This document shows positions 1-64,000 of a DNA stretch of 64,000 bases, in pieces (within the stretch, counting starts at the first letter, position 1; every line of letters starts with the position of its first letter). The notes under the pieces are model-generated. The model had not been told where the DNA came from. It worked only from the letters and a program-made list of their open reading frames with translations, and searched no databases. Source of the DNA: Streptomyces katrae (GTDB lineage Bacteria > Actinomycetota > Actinomycetes > Streptomycetales > Streptomycetaceae); NCBI RefSeq assembly GCF_002028425.1, contig NZ_CP020042.1:6671560-6735559 (forward strand), in the 5' to 3' direction. The translations under genes and the position numbers were made by a program.

Positions 1-1124
1 GCACCTGGCGCGAGTTCGGCGGCACCGCCTACGCCCCGCGTGCCGACCTGGCCACCAAGGACCAGCAGATCGCCGTCGCGGAGAAGGTGCTCAAGGGGCA
101 GGGGCCCAGGGCCTGGCCCGCCTGCGGGCCCCAGGCCGGGCTCAGCCGCAGCGCGGCCGCCCCGGGCGGGCAGACCGGGCCCGCCGCCAAGCCGGCCGCC
201 AAACCCGCCGCGCAGCCGCAGCAGCAGGCGCCCAAGGACCGGATCCAGCCGACGAAGGCCACCACCGGCACCCCCGTCAGCATGCCCCGCCCGACCGGCA
301 CCACCGTGCTGCCGAACCCGTACGTGGTCGCCCCCGGGGACTCGCTGTCGAGCATCGCCTCCCAGCAGCACGTCGAGGGCGGCTGGCAGGCCCTGTACGA
401 GACCAACCGGCAGACCGTCGGCGGCAACCCGGACATGATCTTCCCGGGCCAGCGGCTCACCCTCCGGATCACCGCCGCGCCCCCCGCGCAGAACCCCGAG
501 AAGCCGCCGCGCACCGCCGAGCCGGTCAAGCCCGTGGAGCCGGCCGGGCAGCAGGACAAGCCCGAGACCAAGCCCGAGACCAAGCCCGGGAACAAGCCCG
601 ACGGCAAGCCCCAGGCCAAGCCCGAGGCCAAACCCGGGCCCGAGCAGGCCGCCAAGCCCGCGCAGCCGCCCGCCAAGCCCGCCGAGAAGCCCGCCTCAAC
701 GGAGCAGAAGCCGGCCTCGGGAGGGTTCACCGCCCCCGTCGACGCCGGCCTCGGCACCGCCTACCACGTCGCGGGCTCCTCCTGGTCGAGCGGCTACCAC
801 ACGGGCGTCGACTTCCCCGTGCCGACCGGGACCGCCATCAAGGCCGTCGGCCCCGGCACCGTCGAGTCGGCCGGCTGGGCCGGTGCCTACGGCTACCAGG
901 TCGTCATCAAGCACGCCGACGGCCGCTACTCCCAGTACGCCCACCTCTCCGCGCTCGGCGTCAAGGCCGGCCAGCAGGTCTCCGGAGGCCAGCGGATCGG
1001 CCGCTCCGGCTCGACGGGCAACACCACCGGACCCCACCTGCACTTCGAGATGCGCACCAGCCCCGCCTACGGCTCCGACATCGACCCGCTGAAGTACCTC
1101 CGCGGCAAGGGCGTCGGCATCTGA
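1..1124 (+). CDS. Secreted cell-wall hydrolase, Rpf-like + LysM + M23 peptidase (5' partial)
   Basis: The coding frame is already open at the left edge (codons from base 3) and ends at a TGA at 1122-1124. The first visible residues, TWREFGGTAYAPRADLA, match the end of the actinobacterial transglycosylase/resuscitation-promoting-factor domain. A LysM module follows (around bases 310-480, with the VAPGDSLSSIA signature), then a Pro/Lys-rich linker built from KPETKP-type repeats, then an M23 (LytM) metallopeptidase domain. Both M23 zinc motifs are visible: HTGVDF (HxxxD) and GPHLHFEM (HxH). By family knowledge it acts outside the membrane on peptidoglycan, cutting glycan or stem peptides during growth or germination. 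The signal peptide and most of the Rpf domain lie outside the window. Its 3' third is overlapped on the other strand by an open transporter frame. Confidence 0.93.
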   Translation, partial: TWREFGGTAYAPRADLATKDQQIAVAEKVLKGQGPRAWPACGPQAGLSRSAAAPGGQTGPAAKPAAKPAAQPQQQAPKDRIQPTKATTGTPVSMPRPTGTTVLPNPYVVAPGDSLSSIASQQHVEGGWQALYETNRQTVGGNPDMIFPGQRLTLRITAAPPAQNPEKPPRTAEPVKPVEPAGQQDKPETKPETKPGNKPDGKPQAKPEAKPGPEQAAKPAQPPAKPAEKPASTEQKPASGGFTAPVDAGLGTAYHVAGSSWSSGYHTGVDFPVPTGTAIKAVGPGTVESAGWAGAYGYQVVIKHADGRYSQYAHLSALGVKAGQQVSGGQRIGRSGSTGNTTGPHLHFEMRTSPAYGSDIDPLKYLRGKGVGI

Positions 1125-1982
1125 GGCGTACGCGGGATCTGACCCCCGCACGTGCGGCGGCACGGCCGTGAGCAGGATCAGGCCGGCCGCCGCCAGCACG
1201 CCGCTCGCCAGCGCCGCCACCGCCCCGGCGGTCCCGTACCGGAAGCCCTCCTCGAACAGGGTGACCCCCACGGCCGCCGCCACCACCGGGTTCACCACCG
1301 TCACCGTGGCCAGCGGCGCCGTCAGCCCCGCGCCCCGGTAGGCGGCCTGCGACAGCAGCAGCCCGAACGCCGCCAGCACGGCGATCGCCGCCAGGTCCGG
1401 CCACGTCCCCAGCAGCCCGCCGGGCGCGAGGCTCTCCGCCACCGACTTCGTGAACACCGAGGCCATCCCGAAGGCCGTCCCGGCCGCCGCCGCCAGCAGC
1501 ACGCTGCGCAGCACCGCCCGCCGCATCCGCCCCGAGGCGAGCACCAGCACGGACACCGCCACCGCCGTCACCGTCAGCAGCAGGCCCCGCTCCCCGCCGG
1601 CCAGGGCCTGACGCCCCCGGCCCTCCCCGCCCGTCAGGGCCAGCAGCCCGGCCAGCCCCACCGTCGCGAGCACCGCCCCGCGCCAGGCCGCCGCACCCGC
1701 CCGGCGCCCCACGAACGCGGCCGCCATCGGCAGCGCGAAGACGATGGTCAGCGCACCGAGCGGCTGGACCAGGCTCAGCGGCCCGTACGCCAGCGCCACC
1801 ACGTGCAGCAGGGCGCCCAGGCAGTTCAGCGTGACCGCCGCCCACCAGCCCGGGCGGCGCAGCGCGGCCACGGCGCGGCGCTGCGCGGAGCTCGCCGCGA
1901 CGTGTTCCTGGAGGATCGCGCCGCCCGCGTACGCGACGGCCGACACCAGGCAGAGCAGAACCGACAGGGCCAGGGCACTCAT
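696..1982 (-). CDS. DMT/EamA-type membrane transporter with an open antisense C-terminal extension
   Basis: The first ~285 residues form an array of hydrophobic helices typical of the drug/metabolite transporter (EamA-like) superfamily, with two halves of about five helices and substrate unknown. The ATG at 1982 has a GGTGGA ribosome-binding site just upstream; an ATG four codons earlier (1994) is the alternative. The transporter homology appears to finish near base 1150 (LILLTAVPPHVRG). The frame then has no stop until 696, so the nominal 428-residue product has about 140 extra low-complexity residues encoded antisense to the M23 peptidase gene. That tail is probably read-through sequence or reflects a lost stop. 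The transporter assignment is solid; the true 3' end is not. Confidence 0.72.
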   Translation of the reverse strand: MSALALSVLLCLVSAVAYAGGAILQEHVAASSAQRRAVAALRRPGWWAAVTLNCLGALLHVVALAYGPLSLVQPLGALTIVFALPMAAAFVGRRAGAAAWRGAVLATVGLAGLLALTGGEGRGRQALAGGERGLLLTVTAVAVSVLVLASGRMRRAVLRSVLLAAAAGTAFGMASVFTKSVAESLAPGGLLGTWPDLAAIAVLAAFGLLLSQAAYRGAGLTAPLATVTVVNPVVAAAVGVTLFEEGFRYGTAGAVAALASGVLAAAGLILLTAVPPHVRGSDPAYASDADALAAEVLQRVDVGAVGGAGAHLEVQVGSGGVARRAGAADPLASGDLLAGLDAERGEVGVLGVAAVGVLDDDLVAVGTGPAGRLDGAGADGLDGGPGRHGEVDARVVAARPGGARDVVGGAEAGVDGGGEPSRGRLLLR

Positions 1983-2170
1983 AGGTTCCACCATGCCGCA
2001 ACCGGGCCCCCGGTTCATCCGTCCACGGGCCCCTTGATCGAAGCCCGAGTCATCCTCCTGGCATACACCAGAGGGAGTACGCGCAAGCCGCGCCCGCGGG
2101 GACGAAGGACCTGATCCCCTTCCATACCGTGACAGGACGCTCGCGGTCGGTGAGGGTACCGCGAACGGGT

Positions 2171-2200
2171 TTGGTCCCGGGCGTGTCGGATCCGTACAGT
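2171..2200 (+). promoter_or_regulatory. Candidate housekeeping promoter of the SDR gene
   Basis: A TTGGTC -35 box (2171-2176) and a TACAGT -10 box (2195-2200) are separated by 18 nt, about 60 nt upstream of the SDR start codon. Found by eye. Confidence 0.5.
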
Positions 2201-2262
2201 TTCCGTTTCGGGACTTCCGCAGCAGGCGGACGCGGACGAGCGAGCAAGGAACGGCAGCGGCC

Positions 2263-3756
2263 ATGACGGTGACCGATACCGAAACCGACACCGGAGACAA
2301 CCAGGCATACGGGCCGGGCATCGACCCCGAGCGCCTCGCCGTCTGCCTCAGCGTGCTCGACGAGCTCGACAAGATCGACGTCGACCACCCCGACGCCATC
2401 ACCGTACGCCGCGCCACCGCCGGCATCTACCGTACGGTCAAGCAGCGCCGCCGCCAGGAGCGCCGCGCCGCCAAGACCGCCAACGACAAGGCCGTCACGG
2501 AGGCCACCGCCACGGGCTCCGCCGAGCGCATCGACGACGAGACCGAGGGTCTCCTGCCCACCTCGGTCACCGAGTCCGGCCGGATCGCCGGGATACTCCA
2601 GCGCCCGCGCTCCTGCTACGTCTGCAAGACGCGCTACGTCGAGGTCGACTACTTCTACCACCAGCTCTGCCCGGACTGCGCCGCCCAGAACCGGGCCAAG
2701 CGCGAGGCCCGCGCCGACCTCTCCGGCAAGCGCGCGCTCCTCACTGGCGGCCGGGCCAAGATCGGCATGTACATCGCGCTGCGGCTGCTGCGTGACGGCG
2801 CCCACACCACGATCACCACCCGCTTCCCCAAGGACGCCATCCGCCGCTTCAAGGCGATGGAGGACTCGGCGGACTGGATGCACCGCCTGGAGGTCGTCGG
2901 CATCGACCTGCGCGACCCCGCCCAGGCCGTCGCCCTCGCCGAGCAGGTCGCCGAGGCCGGCCCGCTGGACATCCTGATCAACAACGCGACGCAGACCGTG
3001 CGCCGCCTGCCCACCGCCTACGCCGCGCTGGTCGAGGGCGAGAGCGCCCCGCTGCCGGCCGGCGAGCTCCCCGCCCACCACGTCATCGGCGCCTTCAACT
3101 CGGGTGCGGTCGACGGCCTGGCGGCGCTGCCCGTCGGGGTCAGCGGGCTGGAGGCGCAGAAGGTCGCCGACCTCGCCCTCGTCGCGGGCAACGCCAGCCT
3201 GGAGCGCCACCTCGCCGGCACCGCCATCGACGCGGGCGGCCTGCTGCCCGACGTCGTGGAGAGCAACACCTGGGTGCAGACCATCGACCAGATCTCCCCG
3301 GTGGAGCTGCTCGAGACCCAGCTGTGCAACTACACCTCCCCCTTCATCCTGATCAGCGCGCTGCGCGCGTCGATGGCCGACGCCGCCCGCAAGGCCTCCA
3401 GCGGCCGGGCCTACGTGGTCAACGTCTCCGCGATGGAGGGCGTGTTCAGCCGCGGCTACAAGGGCGCGGGGCACCCGAACACCAACGCCGCCAAGGCCGC
3501 GATGAACATGGTGACGCGGACCAGCGGCCAGGAGATGTTCCAGACCGACCGCATCCTGATGACCTCGGTCGACACCGGCTGGATCACCGACGAGCGCCCG
3601 CACTTCGACAAGCTGCGCCTGGCCGAGGAGGGCTTCCACGCGCCCCTCGACCTGGTCGACGGCGCGGCCAGGGTCTACGACCCGGTCGTCCGGGGCGAGG
3701 CCGGCGAGGACCTGTACGGCGTCTTCCTCAAGGACTACGCGCCCGCCAACTGGTAG
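2263..3756 (+). CDS. SDR-fold oxidoreductase with N-terminal zinc ribbon
   Basis: The 497-residue protein has about 110 residues of charged helix, then a CxxC...CxxC zinc-ribbon-like element (CYVCKTRYV ... CPDC, residues ~126-148), then a Rossmann domain of the short-chain dehydrogenase/reductase type. The nucleotide loop is TGGRAKIG instead of the usual TGxxxGIG. A long insert separates the core halves (ILINNATQT ... VNVSAMEG). At the catalytic site the Ser is present (VNVSAMEG), but the YxxxK motif reads TNAAK, so the usual catalytic Tyr is missing. It is probably a specialised SDR or a nucleotide-binding scaffold; the substrate is unknown. The ATG is preceded by AAGGA at a long spacing. 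Confidence 0.82.
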   Translation: MTVTDTETDTGDNQAYGPGIDPERLAVCLSVLDELDKIDVDHPDAITVRRATAGIYRTVKQRRRQERRAAKTANDKAVTEATATGSAERIDDETEGLLPTSVTESGRIAGILQRPRSCYVCKTRYVEVDYFYHQLCPDCAAQNRAKREARADLSGKRALLTGGRAKIGMYIALRLLRDGAHTTITTRFPKDAIRRFKAMEDSADWMHRLEVVGIDLRDPAQAVALAEQVAEAGPLDILINNATQTVRRLPTAYAALVEGESAPLPAGELPAHHVIGAFNSGAVDGLAALPVGVSGLEAQKVADLALVAGNASLERHLAGTAIDAGGLLPDVVESNTWVQTIDQISPVELLETQLCNYTSPFILISALRASMADAARKASSGRAYVVNVSAMEGVFSRGYKGAGHPNTNAAKAAMNMVTRTSGQEMFQTDRILMTSVDTGWITDERPHFDKLRLAEEGFHAPLDLVDGAARVYDPVVRGEAGEDLYGVFLKDYAPANW

Positions 3757-3763
3757 CCGTACC

Positions 3764-3810
3764 ACGGGCCGGCCCCTTCCCCGCCTCCGCGCGGGACGGG
3801 GCCGGCCCGT
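3764..3810. terminator. Bidirectional hairpin terminator
   Basis: ACGGGCCGGCCCC (3764-3776) is perfectly complementary to GGGGCCGGCCCGT (3798-3810). The 13-bp stem lies between the convergent SDR and HD-domain genes. There is no T-tract, as is common in Streptomyces. Confidence 0.7.
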
Positions 3811-3834
3811 CATCCGTTCGGGTCAATCCCGGCG

Positions 3835-4230
3835 TCAGAGTTGGTAGGCCCCCGCCGCGACGAGTTCGAGCACCGGACGCCAGTCATCGACGACCCCGGC
3901 GTCCAGCCCCGCCGCCCGCCCCGCCTCCGCGGCCCGGTGCAGGGCCTCCGCGTCCTCGCCCGCGGCCGTGGGCCCTCGCAGCAGCCGGGCCACCCGGTCG
4001 CCCAGCAGCGGGCGGACCGCCTCGGCCGCCTCCGCCCCGGGGAGCCCGCCCAGGCCGTGGACCAGCCCGGCCACCTGGAGCTCCTTGTCGTACGGGTGCG
4101 AGCGGCGCAGCAGGGCCGCGGTCCGCAGCCCCAGGTCCCGGTCGGGCGCGTCCGGCCCGCCGTGGCGGGCGTGCAGCAGTTCCATAAGCTCGTCGACACT
4201 GCCGATCGCGGGCACCCCTGACCTGGCCAT
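3835..4230 (-). CDS. Small HD-domain-like protein with degenerate metal site
   Basis: This 131-residue helical protein resembles the HD/MIOX-like fold: SVDELMELLHARHG, DRDLGLRTAALL, then ELQVAGLVHGLG. In true HD enzymes these positions carry H...HD metal ligands. Here the second motif has no His and the last reads HG in place of HD, so it is probably not a standard metal-dependent phosphohydrolase or oxygenase. The ATG at 4230 has a GGAGGG ribosome-binding site 8 nt away. It is transcribed divergently from the 55-codon peptide gene across a 291-bp spacer, which suggests the two may work together. The fold assignment is moderate and the function unknown. Confidence 0.65.
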   Translation of the reverse strand: MARSGVPAIGSVDELMELLHARHGGPDAPDRDLGLRTAALLRRSHPYDKELQVAGLVHGLGGLPGAEAAEAVRPLLGDRVARLLRGPTAAGEDAEALHRAAEAGRAAGLDAGVVDDWRPVLELVAAGAYQL

Positions 4231-4521
4231 CGCCGCTTCCCTCCGTCGTCCGCGCTCGCACGCCGCCGCCCCCGCCGAGCAGATCAGCCCTGGTGGACAC
4301 GCCGGAGGGCGACTTCCTGAACTCGCGGCGAAAACAAGCGGTCCAGCGTGGATTTTACCGTTCCATCGAGCGGCACCCCGCTCATATGTGTACTCTGAGG
4401 CGCAAGGATCCCCACCCGGAATCCGCTCCACCAAGGCGCCACCGCGTCCGGAAGACCTTTTAATTTCCCTATCCGGCATGCGGTCGAGCCTGCCGGGTTA
4501 CGCGACACAAGGGAGTTCGCG

Positions 4522-4689
4522 GTGACTGAGACGACGAAGCCGAACCCGACCGTGGAGCTGACGGGACGGGCGCCCACCCGCTCCGACGAACTCGGCAGCC
4601 TCGAGGTCTGGGCCCGATCCGCCCCCATCCGGCTGGCGGGCTACGAGGACGACCTCGCCGAGCCGCACATCCTGCCCGGCATCGACTAG
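4522..4689 (+). CDS. 55-residue peptide of unknown function, possible modified-peptide precursor
   Basis: A GTG start at 4522 has a strong AAGGGAG ribosome-binding site six bases away, and the frame runs to a TAG at 4687-4689. The N-terminal half is polar (TETTKPNPTVELTG, APTRSDELGS), followed by LEVWARSAPIRLAGYEDD and the C-terminus AEPHILPGID. It has no signal peptide, no cysteine and no membrane segment. The short length, the leader-like acidic first half, the compact C-terminal half rich in Tyr/His/Trp/Asp and the divergent HD-like gene resemble a ribosomally made, post-translationally modified peptide precursor. I see no cyclase, radical SAM, ATP-grasp or P450 gene nearby, so that role is inference. 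The reading frame and ribosome-binding site are what the sequence shows. Confidence 0.6.
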   Translation: MTETTKPNPTVELTGRAPTRSDELGSLEVWARSAPIRLAGYEDDLAEPHILPGID

Positions 4690-4752
4690 GGCCCGCACGC
4701 GTCCGGGCCGGACCCCGCCAGAGCCACCGGCCCACGGCGCGCCCCACGCCCC

Positions 4753-4779
4753 CGCCCCGCCCCCCATGGTGGCGGGGCG
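4753..4779 (+). terminator. Hairpin terminator after the peptide gene
   Basis: CGCCCCGCC (4753-4761) and GGCGGGGCG (4771-4779) form a 9-bp perfect stem with a 9-nt loop, about 65 nt after the peptide stop. Confidence 0.5.
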
Positions 4780-4893
4780 CGGCGCGACCGGCCGGACCCG
4801 GCCGGAGGTTCCCGTTCCCGATCAGCCCTCAGCGTCATCGCTGACGGCGATCACGGCTTTTCCCGCCCCGCCCGCCCGGGCAGGCTGACCGGC

Positions 4894-5889
4894 ATGAAGA
4901 AGCTGCTGATGCTGGGCGGAACCGAGTTCGTCGGCCGCGCGATCACCGAGGACGCCCTGGACCGGGGCTGGGAGGTCACCGCCTTCCACCGGGGCCACCA
5001 CGCCCCGCCCGCCGGCGTCCGCGCCGTCCACGGCGACCGCACCGCCCCCGGGGGCCTGGACGCCCTCGCCGACGGCGCCGGCTGGGACCTCGTCGTCGAC
5101 ACCTGGAGCGGCGCCCCCACCGCCGTGCGCGACACCGCCCGCCTGCTCGCCGGCCGCGCCGGACACTACACCTACGTCTCCACCCGCTCCGTCTACACCT
5201 ACCCGGCACCGGCCGGCCTGACGGAGGACGGCCCCGTGGTGGAGGGCTCGCCCGACGCCGGAGCCACCGCCTACCCCGAGGACAAGCGCGGCGGCGAGCT
5301 CGCCGCCACCGCCGCCTTCGGCGACCGCGCCCTCCTGGTGCGCGCCGGCCTGATCCTCGGCCCCTACGAGAACGTCGGCCGGCTGCCGTGGTGGCTGGGC
5401 CGCACCGCGCGCGGCGGCCCCACCCTCGCCCCCGGCCCCCGCGACCTGCCGATGCAGTACATCGACGTACGCGACCTCGCGCACTGGACCCTCGACGCCG
5501 CGGAAGCCGGCCTCGGCGGCCAGTACGACACGGTCTCCGCTCCCGGGCACACCACCATGGGCGCCTTCCTCGAAGCGTGCGCCGCCGTCACGGGAGGCAC
5601 CGCCGAGCTCCGCTGGACCGACCCGGAACGCATCGCCGAGGCGGGCATCGAGCCCTGGACCGAGCTGCCCTGCTGGCTTCCCCCGGGCGAACTCCACGAC
5701 CACATGTTCCGCAGCGACGTCACCAAGGCCCTCGCCGCCGGCCTGAAGTGCCGCCCGGTCGAGGAGACCGTCGCCGACACCTGGGCCTGGCTCCGGTCGA
5801 TCGGCGGTACCGCACCCATGCGGCCCGACCGCTCGGCCAAGGGCATCGATCCCGAGCGGGAGGCGGCGCTACTCGGGCTCGGCCGATGA
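4894..5889 (+). CDS. NAD-dependent epimerase/dehydratase family protein
   Basis: This 331-residue extended-SDR protein starts MKKLLMLGGTEFVGRA, a Rossmann GGTxFxG loop that binds NAD(P). It continues with a YTYVSTRSVY segment carrying the conserved Ser/Thr, a YPEDKRG segment that resembles the YxxxK site with altered spacing, and a C-terminal substrate domain. Relatives act on nucleotide sugars or serve as reductases. Its own substrate cannot be told from sequence. The ATG is likely leaderless: CAGGCT at 4881-4886 lies seven bases upstream and no Shine-Dalgarno sequence is visible. It converges on the lipase-maturation-factor gene, overlapping its 3' end by 21 bases. Confidence 0.85.
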   Translation: MKKLLMLGGTEFVGRAITEDALDRGWEVTAFHRGHHAPPAGVRAVHGDRTAPGGLDALADGAGWDLVVDTWSGAPTAVRDTARLLAGRAGHYTYVSTRSVYTYPAPAGLTEDGPVVEGSPDAGATAYPEDKRGGELAATAAFGDRALLVRAGLILGPYENVGRLPWWLGRTARGGPTLAPGPRDLPMQYIDVRDLAHWTLDAAEAGLGGQYDTVSAPGHTTMGAFLEACAAVTGGTAELRWTDPERIAEAGIEPWTELPCWLPPGELHDHMFRSDVTKALAAGLKCRPVEETVADTWAWLRSIGGTAPMRPDRSAKGIDPEREAALLGLGR

Positions 5890-7308
5890 GGCCTCCGCGA
5901 GCCGGGTCGGCGGCATGTACTCCCGCAGCAGCCTGCGGTGCCACCAGGCGCCCGTCTCGCGGAGCTCCCGCCAGGTGGTGAACCGGTAGCGGTACAGCCT
6001 GGCCCGCACGAAGCGCGGCGGGGCGTCCGGGAAGGGGTTGTGGCGCAGCAGCCGCAGCGTGTCCCGTTCGCCCGCCAGCAGCCGCTCCACGAACGGCCCG
6101 AACCAGTCCCGCGCGTAGCCGGGGGAGAGGGCCGCGAACCACATCAGCCAGTCGAGCCGCAGATGGTAAGGGGCGAACTGGCGCGGGATCCGGTGCGGTT
6201 CACCGGGCTTGCCCTTGAAGCCGTACTCCCGCCAGTCGCCGTCCTCGCGGGGGATGCGGTCAGCGGTCCCCTCGACCACCACCTCGTCGCGGATCCGGCC
6301 CACCGTGCCGAAGGCCCCGTAGGTGTTGACCAGGTGCAGGGAGTCGAAGGAGCGGTTCATCACCTGCCGCCGGGAGACCATGTTCAGCACCGGGTGCCGG
6401 CTCAGCACCAGCACCAGCACGGTCACGGCGCACACCAGGACCACGTACCAGAGGGGCGCCCCGCGCGAGGCCGCCGCGGGGGGCGGGCCGGCGAGCCCGG
6501 TGAAGTCCACGGCCGACAGGGCCACCGTGATCGTCAGCCAGTTCAGCCAGGCGAAGTTCCCCGAGAGCACCAGCCACAGCTGGGTGGCGATCATGATCCC
6601 GGCCGCGTACGAGGCCACCGGCTGCGGGGTGAACAGCAGCACCGGGACCGCCAGTTGCGTGACGTGGTTCGCGGCGCACTCCACCCGGTGCAGCGGCTTG
6701 GGCAGATGGTGGAAGAACCAGCTCAGCGGCCCCGGCATCGGCTGGGTCTCGTGGTGGTGGTAGAGGCAGGTCAGCTGCCGCCAGCAGACGTCCCCGCGCA
6801 TCTTGATCAGCCCGGCGCCGAACTCCACCCGGAACAGCACCCACCGCAGCAGCCACAGCACCAGCACCGGCGGCCCCGCCCGGGCGTTCCCCAGGAACAC
6901 CGCGAGGAAGCCCACCTCCAGCAGGAGCGACTCCCAGCCGAAGGAGTACCAGGTCTGGCCCACGTTGACGATCGACAGGTAGAGCAGCCACAGCACCGCC
7001 CACATCCCCATCGCCGCGCCCAGCGGCACCAGGTCCCCGGCCCCCGCCGCGAGGGCCGCCGACAGGGCCGCGCCGGTCCAGGCGCAGCCGGCGAAGAGCC
7101 CGTCGGAGTAGCGCAGTTGGAACAGGCTCGGAGCGTGCCGGAACGGCACGTACCGCACGTAGCGCGGGACGGGCAGCATGCCGTGCGCGCCGATCAGGGC
7201 CCGGAACTGCAGGGCGGCCCCGGCGAAGGCGAAGAGGTACACCCCGGCCAGGGCCCGCTGGAAGACCAGCCGGCCCAGCCAGTACCCGGGGGCGGTGAAC
7301 CAGTCCAT
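5869..7308 (-). CDS. Lipase maturation factor family membrane protein
   Basis: This 479-residue polytopic protein begins MDWFTAPGYWLGRLVFQR and contains the hallmarks of the LMF family: FGWESLLLEVGFLAVFL, FRVEFGAGLIKMRGD, LYHHHETQPMPGPLSW and WFGPFVERL. Eukaryotic LMF1 folds lipases in the ER; the bacterial relatives are uncharacterised integral membrane proteins. About eight to ten hydrophobic segments precede a soluble C-terminal part. It is the third gene of an operon with YndJ- and DUF1990-type genes, 11 bases after the DUF1990 stop. Control is probably through the operators at 8772-8828. Confidence 0.88.
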   Translation of the reverse strand: MDWFTAPGYWLGRLVFQRALAGVYLFAFAGAALQFRALIGAHGMLPVPRYVRYVPFRHAPSLFQLRYSDGLFAGCAWTGAALSAALAAGAGDLVPLGAAMGMWAVLWLLYLSIVNVGQTWYSFGWESLLLEVGFLAVFLGNARAGPPVLVLWLLRWVLFRVEFGAGLIKMRGDVCWRQLTCLYHHHETQPMPGPLSWFFHHLPKPLHRVECAANHVTQLAVPVLLFTPQPVASYAAGIMIATQLWLVLSGNFAWLNWLTITVALSAVDFTGLAGPPPAAASRGAPLWYVVLVCAVTVLVLVLSRHPVLNMVSRRQVMNRSFDSLHLVNTYGAFGTVGRIRDEVVVEGTADRIPREDGDWREYGFKGKPGEPHRIPRQFAPYHLRLDWLMWFAALSPGYARDWFGPFVERLLAGERDTLRLLRHNPFPDAPPRFVRARLYRYRFTTWRELRETGAWWHRRLLREYMPPTRLAEASSAEPE

Positions 7309-7319
7309 CGACTCCAGTA

Positions 7320-7853
7320 TCAGACGGCGGCGGCCAGCGCGCGCAGGCGGCGGCCGAGGAGGCGGGCGTAGGCCCGCTGGAGGACGGGGACGAGCGGTCC
7401 CGCCAGGCGCGTGTACCAGACGGCGGGGCGGCTGAAGGCGGTCACCTCGAACCACACGGTGCCGTCGGCGGCCAGCTCCACGAGGAAGGACTCCTCCCCG
7501 CTCTCCGGATGCCCGGCCAGGGTCCCGTAGGCGAAGCCGGCCAGGCGGCCGGGGGAGTCCGGGGTCCAGATCACCTCGCAGGGCACGGTGATCCGCAGCG
7601 GGCCGACGCCGAGGCCGATCTCCACCCGGGCCCCCGGGACGGCCGGGCCGTCGGCCCGGACGCTCGCGCCGGTCGCCCGGTGCATCCGGAAGGAGGAGAC
7701 GGCCGCGCCGGCCGCCTCGAAGGCCGCCCGGCCGTGCCCGACGCGGGCGCGGTAGTGCAGGTGGTGGTAGCCCTCGGGCAGCGGCCGGAAGCGGGTGGCG
7801 CCCCGGTCGGGGTAACTGAGGACGCTGCGGCCGGTGCTGGTGAGGCGGGTCAC
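7320..7853 (-). CDS. DUF1990 family protein
   Basis: This 177-residue soluble protein belongs to the DUF1990 family, known from plants and actinobacteria with undefined function and a likely START/SRPBCC-like fold. Recognisable stretches are YHHLHYRARVGHG, EVIWTPDSPGRLAGFAYGTL, GHPESGEESFLVE and WYTRLAGPLVPVLQR. The GTG start at 7853 has a GGAGA ribosome-binding site. It sits between the YndJ-like gene (29-base gap) and the LMF gene (11-base gap) in one operon. Co-occurrence of YndJ, DUF1990 and LMF suggests a membrane- or lipid-related task, but that is inference. Confidence 0.85.
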   Translation of the reverse strand: MTRLTSTGRSVLSYPDRGATRFRPLPEGYHHLHYRARVGHGRAAFEAAGAAVSSFRMHRATGASVRADGPAVPGARVEIGLGVGPLRITVPCEVIWTPDSPGRLAGFAYGTLAGHPESGEESFLVELAADGTVWFEVTAFSRPAVWYTRLAGPLVPVLQRAYARLLGRRLRALAAAV

Positions 7854-7882
7854 GGGGGTCTCCGTTCGGGGTGCGGTCGGGG

Positions 7883-8761
7883 TCAGGCGGGGACGGGCGC
7901 CGGGCGGCTGCCGGAGTCCCGGTCGGCGGCCAGCCGCCGCCACGCCAGCAGCGAGCACAGGGCGAAGCCCAGCGCGTTGCCGAGGCCGTGGGTGGCGGCC
8001 ATCCAGGTCAGGGTCGGGTGGACGACGCCGGTGGCCTCGCCGGCGGCCCACCACAGGGCGAGCAGCATCGTCGCCGCCAGTACCGAGGACGAGACCGTGA
8101 GCAGCGCGCCCGTCACCCGGTCCCGGGCGGCGGGCCGCAGCTCGCGCCAGGTCACCAGCGCCACCGTCCACATGCCCCCGGTCAGCACGACCGCACCCAG
8201 CAGCTCGGCCCAGTCGTCCACGAAGTACCCGAGCAGCACGAGCAGCGTCCCCGCCGGCACGCTGTACGCCGCCCAGCGCGCCCGGTGTGCCGCAGCCGCC
8301 GACCGGCACACCAGCCCGGCGACGAGGGCGGCCGTGAACCCGGCGAAGTGGAAGTGCGGGACGGTCAGGGCCAGGACGCCCAGGTCGAAGCCGAAGAGCC
8401 GGTACCCCGCCCGCTCGGCGACCAGGGCGGTCGCGGCGACCGAGGGCGAGGCCAGGGCGGTCAGCACCGCCACCTCGGCCGGGGCGGGGAAGCGGGCGCC
8501 CCCGGACCGCGCCCGGGCGGCCCCGCGGCGCAGCCGGGCCCCGGCCGCGCACAGGAGGGCCAGGGCGGCGGCCGCGTACAGGGCGGCGAGCGCGGTGGCG
8601 GCGCCCCCGCGCGGCAGCCACAGCGACAGCGCACCCGGGGCGGCCGCCCACGGCCACAGCCGGACGGCCCGGCGCAGCCCGGCCGGATCGATCAGCCGCA
8701 GGCCGACGGGGACGGCGTAGAGCATCCCCAGGGCGACGATCAGGTTCACGAGTACGGTCAC
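7883..8761 (-). CDS. YndJ-like multi-pass membrane protein
   Basis: This is a strongly hydrophobic protein of about 292 residues with some eight membrane segments. The FGFDLGVLALTVPHFHFAGF segment and a TWMAATHGLGNALGF segment are typical of the YndJ family. The GTG at 8761 is preferred because AAAGGAG lies five bases upstream; the TTG at 8785 gives a longer frame but would overlap the operator. It is the first gene of the YndJ-DUF1990-LMF operon. A -35/-10 pair and two TTGAAC/GTTCAA palindromes sit immediately upstream, so transcription is probably repressed by a TetR-type factor encoded elsewhere. The biochemical role is not known. Confidence 0.83.
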   Translation of the reverse strand: MTVLVNLIVALGMLYAVPVGLRLIDPAGLRRAVRLWPWAAAPGALSLWLPRGGAATALAALYAAAALALLCAAGARLRRGAARARSGGARFPAPAEVAVLTALASPSVAATALVAERAGYRLFGFDLGVLALTVPHFHFAGFTAALVAGLVCRSAAAAHRARWAAYSVPAGTLLVLLGYFVDDWAELLGAVVLTGGMWTVALVTWRELRPAARDRVTGALLTVSSSVLAATMLLALWWAAGEATGVVHPTLTWMAATHGLGNALGFALCSLLAWRRLAADRDSGSRPAPVPA

Positions 8762-8771
8762 GACCACTCCT

Positions 8772-8785
8772 TTGAACGTGTTCAA
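8772..8785. promoter_or_regulatory. Operator 1, TTGAAC-GT-GTTCAA
   Basis: A near-perfect 14-bp palindrome lies between the -10 box and the ribosome-binding site of the YndJ-like gene. It matches the second palindrome 43 bp away, and the half-site spacing is typical of TetR-family operators. Confidence 0.72.
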
Positions 8786-8799
8786 GGATGCTGAGCGCC

Positions 8800-8828
8800 A
8801 CCCTAGGGCTTTTCTTGAACGCGTTCAA
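8800..8828 (-). promoter_or_regulatory. Promoter of the YndJ operon
   Basis: Read on the minus strand, TTGAAC (8828-8823) and TAGGGT (8805-8800) are separated by exactly 17 nt. The -35 hexamer is one half-site of operator 2, so repressor binding would occlude RNA polymerase directly. Confidence 0.65.
8815..8828. promoter_or_regulatory. Operator 2, perfect TTGAACGCGTTCAA palindrome
   Basis: A perfect 14-bp palindrome, 43 bp centre-to-centre (about four helical turns) from operator 1. It overlaps the -35 box of the YndJ operon and lies 99 bp upstream of the divergent lipoprotein gene, so it could influence both directions. Confidence 0.75.
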
Positions 8829-8926
8829 TGCGCGGGAGGCGTGCATCTGCCGGAACTCCGGTTGCGGCCCCGGGGCTGATGCGGCAGACAAGAGAGGAGC
8901 AACCGGGGCGAAAAGGGAGATCCAGC

Positions 8927-10627
8927 GTGAACGACGAGAACGACGTGCCCGCACCGACATCCCGTCAGGCGCCGCGCCGTCATGTACCGGCCGGCGCCGC
9001 CGTCTTGGCGCTCCTCGGCCTGATCGCCGCCGGGTGCGGCGCGCAGGAGCCGGAGCAGACCAAGGGCGCCGCGGCCGAGAGCCAGGAGCTCACCCTCCAG
9101 CCGGTGGGCGCCGCCGGACCCGACCCCTTCACCGCCTCCACCTCAACGGCCGAGTCGGCCCCCGTACAGCCCCCCGTGCCGAACAAGTCCGGCCAGGGCA
9201 TCCGCACGGTCGGGGCCGCCACCCCCGGCCTGTACGGCGGAACGAACCGGCTCGGCAGCTGCGACGTCGAACGCCAGGCGGCCTACCTCACCGCCGACGA
9301 CGCCAAGGCCCGGGCCTTCGCCCAGGCCACCGGCATCGAACAGGAGAAGATCCCCGAGTTCCTGCGCGGCCTCACTCCCGTGGTGCTGCGCGCCGACACC
9401 CGCATCACCAACCACGGCTTCCGCGACGGCCACGCCGACGGCTACCAGTCCGTCCTCCAGGCCGGCACGGCCGTCCTCGTGGACGACCACGGCATGCCGA
9501 GGGTCCGCTGCGGCTGCGGCAACCCGCTGGCCGCCCCCCGCTCCGCCAAGGGGAACCCGGTGCTCAAGGGGGAGCAGTGGAACGGCTACCGGCCCAACCA
9601 GGTCGTCGTCATCGAACCCACCATCCAGCCGATCAAGAGGCTGGTCATCGTCAACCTCGCCGACAACACCTGGATCGAGCGGAAGGCCGGTGACGACGGC
9701 GCCCAGGACAAGGCGCCGAAGGTACCGCCCCCCTACGACCCGGCCGAGGGCATCCCCAACAGCCCCCCGACCCCGCCGGACGACCCCTCCGACCCCTGCG
9801 CCACGGCAGGCACCTCCGGCCCGCCCCGGACCGCCCCGCCGACGGCACCTCCCGCCCCGCCGTCCGGCCCGCCCTCGGACCAGCCCCCACCGACCGGCCC
9901 GCAGCCCCTGCCGGAGACGGCCCCGCCGCTGGACGCCCCCTCCACCGGCGGGCAGCACCTGCCGGAGACGGCCCCGCCCCTGGACACCCCGTCCCCAGGA
10001 GGCCGGCCCCTGCCGGAGACGGCCCCGCCCCTGGACGCCCCCTCCGCCGGCGCGCAGCACCTTCCCGAGACCGCCCCGCCGCTGGACATCCCCTCCGCCG
10101 GCGCGCAGCACCTGCCCGAGACCGCCCCGCCGCTGGACCTGCCCGGGCAGGCCGGACCCCTGGGCGCGCCCGCCGAGACCGCACCCCTGGACGCCCCGCC
10201 CGCCGCCGGCCCGCCGGGAGCCCCGGCCCAGGCCGGGCCCCTGGACGAGCAGCTGCCCGTCCCCGCCGGACCCGGCGTCCCGGGCGAGGCCGGCGTGCCC
10301 GGACCGCCCTCCGCCACCGGCCCCACGCCCACCACCCCCTGCCCGTCCGACTCCGCCCCCACCGCCCCCGGCGGGCAGACCCCTCCGCAGGCGCCCGCCA
10401 CCCCGCCCCCCGGCGACCTCCCGAGCGGCACCACCACCCCCGCCGACCCCTTCTCGGACGTTCCCACCGCCCCCACCGCCCCCCTCGCCCCCGTCCCCGC
10501 CGAACCCGGCCTGACCCCGGACCCCCAGGACGTACCGACCACCGGGCCGGCCGCGCCCGCCGACCCGTTCGGCTTCCCCGACCAGCAGCCTGGCACCGAC
10601 CAGAGCCCCAACCTGGAGAGCGCCTGA
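8927..10627 (+). CDS. DUF6777-type lipoprotein with proline-rich repeat tail
   Basis: This 566-residue protein starts with an N-terminal hydrophobic segment ending in a LIAAGC lipobox (Cys at about residue 36), so it is a predicted outer-leaflet lipoprotein. Residues ~50-260 are a DUF6777-like domain (TPGLYGG...CDVE, LRGLTPVVLRADTR, VTNHGFRDG-type and VPRVRC-CGNPL stretches). The remaining ~300 residues are Pro/Thr/Ala-rich, with five 17-residue repeats LPETAPPLDxPS encoded by 51-bp repeats (9908-10162). The GTG start has AAAAGGGAGA six bases upstream. It is divergent from the YndJ operon and followed 25 bases later by a PAS/SpoIIE regulator. The function of the family is unknown. Confidence 0.85.
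   Translation: MNDENDVPAPTSRQAPRRHVPAGAAVLALLGLIAAGCGAQEPEQTKGAAAESQELTLQPVGAAGPDPFTASTSTAESAPVQPPVPNKSGQGIRTVGAATPGLYGGTNRLGSCDVERQAAYLTADDAKARAFAQATGIEQEKIPEFLRGLTPVVLRADTRITNHGFRDGHADGYQSVLQAGTAVLVDDHGMPRVRCGCGNPLAAPRSAKGNPVLKGEQWNGYRPNQVVVIEPTIQPIKRLVIVNLADNTWIERKAGDDGAQDKAPKVPPPYDPAEGIPNSPPTPPDDPSDPCATAGTSGPPRTAPPTAPPAPPSGPPSDQPPPTGPQPLPETAPPLDAPSTGGQHLPETAPPLDTPSPGGRPLPETAPPLDAPSAGAQHLPETAPPLDIPSAGAQHLPETAPPLDLPGQAGPLGAPAETAPLDAPPAAGPPGAPAQAGPLDEQLPVPAGPGVPGEAGVPGPPSATGPTPTTPCPSDSAPTAPGGQTPPQAPATPPPGDLPSGTTTPADPFSDVPTAPTAPLAPVPAEPGLTPDPQDVPTTGPAAPADPFGFPDQQPGTDQSPNLESA
9908..10162 (+). repeat. Five 51-bp in-frame tandem repeats
   Basis: Copies begin at 9908, 9959, 10010, 10061 and 10112. 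Each encodes LPETAPPLD(A/T/I/L)PS or its LPG variant plus a five-residue spacer. Spacing is exactly 51 bp; copies differ by scattered substitutions. Confidence 0.92.
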
Positions 10628-10652
10628 CCCCGCGCTGTGTCATGGTGGACCG

Positions 10653-12698
10653 GTGCCGAGCACCGTATCGCTGCCGGAGGACTGGCCCGCACACCCGGAC
10701 CGGTCCCTGTCACTGAACCGGATGGGCAGTTTCGACTGGGACCTGGTCACCGGGCTCATGCACCTGGACACGGCCGCGCTCGACGTCTTCGACACGCCGC
10801 CCGACGACTACGACGGGCGGCCGGAGACGCTGAACCGGCGCGTCCCGCCCGCCGAGGCGGCCCGGCTGGACGCGCTGGTCTCCAGCGCGCTCAAGAACGG
10901 TTCCGACAGCTACGGCGCCTACTTCCGCATCCGCTGCCGTGACGGCCGGCTCCGCTGGACCCACACCCAGGGCCGTGTCATGCGCGACCGCGACGGCCGC
11001 CCGTTCCGCATCATCGGCATCGTCCGCGACGCCACCGAGGAGCTGAGCCATTCCGCCGAACGCCTCGGCCTGGACGAGGAACGCCGCCGCCAGACCTCCG
11101 TCGTGGAATCCACCACCGCGGCGCTCGCGCACGCCCGTACCGTCAAGGACGTCATCGACGTCATCGGCGACGCCCACGGGCTGGAGCGGCTCGGCTCGAT
11201 GGGCATGGTGATGGGCCTGGTCGAGGCGGGCCGGATCCACCTCGTGGCGGAAGGCCCGGAGGGAAGCTTCGTCCCCGGCACGCGCTACACGCGCATCGAC
11301 GAGGAGTACCCGATGAGCGAGGTGGTCCGCTCGCTCCAGCCGAGGTTCCTGGAGTCCGCCGAGGAGTTCGCCGAGGGGTACCCCGCTCTCTGGGAGAAGA
11401 TCTCGTACATGCGGATCTCGGCCGCCGCCTACCTGCCGCTGATCGCCCAGGCCCGCCCGATCGGCGCCCTCGGCCTGCTGTACGAGGACAAGGAGGGCTT
11501 CACCCAGGAGGAACGCAACCTGCTGGTCGCCCTGGGCAGCAGCATCGCCCAGAGCCTCCAGCGGGCCATGCTCCTGGAGCAGGAGCACGACCTGGCCGAA
11601 GGGCTCCAGCAGGCCATGCTGCCCCGCCGTATACCGGACGTCCCGGGCGCCCGGATCGCGGTCCGCTACCGGTCCGCGAGGATGGGCCAGGACATCGGCG
11701 GCGACTGGTACGACGTCATCCCGCTGCCGGGCGGCCGCGTCGGGGCCGTCATCGGCGACGTCCAGGGCCACGACACGCACGCGGCCGCGGTCATGGGGCA
11801 GCTGCGCATCGTGCTGCGCGCCTACGCCGCCGAGGGGCACTCGCCGGGCACGGTGATGGCCCGCGCCTCGGTCTTCCTGCACGAACTGGACACCGACCGC
11901 TTCGCCACCTGCACCTACGCCGAGGCCGACCTCTCCACCGGGGTGCTCCAGGTGGTCCGCGCCGGCCATATCGACCCGCTGCTGCGGACCCGGGACGGGG
12001 AGTGCCGGCGGCTGCCGGTGGAGGGCGGGATGCCGCTGGGGCTGTCGGCGGAGTTCGGCCGGCTCGAGTACCCGGTGACGACGGTCGAACTGGACTACGG
12101 GGAAACGCTCCTGCTGTGCACCGACGGCCTGGTGGAACAGCCCGGAGCCGACCTGGACGACGGCATCCGGCTGCTGACCGGCATGGTCCGCGAGGGACCG
12201 GACGACCTCCAGCTCCTCGCCGACCGGCTGTGCGAGGTGGCCGACGAGCGGGGCGGGGACGACGACATGGCCCTCCTGCTGCTGCGCCGCGAGGGCGACG
12301 ACACGGGACGCGCCGGCGGCGGCCGGCTCCAGCAGCACGTCGCCCAGGGGGACCCCGAGGCCCTTGTGGCGGCCCGCCACATGATCGGGACGGCGGTACG
12401 GGCGTGGGGTGCGCGCAGCCGGGCCGACGAGATCGAACTGGTCGCGGACGAACTGATCGTCAACGCCCTGATGCACACCGACGGCCCGGCGATCGTGACC
12501 CTCCGCGTGCTGAGCGGACCGCAGCGGCGGCTGCGGGTGGAGGTGGAGGACCGCTCCAGCGCCCTTCCGCGCCGGCGGGAGGCGGGCGAGGCGGGGGTGT
12601 CGGGGCGGGGCCTGATGCTGGTGGACCGGCTGGCGGACGTGTGGGGGGTGGAGCCGAGGGGGAGCGGCAAGTGCGTGTGGTGCGAGTTCACGGTGTAG
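10653..12698 (+). CDS. PAS-GAF-SpoIIE phosphatase-HATPase regulatory protein
   Basis: The 681-residue cytoplasmic protein has a PAS domain (~25-130), a GAF domain (~160-310), a PP2C/SpoIIE-type phosphatase domain (~330-545: GGDWYDVIPL, VIGDVQGHD, LLLCTDGLVE, GGDDDMALLLL) and a C-terminal GHKL ATPase like anti-sigma kinases (~565-680: ELVADELIVNALMHT, SGRGLMLVDRLADVWG). Members of this Streptomyces family integrate signals through PAS/GAF and switch anti-sigma-factor antagonists by phosphorylation and dephosphorylation. No antagonist or sigma gene is adjacent, so its partners are unlinked. The GTG start is preceded by CATGGT six bases upstream and lacks a Shine-Dalgarno site, suggesting a leaderless transcript. 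Confidence 0.9.
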   Translation: MPSTVSLPEDWPAHPDRSLSLNRMGSFDWDLVTGLMHLDTAALDVFDTPPDDYDGRPETLNRRVPPAEAARLDALVSSALKNGSDSYGAYFRIRCRDGRLRWTHTQGRVMRDRDGRPFRIIGIVRDATEELSHSAERLGLDEERRRQTSVVESTTAALAHARTVKDVIDVIGDAHGLERLGSMGMVMGLVEAGRIHLVAEGPEGSFVPGTRYTRIDEEYPMSEVVRSLQPRFLESAEEFAEGYPALWEKISYMRISAAAYLPLIAQARPIGALGLLYEDKEGFTQEERNLLVALGSSIAQSLQRAMLLEQEHDLAEGLQQAMLPRRIPDVPGARIAVRYRSARMGQDIGGDWYDVIPLPGGRVGAVIGDVQGHDTHAAAVMGQLRIVLRAYAAEGHSPGTVMARASVFLHELDTDRFATCTYAEADLSTGVLQVVRAGHIDPLLRTRDGECRRLPVEGGMPLGLSAEFGRLEYPVTTVELDYGETLLLCTDGLVEQPGADLDDGIRLLTGMVREGPDDLQLLADRLCEVADERGGDDDMALLLLRREGDDTGRAGGGRLQQHVAQGDPEALVAARHMIGTAVRAWGARSRADEIELVADELIVNALMHTDGPAIVTLRVLSGPQRRLRVEVEDRSSALPRRREAGEAGVSGRGLMLVDRLADVWGVEPRGSGKCVWCEFTV

Positions 12699-12777
12699 CC
12701 GCCCCGGCCCCGCGCGGCGCCGCCCGCCGTCCCCGGCCCGGGTCGCGCGGTCCCCGCGGGGGCGGCACCCTGGGAGG

Positions 12778-13638
12778 ATGCCGGAGCTACCGGAGGTCGA
12801 GGCGCTCAGGGAGTTCCTCGACGCACACCTCGCCGGGCGGGTGGTCGAACGCGTCCTCCCGCTCGCCGTCAGCGTGCTCAAGACCTACGACCCCCCGCTC
12901 ACCGCCCTGGAGGGGCAGCCCGCCGGCCCCGTGGCCCGCCACGGCAAGTTCCTCGACCTCCGCATCGGCGCCCTCCACCTCGTCACCCACCTCGCCCGCG
13001 CCGGCTGGCTCCGCTGGCAGGACTCCCTCCCCGCGCAGCCCCCGCGCCCCGGCAAGGGCCCGCTGGCCCTGCGAGTGGTCCTGGACGGCGGCTCCGGCTT
13101 CGACCTCACCGAGGCGGGCACGCAAAAACGCCTCGCGGTGTACGTGGTCCGCGACCCCCAGGAGGTCCCCGGCATCGCCCGCCTCGGCCCCGACCCCCTC
13201 GCCGACGGCTTCGACCGGGACGCCTTCGCCGCCCTCCTCACCGGTGAGCGCCGCCAGATCAAGGGGATCCTGCGGGACCAGTCCGTGATCGCCGGCATCG
13301 GCAACGCCTACAGCGACGAGATCCTGCACGCCGCCCGCGTCTCCCCCTTCAAGCAGGCCGCCTCCTTCGACGAGGAGCAGGTCACCCAGCTCTACGGGGC
13401 GGTGCGCGAGACCCTGCGGGCCGCCGTCGAACGGGCCCACGGCCTGGCCGCCGGGCAGCTGAAGGCCGAGAAGAAGAGCGGGCTGCGCGTGCACGGCCGG
13501 GAGGGGGAGCCCTGCCCGGTCTGCGGGGACACCGTCCGCTCGGTCTCGTTCGCGGACTCCTCGCTCCAGTACTGCCCCACCTGCCAGACGGGCGGCAAGC
13601 CGCTCGCCGACCGCAGGCTCTCCCGCCTCCTCAAGTAG
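12778..13638 (+). CDS. Fpg/Nei family DNA glycosylase
   Basis: The 286-residue protein opens MPELPEVE, exposing after Met removal the catalytic Pro and the Glu used for AP-lyase chemistry in Fpg/Nei enzymes. It also has GIGNAYSDEILHAARVSP (helix-two-turn-helix), LKAEKKSGLRVHGREG, and the C-terminal zinc finger CPVCG...YCPTCQTGGK with four Cys. It excises oxidised bases in base excision repair. It is about the usual length. The start codon abuts GGGAGG, too close for a Shine-Dalgarno role; translation is probably leaderless from a -10-like CACCCT at 12766-12771. Confidence 0.92.
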   Translation: MPELPEVEALREFLDAHLAGRVVERVLPLAVSVLKTYDPPLTALEGQPAGPVARHGKFLDLRIGALHLVTHLARAGWLRWQDSLPAQPPRPGKGPLALRVVLDGGSGFDLTEAGTQKRLAVYVVRDPQEVPGIARLGPDPLADGFDRDAFAALLTGERRQIKGILRDQSVIAGIGNAYSDEILHAARVSPFKQAASFDEEQVTQLYGAVRETLRAAVERAHGLAAGQLKAEKKSGLRVHGREGEPCPVCGDTVRSVSFADSSLQYCPTCQTGGKPLADRRLSRLLK

Positions 13639-13651
13639 CGGGCCCGCTGCG

Positions 13652-13657
13652 TAGACT
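13652..13657 (+). promoter_or_regulatory. -10 box of a leaderless transcript
   Basis: TAGACT lies eight bases before the ATG of the downstream membrane-protein gene, and no Shine-Dalgarno sequence is present. Confidence 0.55.
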
Positions 13658-13665
13658 CCGGCACC

Positions 13666-14052
13666 ATGGCCGAGCAGCACCAGCCACCGCCCCGGCGGGA
13701 GGTCGTCACCGGAGTCCCGCGCGCCGCCCGCCGCAGGCCGCCCGCCCACGCCCCGGCCCGCTCGGAGATCTCCGAGCAGACCACCCTCGGCGCCACCTAC
13801 GTACGCGCCCTGATGCGCAGCCAGCTGCGGGCGGCGCTGGGCGCGGTGGCGGTTCTGGTCCTGGTGCTCGGGCTGCTCCCGCTGGGCTCCCTGCTGCCCC
13901 GGGCGGCCGCGGGCCCGCTGGTGTGGGTGGCGCTCGGGCTGGTCGCGTACCCGGTGATGTGGCTGATCGCCCGCTGGTACGTGGCCCGGGCCGAGCGCAA
14001 CGAGGCGGACTTCACCGGTCTGGTGACCGACCCCGCCGATCCCACCGGTTAG
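13666..14052 (+). CDS. Small two-helix membrane protein
   Basis: A 128-residue protein with a basic, Pro-rich cytoplasmic head, two hydrophobic helices (~63-84 and ~89-112) and a short charged tail. It resembles the small membrane subunits that in actinobacteria often precede solute:sodium symporters, but no symporter follows here; the next gene runs the other way. No further function can be supported. Confidence 0.78.
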   Translation: MAEQHQPPPRREVVTGVPRAARRRPPAHAPARSEISEQTTLGATYVRALMRSQLRAALGAVAVLVLVLGLLPLGSLLPRAAAGPLVWVALGLVAYPVMWLIARWYVARAERNEADFTGLVTDPADPTG

Positions 14053-14077
14053 CCCACGCGGAGGCCGGGCCCGCCCC

Positions 14078-14592
14078 TCAGAACAGGTGCATCGCCAGGT
14101 GGCCCAGCGGCAGCCCCAGCTGCCAGGCGGGGGTCCAGACGCGGGCGTTCTCGTCCAGCCCGGGCGGGGGCCGGCCTGCGCGGGGTGGTCCGGGTCGAGG
14201 TGGGTGGCGAACAGCTCGGTGTGCTCCAGCCAGCGCCAGGCCGCCCGGGCCAGCTCCAGGTCGGGGTCCTCGGCGCCGCCGCGCTCGCGGGCCTCCTCGC
14301 CCAGGGTGAGGAACCGGGTCTGGACCCAGTCGCGCCAGGGGTGCCCGTACGCCGTCAGGGACAGCCACTCGTCGAGCTGTGAGACGACCCGGATCCCGGA
14401 GAGCTCGCCGGCCGCGTCCGAGAGGTAGATCGTCAGCGCGAGCGTGTCCCGTCCGGCACGGAACTCCAGGGTGCTGACCGGGATCAGCCGGCCCGTGCGC
14501 AGCAGCTCGTCCGCGATGTACTCCGCGTAGAGCCAGGCCATGGGCACTGCCAGCCCGCCGTCACTGGTGCCGTTCGAACCCTCGGGCTGCAC
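14078..14592 (-). pseudogene. Conserved hypothetical protein with a single-base frameshift near its 3' end
   Basis: The GTG at 14592 has an AAGGTGG ribosome-binding site and opens a frame with a sensible soluble N-terminus (MAWLYAEYIADELLRTG, LDEWLSLTAYGHPWRDWV, LARAAWRWLEHTELFATH). In frame it then runs off as WTRTPASGPPPG and on across the neighbouring genes to 12787. Adding one C to the C5 run on the coding strand (about 14172-14176) restores PPPGLDENARVWTPAWQL and a normal stop at 14078-14080. This is either a real one-base deletion or a homopolymer sequencing error. The intact product would be about 171 residues; I do not recognise its function. Confidence 0.75.
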
Positions 14593-14797
14593 CGTTCCAC
14601 CTTCTCCCGCGCGTCGAGCCTGCCGCCGTCATCCCCGAGCCTTCACCGGCGGGCTCGCGCAACGGGGGATGTTTACTCAACTTGAACGGACTGATGCCGA
14701 TTTCGGCGTGGTTTGTGTCCGGTTCGTGCGCGTGGAGGGCGTTCCTTGAGTGTTCCTCCACCGGTGCGGGGGCGGACCGCGCGCCCGCGCGCCCGGT

Positions 14798-15331
14798 TCA
14801 GGCTCCCAGCCCGTACCCCTGGAGCCCCTTGCGCAACGCGCGCAGGGCGTAGTGCGTACGGGATTTGACGGTGCCGGCCGGGATGCCCAGCTCCGCCGCG
14901 GCCTCGGCGACGGAGCGGTCCTGGAAGTAGACCTGCACCAGTACGTCGCGGTGCTCCTGCCCCAGGCTGCCGACCGCCCGCCGCACGTCGATGGCGGTGA
15001 CCGAGCCGGCCACCGCGTCCTCCGGCGCGGGCGCCTGCTCCAGGCCGTCGGGCTCGACCTCCTGGGGCCGTGACAGCCGGGCGCGCCGGGCGTCGATCGC
15101 GAGGCGCCGGGCCACGGTGAACAGCCAGGGGCGCAGGGACTCGTGCCCGGTCGCCAGCACCTCGGGGTGCTGCCAGACCCGGACGAGGGTTTCCTGCACC
15201 AGGTCCTCGGCGCGCTGCGCGTCCCCCGCCGTGAGCCCGAGCAGGAAGTAGAACAGGGCCCGCCCGTGCTCGCGCTGCAGTGCCGCGAGCGCCTCGGGTT
15301 CCGTGCGCTGGAGAGTGGGGGAGGGCGGCAC
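14798..15331 (-). CDS. ECF-type RNA polymerase sigma factor
   Basis: A 177-residue sigma-70 protein of ECF layout. Region 2 contains LFYFLLGLTAGDAQRAEDLV, QETLVRVWQHP and LRPWLFTVARRLAIDARRAR; region 4 contains HRDVLVQVYFQDRSVAEAAA, ELGIPAGTVKSRTHYALRAL. It directs RNA polymerase to a stress or envelope regulon. The GTG at 15331 is chosen because GGAAGGAG lies eight bases upstream; an ATG at 15421 is also in frame. No anti-sigma gene is adjacent: the next gene downstream is the frameshifted hypothetical. The divergent neighbour is capA-like, across a 339-bp spacer. Confidence 0.9.
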   Translation of the reverse strand: MPPSPTLQRTEPEALAALQREHGRALFYFLLGLTAGDAQRAEDLVQETLVRVWQHPEVLATGHESLRPWLFTVARRLAIDARRARLSRPQEVEPDGLEQAPAPEDAVAGSVTAIDVRRAVGSLGQEHRDVLVQVYFQDRSVAEAAAELGIPAGTVKSRTHYALRALRKGLQGYGLGA

Positions 15332-15670
15332 GTCGGTGGCTCCTTCCGGATCCGCGGGGCGGGCGAGGGGGCGGGGAGGTCTGCGGGGACCGGCCGGCGG
15401 GTCCTGGTCGTCCGGCTCCACCCACCCTCACCTGCGCGGAGCCGCCCGGGAACCGTCCGGCGCCGCCGTTGCGCCCAAGCACCCGGGTGGTCCGGTGGGC
15501 GGCCGCGCCGGACGACGAACGGTTGAACGGCACGGCGAACGGCCGCGGCCGCCGTCGGAGTGAGGCCGGGACGGGCGGACGGCGCCGTTCCTTGACTTGG
15601 GGCACCCCCTCCTATGGATTCATAGGGATTGCAGACAATCTGATAATCCCTTCAAGGAGAGCCGGGGCAG
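15332..15670. other. Divergent regulatory region between sigma factor and CapA-like gene
   Basis: 339 bp with no credible gene. The half near 15592-15660 is markedly less GC-rich. It holds TTGACT (15592-15597) followed 15 nt later by TATGGA, a CCTATG/CATAGG dyad, and a TGATAAT at 15641-15647, all pointing to the CapA-like gene. I could not find a convincing GGAAC-type ECF promoter for the sigma gene. Confidence 0.5.
15611..15626. promoter_or_regulatory. Candidate operator CCTATG-GATT-CATAGG
   Basis: A perfect 6-bp inverted repeat with a 4-bp spacer overlaps the candidate -10 region of the CapA-like gene. Confidence 0.5.
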
Positions 15671-16885
15671 ATGACCAAGCGCACCCGTCGGACCCTCGCC
15701 CTGCTGTCGGCCGGCCTGCTGTCCGCCGCGGCCGCCGGCTGCTCCACCGGCGGCCACCCCGCACCCGCGCGCCTCGGCTCCAGCGCCGCCGGCGCCCCCG
15801 CCGCGGCGGCCGGATCCGCCTCCCCCGCCGCCCCCGCCGGCGCCCGCGGCTTCACCCTGGTCGCGAGCGGCGACGTCCTCCCGCACACCTCGGTCATCCA
15901 GCGGGCGAACGCCGACGCGGGCGGGGACGGGTACGACTTCCGGCCCATGTTCTCCGCGGTCAAACCGGTGGTCTCGGCCGCCGGCCTGGCCCTGTGCCAC
16001 ATGGAGACCATCTACGGGGACGAGGACGGCCCCTTCAGCGGCTACCCCGCCTTCGTCTCCCCGCCCGCCGTCGCCGACGCCCTCAAGGACGCCGGGTACG
16101 ACGGCTGCTCCACCGCCTCCAACCACACCCTGGACGACGGCGCCGAAGGCGTGAAACGCACCCTCGACCGCTTCGACAAGGTCGGACTCGGCCACGCCGG
16201 CTCCGCCCGCACCGCGGCGGAGGCGGCCCGCACCACCCTCTACACGGCCGGCACCGCCAAGGTCGCCCACCTCGCCTACACCTACGACACCAACGGCTAC
16301 CCCATGCCCGAAGGCCAGCCGTGGGCGGTCAACCTGATGCTCCAGGACAAGATCCTCGCGGACGCGCGGGCGGCCCGGAAGGCGGGCGCGGACGTGGTCC
16401 TCGTCAGCCTCCACTGGGGCACCGAATGGCAGACCGAACCCGACGAGACCCAGCTCTCGCTCGGCAAGGCCCTCACCGCCTCGCAGACCGGCGGCCGCCC
16501 CGACATCGACATGATCCTGGGCACCCACGCCCACATCCCGCAGGCCTACGAGAAGGTCAACGGGACCTGGATCGTCTACGGCATGGGCGACCAGGTCGCG
16601 GGCGAGATGTTCAACTACACCGGCGCCCGCGACATGCGGGGCAACTACGGCTCCATCGCCCGCTTCACCTTCGCCCCGCCCGCCGCCCCCGGACAGCGCT
16701 GGCAGGTCACCAAGGCCGAGTTCGTCCCGCAGATGATGGACCTGTCCACCGGCCGCGTCGTCAACCTCCCCGCCGCCCTCGCCCAGGACCCCGGCAACTC
16801 CGCGTACGAGAGCGCCCAGGACGAGATCACCGAGGCCGTCCTCAGCCGCGGCGCCGCCAAGGACGGCCTCCGCCGCGCCGGATAG
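15671..16885 (+). CDS. CapA-family lipoprotein (metallophosphatase fold)
   Basis: The 404-residue protein has a basic N-terminus (MTKRTRR) and a lipobox ending AAAGC at residue 18, so it is a predicted lipoprotein. The body is a PGA_cap/CapA domain with calcineurin-like metal motifs: VASGDVLPH, CHMETIYG, ASNHTLDDG (the NH pair), SLHWGTEW and GTHAHIPQ (GxHxH). CapA relatives take part in poly-gamma-glutamate export or wall-associated phosphoester chemistry; no capBC genes are here, so poly-glutamate synthesis is not implied. AAGGAG is the ribosome-binding site. Confidence 0.88.
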   Translation: MTKRTRRTLALLSAGLLSAAAAGCSTGGHPAPARLGSSAAGAPAAAAGSASPAAPAGARGFTLVASGDVLPHTSVIQRANADAGGDGYDFRPMFSAVKPVVSAAGLALCHMETIYGDEDGPFSGYPAFVSPPAVADALKDAGYDGCSTASNHTLDDGAEGVKRTLDRFDKVGLGHAGSARTAAEAARTTLYTAGTAKVAHLAYTYDTNGYPMPEGQPWAVNLMLQDKILADARAARKAGADVVLVSLHWGTEWQTEPDETQLSLGKALTASQTGGRPDIDMILGTHAHIPQAYEKVNGTWIVYGMGDQVAGEMFNYTGARDMRGNYGSIARFTFAPPAAPGQRWQVTKAEFVPQMMDLSTGRVVNLPAALAQDPGNSAYESAQDEITEAVLSRGAAKDGLRRAG

Positions 16886-17011
16886 GGCCCCCGGCTGCGC
16901 CCCCCCGCGCCCCCTCCGACGCGCTCGGCCCCCCCCGGCGGCGGCCACCGGACCCGCCGCCACCCCGCCGCGACCCTCCCCGTTCGGCGCGCGCCGCGGC
17001 GCGGCCCTCCC

Positions 17012-17017
17012 TACAGT
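17012..17017 (+). promoter_or_regulatory. -10 box of a leaderless lysX transcript
   Basis: TACAGT lies seven bases before the ATG at 17025, so transcription would start at the start codon. No Shine-Dalgarno sequence is visible. Confidence 0.55.
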
Positions 17018-17024
17018 GCATGGC

Positions 17025-20000
17025 ATGAGTGCCACGCCGGAGCAGACCCGCGGTACCCGCAACAGGTTCCTCAACCGCGTCCCGGACGCCTTCGGGGCGT
17101 TCTTCGGAACGCTCGGCCTGCTGTGCGCGCTGCTGGCGCTCTCCCCGGTGCTGCGGGGGCTGCTGCGGCCCGTGGTGCGCTTCCTCGACGACTTCGTGGT
17201 GCCGGTCAGCGCGAACCTCGCGTACGCCGTCTTCCTCTTCCTGCTCGCCGCCGCGCTCGGCATCCGCAAGAAGATCGCCTGGTGGATCGTCGTCACCTAT
17301 CTGGCCCTGCTGATCCTCGTCGACGTACTGATCATCGCGGACGGGGACCTCTGGGTCGGCGGCCTGTCCCTGGCCCTCGCGGTGGCCGCCCTCGTCGTGC
17401 TGACCGCCGCCCGCAAGGAGTTCTACGCCGCCTCCCGCCCCGGCGCCGTCTGGCGCGCCCTTCTCGTCCTGGGGCTCGGGCTGCTCGCCGCCGTCTTCCT
17501 CGGCTGGGCCCTCGTCGCCCTGTTCCCCGGCACCCTGCCCAGGGGGCAGTGGCTGGACTGGGCCGCCAAGCAGGTCTTCGGCGGCCTCTTCTCCGCCCGC
17601 CAGTTCGACGGCCGCCCGCCCAGGGTGCTCTACTTCCTGCTCGGCCTCTTCGGCGCCGTCGCCCTGCTGAACGCCGCCTCCACCCTCTTCCGCTCCCAGC
17701 GGCTGACCGCCGCCCTGCACGGGGACGAGGAGCTCCGCATCCGCGCCCTGCTCGGCGCCTACGGCCGCGCCGACTCCCTCGGCTACTTCGCCACCCGGCG
17801 CGACAAGGCCGTGGTCTTCGCCCCCAACGGCAAGGCGGGCGTCACCTACCGGGTCGAGGCCGGCGTCTGCCTGGCCAGCGGCGACCCGGTGGGCGACCCG
17901 GCCGCCTGGACCCCCGCCATCGACGCCTGGCTGGCCGTCGCCCGCCGCTACGGCTGGCAGCCCGCCGTCATGGGCGCCTCCGAGAACGGCGCGACCGCGT
18001 ACGCCCGCTCCGGGCTCAGCGCCCTCCAGCTCGGCGACGAGGCCATCCTGCACGTCGCCCACTTCGACCTCGACGGCCGCGACATGCGCGTCACCCGGCA
18101 GGCCGTCAACCGCGTCAAACGGGCCGGCGCCACCACCCTGATCCGCCGCCACTCGGCCCTGACCGAGGAGGAGATGCGCACGATCGTCGACCGGGCCGAC
18201 CGCTGGCGCGACACCGAGACCGAACGCGGCTTCTCCATGGCCCTCGACCGGCTCGGCGACCCCGCCGACGGGGACTGCCTGCTCGTGGAGGCCTTCGACG
18301 CCCAGGGCGAGCTGATCGCCCTGCTCTCCTTCGTCCCCTGGGGCAAGGACGGCATCTCCCTCGACCTGATGCGCCGCGACCGCACCGCCCCCAACGGGGT
18401 CATGGAGTTCATGGTCGCCCAGCTGTGCGCGGCCGCCCCGGGCCTCGGCGTGCGCCGGATCTCCCTCAACTTCGCCGTGTTCCGCTCCGCCTTCGAGGAG
18501 GGCGGCCGGATCGGCGCGGGCCCCGTGCTCAAGCTGTGGCGCAGGCTGCTGCTGTTCTTCTCCCGCTGGTGGCAGCTGGAAGCCCTCTACCGGTCCAACG
18601 TCAAGTACGGGCCCGAGTGGTACCCCCGGTTCCTCTGCTACCAGGACGCCGGCTCGCTCGCCCGGGTCAGCCTCGCCTCCGGGATCGCCGAGGGCTTCGT
18701 CTCCGTGCCCAGCCTGCGCAAACTGTGGGGCAAGGGCCACCAGCCCAGGGGACTCACCGCCCCCGTCAACACCGCCGGCCTGCCCCCCCTCGAGTCCCTG
18801 GGCCTGGACCTCGTGGGGGAGGAGGGGGAACGGGCGCCCGCCGAGCGGCTGCCCGAGCAGGTCCGCGTCCGCCACGCCAAACTGGAACGCATCCGCGCCT
18901 CCGGAACCGATCCCTACCCGGTCGGGATCCGCCAGCGCACCCACACCGCCGCCCAGCTCAAGGCCGCCCACCCCGGCCGGCTCCCCGCCGGCGCCCGCAC
19001 CGGAGAGCCGGTCGTCCTCGCCGGCCGGGTGATGGTCGTCCGCGACCTCGGCGGCGTGGTCTTCGCCGTCCTGCGCGACTGGACCGGCGACATCCAGCTG
19101 ATGTTCACCCGCGACGAGTCCGGACCCGAAGCGCTGGACTCCTTCACCTCCCAGGTCGACTTCGGCGACCACGTGGTCGCCGGCGGAACCGCCGCCGCCG
19201 GCCGCAGCGGCGACCTGTCCGTCCTGGTCGACTCCTGGCAGCTCACCGGAAAGTGCCTGCGCCCCCTGCCCGACAAGCGCAAGGGCCTGGCCGACCCCGA
19301 GGCCCGGGTACGGCGCCGCTACCTCGACCTCGTCGCCAGCCCCGACGCCCGGGAGGTCGTACGGGCCCGCTCCAGCGCCGTGCAGGCCCTGCGCCAGGGC
19401 CTCCTGGACCGCGGCTACCTGGAGGTCGAGACCCCGATGCTCCAGCAGATCCACGGCGGCGCCAACGCCCGTCCCTTCCGCACCCACATCAACGCCTACG
19501 ACCTCGACCTGTACCTGCGCATCGCACCCGAGCTCTACCTCAAGCGGCTGTGCGTCGGAGGCCTGGAGAAGGTCTTCGAGATGGGCCGCACCTTCCGCAA
19601 CGAGGGCGTCTCCTACAAGCACAACCCCGAGTTCACGATGCTGGAGGCCTACCAGGCCTTCGCCGACTACGACGTGATGCTCGACCTCACCCGCGAGCTC
19701 ATCCAGGGCGCCGCCACCGCCGCCTTCGGCTCGCCCATCGCCCACAAGGCGGGCCCCGACGGCAAGCTCGTCGTCCACGACATCTCCGGGCCGTGGCCCG
19801 TCAAGACGATGTACGGGGCGATCAGCGAGGCCCTGGGCGAGGAGGTCGACGCCGACACCGAGGAGCACGTCCTGCGCGTGCACTGCGACCGGGCGGGCGT
19901 CCCCCACGGGCCCGAGGACACCCGCGGCGACGTGGTCCTGGAGATGTACGAACGGCTGGTGGAGGAGCGCACGCAACTCCCCACCTTCTACAAGGACTTC

Positions 20001-20333
20001 CCCACCGACGTCTCCCCGCTCACCCGCCAGCACCGAGTGGACCCCCGGCTCGCCGAACGCTGGGACCTCGTGGCCTTCGGCACCGAACTGGGCACCGCCT
20101 ACTCCGAGCTCACCGACCCCGTGGAGCAGCGCCGCAGGCTCACCGCGCAATCCCTGCTCGCGGCGGGCGGGGACCCGGAGGCGATGGAACTCGACAACGA
20201 CTTCCTCGACGCCCTGGAGTACGCCATGCCGCCCACCGGCGGACTGGGCATCGGCGTCGACCGGCTGGTCATGTTCCTCACCGGTCTGACGATCCGCGAG
20301 ACGCTTCCGTTCCCGCTGGTGCGCCAGAGCTGA
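17025..20333 (+). CDS. lysX: Bifunctional lysylphosphatidylglycerol synthetase / lysyl-tRNA synthetase
   Basis: The 1102-residue fusion starts with a membrane domain of about six helices (~25-220). A DUF2156/LPG-synthase domain follows (~225-560; LISLNFAVFRSAFEEGGRIG-like RISLNFAVFRS), and a class II lysyl-tRNA synthetase runs from ~600 to the end, with an OB-fold, HGGANARPFRTH, motif 2 FRNEGVSYKHNPEFTMLEAY and motif 3 GLGIGVDRLVMF. It charges lysine onto tRNA and transfers it to phosphatidylglycerol, giving a positively charged lipid linked in mycobacteria to resistance to cationic peptides. The ATG at 17025 is preferred over the in-frame GTG at 17016. It appears monocistronic, with polysaccharide deacetylase next. 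Confidence 0.95.
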   Translation: MSATPEQTRGTRNRFLNRVPDAFGAFFGTLGLLCALLALSPVLRGLLRPVVRFLDDFVVPVSANLAYAVFLFLLAAALGIRKKIAWWIVVTYLALLILVDVLIIADGDLWVGGLSLALAVAALVVLTAARKEFYAASRPGAVWRALLVLGLGLLAAVFLGWALVALFPGTLPRGQWLDWAAKQVFGGLFSARQFDGRPPRVLYFLLGLFGAVALLNAASTLFRSQRLTAALHGDEELRIRALLGAYGRADSLGYFATRRDKAVVFAPNGKAGVTYRVEAGVCLASGDPVGDPAAWTPAIDAWLAVARRYGWQPAVMGASENGATAYARSGLSALQLGDEAILHVAHFDLDGRDMRVTRQAVNRVKRAGATTLIRRHSALTEEEMRTIVDRADRWRDTETERGFSMALDRLGDPADGDCLLVEAFDAQGELIALLSFVPWGKDGISLDLMRRDRTAPNGVMEFMVAQLCAAAPGLGVRRISLNFAVFRSAFEEGGRIGAGPVLKLWRRLLLFFSRWWQLEALYRSNVKYGPEWYPRFLCYQDAGSLARVSLASGIAEGFVSVPSLRKLWGKGHQPRGLTAPVNTAGLPPLESLGLDLVGEEGERAPAERLPEQVRVRHAKLERIRASGTDPYPVGIRQRTHTAAQLKAAHPGRLPAGARTGEPVVLAGRVMVVRDLGGVVFAVLRDWTGDIQLMFTRDESGPEALDSFTSQVDFGDHVVAGGTAAAGRSGDLSVLVDSWQLTGKCLRPLPDKRKGLADPEARVRRRYLDLVASPDAREVVRARSSAVQALRQGLLDRGYLEVETPMLQQIHGGANARPFRTHINAYDLDLYLRIAPELYLKRLCVGGLEKVFEMGRTFRNEGVSYKHNPEFTMLEAYQAFADYDVMLDLTRELIQGAATAAFGSPIAHKAGPDGKLVVHDISGPWPVKTMYGAISEALGEEVDADTEEHVLRVHCDRAGVPHGPEDTRGDVVLEMYERLVEERTQLPTFYKDFPTDVSPLTRQHRVDPRLAERWDLVAFGTELGTAYSELTDPVEQRRRLTAQSLLAAGGDPEAMELDNDFLDALEYAMPPTGGLGIGVDRLVMFLTGLTIRETLPFPLVRQS

Positions 20334-20444
20334 CCGGACCGGCCGCCGCCCGCCCCGCGGGGCGGCTGGTCCGAGCGGGTGAGGCGGACGCGGTGCCTCC
20401 GCGCCCCTCGACCTCTGCGGCGATGTCGTTGATACGTAGTAATA

Positions 20445-21344
20445 ATGACAAATGACGAGCCGACAGTAGGGCGACGGGTGCTCCTGCGCACCGCCGTCTT
20501 CCTCGGAATCGCGGCCGCCGCCTCCTCCGGACTGCTCAGGGTGGGAGAGGACGGATCCCCGGCCGGTCCGCCCGGGACGTCCCCGGGCGCCACCCCCGAG
20601 CCCGCCCGCGGCCCCGGGGCCGGCGGAGCCCCCGGCGGCCACCCGGAAGGGCTCCCCGACGCCTCCCACCGGCTGCAGCCCATGACCGCCGAGGCCCCCG
20701 CCAAGCCGCCCGCCGTGAAGCCCGCCGTCCGCACCCGGCCCATCCTGGAACTGCCCCAGGGCCCGGCCGCGGGCGGCAAGGCCATGCTGCTCACCTTCGA
20801 CGACGGCCCCGACCCCCGCTACACCCCGGCCATCCTCGACACCCTCCGCCGGTACGGGGTCCGCGCGATGTTCTTCGTCTGCGGGGAGATGGCCACCGAC
20901 AACCGCGACCTGCTGCGCCGGATGGCCGCCGAGGGGCACGTCATCGGCAACCACACCTGGACGCACCCGCAGATCCCCCAGCTCAGCCGGTCCGCACTGG
21001 AATCGGAGATCGGGCGCACCAGCGAGGTGGTCGAGCAGGCGGTCGGGCAGCCCCCGCTGTGGTTCCGGGCCCCGTACGGGGCGTGGAACCGGGCCGCCTT
21101 CGAGATTGGGGCGGACCTGGGCATGGAACCCCTCGCCTGGACCGTGGACAGCCTCGACTGGACCGAACCCGGCACCACCACCATCGTTTCCCGGGTCCTC
21201 GACGGGGCCGCGCCGGGCGTGATCGTGCTGGGCCACGACGCCGGCGGCGACCGCTCGCAGAGCGTCCGGGCGCTGGAGACCTACCTTCCCCAGCTGCTGG
21301 GGCGCGGCTACCGCATGACCCTTCCGGTGCTGCCGCCCCGTTGA
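20445..21344 (+). CDS. Polysaccharide deacetylase (NodB domain), membrane-anchored or secreted
   Basis: The 299-residue protein starts with a twin-Arg-containing N-terminus (GRRVLLRTAVFLGIAAA) that is a signal or anchor, then a Pro/Gly-rich linker, then a carbohydrate-esterase-4 domain. All NodB motifs are visible: TFDDGPDPRYTP, GNHTWTHP (HxxxH metal ligands), FRAPYGAWN, VDSLDW and LGHDAGGD. It deacetylates N-acetylated glycans such as peptidoglycan or chitin oligomers outside the cell. Upstream, GATACGTAGTAATAATGAC is unusually AT-rich and is the likely promoter, with a very short leader. Confidence 0.9.
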   Translation: MTNDEPTVGRRVLLRTAVFLGIAAAASSGLLRVGEDGSPAGPPGTSPGATPEPARGPGAGGAPGGHPEGLPDASHRLQPMTAEAPAKPPAVKPAVRTRPILELPQGPAAGGKAMLLTFDDGPDPRYTPAILDTLRRYGVRAMFFVCGEMATDNRDLLRRMAAEGHVIGNHTWTHPQIPQLSRSALESEIGRTSEVVEQAVGQPPLWFRAPYGAWNRAAFEIGADLGMEPLAWTVDSLDWTEPGTTTIVSRVLDGAAPGVIVLGHDAGGDRSQSVRALETYLPQLLGRGYRMTLPVLPPR

Positions 21345-21358
21345 GGGCGCCCGCTGCC

Positions 21359-21394
21359 GCGCCGGGCCGCCGCGGGGGAGCGGCGGCCCGGCGC
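21359..21394. terminator. Bidirectional hairpin terminator
   Basis: GCGCCGGGCCGCCG (21359-21372) is perfectly complementary to CGGCGGCCCGGCGC (21381-21394), with an 8-nt loop, between convergent deacetylase and sortase genes. Confidence 0.75.
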
Positions 21395-21408
21395 GATGAA
21401 ACGTTTGC

Positions 21409-22074
21409 TCAGCGGGCCTCGACCATCCGCGCGAAGACCACCACGTTGCCGTCGTAGCCCTTGGCCTTCGAGTAGCCGCCTCCGCAGGTGATCACCCGCA
21501 GCTCCGGGTGCCCGGTGTCCCCGTACACCCGCGCGCCGGGGAAGGAGTCCTTCGCGAACACCTCGACCCCGTACACCTCGAAGACCGCCGTGCGGCCGTC
21601 GTAGCGCTGCACCTCGATGTGGTTGCCCGGCTTGAGCGAGCCCAGCCCGTAGAAGACGGCCGGGCCCTGCGCGTTGTCCACGTGGCCCACGATCACCGCC
21701 GACCCCTGCTGGCCCGGCGAGATGCCGTTGAGGTACCAGCCCGCCAGGTTGCGGTCCTGCGGCGGCGGGGCGTCGATCCAGCCCTGCGCGTCCAGGCCGA
21801 CCGTCATCACCGGCGCGTCCACGTTGATCGTCGGAATCCGGATGCGCTGCACCGACGAGTGGTCCAGCACCTCCATGTCCGCGGGCGGTGTGGGTGCGTT
21901 GGCCGGCTGCTGGTCGGCCCGGGTGGCGACAGCCGCCGCCGCGGTGGGCTGCGGCGGCCCGTCCGCCACGTTCGCCCCGTTCCGCATCATGGCGAGGCCG
22001 CTGAGCAGTGCCAGTGCGAGCACGCCCCATGGGGAACGTCTCCTCGGCCGCTGCCCGGTCTCGTCCTCGAGCAT
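21409..22074 (-). CDS. Class F sortase
   Basis: The 221-residue protein has a short cytoplasmic basic head (RPRRRSPWG), one membrane helix (~17-32), a linker and a sortase beta-barrel. The catalytic residues are all present: His131 in VIVGHVDN, Cys197 in VITCGGGY and Arg216 near the C-terminus (VVVFAR). Sortases cut a C-terminal signal of a secreted substrate and attach it to the wall or another nucleophile. The ATG at 22074 has GGGAG six bases upstream. It is divergent from one putative surface substrate and next but one to a second, which argues that this is a dedicated sortase. Confidence 0.92.
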   Translation of the reverse strand: MLEDETGQRPRRRSPWGVLALALLSGLAMMRNGANVADGPPQPTAAAAVATRADQQPANAPTPPADMEVLDHSSVQRIRIPTINVDAPVMTVGLDAQGWIDAPPPQDRNLAGWYLNGISPGQQGSAVIVGHVDNAQGPAVFYGLGSLKPGNHIEVQRYDGRTAVFEVYGVEVFAKDSFPGARVYGDTGHPELRVITCGGGYSKAKGYDGNVVVFARMVEAR

Positions 22075-22427
22075 GGCTCTCCCTTCCCGACGCGGGGGTC
22101 CCGACCCGCGTTCCAGTCCCTCCCCTGTACGCCCTTCTTCCCGCACGCTAAGGCTGGAAGGGCGGGACGGCGATCGGGGAGCGGCGAACGGGTGGTGCGT
22201 CCGGTCGGGGTGCGGCCATCCAGGTAATCATCACATAAATGCCTGACGGCTCGTGACCTGCGGATCCGTCAGATGCCCCGGGCGCGCCTCGGCGTGTCGC
22301 TCAACCGGGCGGCCCAAGGGCGGAAATGCGCTGGTTGCGCGCCGCCGGGAGGGTTCGTGATGGGAGGCGTTCTCGTCGATCTGCCCGGGCCACCGCTCCG
22401 GGGCGCTCTCCCGCTGGAGGTTCCACC
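22075..22427. other. Divergent regulatory region, sortase / surface protein 1
   Basis: 353 bp without a gene. It contains a hairpin ACGCGGG/CCCGCGT (22090-22111) in the sortase leader, a relatively AT-rich stretch around 22224-22240 and the CTGACGG dyad described separately. No sigma-factor-specific promoter is recognised with confidence. Confidence 0.45.
22243..22272. promoter_or_regulatory. Inverted repeat CTGACGG ... CCGTCAG
   Basis: Perfect 7-bp arms (22243-22249 and 22266-22272) separated by 16 bp, in the divergent control region of the sortase and its nearest surface-protein gene. Candidate operator. Confidence 0.45.
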
Positions 22428-22931
22428 ATGCGTGCTTTCCGCGCTCTCACCGTGACCGCGGCCGCCTGCGCCGCGCTCGGGATCAGTGCCCCGTTCGCCG
22501 CCGCGAACAACCCGAACGGCAGCGGCAACGGGCCGAGCAACGTCACGGTCAACCCGTACTCCGTGCACCAGGGCGCCTCGATGCAGGTCAGCGCGGCCGG
22601 CTGCGGCCACGGTGGCACGGTCTGGTCGCACGGCAACTTTCCGCAGACCAATCTGTCGGCCGGCTCCATCGGCTTCGCCACCGTCCGGATCTTCAACCAC
22701 GCCTCGCCCGGCCACCACACCCTGTCGGTCAAGTGCCACGACAACAGCCTGGTCGCCACGCACCGCTTCACGATCCTGGCCGGCAACGGGGCCCAGGGCG
22801 GTCTCGGCGGCTCCTTCGGCCCGTCCACCGCCGAGACGGCCATCGGGGCGGGCCTGGTCGGCGCCGCGGCGCTCGGTGCGGGCGTGCACGTGGTGCGCCG
22901 CCGCCGTCCGGCCGCCGCCGCCCGCTCCTGA
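22428..22931 (+). CDS. Surface protein 1, probable sortase F substrate
   Basis: The 167-residue protein has a cleavable signal peptide (cut near Ala25), one Ig-like beta domain with two cysteines (Cys59, Cys103) probably disulphide-bonded, then a C-terminal sorting-type arrangement. That consists of GGLGGS (124-129), a hydrophobic segment (~136-156) and a RRRR tail (157-160). There is no LPXTG or LAXTG. The architecture and the adjacent sortase suggest GGLGGS-containing sequence is the processing signal, which is inference. GGAGG lies seven bases before the ATG. It shares its fold and tail with the protein encoded at 22989-23714. Confidence 0.85.
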   Translation: MRAFRALTVTAAACAALGISAPFAAANNPNGSGNGPSNVTVNPYSVHQGASMQVSAAGCGHGGTVWSHGNFPQTNLSAGSIGFATVRIFNHASPGHHTLSVKCHDNSLVATHRFTILAGNGAQGGLGGSFGPSTAETAIGAGLVGAAALGAGVHVVRRRRPAAAARS

Positions 22932-22949
22932 CGCCCCTCCCCGGAGGTC

Positions 22950-22984
22950 GCCCCGGGCCGCCCGCGTGCGCGGGGGCCCGGGGC
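22950..22984. terminator. Hairpin terminator between the two surface-protein genes
   Basis: GCCCCGGGCC (22950-22959) pairs with GGCCCGGGGC (22975-22984), placed between convergent genes. Confidence 0.6.
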
Positions 22985-22988
22985 GGGG

Positions 22989-23714
22989 TCAGTGGCCGCG
23001 GGCCGCGCGGCGCCGGCGCAGGGCGTACGCCGAACCGCCCGCGGCGGCGGCGAAGAGGACGGCTCCCGCGGCGAGTTCGAGCGGGTCGGCCCCGGCCACG
23101 CTGCCGCCGAGCCCGCCGCGGACGCCCAGCGCGGCGGTGGTCGCGCTGGCCCGGGGGACCGGGTTCGTGCGGGCCGGCGGTGTGGTCCGGGCGGGCGCGG
23201 CGGTGCGCGCCGGGGGTGTGATGCGCGCCGGAGGTGTGGTGCGGGCCGGCGGTGTGGTGAGCGGCGGCGGCCGCAGGCCCGTGCCGGAGGTGGCGGCCGG
23301 GGAGGGGGTGCGCCGGGTGGCGGCGGTGGAGCTGGTGGTGGGCTGGCTCGTCCCGCCGGTGATGGTGAGATCAGTGGACCCGTTCTCCCCGTCGCAGGTG
23401 AAGGTGACCGAGTACAGGGCGCCGGGCCGGGCGTCGCGGTCGACCGTGACCTTGACGGCCTTGCCCCGCTCGATGGTCACGGTGTCGAAGACCCCGGACG
23501 AGGCGGTGGCGTAGGCGGCGCCGCAGTTGCTGACGGAGAGGGTGACCGTACCGCCGGGCGCCACCGTCGACGGGGTGACGGCGAAGGCGAAGGAGGTGGC
23601 GGGCGCCGCCTCGGCCGCGAGGACGACGGGCGCGCCAAAGGCGCCGAGCGCGAGGGCGAGGCCCGTTGCGCCGGCGCTCAGCAGAGCGGTGGCGGAGCTG
23701 CATATCGCACCCAT
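22989..23714 (-). CDS. Surface protein 2, probable sortase F substrate
   Basis: The 241-residue protein has a signal peptide (cleavage near residue 33), an Ig-like domain with two cysteines (Cys64, Cys107), then a Thr/Pro stalk with PPART(T/N/I) repeats (~150-186). It ends with GGLGGS (200-205), a hydrophobic segment (~211-231) and RRRR (233-236). It is paralogous to surface protein 1, with the same domain and same tail, but adds a glycosylation-friendly stalk that would lift the domain away from the wall. No LPXTG motif is present. Start ATG at 23714. Confidence 0.85.
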   Translation of the reverse strand: MGAICSSATALLSAGATGLALALGAFGAPVVLAAEAAPATSFAFAVTPSTVAPGGTVTLSVSNCGAAYATASSGVFDTVTIERGKAVKVTVDRDARPGALYSVTFTCDGENGSTDLTITGGTSQPTTSSTAATRRTPSPAATSGTGLRPPPLTTPPARTTPPARITPPARTAAPARTTPPARTNPVPRASATTAALGVRGGLGGSVAGADPLELAAGAVLFAAAAGGSAYALRRRRAARGH

Positions 23715-23914
23715 GATCGGGTTCCTCCGGATCTCCGGGGCGCAGTCGCGCGGCGATTACCGCACGTGGGGGGGCGTGCGCCTCGATGCTCGCCACGCTA
23801 GGTCCCGGCCCGCGGGCCCGCGATCAGGAACGGGCGAATGGGGCACGGCCCTGGGCCGAACCGGGGACGGACCCCCCGTCCGCGGTTTACCGGGCCCGGC
23901 CGTGCCCCGGCCGC

Positions 23915-24685
23915 TCAGCTCTTCAGGCCGTGGTGGGGGAACTGCGCGAGGAAGGGTTCGGCGGTGGCCGCGATCCCGCGCCCGAAGGGCGCGTCGAAGT
24001 CCCAGATCAGGAACAGCAGGAAGGCGATCAGCGCGCTGAACAGGCCGGCGAGCAGCAGTTCGCGGAAGGACCGGCGGATCTGCAGCATGAAGATCATCCC
24101 GACCGTCACCAGGGCTCCGGCGATCAGTCCGAACCACACCACCCCGGGCATGGTGGCCCCGGCGCTCTGGCCGCGGGCGTTGCGGGCGTCGTCCACCAGC
24201 GCGACCTGGTCGACGAGGGGCTGGTAGGCCTGCCCCTCGTGGTCGGTCTGCGGCGCGTAGTCGGTCACGTCGCGGCGGATCTTCTCCAGCAGCTGCCCGC
24301 TCTCGTCCGTCAGCTCGTTCTTCTCCGACATGTGCTTCCACTCCGTGTCGACCACGTAGGTCACGTACGCGTCGACGTCGGAGCGGATCTTCGCCCGCAC
24401 CTCGGCCGGGTAGACCTGGGAGCGGACGCTGATCTCGTGCAGGGCCTGGGACTCCTGGCGCACGTACTCCTGGGCGGCCCCGCGGCCCTCCCAGACGCCC
24501 GCGATCGCCAGGCCCAGCACGATCGCGTAGATCACCCCGATCATCATCGTCATGTACTCGATGACGTCCGGGGTCTCGTCCGGATCGTCGTCCTCGGTGA
24601 TCCTGCGGTGGTTGAAGAAGGCGATGGACAGCACCACGGCACAGGCCGCGGCCATCGCGAGGGTCAGGACGAGCCATTCCGACAA
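23915..24685 (-). CDS. DUF4239 membrane protein
   Basis: The 256-residue protein has two N-terminal membrane helices, then a charged segment EDDDPDETPDVIEYMTMMIG leading into the second helix. A ~130-residue extracytoplasmic helical region follows, then two C-terminal helices ending in IWDFDAPFGRGI. This is the bestrophin-like DUF4239 layout; the family's activity is unknown, possibly a channel. A TTG at 24685 is taken as the start because GGGAG lies six bases upstream and the first helix follows at once; upstream in-frame sequence looks non-coding. Confidence 0.82.
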   Translation of the reverse strand: MSEWLVLTLAMAAACAVVLSIAFFNHRRITEDDDPDETPDVIEYMTMMIGVIYAIVLGLAIAGVWEGRGAAQEYVRQESQALHEISVRSQVYPAEVRAKIRSDVDAYVTYVVDTEWKHMSEKNELTDESGQLLEKIRRDVTDYAPQTDHEGQAYQPLVDQVALVDDARNARGQSAGATMPGVVWFGLIAGALVTVGMIFMLQIRRSFRELLLAGLFSALIAFLLFLIWDFDAPFGRGIAATAEPFLAQFPHHGLKS

Positions 24686-24765
24686 GACGGGCTCCCAATC
24701 GGTGGGCGTGGGACGTTCGGTGGGCGGTGCGTGGCGGTGCGTGGCGGTCGTGGGCCGGCGCGGGT

Positions 24766-25437
24766 CTAGCGCGGGCGCAGCGCGACGATCGCGAGCACGG
24801 CGGGGGCGGCGGTCATGAGGGTGAACGTGACCGGCGAGATGTGGTGTTCGACCGGTTTGCGCGCGGCCGTGTGATACGCGGGCCGCGGCACCTTGGGCTT
24901 GGGCGCGGGCGGCTTGGGTGCCGGGGTGGGCGGCGCGGGCGCGGGCTGCGGAGGAGGCGGCGCGGGCGCCCGGTACACCTGGGGCGCGGGCGGCTTGGGC
25001 GCGGGGGGCTCCGGCGCGGGGGGAGCGGGCCTCGGCGGCGCGGGGGCCGGCGGCGGAGGAGGCGGCGGAGGCGGCGGGGTGGGCTTGGGCGGCGGGGTCG
25101 GTTTGGGTGGCGGAGGGGTGGGCGTCGGCGTGGGTGTGGGCGTGGGTTTCGGCGGGCACGGCGGGGGAGGGGGCGGCGGGCAGTGGTGCTCGTGCCCGTG
25201 GCCGCGGCCCTTGTCGTGGCCACGGCCCTTGCCGGGCCGGCCGTCGTGATGTCCGCCACCCCCGGCGGCCGCGCCGGCGCCGCTGCCGGCGTACGCGTAG
25301 ACCTCGACGGAGGCTCCGCCCTCCCCGCTGCCGACCGTCGCGTAGGCACAGCTATCGGCCACCGCCGGAGTGGTCGACAGGGTCGCCCACAGCAGGACCG
25401 GGACCGCCAGCAGACGTCTGGCTAAAGCTCTGTTCAC
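24766..25437 (-). CDS. Secreted polyproline protein with C-terminal membrane segment
   Basis: A 223-residue protein with an N-terminal signal peptide (RRLLAVPVLLWATLSTTPAVA), a small Cys/Gly segment and a His-rich patch (GHGHEHHC). About 100 residues of nearly pure proline mixed with KPTPTP, PAPK and PPAP repeats follow, then a hydrophobic C-terminal stretch (FTLMTAAPAVLAIVALRPR). It looks like a wall-spanning rod anchored at its C-terminus. GTG at 25437 is a plausible start, though the ribosome-binding site is poor. It lies 80 bases upstream of the DUF4239 gene, same strand. Codon use is heavily biased but consistent with coding. Confidence 0.7.
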   Translation of the reverse strand: MNRALARRLLAVPVLLWATLSTTPAVADSCAYATVGSGEGGASVEVYAYAGSGAGAAAGGGGHHDGRPGKGRGHDKGRGHGHEHHCPPPPPPPCPPKPTPTPTPTPTPPPPKPTPPPKPTPPPPPPPPPPAPAPPRPAPPAPEPPAPKPPAPQVYRAPAPPPPQPAPAPPTPAPKPPAPKPKVPRPAYHTAARKPVEHHISPVTFTLMTAAPAVLAIVALRPR

Positions 25438-25772
25438 CCGGGGAGCATGGGCTCGCGCGCGCCCGCGCACGCGGGACCCGGGAGGGGTTCGCCCGAACGG
25501 GCGGATCCTGGACCGGTGAGGTTTGAGACAGGTTCTGATCGCTTGTGATTGAACGTTGGTCAATTCCCAAAAGGTATTTGTCGGTTTCCGTGACGCCCGG
25601 GCCGGCCCCCGGAGCCTTTGGTGTGTGACCAAGAACGGATCGGCAATTTCCGCTTTTGCTCGCCCTGTTGGGCAATGATCAGTACATTCGGCTCGGACAA
25701 GAGTCCGGCCCCCGCCCGATCCCCGGACGGACCAGGTACGACCACGACACTGACGACGGCTTGGAGACCCCG
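25438..25772. other. 335-bp divergent control region upstream of the methyltransferase gene
   Basis: No credible gene. It is noticeably AT-richer than its surroundings between about 25520 and 25690. It holds the dyad ATTGA-N7-TCAAT (25548-25564) and several TTG-starting hexamers, so the promoters of both divergent genes are probably here, but none can be picked out securely. Confidence 0.45.
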
Positions 25773-26603
25773 ATGGAACGCCCCGCCTGGGCCCCGCCAG
25801 GCATCGACATATCGGTGCCGAGCGTGTCCCGAATCTACGATTACTACCTGGGCGGCTCCCACAATTTCGAGGTCGACCGCCAGGCCGCCCGCCGGGCCAT
25901 GGAATTCATGCCGGGCCTGCCCAAGATCATGCAGGCCAACCGGGCCTTCATGCGCCGCGCCGTCCGCCACGCCGTCGCCGAGGGCATCACCCAGTTCCTC
26001 GACATCGGCTCCGGCATCCCCACCTTCGGCAACGTCCACGAGATAGCCCGCGCCGCCACCCCCGAGGCCCACGTCGTCTACGTCGATCACGACCCGGTCG
26101 CCGTCGCGCACAGCCGGGCCGTCCTCGCCGGCGACGACCAGACCGGCATCATCGCCGCCGACCTGCGCAAACCCCAGGACATCCTGGCCGCCCCCGAGAC
26201 CGGCCGGCTGCTCGACCTCGACCGGCCCGTCGCCCTGATGCTCGTCGCAGTCCTGCACTTCCTGGAGGACACCGACCAGCCCTACGCCGCCGTCGCGCAG
26301 CTGCGCGACGCCCTGGCCCCGGGCAGCATGCTCATCCTCACCCACGCCTCCTACGAGGGCATCCCGCTCAGCGAGGAGGTCGCGGCCGGCACCGTCGGCG
26401 TCTACCGCGACATCCGCAACCCGCTCGTCATGCGCGGCCACGAGGAGATCGCCGGCTTCTTCGACGGGTTCGAGCTGCTGGAGCCGGGCCTGGTCTCCAT
26501 GCCCGACTGGCGCCCCGACCGCACCGGGCCGCTCGCGGAGGGGGAGACCCCGGAAGACCCGTACGCCTTCTCGGGCTTCGGCGGCGTGGGACGCAAGGCG
26601 TGA
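25773..26603 (+). CDS. SAM-dependent methyltransferase of the PF04672 type
   Basis: The 276-residue protein has the hallmarks of the actinobacterial S-adenosyl-methionine methyltransferase family PF04672: SRIYDYYLGGSHNFEVDR, NRAFMRRAVR, FLDIGSGIPTFGNVHE (SAM-binding glycine loop), VVYVDHDPVAVAH and LTHASYEG. Its substrate is not known; Streptomyces carry many such genes. The ATG at 25773 has GGAG seven bases upstream. Its TGA overlaps the GTG of the downstream GGDEF-EAL gene, so the two are translationally coupled. Confidence 0.88.
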   Translation: MERPAWAPPGIDISVPSVSRIYDYYLGGSHNFEVDRQAARRAMEFMPGLPKIMQANRAFMRRAVRHAVAEGITQFLDIGSGIPTFGNVHEIARAATPEAHVVYVDHDPVAVAHSRAVLAGDDQTGIIAADLRKPQDILAAPETGRLLDLDRPVALMLVAVLHFLEDTDQPYAAVAQLRDALAPGSMLILTHASYEGIPLSEEVAAGTVGVYRDIRNPLVMRGHEEIAGFFDGFELLEPGLVSMPDWRPDRTGPLAEGETPEDPYAFSGFGGVGRKA

Positions 26604-28906
26604 GACTCCCCGCACCGACGCCCCCGCCCGCGACCCCCGGCCAGGACCGCCCGGCCGGGGGCGGCCCCGCCATGTCCACCCCCGCCCCCGCACCCGCGGC
26701 CGGCGCAGAACCCCCCGCCCCGCATCCCGTGCGGGCGCCGCTGCACGACCCGCACAGCGACCTCGAGGACCGGATCGCCCGCTTCGCGACCATCTGGGGA
26801 CGGGCCATCTTCCCCGTCACGGCCACCTCCCTGACCCGCCCCGAGTTCGAACAGCACCTCGTCCCGCTCGCCCGGACCCTCACCGAGGCCCTGCACGCCC
26901 GCCCCTTCGACGCGAGCGCCGCCCAGGGCGTGGGCGCCGAACTCGTCGCCGTGCACTGCACCGACCCCGAGGCGCTCGCCGGCACCCTCGGCGTCGTCGA
27001 GTCCTACCTGGTCCTCTACTGCGGCCCGGACAGCACCGCCGCCGACGGCAGTGACGGCACCGAGGAGTACCGCTCCCGCTGCGCCCGGCTCCAGCACGGC
27101 ATCGCCGCCGGGTTCGCCCGTGCGCTGCGCGAGCGGACCCTCAGGGAACAGGAGGCCATCGCCCGCTCCGCCCTCACCGCCCGCATCGACGCCCAGCAGG
27201 CCCTGCACGCCAGCGAGGAACGCTTCCGGGCCGTCTTCGAGGGCGCGGCCGTCGGCATCGGCATCGCCGACCTCGACGGCAACATCCTGGAGGTCAACGA
27301 CACCCTCCTCAAGATGTTCGGCGGCCTGGAAGGACACGTCCGCAGCCGCAACGTCAGCGAGTGGGGACACCCCGACGACACCCCGCACGTCTGGAAGATG
27401 TACGGGGAACTCGTGCGCGGCGAGCGCGAGCACTACCGCGTCGAGAAGCCCTACTACCGGCACGACGGCACCGTCCTGTGGACCAACCTCACGGTCTCCC
27501 TCCTGCGCGACGCCGACGGGCTCCCCCAGTACCAGCTCGCCCTGATGGAGGACACCACCGAACGCCGGCTGCTCAACCTGCGCCTGCGCTACGAGGCCAC
27601 CCACGACGCACTGACCGGGCTGCCCAACCGCACGCTGTTCTTCGAACGGCTGGAGAAGGCCCTGAACGCCGCCCCCGGCAGCCGCTTCGGCCTGTGCTAC
27701 CTCGACCTCGACGGGTTCAAGGCCGTCAACGACAGCCTCGGCCACTCGGCGGGCGACCGGCTCCTCGTGGAGGTGGCCGACCGGCTCCAGAGCTGTGCCA
27801 CCGGGCCCGGCGAGGTCGTCGCACGACTCGGCGGCGACGAGTTCGTCGCCCTCACCACCGGCCCCGGCGCCCAGACCGAGGAGCAGGTCACCGACCTCGC
27901 CGTCCGCATCCTGACCGCCCTGTCCACGCCCATCCGGCTGGAGGGCAGGGAGCTGTCCGTGCGCGGCAGCATCGGCATCGTCGAGGGCGCGTCGGGCGAG
28001 CGCACCCCCGCCGAAGTGCTGCGCAGCGCCGACATCACCATGTACCGGGCCAAGGCGGCCGGCGGCAACCGCTTCGAGTTCGCCGACGCCGAGGCCGACG
28101 CCCGCGCCATCACCCGGCACGGCCTGACCAACGCCCTGCCGGCGGCGCTGGAACGCGGCGAGTTCTTCATCGAGTACCAGCCCCTGGTACACCTGCACGA
28201 CGGCAGCGTGCACGGCGCGGAGGCCCTGGTGCGCTGGTCGCACCCCCAGTACGGAGTGCTCGGCCCGGACCGCTTCATCCCGCTCGCCGAACGCACCGGC
28301 CTGATCGTGCCGCTCGGCCGCTGGGTCCTGGAGGAGTCCGTCCGCCAGGCCCGCACCTGGCAGCGCGAGCACGGCGGTGCGCCCCTGCGCGTCAACGTCA
28401 ACCTCTCGCCCACCCAGCTGACCCATCCCGGGCTGGTCGCCGACACCCTGCGCGTCCTGGAGTCCTCCGGCCTGGCCCCCGGCGCGCTGTGCCTGGAGGT
28501 CACCGAGTCGGCGCTGATCGGAGCCGACGACGAACTCCTCGAACCGCTGCGCCGCCTCGCCGCCCTCGGCGTGGACATCGCCCTCGACGACTTCGGCACC
28601 GGCTACTCGAACCTCGCCAACCTGCGCCGGCTGCCGGTCAGCGTCCTGAAACTGGACCGCTCCTTCACCCAGGGCATGCAGCAGGAGCCGGCCGACCCCG
28701 TCGACGTCAAGATCGTGGAGGGCATCGTCGCCCTGGCCCACAGCCTGGAGCTGGCGGTGACGGTCGAAGGAGTGGAGACCGGGGCCCAGGCGGCCCAGCT
28801 CCGCGCCCTCGGCTGCGACACGGCCCAGGGCTGGTACTACGCCCGCCCGGGCGCCCCGGACCGCATCCACACCCTCTCCCTCTGCGACGCCGTACCCACC
28901 CGGTGA
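26600..28906 (+). CDS. PAS-GGDEF-EAL cyclic-di-GMP enzyme
   Basis: The 768-residue soluble protein has an uncharacterised helical N-terminal part (~50-190), a PAS domain (~205-325) and a diguanylate cyclase domain whose active-site loop is intact (RLGGDEFVAL). An EAL phosphodiesterase domain follows with EALVRW, NVNLSPTQL, EVTESALI, DDFGTGYSNL and KLDRSF all present. Both synthesis and hydrolysis of c-di-GMP are therefore possible; in Streptomyces c-di-GMP controls BldD and sporulation timing. The GTG at 26600 overlaps the upstream TGA (GTGA); the ATG at 26672 is an alternative start. Confidence 0.92.
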   Translation: MRLPAPTPPPATPGQDRPAGGGPAMSTPAPAPAAGAEPPAPHPVRAPLHDPHSDLEDRIARFATIWGRAIFPVTATSLTRPEFEQHLVPLARTLTEALHARPFDASAAQGVGAELVAVHCTDPEALAGTLGVVESYLVLYCGPDSTAADGSDGTEEYRSRCARLQHGIAAGFARALRERTLREQEAIARSALTARIDAQQALHASEERFRAVFEGAAVGIGIADLDGNILEVNDTLLKMFGGLEGHVRSRNVSEWGHPDDTPHVWKMYGELVRGEREHYRVEKPYYRHDGTVLWTNLTVSLLRDADGLPQYQLALMEDTTERRLLNLRLRYEATHDALTGLPNRTLFFERLEKALNAAPGSRFGLCYLDLDGFKAVNDSLGHSAGDRLLVEVADRLQSCATGPGEVVARLGGDEFVALTTGPGAQTEEQVTDLAVRILTALSTPIRLEGRELSVRGSIGIVEGASGERTPAEVLRSADITMYRAKAAGGNRFEFADAEADARAITRHGLTNALPAALERGEFFIEYQPLVHLHDGSVHGAEALVRWSHPQYGVLGPDRFIPLAERTGLIVPLGRWVLEESVRQARTWQREHGGAPLRVNVNLSPTQLTHPGLVADTLRVLESSGLAPGALCLEVTESALIGADDELLEPLRRLAALGVDIALDDFGTGYSNLANLRRLPVSVLKLDRSFTQGMQQEPADPVDVKIVEGIVALAHSLELAVTVEGVETGAQAAQLRALGCDTAQGWYYARPGAPDRIHTLSLCDAVPTR

Positions 28907-28949
28907 GGCGGCGGCCGGGACCCCGGCCGGGGCGGCCCCCTGCGCGAAG

Positions 28950-30104
28950 TCAGCGCATCCCGGCCTCCGTTCCCCGGCCGGGCTCGCGGACCGCGGCGAG
29001 GACCCGCCGGTGCCGTGCGGCGGTGTCGGCCAGCAGCCGCTCGGCCACCGGGAGCCGCTCGGCCTCGTAGCCGTCGAGGGCGTCGGCCGGGGCCGGGCCC
29101 GGGAGAGCGGCGGCCAGGGTCCGGGCGAGGGCGGCCGCGTCCTGGATACCGGTGTTCATGCCCAGTCCGCCGGCGATCGGGTGGACGTGCGCGGCGTCCC
29201 CGGCGAGCAGGATCCGGCCCTCGCGCATCCGGGCGGCCCGGCGGACGTTGACCCGCCAGCTGGAGAGCCAGCCCGCATCGGTCAGCCGTATCCCCGGTAT
29301 CCCGGCGTACCGGTCGAAGAGCCGTTGGAAGCCCTCGATCGTGGGCGGCAGCGGCTCGCCGTCCGCGTCGGTCTCCGGCGCCGCCTGGAGCTGGAAGGTG
29401 TCCGTCCCCGGCATCGGACAGAGCAGGATCCCGCCGCCTTCCGAGGTGAACCACTGGTGCCAGTGGTCCCGGCTCAGCCCGGGCGCCCGCACGTCCCCGA
29501 CGACCATCGTCGGCTTCTCCTCCGTGTACCCCTCGAAGGGGATGCCGAGGAGCTCGCGGGTCGTGCTCCGGCCGCCGTCGCACCCGGCCGCGTACTCCGC
29601 CCGGACCGCACGTCCGTCCGCCAGACGAGCGGTGACCCCGGCCGGATCCTGGGCGAGCCCGGTGACCCGGGCCCCGTACTCGACGCGGACGCCGAGACCG
29701 GCCAGCCGCTCGCGCAGGGCCTCCTCGACCTGCCACTGGCCGATCAGGAGGCCGCCGCCGTCCGCCGGGGTGTCCGCGACGTGGGCGCCGTCGAAGTACT
29801 TGCGCAGCACCAGGCCGCGGGACCCCACGGCGGCCAGCCGCTCCCCGACCCCGAGCCGGGCCAGCACCTCCAGGCCGTCCGGAGTGAGCCCCTTGGCCCG
29901 GGACTCGCGGTGGGGGCCGGAGCGCTGCTCCAGGACGCGGACGGACACGCCGCGCAGGGCCAGGTCGCAGGCCAGGGTGAGCCCGGTGGGCCCGGAGCCC
30001 GCGATCAGCACCTGGGTCGTCGGTCCGGCCGTCGTGCCCGCCGCTGCCGTCTCGGCCGCTGCCGCCTCGGCCGTCGTCGTGCCGGCCGTCGTCGTGTCGC
30101 TCAT
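28950..30104 (-). CDS. FAD-dependent aromatic monooxygenase
   Basis: The 384-residue protein has an N-terminal Ala/Thr-rich extension, then the PHBH-type flavoprotein fold: VLIAGSGPTGLTLACDLA (GxGxxG, ADP binding), CDGGRSTTRE (DG motif) and RILLAGDAAHVHPIAGGLGM (GD motif contacting FAD ribityl). Such enzymes hydroxylate phenolic or polyketide substrates with NAD(P)H and O2. It is shorter than many relatives, lacking the C-terminal thioredoxin-like domain. The ATG at 30104 has GAGGA upstream. It is divergent from a tetR gene with an inverted repeat in between, so the TetR protein most likely represses it. Confidence 0.9.
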   Translation of the reverse strand: MSDTTTAGTTTAEAAAAETAAAGTTAGPTTQVLIAGSGPTGLTLACDLALRGVSVRVLEQRSGPHRESRAKGLTPDGLEVLARLGVGERLAAVGSRGLVLRKYFDGAHVADTPADGGGLLIGQWQVEEALRERLAGLGVRVEYGARVTGLAQDPAGVTARLADGRAVRAEYAAGCDGGRSTTRELLGIPFEGYTEEKPTMVVGDVRAPGLSRDHWHQWFTSEGGGILLCPMPGTDTFQLQAAPETDADGEPLPPTIEGFQRLFDRYAGIPGIRLTDAGWLSSWRVNVRRAARMREGRILLAGDAAHVHPIAGGLGMNTGIQDAAALARTLAAALPGPAPADALDGYEAERLPVAERLLADTAARHRRVLAAVREPGRGTEAGMR

Positions 30105-30169
30105 CGGAGGTCCTCTCTCGTCGTCGCCGATCCCTCGTCGCTGAACCAAGGAAAGCGCGCCGCGAGAAA

Positions 30170-30207
30170 AAATGCAACCCGGTCACGAAATTGACTTGGT
30201 TGCATTT
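30170..30207. promoter_or_regulatory. TetR operator: AAATGCAACC ... GGTTGCATTT
   Basis: Perfect 10-bp inverted repeat (30170-30179 and 30198-30207) with an 18-bp spacer, in the monooxygenase/tetR intergenic space. The right arm lies inside the tetR promoter spacer. Confidence 0.75.
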
Positions 30208-30219
30208 CGGCCGTACGGT
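30191..30219 (+). promoter_or_regulatory. Promoter of the tetR gene, leaderless
   Basis: TTGACT (30191-30196), a 17-nt spacer and TACGGT (30214-30219), with the ATG six bases further on. Confidence 0.7.
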
Positions 30220-30225
30220 GGTGCC

Positions 30226-30876
30226 ATGGAGAACACGACGGGTCTGCGCGAGAGCAAGAAGCTGCGTACGCGTCGCCAGCTGGCGGCCACGGCGCTGGAA
30301 CTCTTCCTGGAACGGGGCTTCGACGCCGTGTCCGTGGCCGATGTGGCCGCGGCGGCCGAGGTGTCGAAACCCACCCTGTTCCGGTACTTCCCCAGCAAGG
30401 AGGACCTGGTCCTCGACCGTTTCGCCGACCATCAGGACGAAGCGGCGCGGATCGTGCGCGGCCGGCCTGCGGGACTCGGCCCGGTGGGCGCGCTGCACGA
30501 GCACTTCCGTACGGCCCTCGCCGAGCGCGATCCCATCACCGGGCTCTGCGACCACCCCGGCGTGCTGGCGTTCCAGCGCCTGCTGTACTCCACGCCCAGC
30601 CTGGAGAGCCGGATCGCCCACTACACGGCCCGCGAGGTGGAGCTGCTCGCCGCCGCCCTGGAAGCCGAGCGGGTCGAGCCCCTGACCGCCCGCCTCGCCG
30701 CGACGCACCTGGTGGCGGTCCGTCATGAACTGGGCCGGGAGAACTGGCGCCGCATCGACGCGGGCAGCACGGCGGAGGAGGCCTACCCGGCGGCCGTCAC
30801 CGACGCCGACGGGGCCTTCGGCATGCTGGCCGACGGACTCGACCGGACGCTGGGCCCCCTGATATCCCGGCCCTGA
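30226..30876 (+). CDS. TetR-family transcriptional repressor
   Basis: The 216-residue protein has an N-terminal helix-turn-helix domain: RTRRQLAATALELFLERGFD, then VSVADVAAAAEVSKPTLFRY (recognition helix), then FPSKEDLVLDRF. A C-terminal TetR_C-like ligand-binding and dimerisation region follows. It is divergent from the FAD monooxygenase gene. The operator lies between the genes and overlaps its own promoter, predicting autoregulation and control of the monooxygenase, probably relieved by the monooxygenase substrate or a related compound. The gene appears to be translated from a leaderless mRNA. Confidence 0.92.
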   Translation: MENTTGLRESKKLRTRRQLAATALELFLERGFDAVSVADVAAAAEVSKPTLFRYFPSKEDLVLDRFADHQDEAARIVRGRPAGLGPVGALHEHFRTALAERDPITGLCDHPGVLAFQRLLYSTPSLESRIAHYTAREVELLAAALEAERVEPLTARLAATHLVAVRHELGRENWRRIDAGSTAEEAYPAAVTDADGAFGMLADGLDRTLGPLISRP

Positions 30877-30948
30877 GGCGGGTGGGACCGCCGGGCCGGG
30901 CATGATGCCCGGTGCGGGCCCGCCGGGCGGCGGGCCGGAGAGGCGGGT

Positions 30949-32475
30949 GTGCGGATGGCCGCGCGGTACGTGACCGAGCTGGTCGGGGCGTTGGAGCAGT
31001 ACGGGGAACAGCCCGCGATCGGAGCCGGACCCCGGGTCCTGGGCTTCACCGAGGTGCTGGACGCCGCCCACCGGCTGGCCGGGGCCCTCGCGGATGCGGG
31101 GGTCGGGCGGGGGACGGGCCTGGCGTGCGTGACGGGCGGCAACCGGCCGGAAGCGCTGCTGGTACGGATCGCCGCGCATCTGCTGGGGGCCCGGCTGACC
31201 CAGGTGGTGACCGGACCCGCGGTCCACGGCCTGGAGTTCATCCTCCGGGACTGCCTTCCGGGCCTGGTGGTGCACGACGTTCAGGTGCCGGCCACGGGCG
31301 TGCGGCTGCTCGGCCTGGACGACCTGATCGCGCGGGCCGCGGGGCGGGAGCCCGCCGAAGTGCCGGTGCGGGCGCGGGAGGAGGACGTGGCCCGGGTGAC
31401 GTACACCGGCGGGACCACGGGCCGGCCCAAGGGCGTGGCCTCCACCTTCGGGGCGATGGCCGCGCGGGACGTCCGGCGCGGGGCCGAGTGGACCGGGGCG
31501 GTGCACCTCTCGGTCACCAGCCTCGCCCAGCGGGCCGGCGGCCGGTGCCTGGAGCAGCTGCGGGCCGGGGGCAGGGTGGAGATCCTGGACCCCTTCACGC
31601 CGGGGGAGTTCGCGGCGGCCTGCCGGCGGCTCGGGCCGGTGTCCACGTACCTGACGCCCCCGATGGTGTACCGGCTGCTGGACGATCCCGCGACCGCAGG
31701 GGGCATCCCGGGCCTGGAGGCGGTCTCCTACGGGGCCTCACCGATCCTTCCCGACCGGCTGCGCGAGGCGGTGACCCGCTGGGGCGGACGCTGGCGGCAG
31801 GGCTACGGGATGAACGAAGCAGCCGTGATCTCCCGCCTCACCCCGGCCGACCACGACGCGGCGGTGTCCGGCCGGCCCCGACTACTGGCTTCGGCGGGGC
31901 GCCCGGCCGCGGGCGTCGAGGTCCAGGTGCGCGACGAGCGGGACGCGGTACTGCCCGCCGGGCGCACCGGGGAGCTGTGGATCCGGTCGGCGGCGATGAT
32001 GACCGGCTACTGGAACCAGCCCGAACTGACCGCCGAGGTACTGCGGGACGGATGGCTGCGGACCGGCGACCTCGGCCACACCGATGCCGACGGGTACCTC
32101 TACCTGGACGACCGGAGCAAGGACGTCGTGATCGTCGACGGCGTCAACATCTACAGCCTGCCGGTCGAGGCGGCACTGGCCCGCCACCCGGCCGTGGCCC
32201 GGGCCGTCGTCGTCGGACGGCCCGGCGCGGCCACCGGCGAGGAGGTCTGCGCCTTCCTCGTGCCGGCCCCGGGCCACACTCCGAGCGCGGCGGCCGCCGC
32301 CGAGGCGTGCGAGCTGGTGGCCCGTGAACTGGCCCCGGCGCACCGCCCGACGGCGGTCTTCTGGGAACGGGACATCCCCCTCACGGACCGCGGCAAGCCC
32401 GACAAGCGCCTCCTCCGCTCCCGCGCACAAACCAAGCCACTCCGCCCCGCCCCGCGCCCCCACCCCGACCACTAA
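30949..32475 (+). CDS. Acyl-CoA synthetase / AMP-dependent ligase
   Basis: The 508-residue ANL-superfamily enzyme has the AMP-binding P-loop YTGGTTGRPKGV, the adenine-binding region YGASPILP...QGYGMNEA, the TGDLGHTDADGYLY motif and the hinge DRSKDVVIVDGVNIY. A C-terminal lid carries the catalytic Lys in DRGKPDKRLL. It activates a carboxylic acid as acyl-adenylate and thioester; the substrate is unknown. GTG at 30949 has GGAGAGG upstream; the ATG at 30955 is also possible. It lies 72 bases after the tetR gene on the same strand. Confidence 0.88.
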   Translation: MRMAARYVTELVGALEQYGEQPAIGAGPRVLGFTEVLDAAHRLAGALADAGVGRGTGLACVTGGNRPEALLVRIAAHLLGARLTQVVTGPAVHGLEFILRDCLPGLVVHDVQVPATGVRLLGLDDLIARAAGREPAEVPVRAREEDVARVTYTGGTTGRPKGVASTFGAMAARDVRRGAEWTGAVHLSVTSLAQRAGGRCLEQLRAGGRVEILDPFTPGEFAAACRRLGPVSTYLTPPMVYRLLDDPATAGGIPGLEAVSYGASPILPDRLREAVTRWGGRWRQGYGMNEAAVISRLTPADHDAAVSGRPRLLASAGRPAAGVEVQVRDERDAVLPAGRTGELWIRSAAMMTGYWNQPELTAEVLRDGWLRTGDLGHTDADGYLYLDDRSKDVVIVDGVNIYSLPVEAALARHPAVARAVVVGRPGAATGEEVCAFLVPAPGHTPSAAAAAEACELVARELAPAHRPTAVFWERDIPLTDRGKPDKRLLRSRAQTKPLRPAPRPHPDH

Positions 32476-32787
32476 CCGGACCCGGCTACCGGCCCCGGCC
32501 CCGGACGGGCCCCGGCCCCGGTCCCCACCCCGGCCCCGGTTCCGGTCCCGGCCCCGGTCCCCACCCAGGCCCCGGTTTCGGTCCCGGCCCGGGTCCCCAC
32601 CCCGGCCCCGGACGGGCCCCGGCCCGGGTCCTGGCCCCGGCCCGGGCCGCGGACAAGGACGGGGTTGGGGGGTCGCGTAGGCCGGTTGTGCGGGTTCTCG
32701 TCGGGGCCCGGGGTTGCCCGGGGGCAGGGGCGGCCGTGTGCCGGTGGCGGGCGCCGCCTCGGCCCCATGCCGGGGGCTCGGGGCGGC
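32476..32787. other. 312-bp intergenic stretch dominated by C/G-rich repeats
   Basis: Between convergent ligase and LysR genes. The left two thirds are low-complexity GGCCCCGG-type sequence with a 36-bp tandem repeat; open frames across it encode only Gly/Pro/Arg or Thr/Gly repeats and have no credible start site. I see no gene. Confidence 0.6.
32520..32627. repeat. 36-bp tandem repeat, about three copies
   Basis: Units begin with GGTCCCCACCC at 32520, 32556 and 32592, exactly 36 bp apart, with minor divergence in the third. Confidence 0.85.
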
Positions 32788-33666
32788 TCAGCCGGTCAGG
32801 ATGCGTTTCAGTTCGCGGGCCGCGCGGGGTGGGGCCACGTCCGTGCGGTGGGCCAGGGCGATCGTGCGGCGCAGGGGCGAGCCCGCGAGAGGGGTGGCGC
32901 GCAGGCCGGGGCCGCCGTGTTCCACGACCATCTCCGGGACCACCGCCACGCCCAGCCCCGCCCGGACGAAACCCAGGACGGCGTCCATCTCGCCGCCCTC
33001 CACCGTGAACACCGGCTCGAACCCCGCCGCCCGGCAGGCGCCGACCGTCAGGTCCCGCAGGTCGTAGCCGTGCCGGAACATCACCATGGGCTCCTCGCGC
33101 AGGTCCGCGACGCTCAGCTCACCGCCCCCGCCCGGCGGTGGCAGATCGCGGGACGAGACCACCACCAGGTCCTCCGTCAGCAGCTCCACAGTGGTCAGTG
33201 CGGGCGCCGACGGCGGCAGCGGCAGGACGATCAGCGCCAGGTCCAGGACCCCGCGTGCCAGTTCCCGCACCAGGTCCAGCGACCCGCCCTCCTCGATCAG
33301 CAGCTCGATGCCCGGGTGCGCCGCGTGGAAGGTGCGCAGCACCTCCGGCAGCATCCCCGTGCACACGCTCGGCGTGGCTCCCAGCCGCACCCGGCCGCGC
33401 CGCAGCTGGAGCAGCTCCTGCACCTCCAGCCGCGCCGTGTCCGCGTCGGCCAGGATCCGCCGGGCCAGCGGCAGCAGCGCCTCACCCGCGTCGGTCAACG
33501 CGATGTTCCCCCGCGCCCGGCTGAACAGCTCGGCGCCCAGCTCCCGTTCGAGCGCCTTGATCTGCTGCGACAGCGACGGCTGGGCCACGTGCTCCCGCTC
33601 GGCGGCACGCGTGAAGTGCCGGGTCTCGGCCACGGCCACGAAGTACACGAGCTGCTGGAACTGCAT
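32788..33666 (-). CDS. LysR-type regulator divergent from sdh
   Basis: The 292-residue protein opens with a winged helix-turn-helix (MQFQQLVYFVAVAETRHFTR, AAEREHVAQPSLSQQIKALE) and has a LysR substrate-binding domain (VRLGATPSVC, GILLIEEG-like ELLIEEGGS, FVRAGLGVAVVPEM). It is divergent from sdhCAB, and a TAGGGGATGCCTA box lies between them, so it most likely controls the succinate dehydrogenase operon in response to a metabolic ligand. The ATG at 33666 follows TAGCCT by six bases, indicating a leaderless mRNA. Confidence 0.9.
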   Translation of the reverse strand: MQFQQLVYFVAVAETRHFTRAAEREHVAQPSLSQQIKALERELGAELFSRARGNIALTDAGEALLPLARRILADADTARLEVQELLQLRRGRVRLGATPSVCTGMLPEVLRTFHAAHPGIELLIEEGGSLDLVRELARGVLDLALIVLPLPPSAPALTTVELLTEDLVVVSSRDLPPPGGGGELSVADLREEPMVMFRHGYDLRDLTVGACRAAGFEPVFTVEGGEMDAVLGFVRAGLGVAVVPEMVVEHGGPGLRATPLAGSPLRRTIALAHRTDVAPPRAARELKRILTG

Positions 33667-33672
33667 CACCCC

Positions 33673-33678
33673 AGGCTA
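33673..33678 (-). promoter_or_regulatory. -10 box of the lysR gene, leaderless
   Basis: TAGCCT on the minus strand, six bases before the ATG at 33666. Confidence 0.5.
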
Positions 33679-33697
33679 GCGGTAATCAGGCGCCTCC

Positions 33698-33712
33698 ATA
33701 GGGGATGCCTAT
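33698..33712. promoter_or_regulatory. LysR box ATAGG-GGATG-CCTAT
   Basis: Perfect 5-bp arms with a 5-bp spacer, containing the classical T-N11-A pattern (TAGGGGATGCCTA). It lies between lysR and sdhC, about 20 bp upstream of the sdh -35 box. Confidence 0.75.
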
Positions 33713-33733
33713 CGCGATCAGCTCCACCATGTC

Positions 33734-33764
33734 TTGGACCTTTCGGGACCTTGGTCCCTACGGT
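33734..33764 (+). promoter_or_regulatory. Promoter of sdhCAB, leaderless
   Basis: TTGGAC (33734-33739), 19-nt spacer and TACGGT (33759-33764). The ATG follows six bases later at 33771, which rejects the upstream in-frame ATG at 33705. Confidence 0.65.
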
Positions 33765-33770
33765 CTCCTT

Positions 33771-34475
33771 ATGGCTCTGGCAACGCGGACGGATCGACGG
33801 CCGTCCACCACGCGCACGCTCTGGGACTCCACCGTCGGCAAGAAGTCCGTGATGGCCGTTTCCGGCCTGATCATGCTCGGCTACCTCGTCGCGCACATGT
33901 TCGGCAACCTGAAGATCTTCTTCGGTGCCGGCGAGTTCAACGGCTACGCCCACGCCCTGCGCACCCTCGGCGAACCGTTCCTGCACTACGAGTGGGCCCT
34001 GTGGACCGTCCGCGTGGTCCTGGTCGCCGCCGTCGTCGCGCACGCCGTCTGCGCCTACCAGCTCAGCCGCCGCGACCTGAAGGCCCGCCCGGTGCGGTAC
34101 GCCCACAAGCGGCGCCGCGCGAGCTACGCCACCCGCACCATGCGCTGGGGCGGGATCATCCTCGCCCTCTTCATCGTCTGGCACCTCCTCGACCTCACCA
34201 CGCTCACCGTCAACCAGCGCGCCTGGGCCGGCCACCCGTACGAGAACGTCCTCGCGACCTTCTCCACCTGGTACGGCAACACCATCTACATCGTGGCCAT
34301 GACGGCCCTCGGCCTCCACGTCCGCCACGGCTTCTGGAGCGCCGCCCAGACCCTCGGCGCGGGCAACGCCCGCCGCGAGCGCGCCCTGAAGTTCCTGGCC
34401 AACGCCCTGGCCCTCGTCCTCTTCGCGGGCTTCGTGTCCGTCCCCGTCGCCGTCATGACCGGAGTGGTGAGCTGA
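33771..34475 (+). CDS. sdhC: Succinate dehydrogenase cytochrome b subunit
   Basis: A 234-residue membrane anchor with five predicted helices, typical of the single-polypeptide (b558-type, Bacillus/actinobacterial) cytochrome b subunit. Conserved segments are [43 protein letters not shown] and [13 protein letters not shown], whose histidines ligate haem. It anchors the flavoprotein and iron-sulphur subunits and passes electrons to menaquinone. It is the first gene of the operon, two bases before the flavoprotein start. Confidence 0.92.
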
Positions 34476-34477
34476 CC

Positions 34478-36430
34478 ATGAGCACCGAGTACGCCGCCTA
34501 CACCACCGGCGACCCCATCGCCGACACCAAGGCCCCCGCCGGCCCCATCGCCGAGCGCTGGGACCGCCGCCGCTTCGAGGCGAAGCTGGTCAACCCGGCC
34601 AACCGCCGCAAGCACACCGTGATCGTCGTCGGCACCGGCCTGGCGGGCGGTGCCGCCGGCGCGACCCTCGCCGAGCAGGGCTACCACGTGGTCCAGTTCT
34701 GCTACAGCGACTCCCCGCGCCGCGCCCACTCCATCGCCGCCCAGGGCGGCATCAACGCCGCCAAGAACTACCGCAACGACGGGGACTCCGTACACCGGCT
34801 CTTCTACGACACCGTCAAGGGCGGCGACTTCCGGGCCCGCGAGTCCAACGTCCACCGCCTCGCCCAGATCTCCGTCGAGATCATCGACCAGTGCGTGGCC
34901 CAGGGCGTCCCCTTCGCCCGCGAGTACGGCGGCCTCCTCGACACCCGCTCCTTCGGCGGCGTCCAGGTCTCCCGCACCTTCTACGCCCGCGGCCAGACCG
35001 GGCAGCAGCTGCTCCTCGGCGCCTACCAGGCGCTGTCCCGCCAGATAGCGGCCGGCAACGTCGAACTGCACGCCCGCACCGAGATGCTGGACCTGATCAC
35101 CGTCGACGGGGTCGCCCGCGGCATCGTCGCCCGCGACCTCGTCACCGGCCGCATCGACACCTACTACGCCGACGCCGTGGTCCTGGCCAGCGGCGGCTAC
35201 GGCAACGTCTTCTACCTCTCCACCAACGCCATGAACTCCAACGCGACCGCCGTCTGGCGGGCGCACCGGCGCGGCGCGTACTTCGCCAACCCCTGCTTCA
35301 CCCAGATCCACCCCACCTGCATCCCGCGCACCGGCGACCACCAGTCCAAGCTCACCCTGATGAGCGAGTCCCTGCGCAACGACGGCCGCATCTGGGTCCC
35401 CAAGGCCAAGGGCGACACCCGCCCCGCCGCCGAGATCCCCGAGGACGAGCGCGACTACTACCTGGAGCGGATCTACCCCTCCTTCGGCAACCTCGTCCCC
35501 CGCGACATCGCCTCCCGCGCCGCCAAGAACGTCTGCGACGAGGGCCGCGGCGTCGGCCCCGGCGGCCAGGGCGTGTACCTGGACTTCGCCGACGCCATCC
35601 GCCGCATGGGCCGCGACAAGGTCGCCGAGAAGTACGGCAACCTCTTCGAGATGTACGAACGGATCACGGCGGAGAACCCGTACGAGGTCCCCATGCGGAT
35701 CTACCCGGCCGTCCACTACACGATGGGCGGACTGTGGGTCGACTACGACCTCCAGACCACCATCCCCGGCCTGTTCGCGATCGGCGAGGCCAACTTCTCC
35801 GACCACGGGGCCAACCGCCTCGGCGCGTCCGCGCTGATGCAGGGCCTCGGCGACGGCTACTTCGTCCTCCCCTCCACCATCAACGACTACCTCGCCCGCC
35901 ACCCGCACCACGAGGCGGTCGACGACAGCCACCCCGAGGCGGCCGCCGCCGTCCGCGAGACCCGCGACTGCCTCGCCAAGCTGCTGGCCGTCGACGGCGA
36001 CCGCACCCCCGACTCCTTCCACCGCGAGATCGGCGAACTCATGTGGGAGTACTGCGGGATGGCCCGCACCGAGGAGGGCCTGCGCAAGGCGCTGGCCCGC
36101 ATCCCCGAGATCCGCGAGGAGTTCTGGCGGCGCATCAAGGTCCCCGGCAGCGGCGAGGAGTTCAACCAGTCGCTGGAGAAGGCCAACCGCATCGTCGACT
36201 ACCTCGAACTCGCCGAGCTGATGTGCCTCGACGCCCTCCACCGCGCCGAGTCCTGCGGCGGCCACTTCCGCGAGGAGTCCCAGACCCCGGACGGCGAAGC
36301 GGCCCGCCGCGACGAGGAGTTCGGCTACGCGGCCGCCTGGGAGTACCGCGGCACCAGCGCCGCACCCGTCCTGCACAAGGAAGACCTGGTCTTCGAGTAC
36401 GTCCACCCCACCCAGCGGAGCTACGCATGA
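34478..36430 (+). CDS. sdhA: Succinate dehydrogenase/fumarate reductase flavoprotein subunit
   Basis: The 650-residue protein has FAD-binding [20 protein letters not shown], the [17 protein letters not shown] segment carrying the covalent-FAD His region ([11 protein letters not shown]), IHPTCIP in the active site and the C-terminal [12 protein letters not shown] and [13 protein letters not shown] motifs. It oxidises succinate to fumarate at the cytoplasmic face of the complex. It overlaps the iron-sulphur gene by the ATGA quartet. Confidence 0.95.
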
Positions 36431-37167
36431 AGCTCACCCTGCGCGTCTGGCGCCAGCGAAGCGCCGACGCCCCCGGCGCCATGGCCTCCTACGAGGTCGA
36501 CGGCATCTCGAAGGACATGTCCTTCCTGGAGATGCTCGACACCCTCAACGAGGACCTCATCCTGCGCGGCGAGGACCCGGTCGCCTTCGACCACGACTGC
36601 CGCGAGGGCATCTGCGGCGCGTGCAGCCTCGTCATCAACGGCGACGCCCACGGCCCCGAACGCACCACCACCTGCCAGCTCCACATGAGGTCCTTCACCG
36701 ACGGCGACACCATCGACGTCGAACCCTGGCGGGCCTCGGCCTTCCCCGTGGTCAAGGACCTCGTGGTGGACCGCAGCGCCTTCGACCGGATCATCCAGGC
36801 CGGCGGCTACATCACCGCCCCCACCGGCTCCGCGCCCGAGGCCCACGCCACCGCCGTGCCCAAGCCGGCCGCCGACTCGGCGTTCGAGCACGCCGAGTGC
36901 ATAGGCTGCGGCGCCTGCGTGGCGGCCTGCCCCAACGGCTCCGCGATGCTGTTCACCTCCGCCAAGGTCAACCACCTGAACGTGCTCCCGCAGGGTTCGC
37001 CCGAGCGCGAGACACGCGTGCTGGACATGGTGGCGCAGATGGACGACGAGGGTTTCGGCGGCTGCACCCTGACCGGCGAGTGCGCCACCGCCTGCCCGAA
37101 GGGCATCCCGCTGCCGTCGATCGCCGCGATGAACAAGGAATGGCTGAGGGCGCTGCGCAAGCGCTGA
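36427..37167 (+). CDS. sdhB: Succinate dehydrogenase/fumarate reductase iron-sulphur subunit
   Basis: The 246-residue protein has an N-terminal plant-type ferredoxin domain with the [2Fe-2S] ligands in [16 protein letters not shown] and CQLH, and a C-terminal bacterial ferredoxin domain ([14 protein letters not shown], then [15 protein letters not shown]) for the [4Fe-4S] and [3Fe-4S] clusters. It wires SdhA to the membrane anchor. Its start overlaps the sdhA stop (ATGA), so translation is coupled. Confidence 0.95.
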
Positions 37168-37303
37168 CCCGCTCCGGCGGCCCTCCGCGTGCGCCCGAAC
37201 GGCCGACCCGGCCTGACGACCCGATCCGCCGACCGGGCGCACGTGGGCGCCGTCCGCCGCGCCGCGCCCCCGCCGCGTCCGCCCGGCGGGGCACAGTGGG
37301 CGC

Positions 37304-37957
37304 ATGCCAGCAGCCTCCGGCGGCCCCGGACCGCACCGCCGCACCGTGCTCGCAGCCCTGGCCGCCCTGGCGCCCCTCGCGGCGGCCGGGTGTACGGAGC
37401 AGGAGCGCCGCCCGCCCGCGCCCGGACCGCAGCCGCCCGCCAAGGACGCCCTCGTCATGGTGATCCCGCACGCGGAGAAGCCCTATGCCGGAGCCACCGG
37501 TGAGGACGACGAGGGCAACGAGGACCCCGGCTTCCTCGCCGGACGGGGCCGCCGCCGCGCCGAGGAACTGCACCGCCTCTTCGGCCCCGCCCACGGCGCC
37601 CCGCTGCCCCGGCCCGCCGCGCTCTTCGCCACCGGGGGACCGCAGTCCGCCCCCGCCCGGTGCCGGCAGACCCTGGCGCCCCTGGCCACCGCCCTGCGGG
37701 TCCCCGTGCAGGACCGGTTCGCCCTCGGCGCCGAGACGGACCTCGCCCCGGCCGTCCTGGCCGCCCCGGCGCCGGTCCTGCTGTGCTGGGAGCCCGCCGG
37801 CATCCCCCGCCTGGTCCAGGCCCTCGGCGCCCACGGCGTCCTGGGCCTCCCCGCGGCCTGGCCCGACCGCAGCGACCTCGTCTGGACCCTCACCCGCAGC
37901 CGCGGCACCTGGTCCTTCCGCGAACTCCCGCAGCACCTCCTGCCCGGGGACGCGTAA
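37304..37957 (+). CDS. Lipoprotein with degenerate histidine-phosphatase domain
   Basis: The 217-residue protein has a HRRTVLAALAALAPLAAAGC leader, that is a twin-Arg-like signal ending in a lipobox Cys. The body looks like a histidine phosphatase: VIPHAEKPY...GFLAGRGRRRAEEL corresponds to the RHAEKP...LTxxGRxRA signature. The Arg before the catalytic His is replaced by Pro and the later conserved His is not obvious. It may bind rather than cleave a phosphate. Leaderless start: CACAGT at 37292-37297, six bases upstream. Confidence 0.78.
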   Translation: MPAASGGPGPHRRTVLAALAALAPLAAAGCTEQERRPPAPGPQPPAKDALVMVIPHAEKPYAGATGEDDEGNEDPGFLAGRGRRRAEELHRLFGPAHGAPLPRPAALFATGGPQSAPARCRQTLAPLATALRVPVQDRFALGAETDLAPAVLAAPAPVLLCWEPAGIPRLVQALGAHGVLGLPAAWPDRSDLVWTLTRSRGTWSFRELPQHLLPGDA

Positions 37958-37973
37958 GGCCCGGGAGCGCGCA

Positions 37974-38003
37974 GGCCCGGGGCCGTCCGGCAGGCCCCGG
38001 GCC
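37974..38003. terminator. Bidirectional hairpin terminator
   Basis: GGCCCGGGGCC (37974-37984) pairs perfectly with GGCCCCGGGCC (37993-38003), between convergent genes. Confidence 0.7.
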
Positions 38004-38015
38004 CTCCGGCGCGCC

Positions 38016-40424
38016 CTACCGGCCCAGCGCCCGCGCCAGGTAGGGGCCCGTGCGGCCGGCCGCCGACGCGGCCACCTCCGCCGGCGGGCCGCAGGCCGTG
38101 ATGCGGCCGCCCTCCGTGCCGCCGCCCGGACCCAGGTCGATCACCCAGTCGGCCCCCGCCACCACCTCCATGTCGTGCTCCACGACCACCACCGAGTGGC
38201 CCGCATCCACCAGCCCGTGCAACTGCCGCAGCAGCACCCGCACATCGGCCGGGTGCAGCCCCGTCGTCGGCTCGTCCAGCAGGTACAGGGTGTGGTCGCG
38301 GCGCGACCGCTGGAGCTCCGTCGCCAGTTTGATCCGCTGGGCCTCGCCGCCCGACAGCTCCGTGGCCGGCTGCCCCAGCCGCAGGTAGCCCAGGCCGATC
38401 TCCTGCAGCGCCCGCAGGCTGCGCGCCGCCGCCGGGACCTCCGCGAAGAAACCGGCCGCCGCCTCCACCGTCAGCCCCAGCACCTGCGCGATGTCCAGCC
38501 CCTCGTAACGGACCTCCAGCGTCTCGGCGTTGTACCGGGCGCCGGCGCACTGCGGGCAGGGGGCGTACGTACTGGGCAGGAACAGCAGCTCCACCGAGAC
38601 GAAGCCCTCGCCCTGACAGGTCTCGCAGCGGCCGCCCGGCACGTTGAAAGAGAACCGGCCCGCCTTCCAGCCGCGCTCCCGTGCCTGCGCGGACGCCGTG
38701 AACAGCTTGCGCACGACGTCGAACAGCCCCGTGTACGTCGCCAGGTTGGAGCGCGGCGTCCGGCCGATCGGCTTCTGGTCCACCTCCACCAGCCGGCGCA
38801 CCGGGAAGTCCGGGCCGCCCAGCCGCGCGGCCACCTCCTCCGCGAGCACCCGGCCGACCAGGGTGGACTTCCCCGAACCCGACACCCCGGTCACGGCGGT
38901 GAAGACCCCGAGCGGGAACTCGGCCGTCAGGTCACGGAGGTTGTGCCGCCGGACCCCCTCGAGCCGGACCGAGCCGGTGGCGGTGCGCACCGGCCGGGCG
39001 GCCCCGGAGGCGGCGGCCGGCGCGAACAGGTGCCGGGCCGTCGCCGACTCCGCGACCCCCGCCAGGCCGCCGGGCGGCCCGCTGTACAGCACCCGGCCGC
39101 CGTGCTCGCCGGCCAGCGGGCCGACGTCCACCAGCCAGTCCGCGCGCCGCACTACGTCCAGGTGGTGCTCCACCACGAACACCGTGTTCCCCGCCGCCTT
39201 GAGCCGTTCCAGCACGCCCAGCAGCGCCTCGGTGTCGGCCGGGTGCAGCCCCGCCGACGGCTCGTCCAGCACGTAGACCACCCCGAACAGCCCCGACCGC
39301 AGCTGGGTCGCCAGCCGCAGCCGCTGGAGCTCCCCCGCCGACAGGCTCGGCGCCGTCCGGTCCAGGCTCAGATAGCCCAGCCCCAGCTCCGTGACCGGCG
39401 CGATCCGCGCCCGCAGGTCAGCCACCAGCACCCGCGCCGCCTCGGTGTCCGGTGCGGACTCGGCCAGCACGGAGTCCAGCTCGCCCAGCGCCAGCGCCGC
39501 CAGCTCCGCGATCGTCCGCCCCGCGAAGGTCACCGCCAGGGCCTCCGGCCGCAGCCGCCGCCCCTCGCACACCGGGCAGGACGCGTCGGTGAGGAACTTC
39601 TCGGCGCGCGCCCGCAGGGTGGCGCTCTTGGTGTCGGAGAAGGTCCGCATCACATAGCGGTGGGCGCTCATGTACGTGCCCTGATAGGGGCGTTGGATGC
39701 GGTCCGCCTCGCGCACCGGGTGCACCGTCACCACGGGCTGTTCCTCGGTGAACAGGATCCACTCCCGGTCCTCGGCCGGCAGCTCCCGCCAGGGCCGGTC
39801 CACGTCGTGGCCGAGCACCTCCAGGATGTCCCTCAGGTTCTTGCCCTGCCAGGCCCCCGGCCAGGCGGCGATCGCGCCCTCACGGATCGACAGGCCCGGG
39901 TCGGGGACGAGCAGTTCCTCGCTGGTGCGGTGGATCCGGCCCAGGCCGTGGCAGGAAGGGCAGGCGCCGGAGGCGGTGTTGGGGGAGAAGGAGTCGGAGT
40001 CGAGCCGCTCGGCGCCGGGCGGGTAGTCGCCGGCCCGGGAGAACAGCATCCGCAGGGAGTTGGAGAGCAGGGTCACCGTTCCCACCGAGGAACGCGAGCC
40101 GGGGGAGGAGCGGCGCTGCTCCAGGGAGACGGCGGGCGGCAGCCCGGTCACCGAGTCCACCTTCGGCGCGCCGATCTGGTGGATCAGACGCCGGGCGTAC
40201 GGGGCCACGGACTCGAAGTAGCGCCGCTGGGCCTCGGCGTAGAGCGTGCCGAAGGCCAGGGAGCTCTTCCCGGACCCCGACACCCCGGTGAAGACGGTCA
40301 GGGTGTCGCGCGGGATGTCCACGTCCACCCCGCGCAGGTTGTGCTCCCTGGCGCCGCGGACCCGTACGCAGGGATCGAGGGCGTCGCGGGGGACGGCGGG
40401 GGCATCGGGGGAAGGCTGGTGCAT
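38016..40424 (-). CDS. UvrA-like ABC ATPase paralogue (short form)
   Basis: The 802-residue protein has two ABC ATPase units (Walker A GVSGSGKSSLAFGTL and GVSGSGKSTLVGR, signatures SAGELQRLRLA and SGGEAQRIKLA, Walker B VYVLDEPSAGLHP and LYLLDEPTTGLHP) and zinc modules (CPSCHGLG, CPVCEGRR, CETCQGEG...CPQCAG). It is about 150 residues shorter than canonical UvrA (~940-1000) and corresponds to the UvrA2-type paralogues tied to DNA damage or drug resistance. The ATG at 40424 is leaderless: TAGACT seven bases upstream. Its promoter abuts an IS-derived fragment. Confidence 0.9.
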   Translation of the reverse strand: MHQPSPDAPAVPRDALDPCVRVRGAREHNLRGVDVDIPRDTLTVFTGVSGSGKSSLAFGTLYAEAQRRYFESVAPYARRLIHQIGAPKVDSVTGLPPAVSLEQRRSSPGSRSSVGTVTLLSNSLRMLFSRAGDYPPGAERLDSDSFSPNTASGACPSCHGLGRIHRTSEELLVPDPGLSIREGAIAAWPGAWQGKNLRDILEVLGHDVDRPWRELPAEDREWILFTEEQPVVTVHPVREADRIQRPYQGTYMSAHRYVMRTFSDTKSATLRARAEKFLTDASCPVCEGRRLRPEALAVTFAGRTIAELAALALGELDSVLAESAPDTEAARVLVADLRARIAPVTELGLGYLSLDRTAPSLSAGELQRLRLATQLRSGLFGVVYVLDEPSAGLHPADTEALLGVLERLKAAGNTVFVVEHHLDVVRRADWLVDVGPLAGEHGGRVLYSGPPGGLAGVAESATARHLFAPAAASGAARPVRTATGSVRLEGVRRHNLRDLTAEFPLGVFTAVTGVSGSGKSTLVGRVLAEEVAARLGGPDFPVRRLVEVDQKPIGRTPRSNLATYTGLFDVVRKLFTASAQARERGWKAGRFSFNVPGGRCETCQGEGFVSVELLFLPSTYAPCPQCAGARYNAETLEVRYEGLDIAQVLGLTVEAAAGFFAEVPAAARSLRALQEIGLGYLRLGQPATELSGGEAQRIKLATELQRSRRDHTLYLLDEPTTGLHPADVRVLLRQLHGLVDAGHSVVVVEHDMEVVAGADWVIDLGPGGGTEGGRITACGPPAEVAASAAGRTGPYLARALGR

Positions 40425-40431
40425 TCGCCCC

Positions 40432-40437
40432 AGTCTA
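40432..40437 (-). promoter_or_regulatory. -10 box of the uvrA-like gene
   Basis: TAGACT on the minus strand, seven bases before the ATG. The corresponding -35 region falls inside the IS fragment beginning at 40443. Confidence 0.55.
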
Positions 40438-40442
40438 GAGCG

Positions 40443-40563
40443 ACCGGCAAATGGATCATTTGAGGCGTCGGGTCGTGGGGCGAGTGTCCCAGCGGCAACG
40501 TGGCCGCGCGGCGGATGAGCATACGGAGCGTGACGAGTGTGGCGGCAAGGTAGAGGTCCGCGG
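40443..40563 (-). mobile_element. IS5-like element 3'-end fragment
   Basis: About 120 bp are closely related, on the opposite strand, to the 3' end of the IS at 41201-42161, including the terminal repeat ACCGGCAAATGG. The conserved coding trace reads AATLVTLRMLIRRA ... HDPTPQMIH. The rest of that copy is absent. Confidence 0.85.
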
Positions 40564-40599
40564 TACCCACCGCCTCCCAGTCTGGCCTCTCCGCAGATG

Positions 40600-40628
40600 G
40601 ACGTCTTACCGATTGGTAGGTTGACGTC
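40600..40628. promoter_or_regulatory. Nested dyad GACGTC-TTACC-GATT-GGTA-...-GACGTC
   Basis: GACGTC at 40600-40605 and 40623-40628 flank TACC-GATT-GGTA. It lies about 30 bp before the membrane-protein start: candidate operator. Confidence 0.45.
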
Positions 40629-40654
40629 CGCAGCGAGGCAGTCTGGGGGAACTG

Positions 40655-41200
40655 GTGGGGATGCGAAGTGGGCGCCGAGGCGCCGGGGTGCTGTGGACGT
40701 GGGGCGCGGCCGCTCTGGCGGTCCTGGGCGGAGTGAGCTGGCTGCTGGCATGGGGCATGGCCCCGCCGGAGGGGTCTGTGACGGCGTTGACGGGGCGGGG
40801 GCCTAGGGGTTTCGCCACTTCGGTGCTGGGCGCGGTTGCTGCCGGGGCCTGGATGGCCGCGTCCGGTGCGCTCGCGATTGCGCTGGTCATTGGGGCGGTG
40901 GATACAGTGCGGGGCTGTTGGCGTGCTGGTCGCCGGTCGGGTATGAGCGCCGGCGCTCTGCTGGCAGTAGGCGTGGCCGGTGGGGCAGTCCTGGCCTGGG
41001 TGCACCGGATGCTGGCGGAGATCGTCCCGGAAGGCTCCATCGAGGTGCGGCCACACCCGGGCGCCATGGGGTTCATGGAGGTTTCGTACGGGCCCGATCT
41101 GGTCGGGATCGTGCTGATGGTCGTGGCGGTGGGCCTTGTCCGGGGATGCCGCCGTGCTGGTCGTCAGCCGAGGGGCCATGGGCCAGGCGCCCGCGCGTAA
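40655..41200 (+). CDS. Four-helix membrane protein of unknown function, IS-bracketed
   Basis: A 181-residue protein with four hydrophobic segments (about 14-34, 57-77, 96-114 and 148-164) separated by short Arg/Gly-rich loops. I do not recognise a family. GTG 40655 or ATG 40661 could start it. Its TAA stop (41198-41200) touches the left terminal repeat of the downstream IS exactly, so the C-terminus may have been truncated or redefined by the insertion. The left side carries the inverted IS end fragment, so the gene sits between two related IS ends. Confidence 0.6.
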   Translation: MGMRSGRRGAGVLWTWGAAALAVLGGVSWLLAWGMAPPEGSVTALTGRGPRGFATSVLGAVAAGAWMAASGALAIALVIGAVDTVRGCWRAGRRSGMSAGALLAVGVAGGAVLAWVHRMLAEIVPEGSIEVRPHPGAMGFMEVSYGPDLVGIVLMVVAVGLVRGCRRAGRQPRGHGPGARA

Positions 41201-42161
41201 ACCGGCGCATGGTGCTGGCTGCCGTGGGATGTCATCCCGGCCGTGAGGGCAGGCACGCGCGTGGAGTTCTCTTCGCTCAGTGATCACCGGAGGGCCCGTG
41301 CCCGCAGTGCCGTCTTGCCTGCTCGAACCCCTGTGGAATCAGTTCGCCGCCCTACTGCCGACGCGGGGTGAGTTCGCGGCGACCCATCCGCTGGGCTGCC
41401 ACGCCGTCGGATCCCGGACCGGGTGGTCTTCGAGCACATCGTGCAGGCTCTGGTGCACGGTTCCGGGTACGAACGGATCTCCAGTCCTGGCTGCTCGGAC
41501 CGCACGATCCGGCGCCGCATCAAATCATGGGCCCAGATGGGGATATCGGAGCAGGTCCATGCGCTGGCTCTCGAGGCACACGACCGCATGATCGGCCTTG
41601 GACTGGCCGAGATCGCCGTGGACGGCTGCATCACCGAGGCACCCTCGGGTGGCCAGCGGGCCGGCCGCTCCCCAGTCGACCGGGGCAAGCGGGGCCTGAG
41701 GCGATCGGTGTCCTCGGACGAGGCCGGGGTGCCGCTGGGCATCGTCTCCACCGGTGCCAACCGACACGACTCACCTCTGCTCCGTCCCACTCTGGAAGCG
41801 ATGAAAGCTCAGGTCGGACCCCTGCCGGTGGAGGTGAACGTCAACCTTGACCGCGGATACGACAGTGCCCAGACCCGTTTCTTGCTGGACGGGTTCGGCT
41901 TCACTGGCGAGATCGCCCGGAAAGGGGTCCCCGCCCCGATCCAGGCCGGGAAGCGGTGGGTAATCGAGCGGACCCACTCCTGGATGAACGGCTACGGCAA
42001 GCTGCGACGTTGCACCGAGAAGGCCGGTCAGGCCGTGGACTTCTACCTCGACCTTGCCGCCGCACTCGTCACGCTCCGTATGCTCATCCGCCGCGCGACC
42101 AGCCGCTACCGCTGGGACACCCGCCCCACGACCCGACGCCTCAAGTGATCCATCTGCCGGT
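41201..42161 (+). mobile_element. IS5-like insertion sequence, about 961 bp
   Basis: The terminal repeats are ACCGGCGCATGG at 41201-41212 and CCATCTGCCGGT at 42150-42161 (10 of 12 complementary). They enclose one DDE transposase gene that is frameshifted. The length is normal for the family. No target duplication is obvious, though TAA lies at the left edge. Confidence 0.8.
41298..42148 (+). pseudogene. IS5-family DDE transposase, frameshifted
   Basis: The first frame starts at GTG 41298 (VPAVPSCLLEPLWNQFAALL ... HPLGCH). The rest continues one frame over (RIPDRVVFEHIVQALVHGSG ...) to TGA 42146-42148. The switch lies near 41401-41410; one missing C in TGCCACGCCGTCGG explains it. The DDE triad is intact in the second frame: Asp in EIAVDGC, Asp in NLDRGYDS and Glu in WVIERTHSW. 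No slippery heptamer is visible, so simple inactivation is more likely than programmed frameshifting, though some IS5 groups do use it. Confidence 0.82.
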
Positions 42162-42292
42162 CGGTCTTTGTGGCGTACGAGGTCCGGTGGTGCGGCCGGA
42201 GCCATGGCAGCAGGGCCCACGGCGCGCGGAGCCCCGGCGGCCGTGGGCCCTGGCAGCCGTGACCCCGGCAGCCGGGGCCACGGCATCCGGAG

Positions 42293-43285
42293 CTACCGCA
42301 GCCCGGCGATCCGCGACAGCCGGCGGAAGGAGTCGAGCAGGGCCGCCCGGTCGTACGTGGAAGTGGTGACCAGCAGCTCGTCCGCCCCGGTGGCCTCCGC
42401 CAGGGCGGCCAGGCCGGCCGCGACCCGTTCCTCCGTACCCGCGAGGTGCCCGGCGAGGGCGCCCTCGTACAGCTCCCGCTCCTTCGGGCCGAGCTCCATC
42501 GCCTCGACCTCTTCGGCCGGCCGCAGGGGCGGGAAGCTGCCCCGCGTCCGCGAGTGCGCCAGGGACCAGGCCTCCGGCACCAGGATCCGCCGCGCGGCCT
42601 CCTCGCTCTCCGCGACCGCCACCGTCCCCGAGACCACCACGTACGGCTCGGCGCCCCACGCCGACGGCCGGAACTCCCTGCGGTACGCCGCGACGGCCTC
42701 CGCCACCCGGGCGCGGGCCCGCAGGTCGCCCACCACCACCGGCAGCCCGGCCCGGGCGGCGATGGACGCACCCGCGCCGGTGGCCAGCACGAACGGCGGG
42801 ATCCGCAGCCCCTCCGCCGGACGGGCGTGCACCTCGGGGTGGACGCGCTGGGTGCCGTCGATCCAGCCCAGCAGCTCCGCCAGCTGCTCCTCGAACCGGT
42901 CGGCGTCGCCCGTGTCACGGCCCAGGGCGCGCCGGATGCCGCCGGTGAAGCCGACCGAGCGGCCGAGGCCCATGTCGATGCGGCCGGGGAACAGCGCCTC
43001 CAGCACCCCGAACTGCTCGGCGACCACCAGCGGCTGGTGGTTGGGCAGCATCACCCCGCCCGTGCCGACCCGGATCCGCCGGGTGGCGGCCGCCACGGCC
43101 GCGGCCAGGACGGTGGGGGCGGAACCGGCGACCCCGGGCACGCTGTGGTGCTCCGACACCCAGAAGCGGTGGTAGCCCAGTTCCTCGGTGGCGCGGGCGA
43201 GTTCCACCGTGTCGCGCAGGGCCTGTGCCGCCGGGTGTCCCTCGCGGACGCGGGACCGGTCGAGGACCGAGATTCTTGGGATCAC
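42293..43285 (-). CDS. LLM-class flavin-dependent oxidoreductase
   Basis: The ~330-residue protein has a bacterial luciferase-like TIM barrel: RFWVSEHHSVPGVAGSAP, VGTGGVMLPNHQPLVVAEQF, LEALFPGRIDMGLGRS and PPFVLATGAGASIAARAGLP. It uses reduced FMN or F420 to oxidise an unknown substrate. The GTG at 43285 has GAGGGG just upstream; a TTG at 43297 is an alternative. It stands alone between the IS and a HAD-family gene on the same strand. Confidence 0.88.
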   Translation of the reverse strand: MIPRISVLDRSRVREGHPAAQALRDTVELARATEELGYHRFWVSEHHSVPGVAGSAPTVLAAAVAAATRRIRVGTGGVMLPNHQPLVVAEQFGVLEALFPGRIDMGLGRSVGFTGGIRRALGRDTGDADRFEEQLAELLGWIDGTQRVHPEVHARPAEGLRIPPFVLATGAGASIAARAGLPVVVGDLRARARVAEAVAAYRREFRPSAWGAEPYVVVSGTVAVAESEEAARRILVPEAWSLAHSRTRGSFPPLRPAEEVEAMELGPKERELYEGALAGHLAGTEERVAAGLAALAEATGADELLVTTSTYDRAALLDSFRRLSRIAGLR

Positions 43286-43360
43286 ACCCCTCTTCAACGC
43301 CCGGCGCCGCCGGGGATTCCCGGCAGCCGGGGTCCCCTCGTCAGGTACGGCTCCCCCTCC

Positions 43361-43864
43361 TCAGGTACGGCTCCCGCCCTCGCTCTCCTGCGCGCTCTTG
43401 AGCTCCGCCGACTGCGCCGCCCAGTCCGCCGCCAGCACCGTGAAGCCTGCGGCGCGGGCGGCCTGGCAGACGAGCTGGTCGTCGTCGACCAGCACCCGCA
43501 CCTCGCGGCCCCGCGCGATCCGCTGGAGAACCTCCAGCTTGGTCACGCGGGCCGGCCGCCGGTCCCGGTCGCCGCGCATCCACACCCGGCCCTCGGGCAG
43601 CCCGTGCCGGGCCAGCCAGTCGGCGGTGTCCGCCCGGCAGCGCTCCGGCCGGCCGGTCAGGTACACCACTTCGCAGTCGGCCGCGCTCTGCACCGCCAGT
43701 TCCACCCCGCGCGCGAGCGGCGGGTCGGCAGGCGCCGCGCCGAAGAACCCGTCCCAGTCGCGGGGCCGGCGCTCCAGGAAGTGCTGGCGGTGGCCGGTGT
43801 CGGCGAGCGTGTTGTCGATGTCGAAGACGGCCAGCGGACGGCGCGGTGCGGTGGTCTCGGTCAT
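43361..43864 (-). CDS. HAD-family hydrolase, polynucleotide-kinase-3'-phosphatase-like
   Basis: A 167-residue HAD domain with motif I FDIDNTLADTGHR (nucleophile and general acid Asp), motif II VVYLTGRPERC and a C-terminal VLVDDDQLVCQAA acidic motif. The compact form resembles the phosphatase half of T4 polynucleotide kinase and class IIIB-type HADs. Its substrate is unknown. The start is leaderless: TAGGCT lies six bases before the ATG at 43864. Confidence 0.83.
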   Translation of the reverse strand: MTETTAPRRPLAVFDIDNTLADTGHRQHFLERRPRDWDGFFGAAPADPPLARGVELAVQSAADCEVVYLTGRPERCRADTADWLARHGLPEGRVWMRGDRDRRPARVTKLEVLQRIARGREVRVLVDDDQLVCQAARAAGFTVLAADWAAQSAELKSAQESEGGSRT

Positions 43865-43870
43865 GCCCGC

Positions 43871-43876
43871 AGCCTA
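43871..43876 (-). promoter_or_regulatory. -10 box of the HAD gene, leaderless
   Basis: TAGGCT on the minus strand, six bases before the ATG at 43864. Confidence 0.5.
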
Positions 43877-43981
43877 GGCGCAGCGCTGCGCGACCCGGCC
43901 GCCGGGGCGCCGGGCCGCCGGGCCGCCCGGGAGCGCGGCAGGGGTCCCCGCGGACGGGCTCGCGGACGGCCCGTCGGTCCG

Positions 43982-44197
43982 TCAGTCCTCGCCGTCGAGG
44001 CGGAAGCCCACCTTCAGTCCGACCTGGTAGTGCGCGATCTGCCCGTTCTCGATGTGCCCGCGCACCTGTGTGACCTCGAACCAGTCCAGGTTGCGCAGGG
44101 TCTGCCCGGCGCGCGTGATCCCGTTCCGGATGGCCTGATCGATGCCCTCGTGGGAGGTGCCGACGATCTCGGTCACCCGGTAGGTGTGGTTGGACAT
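43982..44197 (-). CDS. Dodecin family flavin-binding protein
   Basis: A 71-residue protein with the dodecin fold: YRVTEIVGTSHEGIDQAIRN, WFEVTQVRGHIENGQIAHYQ, VGLKVGFRLD. Dodecins assemble as hollow dodecamers that store riboflavin or FMN (or CoA) and quench flavin photochemistry. The conserved Trp of the flavin site is present (DWFEV). GGGAGG is five bases from the ATG. Confidence 0.93.
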   Translation of the reverse strand: MSNHTYRVTEIVGTSHEGIDQAIRNGITRAGQTLRNLDWFEVTQVRGHIENGQIAHYQVGLKVGFRLDGED

Positions 44198-44294
44198 GGG
44201 GCCTCCCGCCAGTTGTCGCTTTTGCCTTGTTCCACGGTGCCCCAGTAAGGCCGTGTCCGCGAACTTTGCGTGAACAGTCCCGGCGGGAAGCCCC

Positions 44295-44323
44295 TTGACC
44301 GGCCCATTGGTCTATGCCAATTT
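44295..44323 (+). promoter_or_regulatory. Promoter of the sugar-binding lipoprotein gene
   Basis: TTGACC (44295-44300), 17-nt spacer, CAATTT (44318-44323). A palindrome occupies the spacer and -10. Confidence 0.5.
44306..44321. promoter_or_regulatory. DasR/GntR-type operator ATTGGTCTATGCCAAT
   Basis: A 16-bp dyad with perfect ATTGG/CCAAT arms, close to the DasR-responsive element consensus as I remember it (A-C/G-TGGTCTAGACCA-G/C-T; about 12 of 16 positions agree). It overlaps the promoter, consistent with repression. Confidence 0.6.
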
Positions 44324-44359
44324 CAAGCCATCTGAGATCCAGCCCAGAAGGTGACCCTC

Positions 44360-45625
44360 GTGAAGAAGCGCTTCCTCGCCGTGTGCACGGCCCTCGCGGC
44401 AGCCACCGCCCTGACCGCCGGCTGCGGCGTTCTGGCCGGATCGGACGGCGGGCCCCGGACGGTGACGCTCTGGCTGATGAAGGGCAGCGCCTCGGAGGGG
44501 TTCATCGAGAAGTTCACCGCCGACTTCGAGAAGGAGCACCCCGGCATCCACCTGGACGTGAAGATCCAGGAGTGGAAGGGCATCGGCGACAAGGTCAACG
44601 CCGTCCTCGCCGGCAAGGGCAAGGAGCACGCCGACGTCATCGAGGTCGGCAACACCCAGGTGGCCCAGTACGTCGAGACCGGCGGGCTCTCCGAGCTCAC
44701 CCTGGAGGGCCTGCGCACCTGGGGCAGCAAGGACTGGCTCAAGGGCCTCTCCGACCCGGGAAGCGTCAACGGGGCCCAGTACGGCGTCCCCTGGTACGCC
44801 GCCAACCGGGTGGTCATCTACAACAAGGACCTCTTCGCGAACGCCGGGATCAAGACCCCGCCCAAGAACCGCCAGGAGTGGATTTCGGCCACCCAGAAGC
44901 TCGACAAGGGCGACCAGCAGGGCATCTACCTCCCCGGCCAGAACTGGTACGTCCTCGCCGGCTTCGTCTGGGACGAGGGCGGCGAGCTCGCCGTCGAGAC
45001 GGGCGGCCAGTGGGTGGGCGCCCTCGACGACGAGAAGGCCCTCGCCGGGATGGACTTCTACAAGCAGCTCCAGGCCCTCGGCAAGGGCCCGAAGAACGCC
45101 GACGAGGAGACGCCCCCGCAGGCCGAGGTCTTCGCGCGCGGCCAGGTCGCCCAGATCATCGCCCCGCCCGGGCAGGCGGCCGCGATCGAGGCGGCCAACC
45201 CCGCGCTCAAGGGCAAGCTCGGCTACTTCCCCATCCCCGGCAAGACCTCGGAGAAGGCCGGCTCCGTCCTCACCGGCGGCTCCGACCTGATCATCCCGGC
45301 GAAGACGGCGAACCGGACCGACGCCGTCGACCTGATCACCGCCCTGGTCAGCGAGAAATGGCAGACGGAGCTCGCCCGCACCATGAGCTACGTCCCCAAC
45401 AAGACCACCCTCGCCCGGGTGGTCGAGGGCAACGAGGGCGCCGCCGCGATGGCCGCCGGAGCCGCCCAGGGCCGGGCCACGCCGAAGTCCGGGCGCTGGG
45501 CCGCAGTCGAGGCCAAGAACCCGCTCAAGCCCTACATGACGGCCGTGCTCAGCGGCCAGGACCCCCGCCAGGCGGCGAAAACGGCCTCGGAGACCATGGC
45601 CCAGGTCCTGAACTCCGACCGCTGA
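44360..45625 (+). CDS. Orphan ABC-transporter sugar-binding lipoprotein
   Basis: The 421-residue protein has a KKRFLAVCTALAAATALTAGC leader-type sequence (lipobox LTAGC) and a family 1 extracellular solute-binding fold: TLWLMKGSASEGF, DVIEVGNTQVAQY, GVPWYAANRVVIYNKDLF, TGGSDLIIPAK. It captures an oligosaccharide for ABC import. No permease or ATPase gene is adjacent, so it must use unlinked permeases plus a shared MsiK-type ATPase, or serve as a sensor. GTG 44360 is chosen over 44351 because AGAAGG is eight bases upstream. The operator above suggests amino-sugar or chitin-linked control. Confidence 0.9.
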   Translation: MKKRFLAVCTALAAATALTAGCGVLAGSDGGPRTVTLWLMKGSASEGFIEKFTADFEKEHPGIHLDVKIQEWKGIGDKVNAVLAGKGKEHADVIEVGNTQVAQYVETGGLSELTLEGLRTWGSKDWLKGLSDPGSVNGAQYGVPWYAANRVVIYNKDLFANAGIKTPPKNRQEWISATQKLDKGDQQGIYLPGQNWYVLAGFVWDEGGELAVETGGQWVGALDDEKALAGMDFYKQLQALGKGPKNADEETPPQAEVFARGQVAQIIAPPGQAAAIEAANPALKGKLGYFPIPGKTSEKAGSVLTGGSDLIIPAKTANRTDAVDLITALVSEKWQTELARTMSYVPNKTTLARVVEGNEGAAAMAAGAAQGRATPKSGRWAAVEAKNPLKPYMTAVLSGQDPRQAAKTASETMAQVLNSDR

Positions 45626-45969
45626 GCCCCGAACGCTGCCCCCGGCCGCTGGGCCCAGACCCCTGGGCCCAGACCCCTGGGCCCAGACCCCTGAGCCCAG
45701 ACCCCTGAGCCCAGGCCCCTGAGGTCCGAACGTCGAGGCCGTCCGCCGGGCGCCTGATCCGTGCGGCGGGCGGGCTCATGATCTGCTGATCCGACGGGCC
45801 GCTGAGCCGCTGAGCTGCGCGCCCGGCCCGTCGCCGCCCGCCGAGTTCAGCCTCCGCACATCCGGGGGCCGCTGGGCGGTCATGTCGAATCCAGCCGGTC
45901 ACGGAAGAAGTAAAGGAGCCGGGTCCGCCACCCGCGGCCCGGCTCCCCGTGCCCGGATCAGGAGCAGCC
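45626..45969. other. 344-bp intergenic region with tandem repeat and leader hairpin
   Basis: Holds the 14-bp repeat array (45651-45720) and a GAGCCGGG/CCCGGCTC hairpin (45916-45945) shortly before the acyltransferase start. No credible gene; a 70-codon frame from 45882 lacks coding character and a ribosome-binding site. Confidence 0.5.
45651..45720. repeat. Five 14-bp tandem repeats
   Basis: Unit GGGCCCAGACCCCT: three identical copies, then two copies starting GAG; exactly 70 bp. It starts about 25 bp after the sugar-binding gene stop. The units contain GGGCCC and could fold into alternating hairpins, so the array may act in transcription termination. Confidence 0.9.
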
Positions 45970-46794
45970 ATGACCATCGCCCCCCTGTCCCCGTCCCCCC
46001 TCGCACCCGCAGCCCCGGCCGTCCCCGCCCCGGCCCCCGCCGCACCCGCCGCCCCCTCCGCCGCCCCCCGGTACGCCGTCCGCCTCGCCCGTGACGAGGA
46101 CGAGGTCCGCGCCGCCCAGCGGCTGCGCCACCAGGTCTTCGCCGGAGAGCTCGGTGCCCGCCTCGACGGCCCCGAGCCGGGCCTGGACTCCGACGCCTTC
46201 GACGCCTACTGCGACCACCTCCTGGTCCTCGACGAGGAGACCGGCCAGGTCGTCGGCACCTACCGGCTGCTGCCCCCGGAGCGCGCCGCGGTCGCCGGAC
46301 GGCTCTACTCCGAGGGCGAGTTCGACCTCTCCGCCCTCGCCCCGATCCGTTCCGACCTGGTCGAGGTCGGCCGCTCCTGCGTCCACCCCGACCACCGCAA
46401 TGGCGCCGTCATCGCGCTCATCTGGGCCGGCCTCGCCCGCTACATGGAGCGCACCGGCCACAACTGGCTCGCCGGGTGCTGCTCGATACCGCTCGCCGAC
46501 GGCGGGGTGCTGGCCGCGGCCACCCGCGAGACCGTCCTGGCCCGCAACCTCGCCCCGCAGGAGTACCGGGTCACCCCGCACCTGCCGTGGAGCGCCGAGG
46601 GCATCACCCTCCCCGGCACCCGCCTGGAGCTGCCGCCGCTGCTGCGCGGCTACATCCGCCTCGGCGCCTGGGTCTGCGGGGAGCCCGCCCTCGACGCCGA
46701 GTTCGGCTGCGCCGACCTGTACGTGCTGCTCTCGCTGCGCCGGACCAACCCGCGCTACCTGAGCCACTTCCTCTCGCTCGCCCCGGCCGCATGA
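45970..46794 (+). CDS. OlsB-like GNAT N-acyltransferase
   Basis: The 274-residue protein has a Pro/Ala-rich N-terminus (~1-33), then a GNAT fold of the ornithine-acyl-ACP N-acyltransferase/haemolysin-like type: DEDEVRAAQRLRHQVFAGEL, DHLLVLDEETGQVVGTYRLL, VEVGRSCVHPDHRNGAVIAL and a C-terminal KY-like FGCADLYVLLSL. It would transfer a 3-hydroxyacyl group to ornithine as the first step of ornithine-lipid synthesis. Its partner acyltransferase overlaps by ATGA, strongly supporting that pathway. AGGAG precedes the ATG. Confidence 0.82.
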   Translation: MTIAPLSPSPLAPAAPAVPAPAPAAPAAPSAAPRYAVRLARDEDEVRAAQRLRHQVFAGELGARLDGPEPGLDSDAFDAYCDHLLVLDEETGQVVGTYRLLPPERAAVAGRLYSEGEFDLSALAPIRSDLVEVGRSCVHPDHRNGAVIALIWAGLARYMERTGHNWLAGCCSIPLADGGVLAAATRETVLARNLAPQEYRVTPHLPWSAEGITLPGTRLELPPLLRGYIRLGAWVCGEPALDAEFGCADLYVLLSLRRTNPRYLSHFLSLAPAA

Positions 46795-48032
46795 GCAACT
46801 GGCTGCTCCCCACCGCGCCCTGCACCCCGCAGGCCTGCGCCGGCCACCCGGGCCGGGCCGCGAGCGTCCCGCACGCGGTGCTCCGGCTGGCCGGCGCCCT
46901 CGCGCTGGTCCTGCTGGCGGTCCCGGCCGCCCCGCCGGTGCGGCTGCTGCCCGCCCGGCCCCGGCGCGCGCTGATCCGGGCCTGGTGCACCGTGCTCCTG
47001 CGGTCCCTGGGGATACGGATCACCGTGCACGGCACCCCGGGACCGGACGGGGGCCGCCTCATCGTCGCCAACCACATCTCCTGGACGGACATCCCGCTCG
47101 TCGCAGCCGCCCTGCCCAGCCGGATGCTGGCCAAGAGCGAGATCGGCGCCTGGCCGGTGCTGGGGCGGCTCGCTGCCCGGGCGGGCACCCTGTTCATCGA
47201 ACGCGACCGGATCCGGGCCCTGCCCCGGACCGTGGCGACGATCGCCCGGGCGCTGAGCGCCGGGGACCGGGTCACCGTCTTCCCCGAGGGCTGCACCTGG
47301 TGCGGGCGCGCCCAGGGGCCGTTCCGGCGGGCCGCGTTCCAGGCGGCGCTGGACGCGGGGGTGCCCGTACAGCCCGTGCGGATCGCCTACCGGCTGGGGG
47401 ACGGGGAGTTCGCCGGGGCGCCCGCCTTCGTCGGGGACGACACGCTGACGGCCTCCCTGTGGCGGATCGCCCGCGCCCGGGGCGTACGCGCCGAGGTGCG
47501 GCTGCTGCCCCGGATCCCGGAGGGCCGTCACGCCGACCGGCGCGCGCTCGCGGCGGCCGCGCAGCGGGCGGTCCTCGGGACCCGGGAGCCGCAGCGGACC
47601 CCGCTGGCCGGCGTACCGGCCCAGCAGCGCCCACAGCACACCCCGGCCGCGCACACCCCGGCCGCGCACGGAGCGGCCGCAAACACACCGGCCGCACACG
47701 CACCGGCCGCGCACGGAGCGGCCGCAAACACACCGGCCGCACACGCACCGTCCGCGCACGGAGCGGCCGCAAACACACCGGCGGCGCACGCACCGGCCCC
47801 GCACACGGCCCTGCACACCCCGGCCGCGCACACCCCGGCCGCGCACGGAGCGGCCCCGCACACCCCGGCCCGGCGCGCGCCCGTACGCCGGTCCTCGGCT
47901 CAGTCCACGGCCACCGAGTCCACCGAGCCGTCCGCCACCGACAGCGACAGCGCGAACCGGCCCTCGGAGTCCGTCCACCAGTGGGACAAATCCAGCCCCG
48001 CCTCCGCGAGTTCCTTCCGCACCCCCTCCTGA
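46791..48032 (+). CDS. OlsA-like 1-acylglycerol-3-phosphate-type O-acyltransferase with repeat tail
   Basis: Residues ~35-60 include a membrane helix. The PlsC domain follows: VANHISWTDIPLVAAALP (HxxxxD catalytic motif written NHISWTD), TLFIERDR and VFPEGCTWCG. With the preceding OlsB-like gene it would O-acylate lyso-ornithine lipid. The normal domain ends near residue 265. The frame continues for about 150 residues of AAHGAAANTP-type repeats encoded by three 45-bp repeats, and its stop at 48032 is 133 bases inside the antisense egtD gene. The enzyme part is reliable; the tail is odd. Confidence 0.82.
   Translation: MSNWLLPTAPCTPQACAGHPGRAASVPHAVLRLAGALALVLLAVPAAPPVRLLPARPRRALIRAWCTVLLRSLGIRITVHGTPGPDGGRLIVANHISWTDIPLVAAALPSRMLAKSEIGAWPVLGRLAARAGTLFIERDRIRALPRTVATIARALSAGDRVTVFPEGCTWCGRAQGPFRRAAFQAALDAGVPVQPVRIAYRLGDGEFAGAPAFVGDDTLTASLWRIARARGVRAEVRLLPRIPEGRHADRRALAAAAQRAVLGTREPQRTPLAGVPAQQRPQHTPAAHTPAAHGAAANTPAAHAPAAHGAAANTPAAHAPSAHGAAANTPAAHAPAPHTALHTPAAHTPAAHGAAPHTPARRAPVRRSSAQSTATESTEPSATDSDSANRPSESVHQWDKSSPASASSFRTPS
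47673..47807 (+). repeat. Three 45-bp in-frame repeats
   Basis: Copies start with GCGGCCGCAAACACACCGGC at 47673, 47718 and 47763, exactly 45 bp apart. They encode the Ala/His/Asn/Pro tail of the acyltransferase. Shorter CCGGCCGCGCAC units flank them. Confidence 0.9.
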
Positions 48033-48889
48033 CGGAACTTCGCCGAGATCTCCGTGAGGATCTCCTCACCCTCGGCGAACGGCACCACCAGATCCAGCGC
48101 CCGGATCTTCACCGTCACCGCCGACCGGGCCCGCAGCCGCATCTCGATCCATTCGTGCTCCCGGTTCCACACCGCCACGTGGTCGAAGTCGGCGGTGTGG
48201 AAGTCCGCGCCCAGCTCCCGGTCGATCACGGCCAGCACGTTCTTGTCGAACTCCGCCGTCACCCCCTGCGCGTCGTCGTACGCCGCCACCAGCACGGCCT
48301 CGTCCTTCACCAGGTCCGTGCCCATCAGCAACGCGTCCCCCGGCGAGAGCATCGCCCGTACGGACGCCAGGAACACCGCCCGCTCCGGCGGCAGCAGGTT
48401 CCCGATCGTGCCGCCCAGGAACACCACCAGCCGCGGCCCGGGAGAGTCGGGCAGGTGCAGCGGCCCCGTGAAGTCCGCCAGCAGCGCGTGCACCTTCAGC
48501 CCCGGATGCGCCGCCAGCAGCGCCTCCGCCGCCCCCGTCAGGGCGCTCTCGCTGACGTCCACCGGGACGTACGTCTCCAGCGCCGGCAGCGCCTCGATCA
48601 GGTGCCGGGTCTTCTCCGAGGAGCCGGAGCCCAGCTCCACCAGCGTGCGCGCCCCGCTGACCGCCGCGATCTCCCGGGCCCGCTCCAGCAGGATCTCCCG
48701 CTCGGCGCGCGTCGGGTAGTACTCCGGCAACCGGGTGATCTCCTCGAAGAGTTCACTGCCCCGGGCGTCGTAGAACCACTTCGGCGGCAGCTCCTTGGGG
48801 AAGCGGGTCATCCCGCGCAGGACGTCCTTGCGCAGCGCCCTGTCGGCGGCGTGCTCGTCGAGGGTCCGGGTCATCTGGAAGTCGCTCAC
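47900..48889 (-). CDS. egtD: L-histidine N-alpha-methyltransferase (ergothioneine)
   Basis: The 329-residue SAM-dependent enzyme of the DUF2260/EgtD family: FPKELPPKWFYDARGSELFE, ITRLPEYYPTRAEREIL, TLVELGSGSSEKTRHLIEAL (SAM loop), FLGGTIGNLLPPE and WNREHEWIEMRL. It trimethylates histidine to hercynine, the first committed step of ergothioneine biosynthesis. GTG 48889 overlaps the egtC stop by four bases (GTGA). Its 3' end is overlapped antisense by the acyltransferase tail. Confidence 0.95.
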   Translation of the reverse strand: MSDFQMTRTLDEHAADRALRKDVLRGMTRFPKELPPKWFYDARGSELFEEITRLPEYYPTRAEREILLERAREIAAVSGARTLVELGSGSSEKTRHLIEALPALETYVPVDVSESALTGAAEALLAAHPGLKVHALLADFTGPLHLPDSPGPRLVVFLGGTIGNLLPPERAVFLASVRAMLSPGDALLMGTDLVKDEAVLVAAYDDAQGVTAEFDKNVLAVIDRELGADFHTADFDHVAVWNREHEWIEMRLRARSAVTVKIRALDLVVPFAEGEEILTEISAKFRQEGVRKELAEAGLDLSHWWTDSEGRFALSLSVADGSVDSVAVD

Positions 48890-49644
48890 GGGGTGCTCTC
48901 CTTCAGGGGGATCAGGGCGACCCGCGTGCGGGTGGCGGTCAGCAGGCTCCGGTCGGGCACCTCGCACCAGCCGGTGTCGTCGTCGTACGGCTCGGACGCC
49001 ACGACCACCCGCCCCGACGGGCTGCCGGGCAGGTACCAGAGGGAATCGCCCCAGGCGGTGGCGGCGATCGAGACGCCGTCGGTGAGCAGCAGGTTCAGCC
49101 GGGAGCCCTGTGCAGCGGCGGCCAGTTCGCGGACCGCCTCCGCCAGGGCCGTGCCCGGGTCGTCGCCCTGCCGCAGCCGGTGCAGGACCAGGGCCCACAC
49201 CAGCGCGGAATCGGTGCGCGCGGCCAGCTCCAGCAGGGCGTGGGCCGGCAGGGCCGCCGCGAGCGGCGCCGCCGTGTCCGGCCAGCCGCGTACCGCACCG
49301 TTGTGGCTGAACAGCCAGGGCCCCGAGGCGAACGGGGCCGCCGCGGCCTCCCCGTCCGCGCCCGCGAAGGTGGCGTCGCGCACGGCGGCCAGCAGGGCCC
49401 CGCTGCGCACCACCCGGCCCAGGTCGGCGAAGCCCTCGTCCCCCCACACGGGCCCGGCGCGCCGGTAGCGGGCCGGAACCGGGTCGCCGGCCGCGTACCA
49501 GCCGACGCCGAAGCCGTCGGCGTTGACGGTGCCGTACCGCTGCCGGCGCGGCGCCCAGGACTGCCGCACGAGCGAGTGCTGCGGATCGCCCAGTACGGCG
49601 CTCAGGGGTATCTCCGGTCCCAGATAGGCCAGGTGACGGCACAT
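48886..49644 (-). CDS. egtC: Ergothioneine biosynthesis glutamine amidohydrolase
   Basis: The 252-residue class II (Ntn) amidotransferase starts MCRHLAYLG, giving the N-terminal catalytic Cys after Met removal. Other conserved parts are NADGFGVGWY, FSHNGAVRGW and RTDSALVWALVL. It removes the gamma-glutamyl group from the hercynyl-gamma-glutamylcysteine sulphoxide intermediate. The ATG overlaps the egtB TGA by one base. Confidence 0.95.
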   Translation of the reverse strand: MCRHLAYLGPEIPLSAVLGDPQHSLVRQSWAPRRQRYGTVNADGFGVGWYAAGDPVPARYRRAGPVWGDEGFADLGRVVRSGALLAAVRDATFAGADGEAAAAPFASGPWLFSHNGAVRGWPDTAAPLAAALPAHALLELAARTDSALVWALVLHRLRQGDDPGTALAEAVRELAAAAQGSRLNLLLTDGVSIAATAWGDSLWYLPGSPSGRVVVASEPYDDDTGWCEVPDRSLLTATRTRVALIPLKESTP

Positions 49645-50966
49645 CAGACGTCCCTCGCGGTACGGAAGCCGGAGAAGATCTGCCGGCGCACCGGCAGGTC
49701 CCAGTTGCGGAACGTGCCCCGGCAGGCCACCGGGTCGACCGCGAACGAGCCGCCGCGCAGCACCTTGTGCTCCGGCCCGAAGAACACCTCCGAGTACTCC
49801 CGGTACGGGAAGGCGCGGAACCCCGGGTACGGAAGGAAGTCCGAGGCGGTCCACTCCCACACGTCGCCGATGAGCTGGCGCACCCCCAGCGGGGAGGCCC
49901 CGGCCGGGTAGCAGCCGGCGCGGGCCGGGCGCAGGTGGCGCTGGCCCAGGTTGGCGTGGAGGGGGGTCGGATCGGCGTCGCCCCAGGGGTAGCGGCGGGA
50001 GCGGCCGGCGGCCGGGTCGTGACGGGCCGCCTTCTCCCACTCCGCCTCGGTGGGCAGCCGGCGGCCCGTCCAGCGGGCGTAGGCGTCGGCCTCGTACCAG
50101 CTCACGTGCAGGACCGGTTCGTCGTCGGGCACCGGCTCGGTCACCCCGAACCGGCGGCGCAGCCACTGGCCGGCCTCGCGCCGCCAGAACAGCGGGGCCC
50201 CGATGTCATGGCGGCGGATCTGCTCCCAGCCCTCGGCCGCCCACCAGCGGGGGTCCGTGTAGCCGCCGTCCGCGATGAAGGCCTGGTAGGCGCCGTTGGT
50301 CACCGGCACGGTGTCGATCCAGAAGGAGGCCACCTCCCGCACGTGCGCGGGCCGTTCGTTGTCCAGTGCCCACGGCTCGGCCGAGGTGCCCATGATGAAC
50401 GGGCCTCCCGGCACCAGTACTTCGGCCGCGGCCGGGGCCGGACCCTGCGGCGGCTGCGGATCCTCCGCGGTCAGTACGGGTTCGCCCGCCCGTAGCTGAT
50501 GGGTGATCAGCATGGTCTCGTCGTGCTGCTGCTCGTGCTGGGCGATCATCCCGAAGGCGAACCCCCGGTCGAGCAGGGCCGTTCCCTCCAGCGGGGTGCG
50601 GTCCAGCAGGTCGAACACCCGCCCGCGGACCTCGGCCGCGTACCGGCGGGCCTCATCCGGGCCCAGTAGCGGCAGCTTCGGCCGCTCCGCGCGCGGGTGC
50701 TGGAAGGCGTCGTACAGGGAGTTGATCTCGGGACGCAGGAACTCGCGGCCGGCCACGTTGCGCAGCAGCCACAGCTCCTCCTGGTTCCCGATGTGCGCCA
50801 GGTCCCACACCAGCGGGGACATCAGGGGGGAGTGCTGCGCGGTCAGGTCCGGGTCGCTGACGACGTCGGTCAGCCCGGCCGTACGGGCCCGGGCGGCGGT
50901 CAGGGCGGCCGCGGCACGCTCGCGCAGCACGTCGGGACGGATCTCGGGGTGGGTCTCGGTGGTCAC
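49644..50966 (-). CDS. egtB: Ergothioneine sulphoxide synthase
   Basis: The 440-residue protein has an N-terminal DinB-like helical domain with the iron ligands (HIGNQEELWLLRN; HEQQHDETML, the HxxxHxE motif) and a C-terminal FGE-sulfatase domain (VPGGPFIMGTSAEPWALDNE, RRLPTEAEWEKAAR, GDVWEWTASDF, LRGGSFAVDP). It is the non-haem iron enzyme that joins hercynine with gamma-glutamylcysteine using O2. GTG 50966 overlaps the egtA stop by four bases. Confidence 0.95.
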   Translation of the reverse strand: MTTETHPEIRPDVLRERAAAALTAARARTAGLTDVVSDPDLTAQHSPLMSPLVWDLAHIGNQEELWLLRNVAGREFLRPEINSLYDAFQHPRAERPKLPLLGPDEARRYAAEVRGRVFDLLDRTPLEGTALLDRGFAFGMIAQHEQQHDETMLITHQLRAGEPVLTAEDPQPPQGPAPAAAEVLVPGGPFIMGTSAEPWALDNERPAHVREVASFWIDTVPVTNGAYQAFIADGGYTDPRWWAAEGWEQIRRHDIGAPLFWRREAGQWLRRRFGVTEPVPDDEPVLHVSWYEADAYARWTGRRLPTEAEWEKAARHDPAAGRSRRYPWGDADPTPLHANLGQRHLRPARAGCYPAGASPLGVRQLIGDVWEWTASDFLPYPGFRAFPYREYSEVFFGPEHKVLRGGSFAVDPVACRGTFRNWDLPVRRQIFSGFRTARDV

Positions 50967-52366
50967 GGGCGCGGTCCCTTCGCGGCGGGCGGCCGCCGGC
51001 GGTGTGCCGCCGGGCCGGTGTCTTCCATGGCTGCCGGAGCGGTGCTCGCGGCGGCCCGGGTGCGTCCGGCGACCAGGGCGTGGTCCACGTCGTCGGCCGG
51101 GCAGCGCCCGCGCCTCACGTAGCGCCCGGCGAAGGCCTCCACCGCGTCCTGGACGCAGCGGTCCGCTCCGAGCCGGGGCAGGGCCTCCGCGGCCGCCGCG
51201 AAGCAGGCCGTGGCGGCCGCCCGCAGGTCCGGGTCCGCCAGCGCGCCGCGTGCGGCGGTCCGCCACAGCGGGTTGCGGGGCGCGCTCCGGGTCCCGTAGG
51301 CGTCGGCCAGGGCCTTCACCGCCCGGTAGGCCGTCTCGGCGGCCTCCGGGTCGTCGAAGAGTGCGTGCACCACGGCCACCGGGACCGTCCAGCCGTCCTC
51401 CCCGGGCTGCGCGTCGATCATCCGCAGCTCCAGGTGGCCGCGCGGGCGCACGGGCGGGAAGAGGGTGGTGAGGTGGTACTCCAGGTCCGCGGCCGTGGGC
51501 CGCCGGGCGGGGCCCGGTCCGTGGCCGTCCGTGCGCAGCCAGTCGCGGAAGGTCAGACCGTGCGGCACCGTCCAGGATCCGTCGCCGGCCCCCCGTACGC
51601 ACATCACCTCGGTGTCCAGCGCGTGCGCGGCCCAGGCCGCACGGGGTTCGGCGTCCAGCGGCGGGGCCAGTGCGCGCCGCGGGTCGATGTCGCTCCAGAT
51701 CCCCTGCCGCGCGCACCGCCAGCCCTCGTACGGGCCCTCGCGGCCGGGGGAGTTGGCGAAGGCGGCCACGAGTACGGCGCCCAGGAGGTGGGCGAGCCGC
51801 CAGCGCCTCCCGTACCCGAGCGGGCCCGGCTCCTCGTGCCCGGCGTCCACGCAGACCTGCACGGAGGCGGAGGAGCGCATCATGGCCCGGCCGGCGGGGC
51901 CGGTGCGGTCGAAGTAGGTCTCCATCGCGTCGTAGCGCGGGCTGGCCAGGAGGCGGCGCAGGGGCTTTCGGGGGTCCTCGCCGAGGCCGTGGAGGACGAG
52001 GCCGCGCTCGCGCAGGACGCCCCGTACGGCGGCGAGGTCGGCGCGGAGCCCGTCGAGGCAGGCGGTGAGGGAGGCGGCGGGGGCGGAGCTGAGCTCCAGC
52101 TGGCCGCCGGGTTCGACGGTGACCCGGGACCCCAGGGGCAGGGCCCGGGCGGCCGCGTGGGCGTCGGTGAGGCGGTCGGGGGGAAGCGGCAGCCAGGGGC
52201 GCTCGGCGTCCAGGACGAGCCATTCGAGCTCGGCGCCGAGGGTGCGGGGCGGACCGGTCTTGAAGCAGATGCCGTGGATCAGGTCCTCGGCGGCCGCCTC
52301 GCCGAGGGGGGCGTCCGCGGAATCCGCGGGATCGTGGACGTGTGGAGCGGGTGAGTTCTCGGACAT
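50963..52366 (-). CDS. egtA: Glutamate-cysteine ligase of the ergothioneine pathway
   Basis: The ~467-residue GCS2-type ligase has LGAELEWLVLD (ATP/glutamate site), SRVTVEPGGQLELSSAP, RSSASVQVCVDAGHEEPG, FANSPGREGPYEGWR and HLELRMIDAQP. It makes gamma-glutamylcysteine, the sulphur donor for EgtB. ATG 52366 has GAGG at about eight bases; an in-frame GTG at 52405 would add 13 residues. It is the promoter-proximal gene of egtABCD. Confidence 0.94.
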   Translation of the reverse strand: MSENSPAPHVHDPADSADAPLGEAAAEDLIHGICFKTGPPRTLGAELEWLVLDAERPWLPLPPDRLTDAHAAARALPLGSRVTVEPGGQLELSSAPAASLTACLDGLRADLAAVRGVLRERGLVLHGLGEDPRKPLRRLLASPRYDAMETYFDRTGPAGRAMMRSSASVQVCVDAGHEEPGPLGYGRRWRLAHLLGAVLVAAFANSPGREGPYEGWRCARQGIWSDIDPRRALAPPLDAEPRAAWAAHALDTEVMCVRGAGDGSWTVPHGLTFRDWLRTDGHGPGPARRPTAADLEYHLTTLFPPVRPRGHLELRMIDAQPGEDGWTVPVAVVHALFDDPEAAETAYRAVKALADAYGTRSAPRNPLWRTAARGALADPDLRAAATACFAAAAEALPRLGADRCVQDAVEAFAGRYVRRGRCPADDVDHALVAGRTRAAASTAPAAMEDTGPAAHRRRPPAAKGPRP

Positions 52367-52461
52367 GACCGGAACCTCGTCTCCTGTAGTCGGCCGTGAT
52401 GTCACCCGTGCCTACCCGTCCTCGGGGTGCTAATTCCTTTGCCGCTCCCGTGCCCGCGCCG

Positions 52462-52467
52462 CAGGAT
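52462..52467 (+). promoter_or_regulatory. -10 box of the PARG-like gene, leaderless
   Basis: CAGGAT six bases before the GTG at 52474; no Shine-Dalgarno sequence. Confidence 0.5.
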
Positions 52468-52473
52468 TGCCGC

Positions 52474-53298
52474 GTGAGCAGCAGATTGCGCGAGATCGCG
52501 CGGGAGAACGCACTGGTCGTGGCGGCCGGCGGGTACCGGGCGCGGTCGGGGCGGTGGGTCTCCCTCGCCGCCGGCCTGGCGGAAGCCAAGGCCGGAACCA
52601 GGATATATGGGCCAAACTCGGTCATTCCAGACGATGGGTCCGTCAGGGGGAGCCTGCGGACGGTCTTCGAGGTCACGGGGGAGAGCAGCACGGCCGCGGC
52701 GCGTCGCCTCGCGCAGCCGCCCGGCCAGGGCCCGGTCGCGGTGCTGAACTTCGCCTCGGCCCGCAATCCCGGCGGCGGCTACGTCCGCGGCGCCAAGGCG
52801 CAGGAGGAGGCGCTCTGCCGGGCCTCGGCGCTGTACGAGACCCTGCTGGAGGCCCCGGAGTACTACGAGGTCCACCGAGCGGGCAGGAGCACCTTCTACA
52901 CCGACCGGGTGATCCACTCACCCGGGGTGCCGGTGTTCCGCGACGACCGGGGCGACCTGCTGGAGACCCCGTTCCGGGCCGGGTTCCTCACCTCCCCGGC
53001 CCCGAACGCGGGCACGATCCGCCGCCAGGAGCCGGAACGAGCCCCGGAGATCCCGGCGGCCCTGGCCCGTCGGGCGGAGCGCGTCCTGGAGGTGGCCGCA
53101 CTGCACGGCTACCGGGCGCTGGTGCTCGGCGCCTGGGGCTGCGGGGTGTTCCGCAACGACCCGGCGGAGGTGGCGGAGGCCTTCCGCCACCTGCTGACGG
53201 GCCGCTTCACGGGAACCTTCGACCGGGTCGTCTTCGCCGTCCTGGACCGCAACCCGGCCCCGCGCGAAGCCTTCACCCGGGCCTTCGCCGACGCCTGA
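52474..53298 (+). CDS. TIGR02452-type bacterial poly(ADP-ribose) glycohydrolase-like protein
   Basis: The 274-residue macrodomain-type protein has NFASARNPGGGYVRGAKAQE followed by EAL, that is the PARG signature GGG...QEE (GGG at 100-102, QEE at 110-112). It also has FYTDRVIHSPGVPVFRDD and VLGAWGCGVFRNDP, typical of TIGR02452 (DUF2263) proteins. Family members hydrolyse ADP-ribose polymers or ADP-ribosyl marks. The GTG start appears leaderless. It is divergent from egtA and convergent with a PemK/MazF-like gene. Confidence 0.87.
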   Translation: MSSRLREIARENALVVAAGGYRARSGRWVSLAAGLAEAKAGTRIYGPNSVIPDDGSVRGSLRTVFEVTGESSTAAARRLAQPPGQGPVAVLNFASARNPGGGYVRGAKAQEEALCRASALYETLLEAPEYYEVHRAGRSTFYTDRVIHSPGVPVFRDDRGDLLETPFRAGFLTSPAPNAGTIRRQEPERAPEIPAALARRAERVLEVAALHGYRALVLGAWGCGVFRNDPAEVAEAFRHLLTGRFTGTFDRVVFAVLDRNPAPREAFTRAFADA

Positions 53299-53326
53299 GT
53301 CCGAGAGCGGGTCCGGGCCCGTCCGG

Positions 53327-53791
53327 CTACCGCCAGCCGTAGCGCTCGCGCAGGCGGTCGACCACCCGCTGGAAGCGGGGCCGGTCCAGGGCGCATGCCT
53401 CGCGGCGCATGCCCGCCTCGTGGACGCGCAGCACCCGGTCGACGTCCACCCAGGACTCCCGCCCGGCGGCGTCCCAGGGGCCGGAGCCGATCGGGACCCA
53501 CTCCCGGTCGGCGTCGTGCCGCTTGCTGGACAGCTGGACCGCCAGCACGGTCGACCCGCCCGCCTCGCGCGCGACCACCAGCACCGGCCGGTCCTTGCCC
53601 CGCCCGTCGTTCTCCTCGAACGGGACCCAGGTCCACACGATCTCCCCGGGGTCGGGGTCCCCGTCCGGGTCGGGGGCGTACTCGGTGCGGACCGGGCCGA
53701 TCGCGAGGGGGTCGGCCTCGACGGTGGCGGCGAAGCCGTCCCGCCCGGGCTGCTCGACGTATCCGTTGCCGTGATGTGAAAGTGCCGTCAT
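53327..53791 (-). CDS. PemK/MazF-like protein without a partner antitoxin
   Basis: The 154-residue protein has PDPGEIVWTWVPFEENDGRGKDRPVLVV (first 20: PDPGEIVWTWVPFEENDGRG), then VLAVQLSSKRHD and a WVDVDRVLRVHEAGM stretch, which fit the PemK/MazF beta-barrel (G-x-I-V-W entry strand, RPVLVV core). Classical MazF proteins are endoribonucleases with an adjacent antitoxin; none is encoded here, so it may be a domesticated member. Leaderless start: TAACCT seven bases before ATG 53791. Confidence 0.78.
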   Translation of the reverse strand: MTALSHHGNGYVEQPGRDGFAATVEADPLAIGPVRTEYAPDPDGDPDPGEIVWTWVPFEENDGRGKDRPVLVVAREAGGSTVLAVQLSSKRHDADREWVPIGSGPWDAAGRESWVDVDRVLRVHEAGMRREACALDRPRFQRVVDRLRERYGWR

Positions 53792-53798
53792 CCGGGCG

Positions 53799-53804
53799 AG
53801 GTTA
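53799..53804 (-). promoter_or_regulatory. -10 box of the PemK/MazF-like gene
   Basis: TAACCT on the minus strand, seven bases before the ATG at 53791. Confidence 0.5.
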
Positions 53805-53893
53805 GCGGGTGCGCGGGCCCGGGAGGGGGAGGAGGGCGGCGCCGGTCCCGTCCGGCCCGGCGGCGCCTCGGCCCTCCCGGGCGCCCGCCCTGG

Positions 53894-53899
53894 CAGGAT
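53894..53899 (+). promoter_or_regulatory. -10 box of the VOC gene, leaderless
   Basis: CAGGAT six bases before the ATG at 53906. Confidence 0.5.
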
Positions 53900-53905
53900 G
53901 GCGGC

Positions 53906-54259
53906 ATGGAACGAGTGCTGGGAATCGGCGGCTATTTCATCCGGGCGAGCGACCCGGCGGCCCTGACCGCGTGGTACCGCGACTGCCTGGGCCTGGACCT
54001 CGACGAACACGGCCTGTGGCGGCCGGAGTCCGGGCCCACCGTGTTCGCTGCCTTCGAAGCCGGTACGGAGTACTTCGGCTCCCGCGCCCAGGGGACCATG
54101 CTCAACTTCCGCGTCCGCGACCTGGACGCGATGCTCGTGCAGCTGCGGGCGAAGGGCGCCGATGTGGCCGGGGAGGTCCAGGAGATGCAGGGCGTGGGCC
54201 GCTTCGCCTGGGTCACCGACCCGGAGGGAAACCGCGTGGAACTGTGGCAGCCCGCCTGA
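53906..54259 (+). CDS. VOC-superfamily (glyoxalase/dioxygenase fold) protein
   Basis: A single 117-residue betaalphabetabetabeta module pair: RVLGIGGYFIRASDPAALTA, WYRDCLGLDLDEHG, MLNFRVRDLDAMLVQLRAKG and FAWVTDPEGNRVELWQP. It is the small stand-alone form of glyoxalase/bleomycin-resistance-like proteins. The metal ligands cannot all be assigned, so its reaction is unknown. Confidence 0.88.
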   Translation: MERVLGIGGYFIRASDPAALTAWYRDCLGLDLDEHGLWRPESGPTVFAAFEAGTEYFGSRAQGTMLNFRVRDLDAMLVQLRAKGADVAGEVQEMQGVGRFAWVTDPEGNRVELWQPA

Positions 54260-54331
54260 GCGGCCCGCCTGATCCACCCTGATGGCCCCCTTACCGCCGC
54301 CTTAAGCGGAGCTTAGGGTTCCCACATCGCA

Positions 54332-54361
54332 CCCCGAAACGAACGATTGTCCGTTTCGGGG
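54332..54361. promoter_or_regulatory. 10-bp inverted repeat CCCCGAAACG ... CGTTTCGGGG
   Basis: Perfect arms (54332-54341, 54352-54361) with a 10-bp spacer, immediately upstream of a TAGCGT -10-like box (54366-54371) and about 55 bp before the chitinase start. Operator candidate; it also could fold in RNA. Confidence 0.65.
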
Positions 54362-54414
54362 CCGCTAGCGTGCTGCCGCATCCCCAACTCCCCAGTAATA
54401 GAGGCAGGCACGCC

Positions 54415-55896
54415 ATGGGCAGCACCACCCGTCACCGTCGCAGGGCCGGCGGCAGGGCGAAGGCCGCGGGCGCGATCGTGGTGGCGGCGGTGATCGGCGG
54501 CGCGGCCCTCGCGTTCACCGGTACCGCGCAGGCCACCGCCGTCGGCGCCGTGTACACCACCTCCAGCGCCTGGAGCGGTGGTTACACCGGCCAGTACGTC
54601 ATCACGAACGGCACCGGCCGCACCCAGTCGGACTGGACCCTGCGGTTCGACCTGCCGGCCGGCACGAGGATCGACTCCCTGTGGAACGGCACCCACACCG
54701 TCGACGGGCAGCACGTCACCGTGAAGCCCGCGAGCTGGAACCGGGAGCTCGCGCCCGGGGCCTCCGTCACCGTCGGCTTCGTCGCGAGCGGCGCCGGTGC
54801 CCCCGGCGCCCCCAAGGGGTGCCTGATCAACGGGGTCAAGTGCTCCGTCGACCAGAGCGCGACCCCGCAGCCCAGCGGCCGCCCCACCACCCCGCCCGCC
54901 CCGGCCCCGACCGCCACGAAGGGACCGGTGGCGACGGCCTCCGCGACGTCCGCCCCCACCGCCAAGCCCACCGCGACCGCGCCGGCCCCCGGGCCCGGCG
55001 GGGGCGGGGCGCGCTTCGCGCCGTACGTCGACACCTCCCTCTACCCGGCCTACGACCTCCTCGACACCGCGACGAGCACCGGGGTGCGGGAGTTCCACCT
55101 CGCCTTCGTCACCGCCGGCGCCGGGTGCACCCCGCTGTGGGGCGGGGTCACCGATCTGGCGAGCGACAAGGTGGCGGGCCAGATCGGCGCGCTGCGCGCC
55201 CGGGGCGGCGACGTGCGGGTGTCCTTCGGCGGGGCCGCCGGCCGCGAGCTGGCGCTGAACTGCGCGAGCGCCGACGAGCTGGCGGCGGCCTACGGGAAGG
55301 TGGTCGACCAGTACCGGCTGACCAAAGTCGACTTCGACATCGAGGGCGCGGCCCTGCCCGACACCGCCGCCAACTCCCGCCGCGCCCAGGCCATAGCCCG
55401 GCTGCAGCAGTCCCACCCGGGCCTGGACGTGGCGTTCACCCTGCCGGTGATGCCCGAAGGGCTGACCCAGCCGGGCGTGGCCCTGCTCGCCGACGCCCGC
55501 CGGGGCGGGGTGCGGATCGACTCCGTCAACATCATGGCGATGGACTACGGGCAGGCGTACGGCGGGGACATGGGGCAGTACGCCATCCAGGCCGCGACGG
55601 CCACCCAGGCCCAGCTGAAGGGGGTCCTCGGACTGTCCGACCAGGCGGCCTGGAAGGCCCTGGCCGTCACCCCGATGATCGGCGTCAACGACGTCGCGTC
55701 GGAGGTCTTCTCCGTCTCCGACGCGACGCAGCTCGTGGAGTTCGCCTCGGCGAAGGGCATCGGACGGCTGGCCATGTGGTCCGCGGCCCGCGACGCCCAG
55801 TGCCCCGCGGGCGCGCTGAACCACGCGGAGCCCACCTGCAGTTCGGTCCTCCAGCAGCCGCTGGCCTTCACCAGGGCCTTCGGCGCACTGCGTTAG
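54415..55896 (+). CDS. Secreted GH18 chitinase with CBM2 domain
   Basis: The 493-residue protein has a long signal peptide (RRRAGGRAKAAGAIVVAAVI...), a CBM2 carbohydrate-binding domain (~45-145: YTTSSAWSGGYTGQYVITNG, WNRELAPGASVTVGF), a Pro/Thr/Ala linker (~150-195) and a GH18 catalytic barrel. The barrel shows SFGGAAG and the active-site strand TKVDFDIEG, where the catalytic Glu and paired Asp are present and the first Asp of DxxDxDxE is Thr. It cleaves chitin outside the cell. Its stop overlaps the convergent peptidase gene's stop. The upstream dyad is not the usual TGGTCTAGACC-type chitinase element. Confidence 0.9.
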   Translation: MGSTTRHRRRAGGRAKAAGAIVVAAVIGGAALAFTGTAQATAVGAVYTTSSAWSGGYTGQYVITNGTGRTQSDWTLRFDLPAGTRIDSLWNGTHTVDGQHVTVKPASWNRELAPGASVTVGFVASGAGAPGAPKGCLINGVKCSVDQSATPQPSGRPTTPPAPAPTATKGPVATASATSAPTAKPTATAPAPGPGGGGARFAPYVDTSLYPAYDLLDTATSTGVREFHLAFVTAGAGCTPLWGGVTDLASDKVAGQIGALRARGGDVRVSFGGAAGRELALNCASADELAAAYGKVVDQYRLTKVDFDIEGAALPDTAANSRRAQAIARLQQSHPGLDVAFTLPVMPEGLTQPGVALLADARRGGVRIDSVNIMAMDYGQAYGGDMGQYAIQAATATQAQLKGVLGLSDQAAWKALAVTPMIGVNDVASEVFSVSDATQLVEFASAKGIGRLAMWSAARDAQCPAGALNHAEPTCSSVLQQPLAFTRAFGALR

Positions 55897-57185
55897 GGCG
55901 TGGCGGGGCCCCCGGAGGAGGCGCGGAGCAGCTCCAGCACCTGCGCGGTGATCGCGGCCTCGTTCCGCTCGAACTCCGGCCCGGTCAGCCGGTCCGGCTC
56001 GGCGGGCAGGCCGGTCAGGACGGGGGTGTGCAGGTGCCCGCCGGGCAGGGCGGGGCGCAGTTCCAGCCGGAGCCGGTTGGAGCGGTAGGCGACCTCGTTG
56101 GAGAGGTAGCCGCCGCCCCCGCCCGCGACGGCGCGGGAGCCGGGGGTGGGCCCGTCCTCGCGGTCCACCGGAGCCGTCTCCCCGGCCGGTATCTCGGTGA
56201 CGGCGGTGTTGAGCCGTACGGGGTAGGGCGCCTGGACGGCGGTCATGGCGTCCGTGGGCAGGCTGGTGCGCAGGAACTCCGCGCCGGGACCGAGGCCCGG
56301 CGCGGTGGCCGGGTGCTCGGGCGTACCGCCCGCCAGGGCGCCGGCGTTGTCGGGGTACGGGTCGGCCGAGCGGTTGCGGCCGGCCCAGGCCTCCAGGGTG
56401 AACAGGCCGGGGTAGCCCTGGCTGATGCTGGTGATCATGTCGGCGGAGCGGGGGCCCGCCGCCAGCCGGGGCGCGTAGGCCCGTTCGACGATCCCGGCGT
56501 CGAAGTCGGCGTAGCGGACCGGCAGGACGACGGCCCGGATCTCGGCGGTGGTGCCGTCGGCCAGGGTGATGCGGCGGCCGTTGAGCTGGAGGGCCGCCGA
56601 GCCGGAGGGGTTGGCCCGCCGCAGCTCGGTGTCCAGGCCGAAGGGGTCGAACCCGCTGACGAAGATCCGCCGGACGCCCCGGGTGCCGCGGAACTCGTTG
56701 GCGGTCAGACCCCGCGAGGCGTCCTCGAACCGGGACTTCAGCGCGGCCCGGTCCACCGTGAACCCGGGCTGCCAGGCGTCGAGTTGCACGGTCATCGCGA
56801 GCCGGGTCCAGTACAGCGGCCGGTCGTCCCGGTCCGGCAGGTCACCGCCCGGCCGGCGCCCCTGGGCCCGGTTCACCGCGGCCTGCCACAGGGCCTCGCC
56901 CCACGCGTCGAGCAGCCGCTCCGCCCCGGCGGCGTCGCGTACGCCGCACAGCGCGGCCGGGAAGCGGCGTACGAAGCCGTCGAGGCCGGCCCGCCCGGGG
57001 AAAGCGGTCGCCCGGGGATCGGAGAGCCGGCCCTGTTCGGCGTCGGGCGCGGCGGGCGCCTGCGCTCCGGCGGTGCAGGCGGGCGCGGGGTCCGCGTGGG
57101 CGGTGGCGGCCGGGAGCAGGGCGGTGATCCCGAGGAGGGCGGCGGCGAGGGCCGTACGGCGTAAGAGCATCATGCCGTGTGACAT
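55893..57185 (-). CDS. Secreted pyroglutamyl-peptidase-like (C15) protein
   Basis: The 430-residue protein has a signal peptide (MLLRRTALAAALLGITALLP, cleavage after AHA). After ~130 residues it carries RRIFVSGFDPFGLDTELRRA, NPSGSAALQL, which is the pyrrolidone-carboxylate peptidase (C15) entry strand, followed by VVLPVRYADFD and ISQGYPGLFTLEAW. C15 enzymes remove N-terminal pyroglutamate, usually in the cytosol, so a secreted version twice the usual length (~215) is noteworthy. The catalytic Cys and His could not be assigned by eye. ATG 57173 is an alternative start, with TAATGT eight bases upstream. Confidence 0.78.
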   Translation of the reverse strand: MSHGMMLLRRTALAAALLGITALLPAATAHADPAPACTAGAQAPAAPDAEQGRLSDPRATAFPGRAGLDGFVRRFPAALCGVRDAAGAERLLDAWGEALWQAAVNRAQGRRPGGDLPDRDDRPLYWTRLAMTVQLDAWQPGFTVDRAALKSRFEDASRGLTANEFRGTRGVRRIFVSGFDPFGLDTELRRANPSGSAALQLNGRRITLADGTTAEIRAVVLPVRYADFDAGIVERAYAPRLAAGPRSADMITSISQGYPGLFTLEAWAGRNRSADPYPDNAGALAGGTPEHPATAPGLGPGAEFLRTSLPTDAMTAVQAPYPVRLNTAVTEIPAGETAPVDREDGPTPGSRAVAGGGGGYLSNEVAYRSNRLRLELRPALPGGHLHTPVLTGLPAEPDRLTGPEFERNEAAITAQVLELLRASSGGPATP

Positions 57186-57283
57186 TACATAGAGGGTGCC
57201 GGGTCCGGGAGGCGACTTCCGGGCGGCGGTACGGGCGCCGGGGCCACGGCCACGGAGGCCGGGGCCCGGGAGCGCGGCCCGGA

Positions 57284-57715
57284 TCAGTCGGTCCGGGGCC
57301 AGTCCCAGCCCAGCTGGAGGAACAGGCCCAGCCGGTCGCTGACCGCGCGGATCTGCGAGATCCGGCCTCCGGTCAGGGTGAACAGCCAGATCGCCTCGTT
57401 CTCGAAGGAACGGCCCGTCGGCTCCGGCATACGCGGATGTGTGCCGCCGTGCGTACCGGACATGACCACGCGGGCGACGACCCGCTCGTCCTCCGCGACC
57501 AGCTCCTCCACCCGGACGGTCAGCGGATCGAACGCCGCCAGCTGCCGGCGCAGCCCCTCGAAGGCCGCACCCGGCTCGTCGGGCTCGCCGTGGATGATCT
57601 GGTTGTGGTCGATCACGTCCTCGGTCATGTACTGCGGCAGGTCCGCGGTGCGCCGTTCGCTGACGGCGGTGAAGAAACCGAGCACGGCCTGCTTGTTGTC
57701 GTCCTGCACGCCCAT
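57284..57715 (-). CDS. SnoaL-like / ester-cyclase family protein
   Basis: The 143-residue protein has a cystatin-like alpha+beta barrel typical of SnoaL/NTF2 relatives: NKQAVLGFFTAVSERRTADL, QYMTEDVIDHNQIIHGEP, RVVARVVMSGTHGG and IWLFTLTGGRISQIRAVSD. Such proteins act as cyclases, isomerases or unknown-function polyketide-like enzymes. ATG 57715 is preferred: AGGGGG is eight bases upstream; a GTG at 57724 is also in frame. Confidence 0.85.
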   Translation of the reverse strand: MGVQDDNKQAVLGFFTAVSERRTADLPQYMTEDVIDHNQIIHGEPDEPGAAFEGLRRQLAAFDPLTVRVEELVAEDERVVARVVMSGTHGGTHPRMPEPTGRSFENEAIWLFTLTGGRISQIRAVSDRLGLFLQLGWDWPRTD

Positions 57716-57808
57716 GGCGTGCACCCCCTGTCGATCATGGTGTGGATCAAGTCGCGGTGAGCTTAGGCGCGTCGGGTATGCGGGCGGTCAAGCGCGTGTC
57801 AACTGCCG

Positions 57809-58151
57809 TCAAATTCCAGCCTGATCGGCCAGTTCCGATCGGCAGACCCCCGGTGGCCAGTGCGCCGCCCAGCCCTCCGCCGTCTCCAGCTGCGCCGCCA
57901 GCGACAGCAGCCGGGGCTCGGAGTGCGCCGGGCCAAGCCAGCAACGGCAGCCGCTCGCCGCGGGCCAGCCGCCGGTCGGCGGCCTCCGCCTCGGCCAGTG
58001 CGGCCTCGGCGCGGACGATCCGGAAGGCGTTGAGGGAGGGCTGCGCGGCTGCGATCCGCGCCAGCGAACGCTCCGTCAACTCCTGTGCATTCACCCGCCC
58101 TTCGACCAGTGCCGTGGCCATCTCCGCGAGCCCTGAAACGGTGTCCGTCAT
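57809..58151 (-). pseudogene. Internally deleted amidase (GatA family) relic
   Basis: ATG 58151 still has a GGGAGG ribosome-binding site and begins a normal amidase N-terminus (MTDTVSGLAEMATALVEGRV, SLARIAAAQPSLNAFRIVRA, ADRRLARGERLPLL). At residue ~66 this joins, one frame over, to an amidase C-terminus: GPAHSEPRLLSLAAQLETAE, GWAAHWPPG, ending at TGA 57809-57811. Several hundred residues including the GGSSGG/Ser-cisSer-Lys core are gone. It is a decayed gene created by one internal deletion. Confidence 0.82.
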
Positions 58152-58273
58152 CGGCTGCCTCCCCCCTACCGGTCGGTAATAGCGACGGTAAGCGCAAACG
58201 GTCCGGCCCGCACCCTCCCGCAGCGCCCCGCAGGGCGCTCCGGGACGGCCGGGAAAAAAATCTTCGGCGGAGA

Positions 58274-58300
58274 TGTCGAGAACCCGGCGCCGGCTCCGTC
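58274..58300 (+). promoter_or_regulatory. ECF42-type promoter TGTCGA-N17-CGTC
   Basis: TGTCGA at 58274-58279 and CGTC at 58297-58300, 17 nt apart and 55 nt before the DGPF gene start. This agrees with the published ECF42 target motif as I recall it (TGTCGA at -35, CGA/TC at -10). Confidence 0.7.
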
Positions 58301-58355
58301 CCAGGGGTGAACGCGGCCAGAATGGACGCGTCGGAACGGATCGAGGAGAACCGTC

Positions 58356-58763
58356 ATGGCCAAGTACCTGCTGCTGAAGCACTACCGCGGCGCCCCGGCC
58401 CCCAGCAACGACGTCCCCATGGACCGCTGGACCCCGCAGGAGGTCTCCGACCACATCCAGTACATGCGCGACTTCGCGGCGAAGCTGGAGCAGACCGGCG
58501 AATTCGTGGACGCCCAGGCCCTGGCACCGGAGGGCACGTGGGTCCGCTACGACGGCGAGGGCCGCCCCGCCGTCACCGACGGTCCGTTCGCCGAGACCAA
58601 GGACCTGATCGCCGGCTGGATGGTGATCGACGTGGACAGCCACGACCGGGCCCTGGAGCTCGCCGCCGAGCTGTCGGCCGCCCCGGGCGCCGGCGGCCGC
58701 CCGATCCACGAGTGGCTGGAGCTGCGCCCCTTCATGTCCGAGCCGCCCACGATCACGGAGTGA
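58356..58763 (+). CDS. DGPF/YciI-like protein, ECF42 partner
   Basis: The 135-residue ferredoxin-like fold protein carries the name-giving VTDGPFAETKD motif, as well as MAKYLLLKHYRG and IHEWLELRPFM. DGPF genes are the hallmark neighbours of ECF42 sigma factors and are expressed from ECF42-type promoters; their biochemical role is unsettled. GGAGAA is eight bases before the ATG. The stop overlaps the GTG of the sigma gene, making a two-gene operon. Confidence 0.92.
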   Translation: MAKYLLLKHYRGAPAPSNDVPMDRWTPQEVSDHIQYMRDFAAKLEQTGEFVDAQALAPEGTWVRYDGEGRPAVTDGPFAETKDLIAGWMVIDVDSHDRALELAAELSAAPGAGGRPIHEWLELRPFMSEPPTITE

Positions 58764-60337
58764 ACGGCGCCCCCATGACCCGCCCCGGCCCCACCGGCCC
58801 CGCCCCCGACACCGCCCGCGCCCCCGACGCCGCCCCCGGCTCCCGCCCCGCCCAGGACCCCGCGGTCCCGGGCGGGGCCCCGCCGCCCGCGACCGCCGCG
58901 GCGGGTGCCCGTCCGCACCCCGCGGCCGCGGCCGGTGCGCCGCCGCAACCCCCGGCCGCGGCCGGTGCGCCGCCGCAACCCCCGGCCGCGGCCGGGGCGC
59001 CGCACCCCGCGGCCGAGGCCGGGGCCGGGCGGGAACCCGCCGCCGAGGCTGGTGCGCCGCCGCACCCCGCCGCCGAGGCCGGTGCGCCGCCGCAACCCCC
59101 GGCCGCGGCCGGGGCGCCGCACCCCGCCGCCGAGGCCGGGGCCGCTCCGGCCGCCGTCGACGAGGCGCTGCTGCGCGAGCTCACGCCGGCCGTCCTCGGC
59201 ATCCTCGTGCGGCGCGGCGCCGACTTCGCGGCCGCCGAGGACGCCGTACAGGAAGCCCTCCTCGACGCCCTCCGCACCTGGCCGGCCGACCCGCCCCGCG
59301 ACCCCCGGGGATGGCTCGTCACCGCCGCCTGGCGCCGCTTCCTCGACGCCACCCGCGCCGACGCGGCCCGCCGGCGCCGTGAGGACCTGGCCGACCGCGA
59401 ACCGGAGCCGGGCCCCGCGCCCGCCGCCGACGACACCCTCAGCCTCTACTTCCTGTGCGCGCACCCCGCCCTCTCCCCGTCCTCGGCCGTCGCCCTCACC
59501 CTGCGCGCCGTCGGCGGCCTCACCACCCGCCAGATCGCCCGCGCCTACCTCGTGCCCGAGGCGACCATGGCCCAGCGCATCAGCCGTGCCAAGCGCACCG
59601 TCTCGGGCGTCCGCCTCGACCGGCCCGGCGACGTGGCCACCGTGCTGCGCGTCCTCTATCTCGTCTTCAACGAGGGCTACTCGGGCGACGTCGACCTCGC
59701 CGCCGAAGCCATCCGCCTCACCCGCCGGCTCGCCGCCGCCGTCGACCACCCCGAACCGGCCGGGCTGCTCGCCCTGATGCTCCTCCACCACGCCCGCCGC
59801 GCCGCCCGGACCGCCCCCGACGGCAGCCTCGTCCCGCTCGCCGAACAGGACCGCGGCCGCTGGGACACGGCGGCCATCGCCGAGGGCATCGGGATCCTGC
59901 AGGCCGCACTGGCCCGCGACCGCCTCGGGGAGTACCAGGCCCAGGCCGCCATCGCCGCCCTGCACGCCGACGCCCCCAGCGCCGCGGAGACCGACTGGCC
60001 CCAGATCGTGGAGTGGTACGACGAACTCGTCCGGCTCACCGGCAGCCCCGTCGCCCGCCTCAACCGGGCGGTGGCCGTCGGCGAGGCCGACGGGCCCCGG
60101 GCCGGCCTCGCCGCGCTGGCCGATCTCGACCCGGACCTGCCCCGGTACACCGCCGTCGCCGCGTGGCTGCACGAACGCACGGGCGACCGGGCCGCCGCCG
60201 CCCGGCTGTACGCGGAGGCCGCCCACCGGGCCCCGACCCTGGCCGAGCGCACCCACCTCACCCGGCAGGCGGCCCGTCTCAACGCCGGCCCTCCCGTCCA
60301 CGACGACCGCCCGGACCCGGGAACCGCCGGCTCTTGA
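58760..60337 (+). CDS. ECF42-group sigma factor with TPR-like C-terminal domain
   Basis: The 525-residue protein has an N-terminal Ala/Pro repeat extension (~1-130). Sigma region 2 follows (FAAAEDAVQEALLDALRTWP, GWLVTAAWRRFLDATRADAA), then region 4 (SAVALTLRAVGGLTTRQIAR, VPEATMAQRISRAKRTV), then a ~250-residue helical extension of the DUF6596/TPR type (VLYLVFNEGYSGDVDL, ALMLLHHARRAARTAPDG, LNRAVAVGEADGPRAGLAAL). ECF42 factors have no anti-sigma protein; their C-terminal domain controls activity. GTG 58760 overlaps the upstream stop; ATG 58775 is the alternative start. It likely reads its own operon's promoter at 58274. Confidence 0.92.
   Translation: MNGAPMTRPGPTGPAPDTARAPDAAPGSRPAQDPAVPGGAPPPATAAAGARPHPAAAAGAPPQPPAAAGAPPQPPAAAGAPHPAAEAGAGREPAAEAGAPPHPAAEAGAPPQPPAAAGAPHPAAEAGAAPAAVDEALLRELTPAVLGILVRRGADFAAAEDAVQEALLDALRTWPADPPRDPRGWLVTAAWRRFLDATRADAARRRREDLADREPEPGPAPAADDTLSLYFLCAHPALSPSSAVALTLRAVGGLTTRQIARAYLVPEATMAQRISRAKRTVSGVRLDRPGDVATVLRVLYLVFNEGYSGDVDLAAEAIRLTRRLAAAVDHPEPAGLLALMLLHHARRAARTAPDGSLVPLAEQDRGRWDTAAIAEGIGILQAALARDRLGEYQAQAAIAALHADAPSAAETDWPQIVEWYDELVRLTGSPVARLNRAVAVGEADGPRAGLAALADLDPDLPRYTAVAAWLHERTGDRAAAARLYAEAAHRAPTLAERTHLTRQAARLNAGPPVHDDRPDPGTAGS
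58909..59155 (+). repeat. 30-bp-based repeats encoding GAPPQPPAAA-type units
   Basis: 58921-58950 and 58951-58980 are identical but for one base; shorter and longer variants (GAPHPAAEA, GAPPHPAAEA) fill the rest. All in frame with the sigma factor. Confidence 0.85.
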
Positions 60338-60397
60338 TCGACTGGCCGGGGCAGGGCCGCCGGAGCACCCTCGGTGGTAGGGAAGAAGGTGGTCCAG

Positions 60398-61501
60398 GTG
60401 CGTCGGACGGTGTCGTTGTGCGCGGCCGGGAGCGCCGTGATCATGGGCGTCCTGTCCGGTTTCGCGAGCCCGCAGGCGCACGCGGCGGCCGGCGACGGCG
60501 ACCGCGACCGGCGCAGTGCGGCGGTCCTCGAACAACTGGTGCCCGCCACCGACGCCCCGGGCTGCGCGGCCGCGGTCGGGCGGCGCGGCGACGTCGTCTG
60601 GGAGGAGGGGAGGGGGAAGGCCGATCTGGCCACCGGACGCGACATCACCCCGAAGACCGTCTTCGACATGGCGTCCAACTCCAAGCAGTTCACCGCGGAC
60701 GCCGTCCTCCTGCTGGCCGGACGGGGTCAGCTCACCCTGAACGCACCCCTGTCCGACTTCCTCGACCACCCGCCGGCCTGGACCCGGGACGTCACACTCG
60801 GCGACCTCATGCGTCATACCAGCGGCATTCCCGACTACCAGGACCTGCTGGAGGCCAAGGGCGTCAAGCTGACGGATCCGGCGGGCCAGCAGGAGGCGAT
60901 CACGGCCATCCTCGCCTCCCGGCCGCAGGAGCCGCCCGGCAAGCACTTCGCCTACTCCAACTCCAACTACGTCCTCCTGGCGCACGTCGTCGAAAGGGTC
61001 ACGGGCAAGCCGTTCGCGGCCTTCCTCCAGCAGGAGTTCTTCACCCCGCTGCACCTGAGCATGTCGGTCTCCCCGGCCGCGGACCTCCCCGGCAAGGCGA
61101 AGTCGTACGACGAGAAGGACGGCGCGTACACCCCCAACGCCTCCCCCTGGAAGCAGTACGGGGACGGGGCCGTGCAGACGACGCCCGGGGAGCTCGTCCG
61201 CTGGGCCGACAACTACCGCACCGGGCGCATCGGCGGACAGCAGCTCCTCGACGCAGTCACCCGAGGTGCGGTCGACGTGGGCGACGCCCTGAGCCGGCGG
61301 GGCGTCGAGGCGGGCCGGTACGGAGCCGGGATCCTCGTCCTCCCCGACAAGGGCCTGGTGCACCGCGGCGACTGGGAGCAGTTCCACAGCACCTTCGAGG
61401 TGAGCCCGGACCGGAACACCGCCGTCACGGTGGTGTGCAACACGGAAGCCCCCGACAGCTTCCGCGCCGCGAAGCAGCTCATGGACATCTGGGCCGGCTG
61501 A
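60398..61501 (+). CDS. Secreted serine beta-lactamase-like hydrolase (class C/EstB type)
   Basis: The ~367-residue protein has a signal peptide (VRRTVSLCAAGSAVIMGVLS...AHA) and a serine-type beta-lactamase fold. The catalytic SxxK is in MASNSKQFT, the YxN in FAYSNSNYVLL and an HxG-type motif in VHRGDWEQF. The family includes D-aminopeptidases, esterases and class C-like lactamases, so antibiotic resistance is not implied. GTG 60398 is selected because GAAGG is eight bases upstream; GTG 60374 is also in frame. Confidence 0.88.
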   Translation: MRRTVSLCAAGSAVIMGVLSGFASPQAHAAAGDGDRDRRSAAVLEQLVPATDAPGCAAAVGRRGDVVWEEGRGKADLATGRDITPKTVFDMASNSKQFTADAVLLLAGRGQLTLNAPLSDFLDHPPAWTRDVTLGDLMRHTSGIPDYQDLLEAKGVKLTDPAGQQEAITAILASRPQEPPGKHFAYSNSNYVLLAHVVERVTGKPFAAFLQQEFFTPLHLSMSVSPAADLPGKAKSYDEKDGAYTPNASPWKQYGDGAVQTTPGELVRWADNYRTGRIGGQQLLDAVTRGAVDVGDALSRRGVEAGRYGAGILVLPDKGLVHRGDWEQFHSTFEVSPDRNTAVTVVCNTEAPDSFRAAKQLMDIWAG

Positions 61502-61708
61502 CGCCCCCCCCGCAACCGGGCGGGCGGCCCAGCCCCCCCGCAAACCGCCCGGCCAGGGCCCCGGCCGCACCTGGACCCCGTTGACACGCAGTGACACCGC
61601 GGCGGAGACTGCGGGCGCGCCCCACCGGGCGTGCCCGGTGGTGTGCTCCGGTGCCCACATCGGCGCCCGCGCGCCGCCGATCGTACGGAGTCGCCCAGGA
61701 GAGCCCCC

Positions 61709-62908
61709 ATGAGCATCCGCACCGTCCGCGACGTCTACGTCGTCGACGCCGTCCGCACCCCCATCGGCAAGTTCGGCGGCGCCCTCGCCGGAGTCCGCCC
61801 CGACGACCTCGCCGCGCACGTCGTGCGCGCCCTCGTCGACCGGACCCCCGACCTCGACCCCGCCCGCATCGACGACGTCGTCTTCGGCGACGCCAACGGC
61901 GCGGGCGAGGACAACCGCGACGTGGCCCGCATGGCCGTGCTCCTCGCCGGGCTGCCCGTCACCGTCCCCGGCGCCACCGTCAACCGCCTCTGCGGCTCCG
62001 GCCTCGAAGCCGTGATCCAGGCGGCCCGTGCCATCGCCCTGGGCGACGCCTCCGTCGCCATCGCCGGCGGCGTCGAGTCGATGACCCGGGCCCCCTGGGT
62101 GGTGCAGAAGCCCGAGCGCGCGCACCCCGCCGGGCACCAGCAGATGTGGTCCACCACCCTCGGCTGGCGGATGACCAACCCCCGCATGCCGGCGGAGTGG
62201 ACCGGCTCGCTCGGCGAGGGCGCCGAGCTCATCGCGGAGAAGCACGGCATCACCCGCGAGGCCCAGGACGCCTTCGCCCTCGACAGCCACCGCAAGGCCG
62301 CCGCGGCCTGGAACGCCGGGCTGTACGACGGCGAGGTCGTCCCGTACCCCGGCGTGGAACTCCTGCGCGACGAGTGCATCCGCGAGGGCTCGACCCCCGA
62401 GGCCCTCGCCCGCCTCAAGCCGGCCTTCCGGACGGACGGCTCCGGCACCGTGACCGCCGGCAACGCCTCGCCCCTCAACGACGGGGCCGCAGCCCTCCTC
62501 CTCACCGACGAGGAGGGCCTGGCCGCCACGGGCCGTGAGCCGCTCGCACGGATCAGCGCCTCCGCCGTCACCGGCATCGAGCCCCAGTTCTTCGGCCTCG
62601 GCCCGGTGGACGCCGTCCAGCGCGCCCTCACCAAGGCCGGCCGCAGCCTCTCCGGCCTGGCCGCCTTCGAACTGAACGAGGCCTTCGCGGCGCAGGCGCT
62701 GGGCTGCCTGGCGGCCTGGCCGGAGCTGGACCCCGCCGTGGTCAACCCGCGCGGCGGCGCCATCGCGATCGGACACCCCCTCGGCGCCTCGGGCGCGCGG
62801 CTGGCGGGCTCGGTCGCCCACCAGCTGGCGGCCGCGGGCTCGGGCACGGGCATGGCGGCCTTGTGCATCGGCGTCGGCCAGGGCATCGCCCTGGTCCTGG
62901 AACGCTGA
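61709..62908 (+). CDS. Acetyl-CoA C-acyltransferase (thiolase), 3-oxoadipyl-CoA thiolase-like
   Basis: The 399-residue degradative thiolase has the acyl-enzyme Cys in NRLCGSGLEAV, VESMTRAPWV, GNASPLNDGAAA, the His in GHPLGASGARL and the second Cys in ALCIGVGQGI. It cleaves or forms a beta-ketoacyl-CoA. The close match to PcaF-like sequence and the following aromatic-aldehyde-type dehydrogenase suggest a role in aromatic catabolism, but this is inference. AGGAGAG precedes the ATG at 61709. Confidence 0.9.
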   Translation: MSIRTVRDVYVVDAVRTPIGKFGGALAGVRPDDLAAHVVRALVDRTPDLDPARIDDVVFGDANGAGEDNRDVARMAVLLAGLPVTVPGATVNRLCGSGLEAVIQAARAIALGDASVAIAGGVESMTRAPWVVQKPERAHPAGHQQMWSTTLGWRMTNPRMPAEWTGSLGEGAELIAEKHGITREAQDAFALDSHRKAAAAWNAGLYDGEVVPYPGVELLRDECIREGSTPEALARLKPAFRTDGSGTVTAGNASPLNDGAAALLLTDEEGLAATGREPLARISASAVTGIEPQFFGLGPVDAVQRALTKAGRSLSGLAAFELNEAFAAQALGCLAAWPELDPAVVNPRGGAIAIGHPLGASGARLAGSVAHQLAAAGSGTGMAALCIGVGQGIALVLER

Positions 62909-62935
62909 ACGACACCCCCACCACGCCCCACCCAC

Positions 62936-62966
62936 CCGGGCCGGGCCCTGCCAGGGCCCGGCCCGG
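62936..62966 (+). terminator. Hairpin terminator after the thiolase gene
   Basis: CCGGGCCGGGCCCT (62936-62949), 3-nt loop, AGGGCCCGGCCCGG (62953-62966): a perfect 14-bp stem 28 bases after the thiolase stop. It makes read-through into the dehydrogenase gene less likely. Confidence 0.75.
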
Positions 62967-63108
62967 CCCCCCGGCGTAGCGATCGTTTCCGGACAGCCCG
63001 CCGCACCAACTGCCCAATAACTGAACAGAATCCGGAGCCCCGGGTCTGGCACGATGGCGCCTGCCACCGCCGCCCCCGCCCCGCCCACCCCTCCGGAGGC
63101 CCCGCGTC

Positions 63109-64000
63109 ATGCCGCTGCTCGATCCGACACTCTGGCAGGACGGACCCACCCTCACCGGCGGTACGGCCCCGGTCGTCGAACCCGCCACCGGGCGGACCCT
63201 CGCCACCCTCGACCTCGCCGCCCCCGCCGACGTCGCGGAGGCGGCCGTACGGGCGGCGGCCGCGCAGCGGGACTGGGCGGGGGCCGGTCACATCGGACGG
63301 GCCGCCGTGCTGCGCCGGGCCGGGGACCTGTTCACGGCGCACGCCGACGAGCTGCGGGAGTGGCTCGTACGGGAGTCGGGTTCGGTCCCCGGCAAGGCGG
63401 ACTTCGAACTGCACGTCGCCGCCCAGGAGTGCTACGAGGCCGCCGCGCTGGCCTCCCGCCCGGCCGGGCAGGTGCTGCCCAGCGAGGCGCCCCGGCTCTC
63501 CTACACCCGCCGCGTCCCGGCCGGGGTGGTCGGGGTGGTGGCCCCGTTCAACGCGCCGCTGATCCTCTCCATACGCTCCGTCGCGCCCGCCCTCGCCCTC
63601 GGCAACGCGGTGCTGCTCAAGCCGGACCGCCGGACCGCCGTCTGCGGCGGACTCGCCCTGGCCGCCGTGTTCGCCGCCGCAGGGCTCCCGGCCGGGCTGC
63701 TGCACGTCCTGCCCGGCGGGGCCGAGACGGGCGCCGCCGTGGTGGCCGACCCGCGCGTGCGCGTCGTCTCCTTCACCGGGTCCACCGCCGCCGGCCGCTC
63801 CGTCGGGGAACTGGCGGGCCGTCACCTCAAGCGCGCGCACCTGGAGTTGGGCGGGAACTCGGCGCTCGTCGTGCTCGCCGACGCCGATGTCGAGGCCGCC
63901 GTCGCGCAGGCCTCCTGGGGCTCCTTCTTCCACCAGGGCCAGATCTGCATGACCGCCGGACGCCACCTCGTCCACGCCTCGCTCTACGACGAGTACGTGG
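63109..64000 (+). CDS. Aldehyde dehydrogenase, benzaldehyde-dehydrogenase-like (3' partial)
   Basis: The ATG at 63109 has CGGAGG upstream, and the frame stays open to the window edge (297 codons). Conserved ALDH elements are in order: GVVAPFNAPLILSIR, LLKPDRRTAV (cofactor-binding Lys), VSFTGSTAAGRSVGELAG, LELGGNSALVVL (general-base Glu) and FHQGQICMTAGRHLVH (catalytic Cys). The HQGQICM(T/A)AGRH form is typical of the benzaldehyde/vanillin/salicylaldehyde group. It probably oxidises an aromatic aldehyde to the acid with NAD(P)+. The remaining ~180 residues are outside the window. Confidence 0.9.
   Translation, partial: MPLLDPTLWQDGPTLTGGTAPVVEPATGRTLATLDLAAPADVAEAAVRAAAAQRDWAGAGHIGRAAVLRRAGDLFTAHADELREWLVRESGSVPGKADFELHVAAQECYEAAALASRPAGQVLPSEAPRLSYTRRVPAGVVGVVAPFNAPLILSIRSVAPALALGNAVLLKPDRRTAVCGGLALAAVFAAAGLPAGLLHVLPGGAETGAAVVADPRVRVVSFTGSTAAGRSVGELAGRHLKRAHLELGGNSALVVLADADVEAAVAQASWGSFFHQGQICMTAGRHLVHASLYDEYV

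Follow-up and report, generated by a model that had tools for sequence, protein, structure and literature searches.

A class F sortase gene in this Streptomyces genome lies beside two genes whose products, here called A and B, end in glycine-rich sorting-type tails. We consider it probable (roughly 0.75) that the three form a dedicated class F sortase-substrate module in which the threonine of the sorting signal has been switched to glycine and by which A and B would be displayed at the cell surface. Protein A is the constant partner of the sortase, and B and its stalk are optional. The tail is of a kind already modelled by NCBI (NF058571), and its motif, G-[AVS]-x-[G/A]-G-x-G-G, is on alignment a variant of a wider G-V-x-T-G-x-G-G kind.

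The locus and the catalytic residues of the sortase

The window, by which we mean the whole stretch of 64,000 nucleotides analysed, corresponds to C1:6671560-6735559 of its own genome. The sortase gene (21409..22074, − strand; 221 aa) is divergent from the gene for A (22428..22931, + strand; 167 aa), and the gene for B (22989..23714, − strand; 241 aa) is convergent with A; the positions of A and B agree with those given in an earlier note on this DNA. The same note had assigned the dedicated neighbour sortase to class F, and the enzyme indeed passes the NCBIfam class F model NF033748 with 211 bits against a cut-off of 166. A sequence search of solved structures with this single sortase as query gave no match at E≤0.001; a sortase profile searched against solved structures found distant sortases (best E 4.5e-5). 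Among the alignments to solved sortases that were listed, the best match up the GHvD and TC stretches and stop short of the place of the catalytic Arg.

Across 100 aligned class F sortases we found four invariant columns (100/100): His131 (codon 21682-21684, − strand), Asp133, Cys197 (codon 21484-21486, − strand) and Asn210 (codon 21445-21447, − strand). The previously proposed triad of His131, Cys197 and Arg216 was therefore borne out for its first two members but not for the third, as column 216 holds His in 58/100 class F sortases and Arg in only 31/100. Arg216 was ruled out as the third catalytic residue on these grounds, with Asn210 conserved in its stead. Asn210 occupies what we take to be the place of the catalytic Arg of other sortases, judged by its Cys+13 spacing, as in the best-known sortase, and by the strand that follows. 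It is probably the third catalytic partner beside Cys197 and His131, an assignment that remains putative. PMC6998099, in its available part, reports that class F enzymes of actinobacteria have Asn instead of Arg, in agreement with Asn210 at Cys+13.

Proteins A and B and their tails

A and B are probably secreted, small, single-Ig-domain proteins, to judge from sequence and models. That the two Ig-like proteins carry a related domain, as had been noted before, is upheld by a weak similarity (25% identity over 65 aa, two-sequence E 9e-4) and by AlphaFold2, which predicted a beta-sandwich both for residues 37-120 of A (22536..22787, + strand) and for residues 43-118 of B (23361..23588, − strand). 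Block mean pLDDT was 89-94 from residue 41 to 120 of A and 94-98 in the Ig-like domain of B; the tail of A fell below 50. Foldseek returned weak matches that included Ig-, TIG- and pilin-type sandwiches, with one match at E≤0.001 for A and none for B. Sequence comparison of A with solved structures gave nothing convincing (best E 0.015, in the signal-peptide part), and low-scoring NCBIfam and Pfam matches of the two proteins, such as one to mycothiol synthase at 19.5 bits (cut-off 163), were taken as noise.

We assessed signal peptides by inspection and with a simple rule. A has one by inspection, which makes its secretion, claimed earlier for both proteins, probable; export of the window's B is less sure. 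The N-terminus of B (MGAICSSATALLSAG...) is hydrophobic and resembles a weak signal peptide, contains no Arg or Lys, and fails the signal-peptide part of our scan. B orthologues mostly start with MRAI or MGAIR.

Both tails read G[AV]xGGLGGS, followed by 27 residues and then RRRR, at identical spacing. Taking P1 as the residue before the conserved Gly of a sortase signal, the motif of A is GAQGGLGGS (residues 121-129; 22788..22814, + strand), with Gly124 the inferred P1 and Gly125 the inferred P1′, and that of B is GVRGGLGGS (residues 197-205; 23100..23126, − strand), with Gly200 the inferred P1. The 27 residues, which include the hydrophobic segment, and the RRRR together span 22815..22907 (+ strand) in A and 23007..23099 (− strand) in B. 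A pattern scan found neither LPXTG nor LAXTG in A or B, which confirms in both proteins the earlier description of GGLGGS, a hydrophobic stretch and RRRR with no canonical motif. GGLGGS itself is present as described, but the conserved motif is longer leftward and looser, taking the G-[AVS]-x-[G/A]-G-x-G-G form given above. Gly124, Gly125, Gly127 and Gly128 are invariant in 20 aligned A proteins (20/26 sequences, the six left out being mainly longer); the corresponding alignment of B proteins comprises 21/23 sequences.

Neither A nor B matched PF00746, or any GlyGly-CTERM model in NCBIfam, at E≤1, and these searches together with the pattern scan rule out membership of the GlyGly-CTERM, PF00746 and LAXTG groups. 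Against NF058571 (GVDTG sorting domain, GVDTG_CTERM; cut-off 29), A scored 17.7 and B 18.1, both below the cut-off. Their tails have the three parts of this domain (motif, hydrophobic segment and Arg cluster), and model positions 5-44 of 44 are aligned, but Gly stands where the family name implies Thr. Among 59 tails (A, B and 57 pieces beside class F sortases), 51 matched NF058571 at E≤0.1. We scored ten further tails singly: the four with P1-Gly all failed (17.3-23.2), and the six with Thr were divided between three that passed (32.4, 43.2 and 51.3) and three that did not (17.3, 20.5 and 22.4). As half of these Thr tails also fell under the cut-off, missing it is not special to Gly.

Between its domain and its tail B carries a Thr/Pro stalk (residues ~122-193; 23136..23351, − strand), the length of which varies among orthologues, from ~70 residues in the window to ~10 in the orthologue at L133. 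We collected 66 loci orthologous to the window's by means of the sortase alone. All are from Streptomyces, the nearest being S. katrae at 98% identity, and three repeat loci of our first set. The A tail was present in 66/66 and the B tail in 40/66. In the other 26 the A tail stood alone, and tblastn with 22 B orthologues gave no match at E≤1e-6; two loci with a B tail that were run alongside as a control (L389 and L408) did give matches. Among the B-less loci, two lie on contigs that end before the place of B (L372 and L415) and two on short contigs (L383 and L396), so that B may be cut off there. At L176, in genome G026, a B-like frame of 63% identity stops short of a sorting tail, which may reflect decay of the gene or a faulty assembly. 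The picture of one short protein and one raised on a Thr/Pro stalk thus holds in the window, but the stalk varies and B was not found in 26/66 loci, which rules out a two-protein system as the general rule. Together, the patchy occurrence of B and its variable stalk point to A with the sortase as the core.

Tails beside class F sortases and the residue at P1

A class F sortase over the cut-off was found in at least 60 of 61 Streptomyces genomes. We examined 100 class F regions of up to 8.5 kb each (838 kb in total), hand-picked from the better assembled genomes among the matches listed together with the sortases of the window's own genome; the set is non-random and many of its members are mutually orthologous. 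One of the 100, L120, carries a sub-cut-off sortase. All six frames were searched for products with a signal peptide, a hydrophobic stretch near the C-terminus and basic residues at the end, with the motif ignored. This geometry returned 120 frames, 112 of which, in 92/100 regions, carry the core [VAMPSH]x[TAGS]GxG, and 41 tails in 28 of the 100 regions were of the GGLGGS type. In twenty control regions (400 kb) of genomes from that set, 10 frames fitted the geometry, none of them with the core motif and none of the GGLGGS type. The enrichment of the tail near class F sortases on which the earlier note had staked its proposal is thus present (41 GGLGGS-type tails in 838 kb versus 0 in 400 kb). 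By the tail rule, four of 101 loci were tail-less: L120 (which is not in the tree described below), L138, L184 (at a contig end) and L211, the last of which carries VDAGFGV, outside the rule.

A profile of 17 tails was then run over 14 whole genomes. It gave 61 matches at E≤1e-5, of which 49 lay within 3 kb of an over-cut-off class F sortase, where chance would place ~0.4%; as the profile was built from tails beside sortases, and 150 first-look candidates were scored per genome, this count is neither independent nor complete. The remaining 12 strong matches were far from any class F sortase, and 38 of the 82 class F sortases in these genomes had no tail-profile match at E≤0.01 within 3 kb.

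The window's own genome holds two further loci of this kind. At C1:2503508-2503969 (L013) a third Ig-like protein ends in GGLGGS, 140 kb from the nearest over-cut-off class F sortase; the window sortase may serve this orphan in trans. Matches ~80 kb from a class F sortase in genomes G038 and G054 are maybe counterparts of the same protein. At C1:2643012-2644088 (L008 and L001) there is a second class F sortase with its own GVDTG-domain protein, whose tail is GHVRTGVGGG, and the single over-cut-off NF058571 match in the genome (C1:2643012-2643140) adjoins it. Regional enrichment and the pairing across 66 loci support the view that the window's class F sortase has its own candidate substrates with a non-canonical motif. 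The stronger idea of an exceptional, self-contained pair fared less well: the tail is a variant of the signal found beside most of the Streptomyces class F sortases examined, and the GGLGGS protein 140 kb away, the optional nature of B and the existing NCBI model all leave that picture unsupported.

The same kind of tail was seen beyond the genus. At least 106 of 246 genomes of the class have a class F sortase over the cut-off, and we examined 54 class F regions from other families, chosen among the matches listed, many of the genomes having had 14 first-look candidates scored. A core-motif tail was present in 38/54, often as G-[GA]-[AVP]-x-T-G-x-G-G, and absent from 16/54; some of these regions overlap (L318/L319, L330/L331 and L334/L335), so the 38 counts some proteins twice, and the motif rule may admit a few chance matches. 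Four of the 54 also fit a loose LP/LA-x-T/A/S-G rule, and P1-Gly occurred in two regions of two genomes (L296 and L310). Many actinobacterial class F sortases thus appear, from their neighbours, to use a G-V-x-T-G-x-G-G signal. In family f17, three regions (L319, L331 and L335) each hold two class F sortases ~4 kb apart and three tailed proteins, perhaps multi-substrate arrays.

To place P1 in this context we used a tree of 100 class F sortases, comprising that of the window and those of 99 regions. All sortases with P1-Gly neighbours except that of L159 belonged to a single clade of 29 (SH-aLRT 84, quick search), which also includes L184, the locus at a contig end; the label required 2 changes on the tree versus 20-29 in 200 label shuffles. 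The tails at the 28 tail-bearing loci of this clade, the window included, comprised 45 Gly, 7 Ala and 0 Thr, and no Thr tail lay within ~2.7 kb of these 28 sortases. Tails elsewhere on the tree comprised 40 Thr, 24 Ala, 4 Ser and 1 Gly, the Ser labels being at least partly artefacts. The tail rule demands the following glycines and leaves P1 open among T, A, G, S and E. The 66 orthologous loci gave a similar result, with 103/106 tails having Gly, three Ala and none Thr (A, 66/66 Gly; B, 37 Gly and 3 Ala of 40); in the 63 non-repeated loci Gly was found in 97/100 tails. The distance from P1′ to the Arg cluster was 32 residues in 30/46 P1-Gly tails and 31 residues in 23/28 TGVGG tails, so the alignment register is likely right. 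Six residues of the sortase, Val92, Trp99, Val129, Glu166, Gly169 and Gly180, were found in 29/29 members of the Gly clade and in 0/28 sortases with TGVGG neighbours; common descent could alone fix such residues, so as specificity positions they are candidates only. A more specific proposal, for which we see the odds as even, is that this Streptomyces class F clade switched its signal from x-Thr-Gly to x-Gly-Gly, cut between the last two residues, together with its substrates. P1, the acyl-enzyme and the wall bond would then be formed by Gly, the change would be held by the clade-fixed residues (these six and others), and Asn210 would replace Arg. In the literature searched, which included little of the subscription literature, we found no text that describes the Thr-to-Gly variant or connects it with a single sortase clade.

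The clade also shares its surroundings. In the window a polysaccharide (NodB-type) deacetylase gene (20445..21344, + strand; PF01522, 134 bits) and a gene for a bestrophin-like membrane protein (23915..24679, − strand; PF14023, 205 bits) flank the module, and each was found in 26/28 of the other clade regions. A PGA_cap gene was present in 13/28 and a LysX-type lysyltransferase/synthetase gene in 12/28; a region of the same extent in the window would take in part of the LysX gene and stop short of the PGA_cap gene. The 72 other class F regions contained none of the four genes. These shared neighbours place the module in a stable block of envelope-type genes, and the deacetylase and envelope genes suggest a wall or capsule role for the Ig domains of A and B. 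In the window the capsule-type PGA_cap gene is at 15671-16885 (+ strand) and the LysX-type gene, for a fused lysylphosphatidylglycerol synthase/lysyl-tRNA synthetase, at 17016-20333 (+ strand). The window also has, at 24766-25440 (− strand), a gene for a Pro-rich protein that has no over-cut-off family match and is found in 2/28 orthologous regions.

A proposed mechanism, its alternatives and known systems

In the mechanism that we favour, A and B would be exported and then retained in the membrane through their C-terminal hydrophobic segment and RRRR. Cys197 of the sortase, with His131 and probably Asn210, would then cleave within G-[AV]-x-G-G-L-G-G-S, the likeliest bond being that between Gly124 and Gly125 in A and that between Gly200 and Gly201 in B, the place at which ordinary signals are cut between Thr and Gly. 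Transfer of the Ig-domain part onto a peptidoglycan precursor by the sortase would follow and would leave the Ig domains on display on the wall, that of A close in and that of B further out on its stalk. The sequences themselves show the gene content, the geometry of the tails, their conservation and their linkage to one sortase clade, whereas we infer recognition, cut site and wall attachment. Export and membrane retention are read from sequence, and recognition is deduced from the linkage and from the way tails and sortases vary together. The cut site is taken from how the tails align with Thr tails, and transfer to the peptidoglycan precursor from analogy with known sortases.

The same sortase and substrates could be paired with a different cut site, the enzyme reading GG-x-GG-S and cutting at another Gly or before Ser; the register would then be shifted and there would be no switch at P1. 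Several glycines flank the inferred site, and those after the inferred P1′ are equally invariant. Still, the alignment of A-type tails with TGVGG tails of the SVGPDT type runs gap-free through the motif and on into the hydrophobic segment, the most frequent distances to the Arg cluster are one residue apart, and B orthologues alternate between Gly and Ala at the inferred P1 column, much as P1 varies in other groups. We consider a shifted register unlikely, although it is the most credible of the alternatives. Less credible again is that the tail is a membrane anchor and nothing else, the loss of Thr being an escape from processing and the sortase serving other proteins. A and B do lack the Thr of the GVDTG kind and score under the NF058571 cut-off. 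Against an anchor of this sort, the glycine has been kept rather than allowed to decay (103/106 tails, no Thr), the sortase and A occur together in 66/66 loci, and no Thr tail was found within ~2.7 kb of the 28 tail-bearing clade sortases.

Glycine-rich tails arising by chance deserve little weight. Genomes of this kind are rich in Gly, Ala and Arg codons, but the control DNA refutes this explanation, as no tail was found in its 400 kb compared with 41 of the GGLGGS type in the 838 kb around class F sortases. Processing of the tail by another enzyme, either the class E housekeeping sortase or a rhomboid protease of the GlyGly-CTERM type, is improbable, slightly more so than the bare anchor. 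A Gly pair followed by a hydrophobic segment and an Arg cluster recalls GlyGly-CTERM tails (PMC3237569, as far as its available text goes); one tail from another family, beside a class F sortase (L305), weakly matches TIGR03867 (GlyGly-CTERM) at 16.5 bits (cut-off 19.7), and the 12 of 61 tails far from class F genes would also be accommodated. A and B, however, have no LAXTG and no GlyGly-CTERM model match at E≤1, and tails of their kind are concentrated near class F genes and differ from one class F clade to another.

Several results above count against the dedicated class F module with a glycine signal: the 38/82 class F sortases with no tail-profile match nearby, the 12 strong matches far from any such enzyme, the scores of A and B under the NF058571 cut-off, the 16/54 regions of other families with no core-motif tail and the uncharged N-terminus of the window's B. 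So do two reports, each available in part. The class F enzyme of Cutibacterium acnes, of the same class as the window enzyme, is reported to recognise LPXTG (PMC13257024), and in Actinoplanes missouriensis the removal of its four class F genes together left the phenotype unchanged (PMC13251363), which argues against a clear class F role. The Actinoplanes study, in the portion available, sought substrates with LPXTG-like motifs only, and such searches miss G-V-x-T/A/G-G-x-G-G tails. The roles of class F sortases are called unknown in the accessible text of PMC13251363 and PMC6998099. A GVxTG or GGLGGS signal is not described in the accessible portions of PMC13251363, PMC6998099, PMC13293333, PMC13257024, PMC5148588, PMC10924467 and PMC12445094, and the two papers in which 'GVDTG' occurs look unrelated.

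The genus-wide pairing of class F sortases with adjacent tails offers a candidate substrate for many class F enzymes. For sortase specificity the P1-Gly clade amounts to an experiment done by nature, and it is a starting point in the search for ligation enzymes whose signal is orthogonal and made up of glycine. Compared with known systems, the tails of A and B resemble those of GlyGly-CTERM/rhombosortase in having two Gly ahead of a hydrophobic segment and an Arg cluster; the enzyme is different, and A and B match no such model. The class E sortases SrtE1 and SrtE2 of Streptomyces coelicolor, with their LAXTG chaplins, also act in this genus in the wall display of secreted proteins (PMC5148588, available part), but they belong to another class, have a catalytic Arg and use a different motif, LAXTG being absent from A and B. 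Within class F as defined by NF033748, the window enzyme shares His131, Cys197 and Asn210 with the other 99 aligned sortases, and differs from the class at large in belonging to a clade with its own fixed residues and P1-Gly neighbours.
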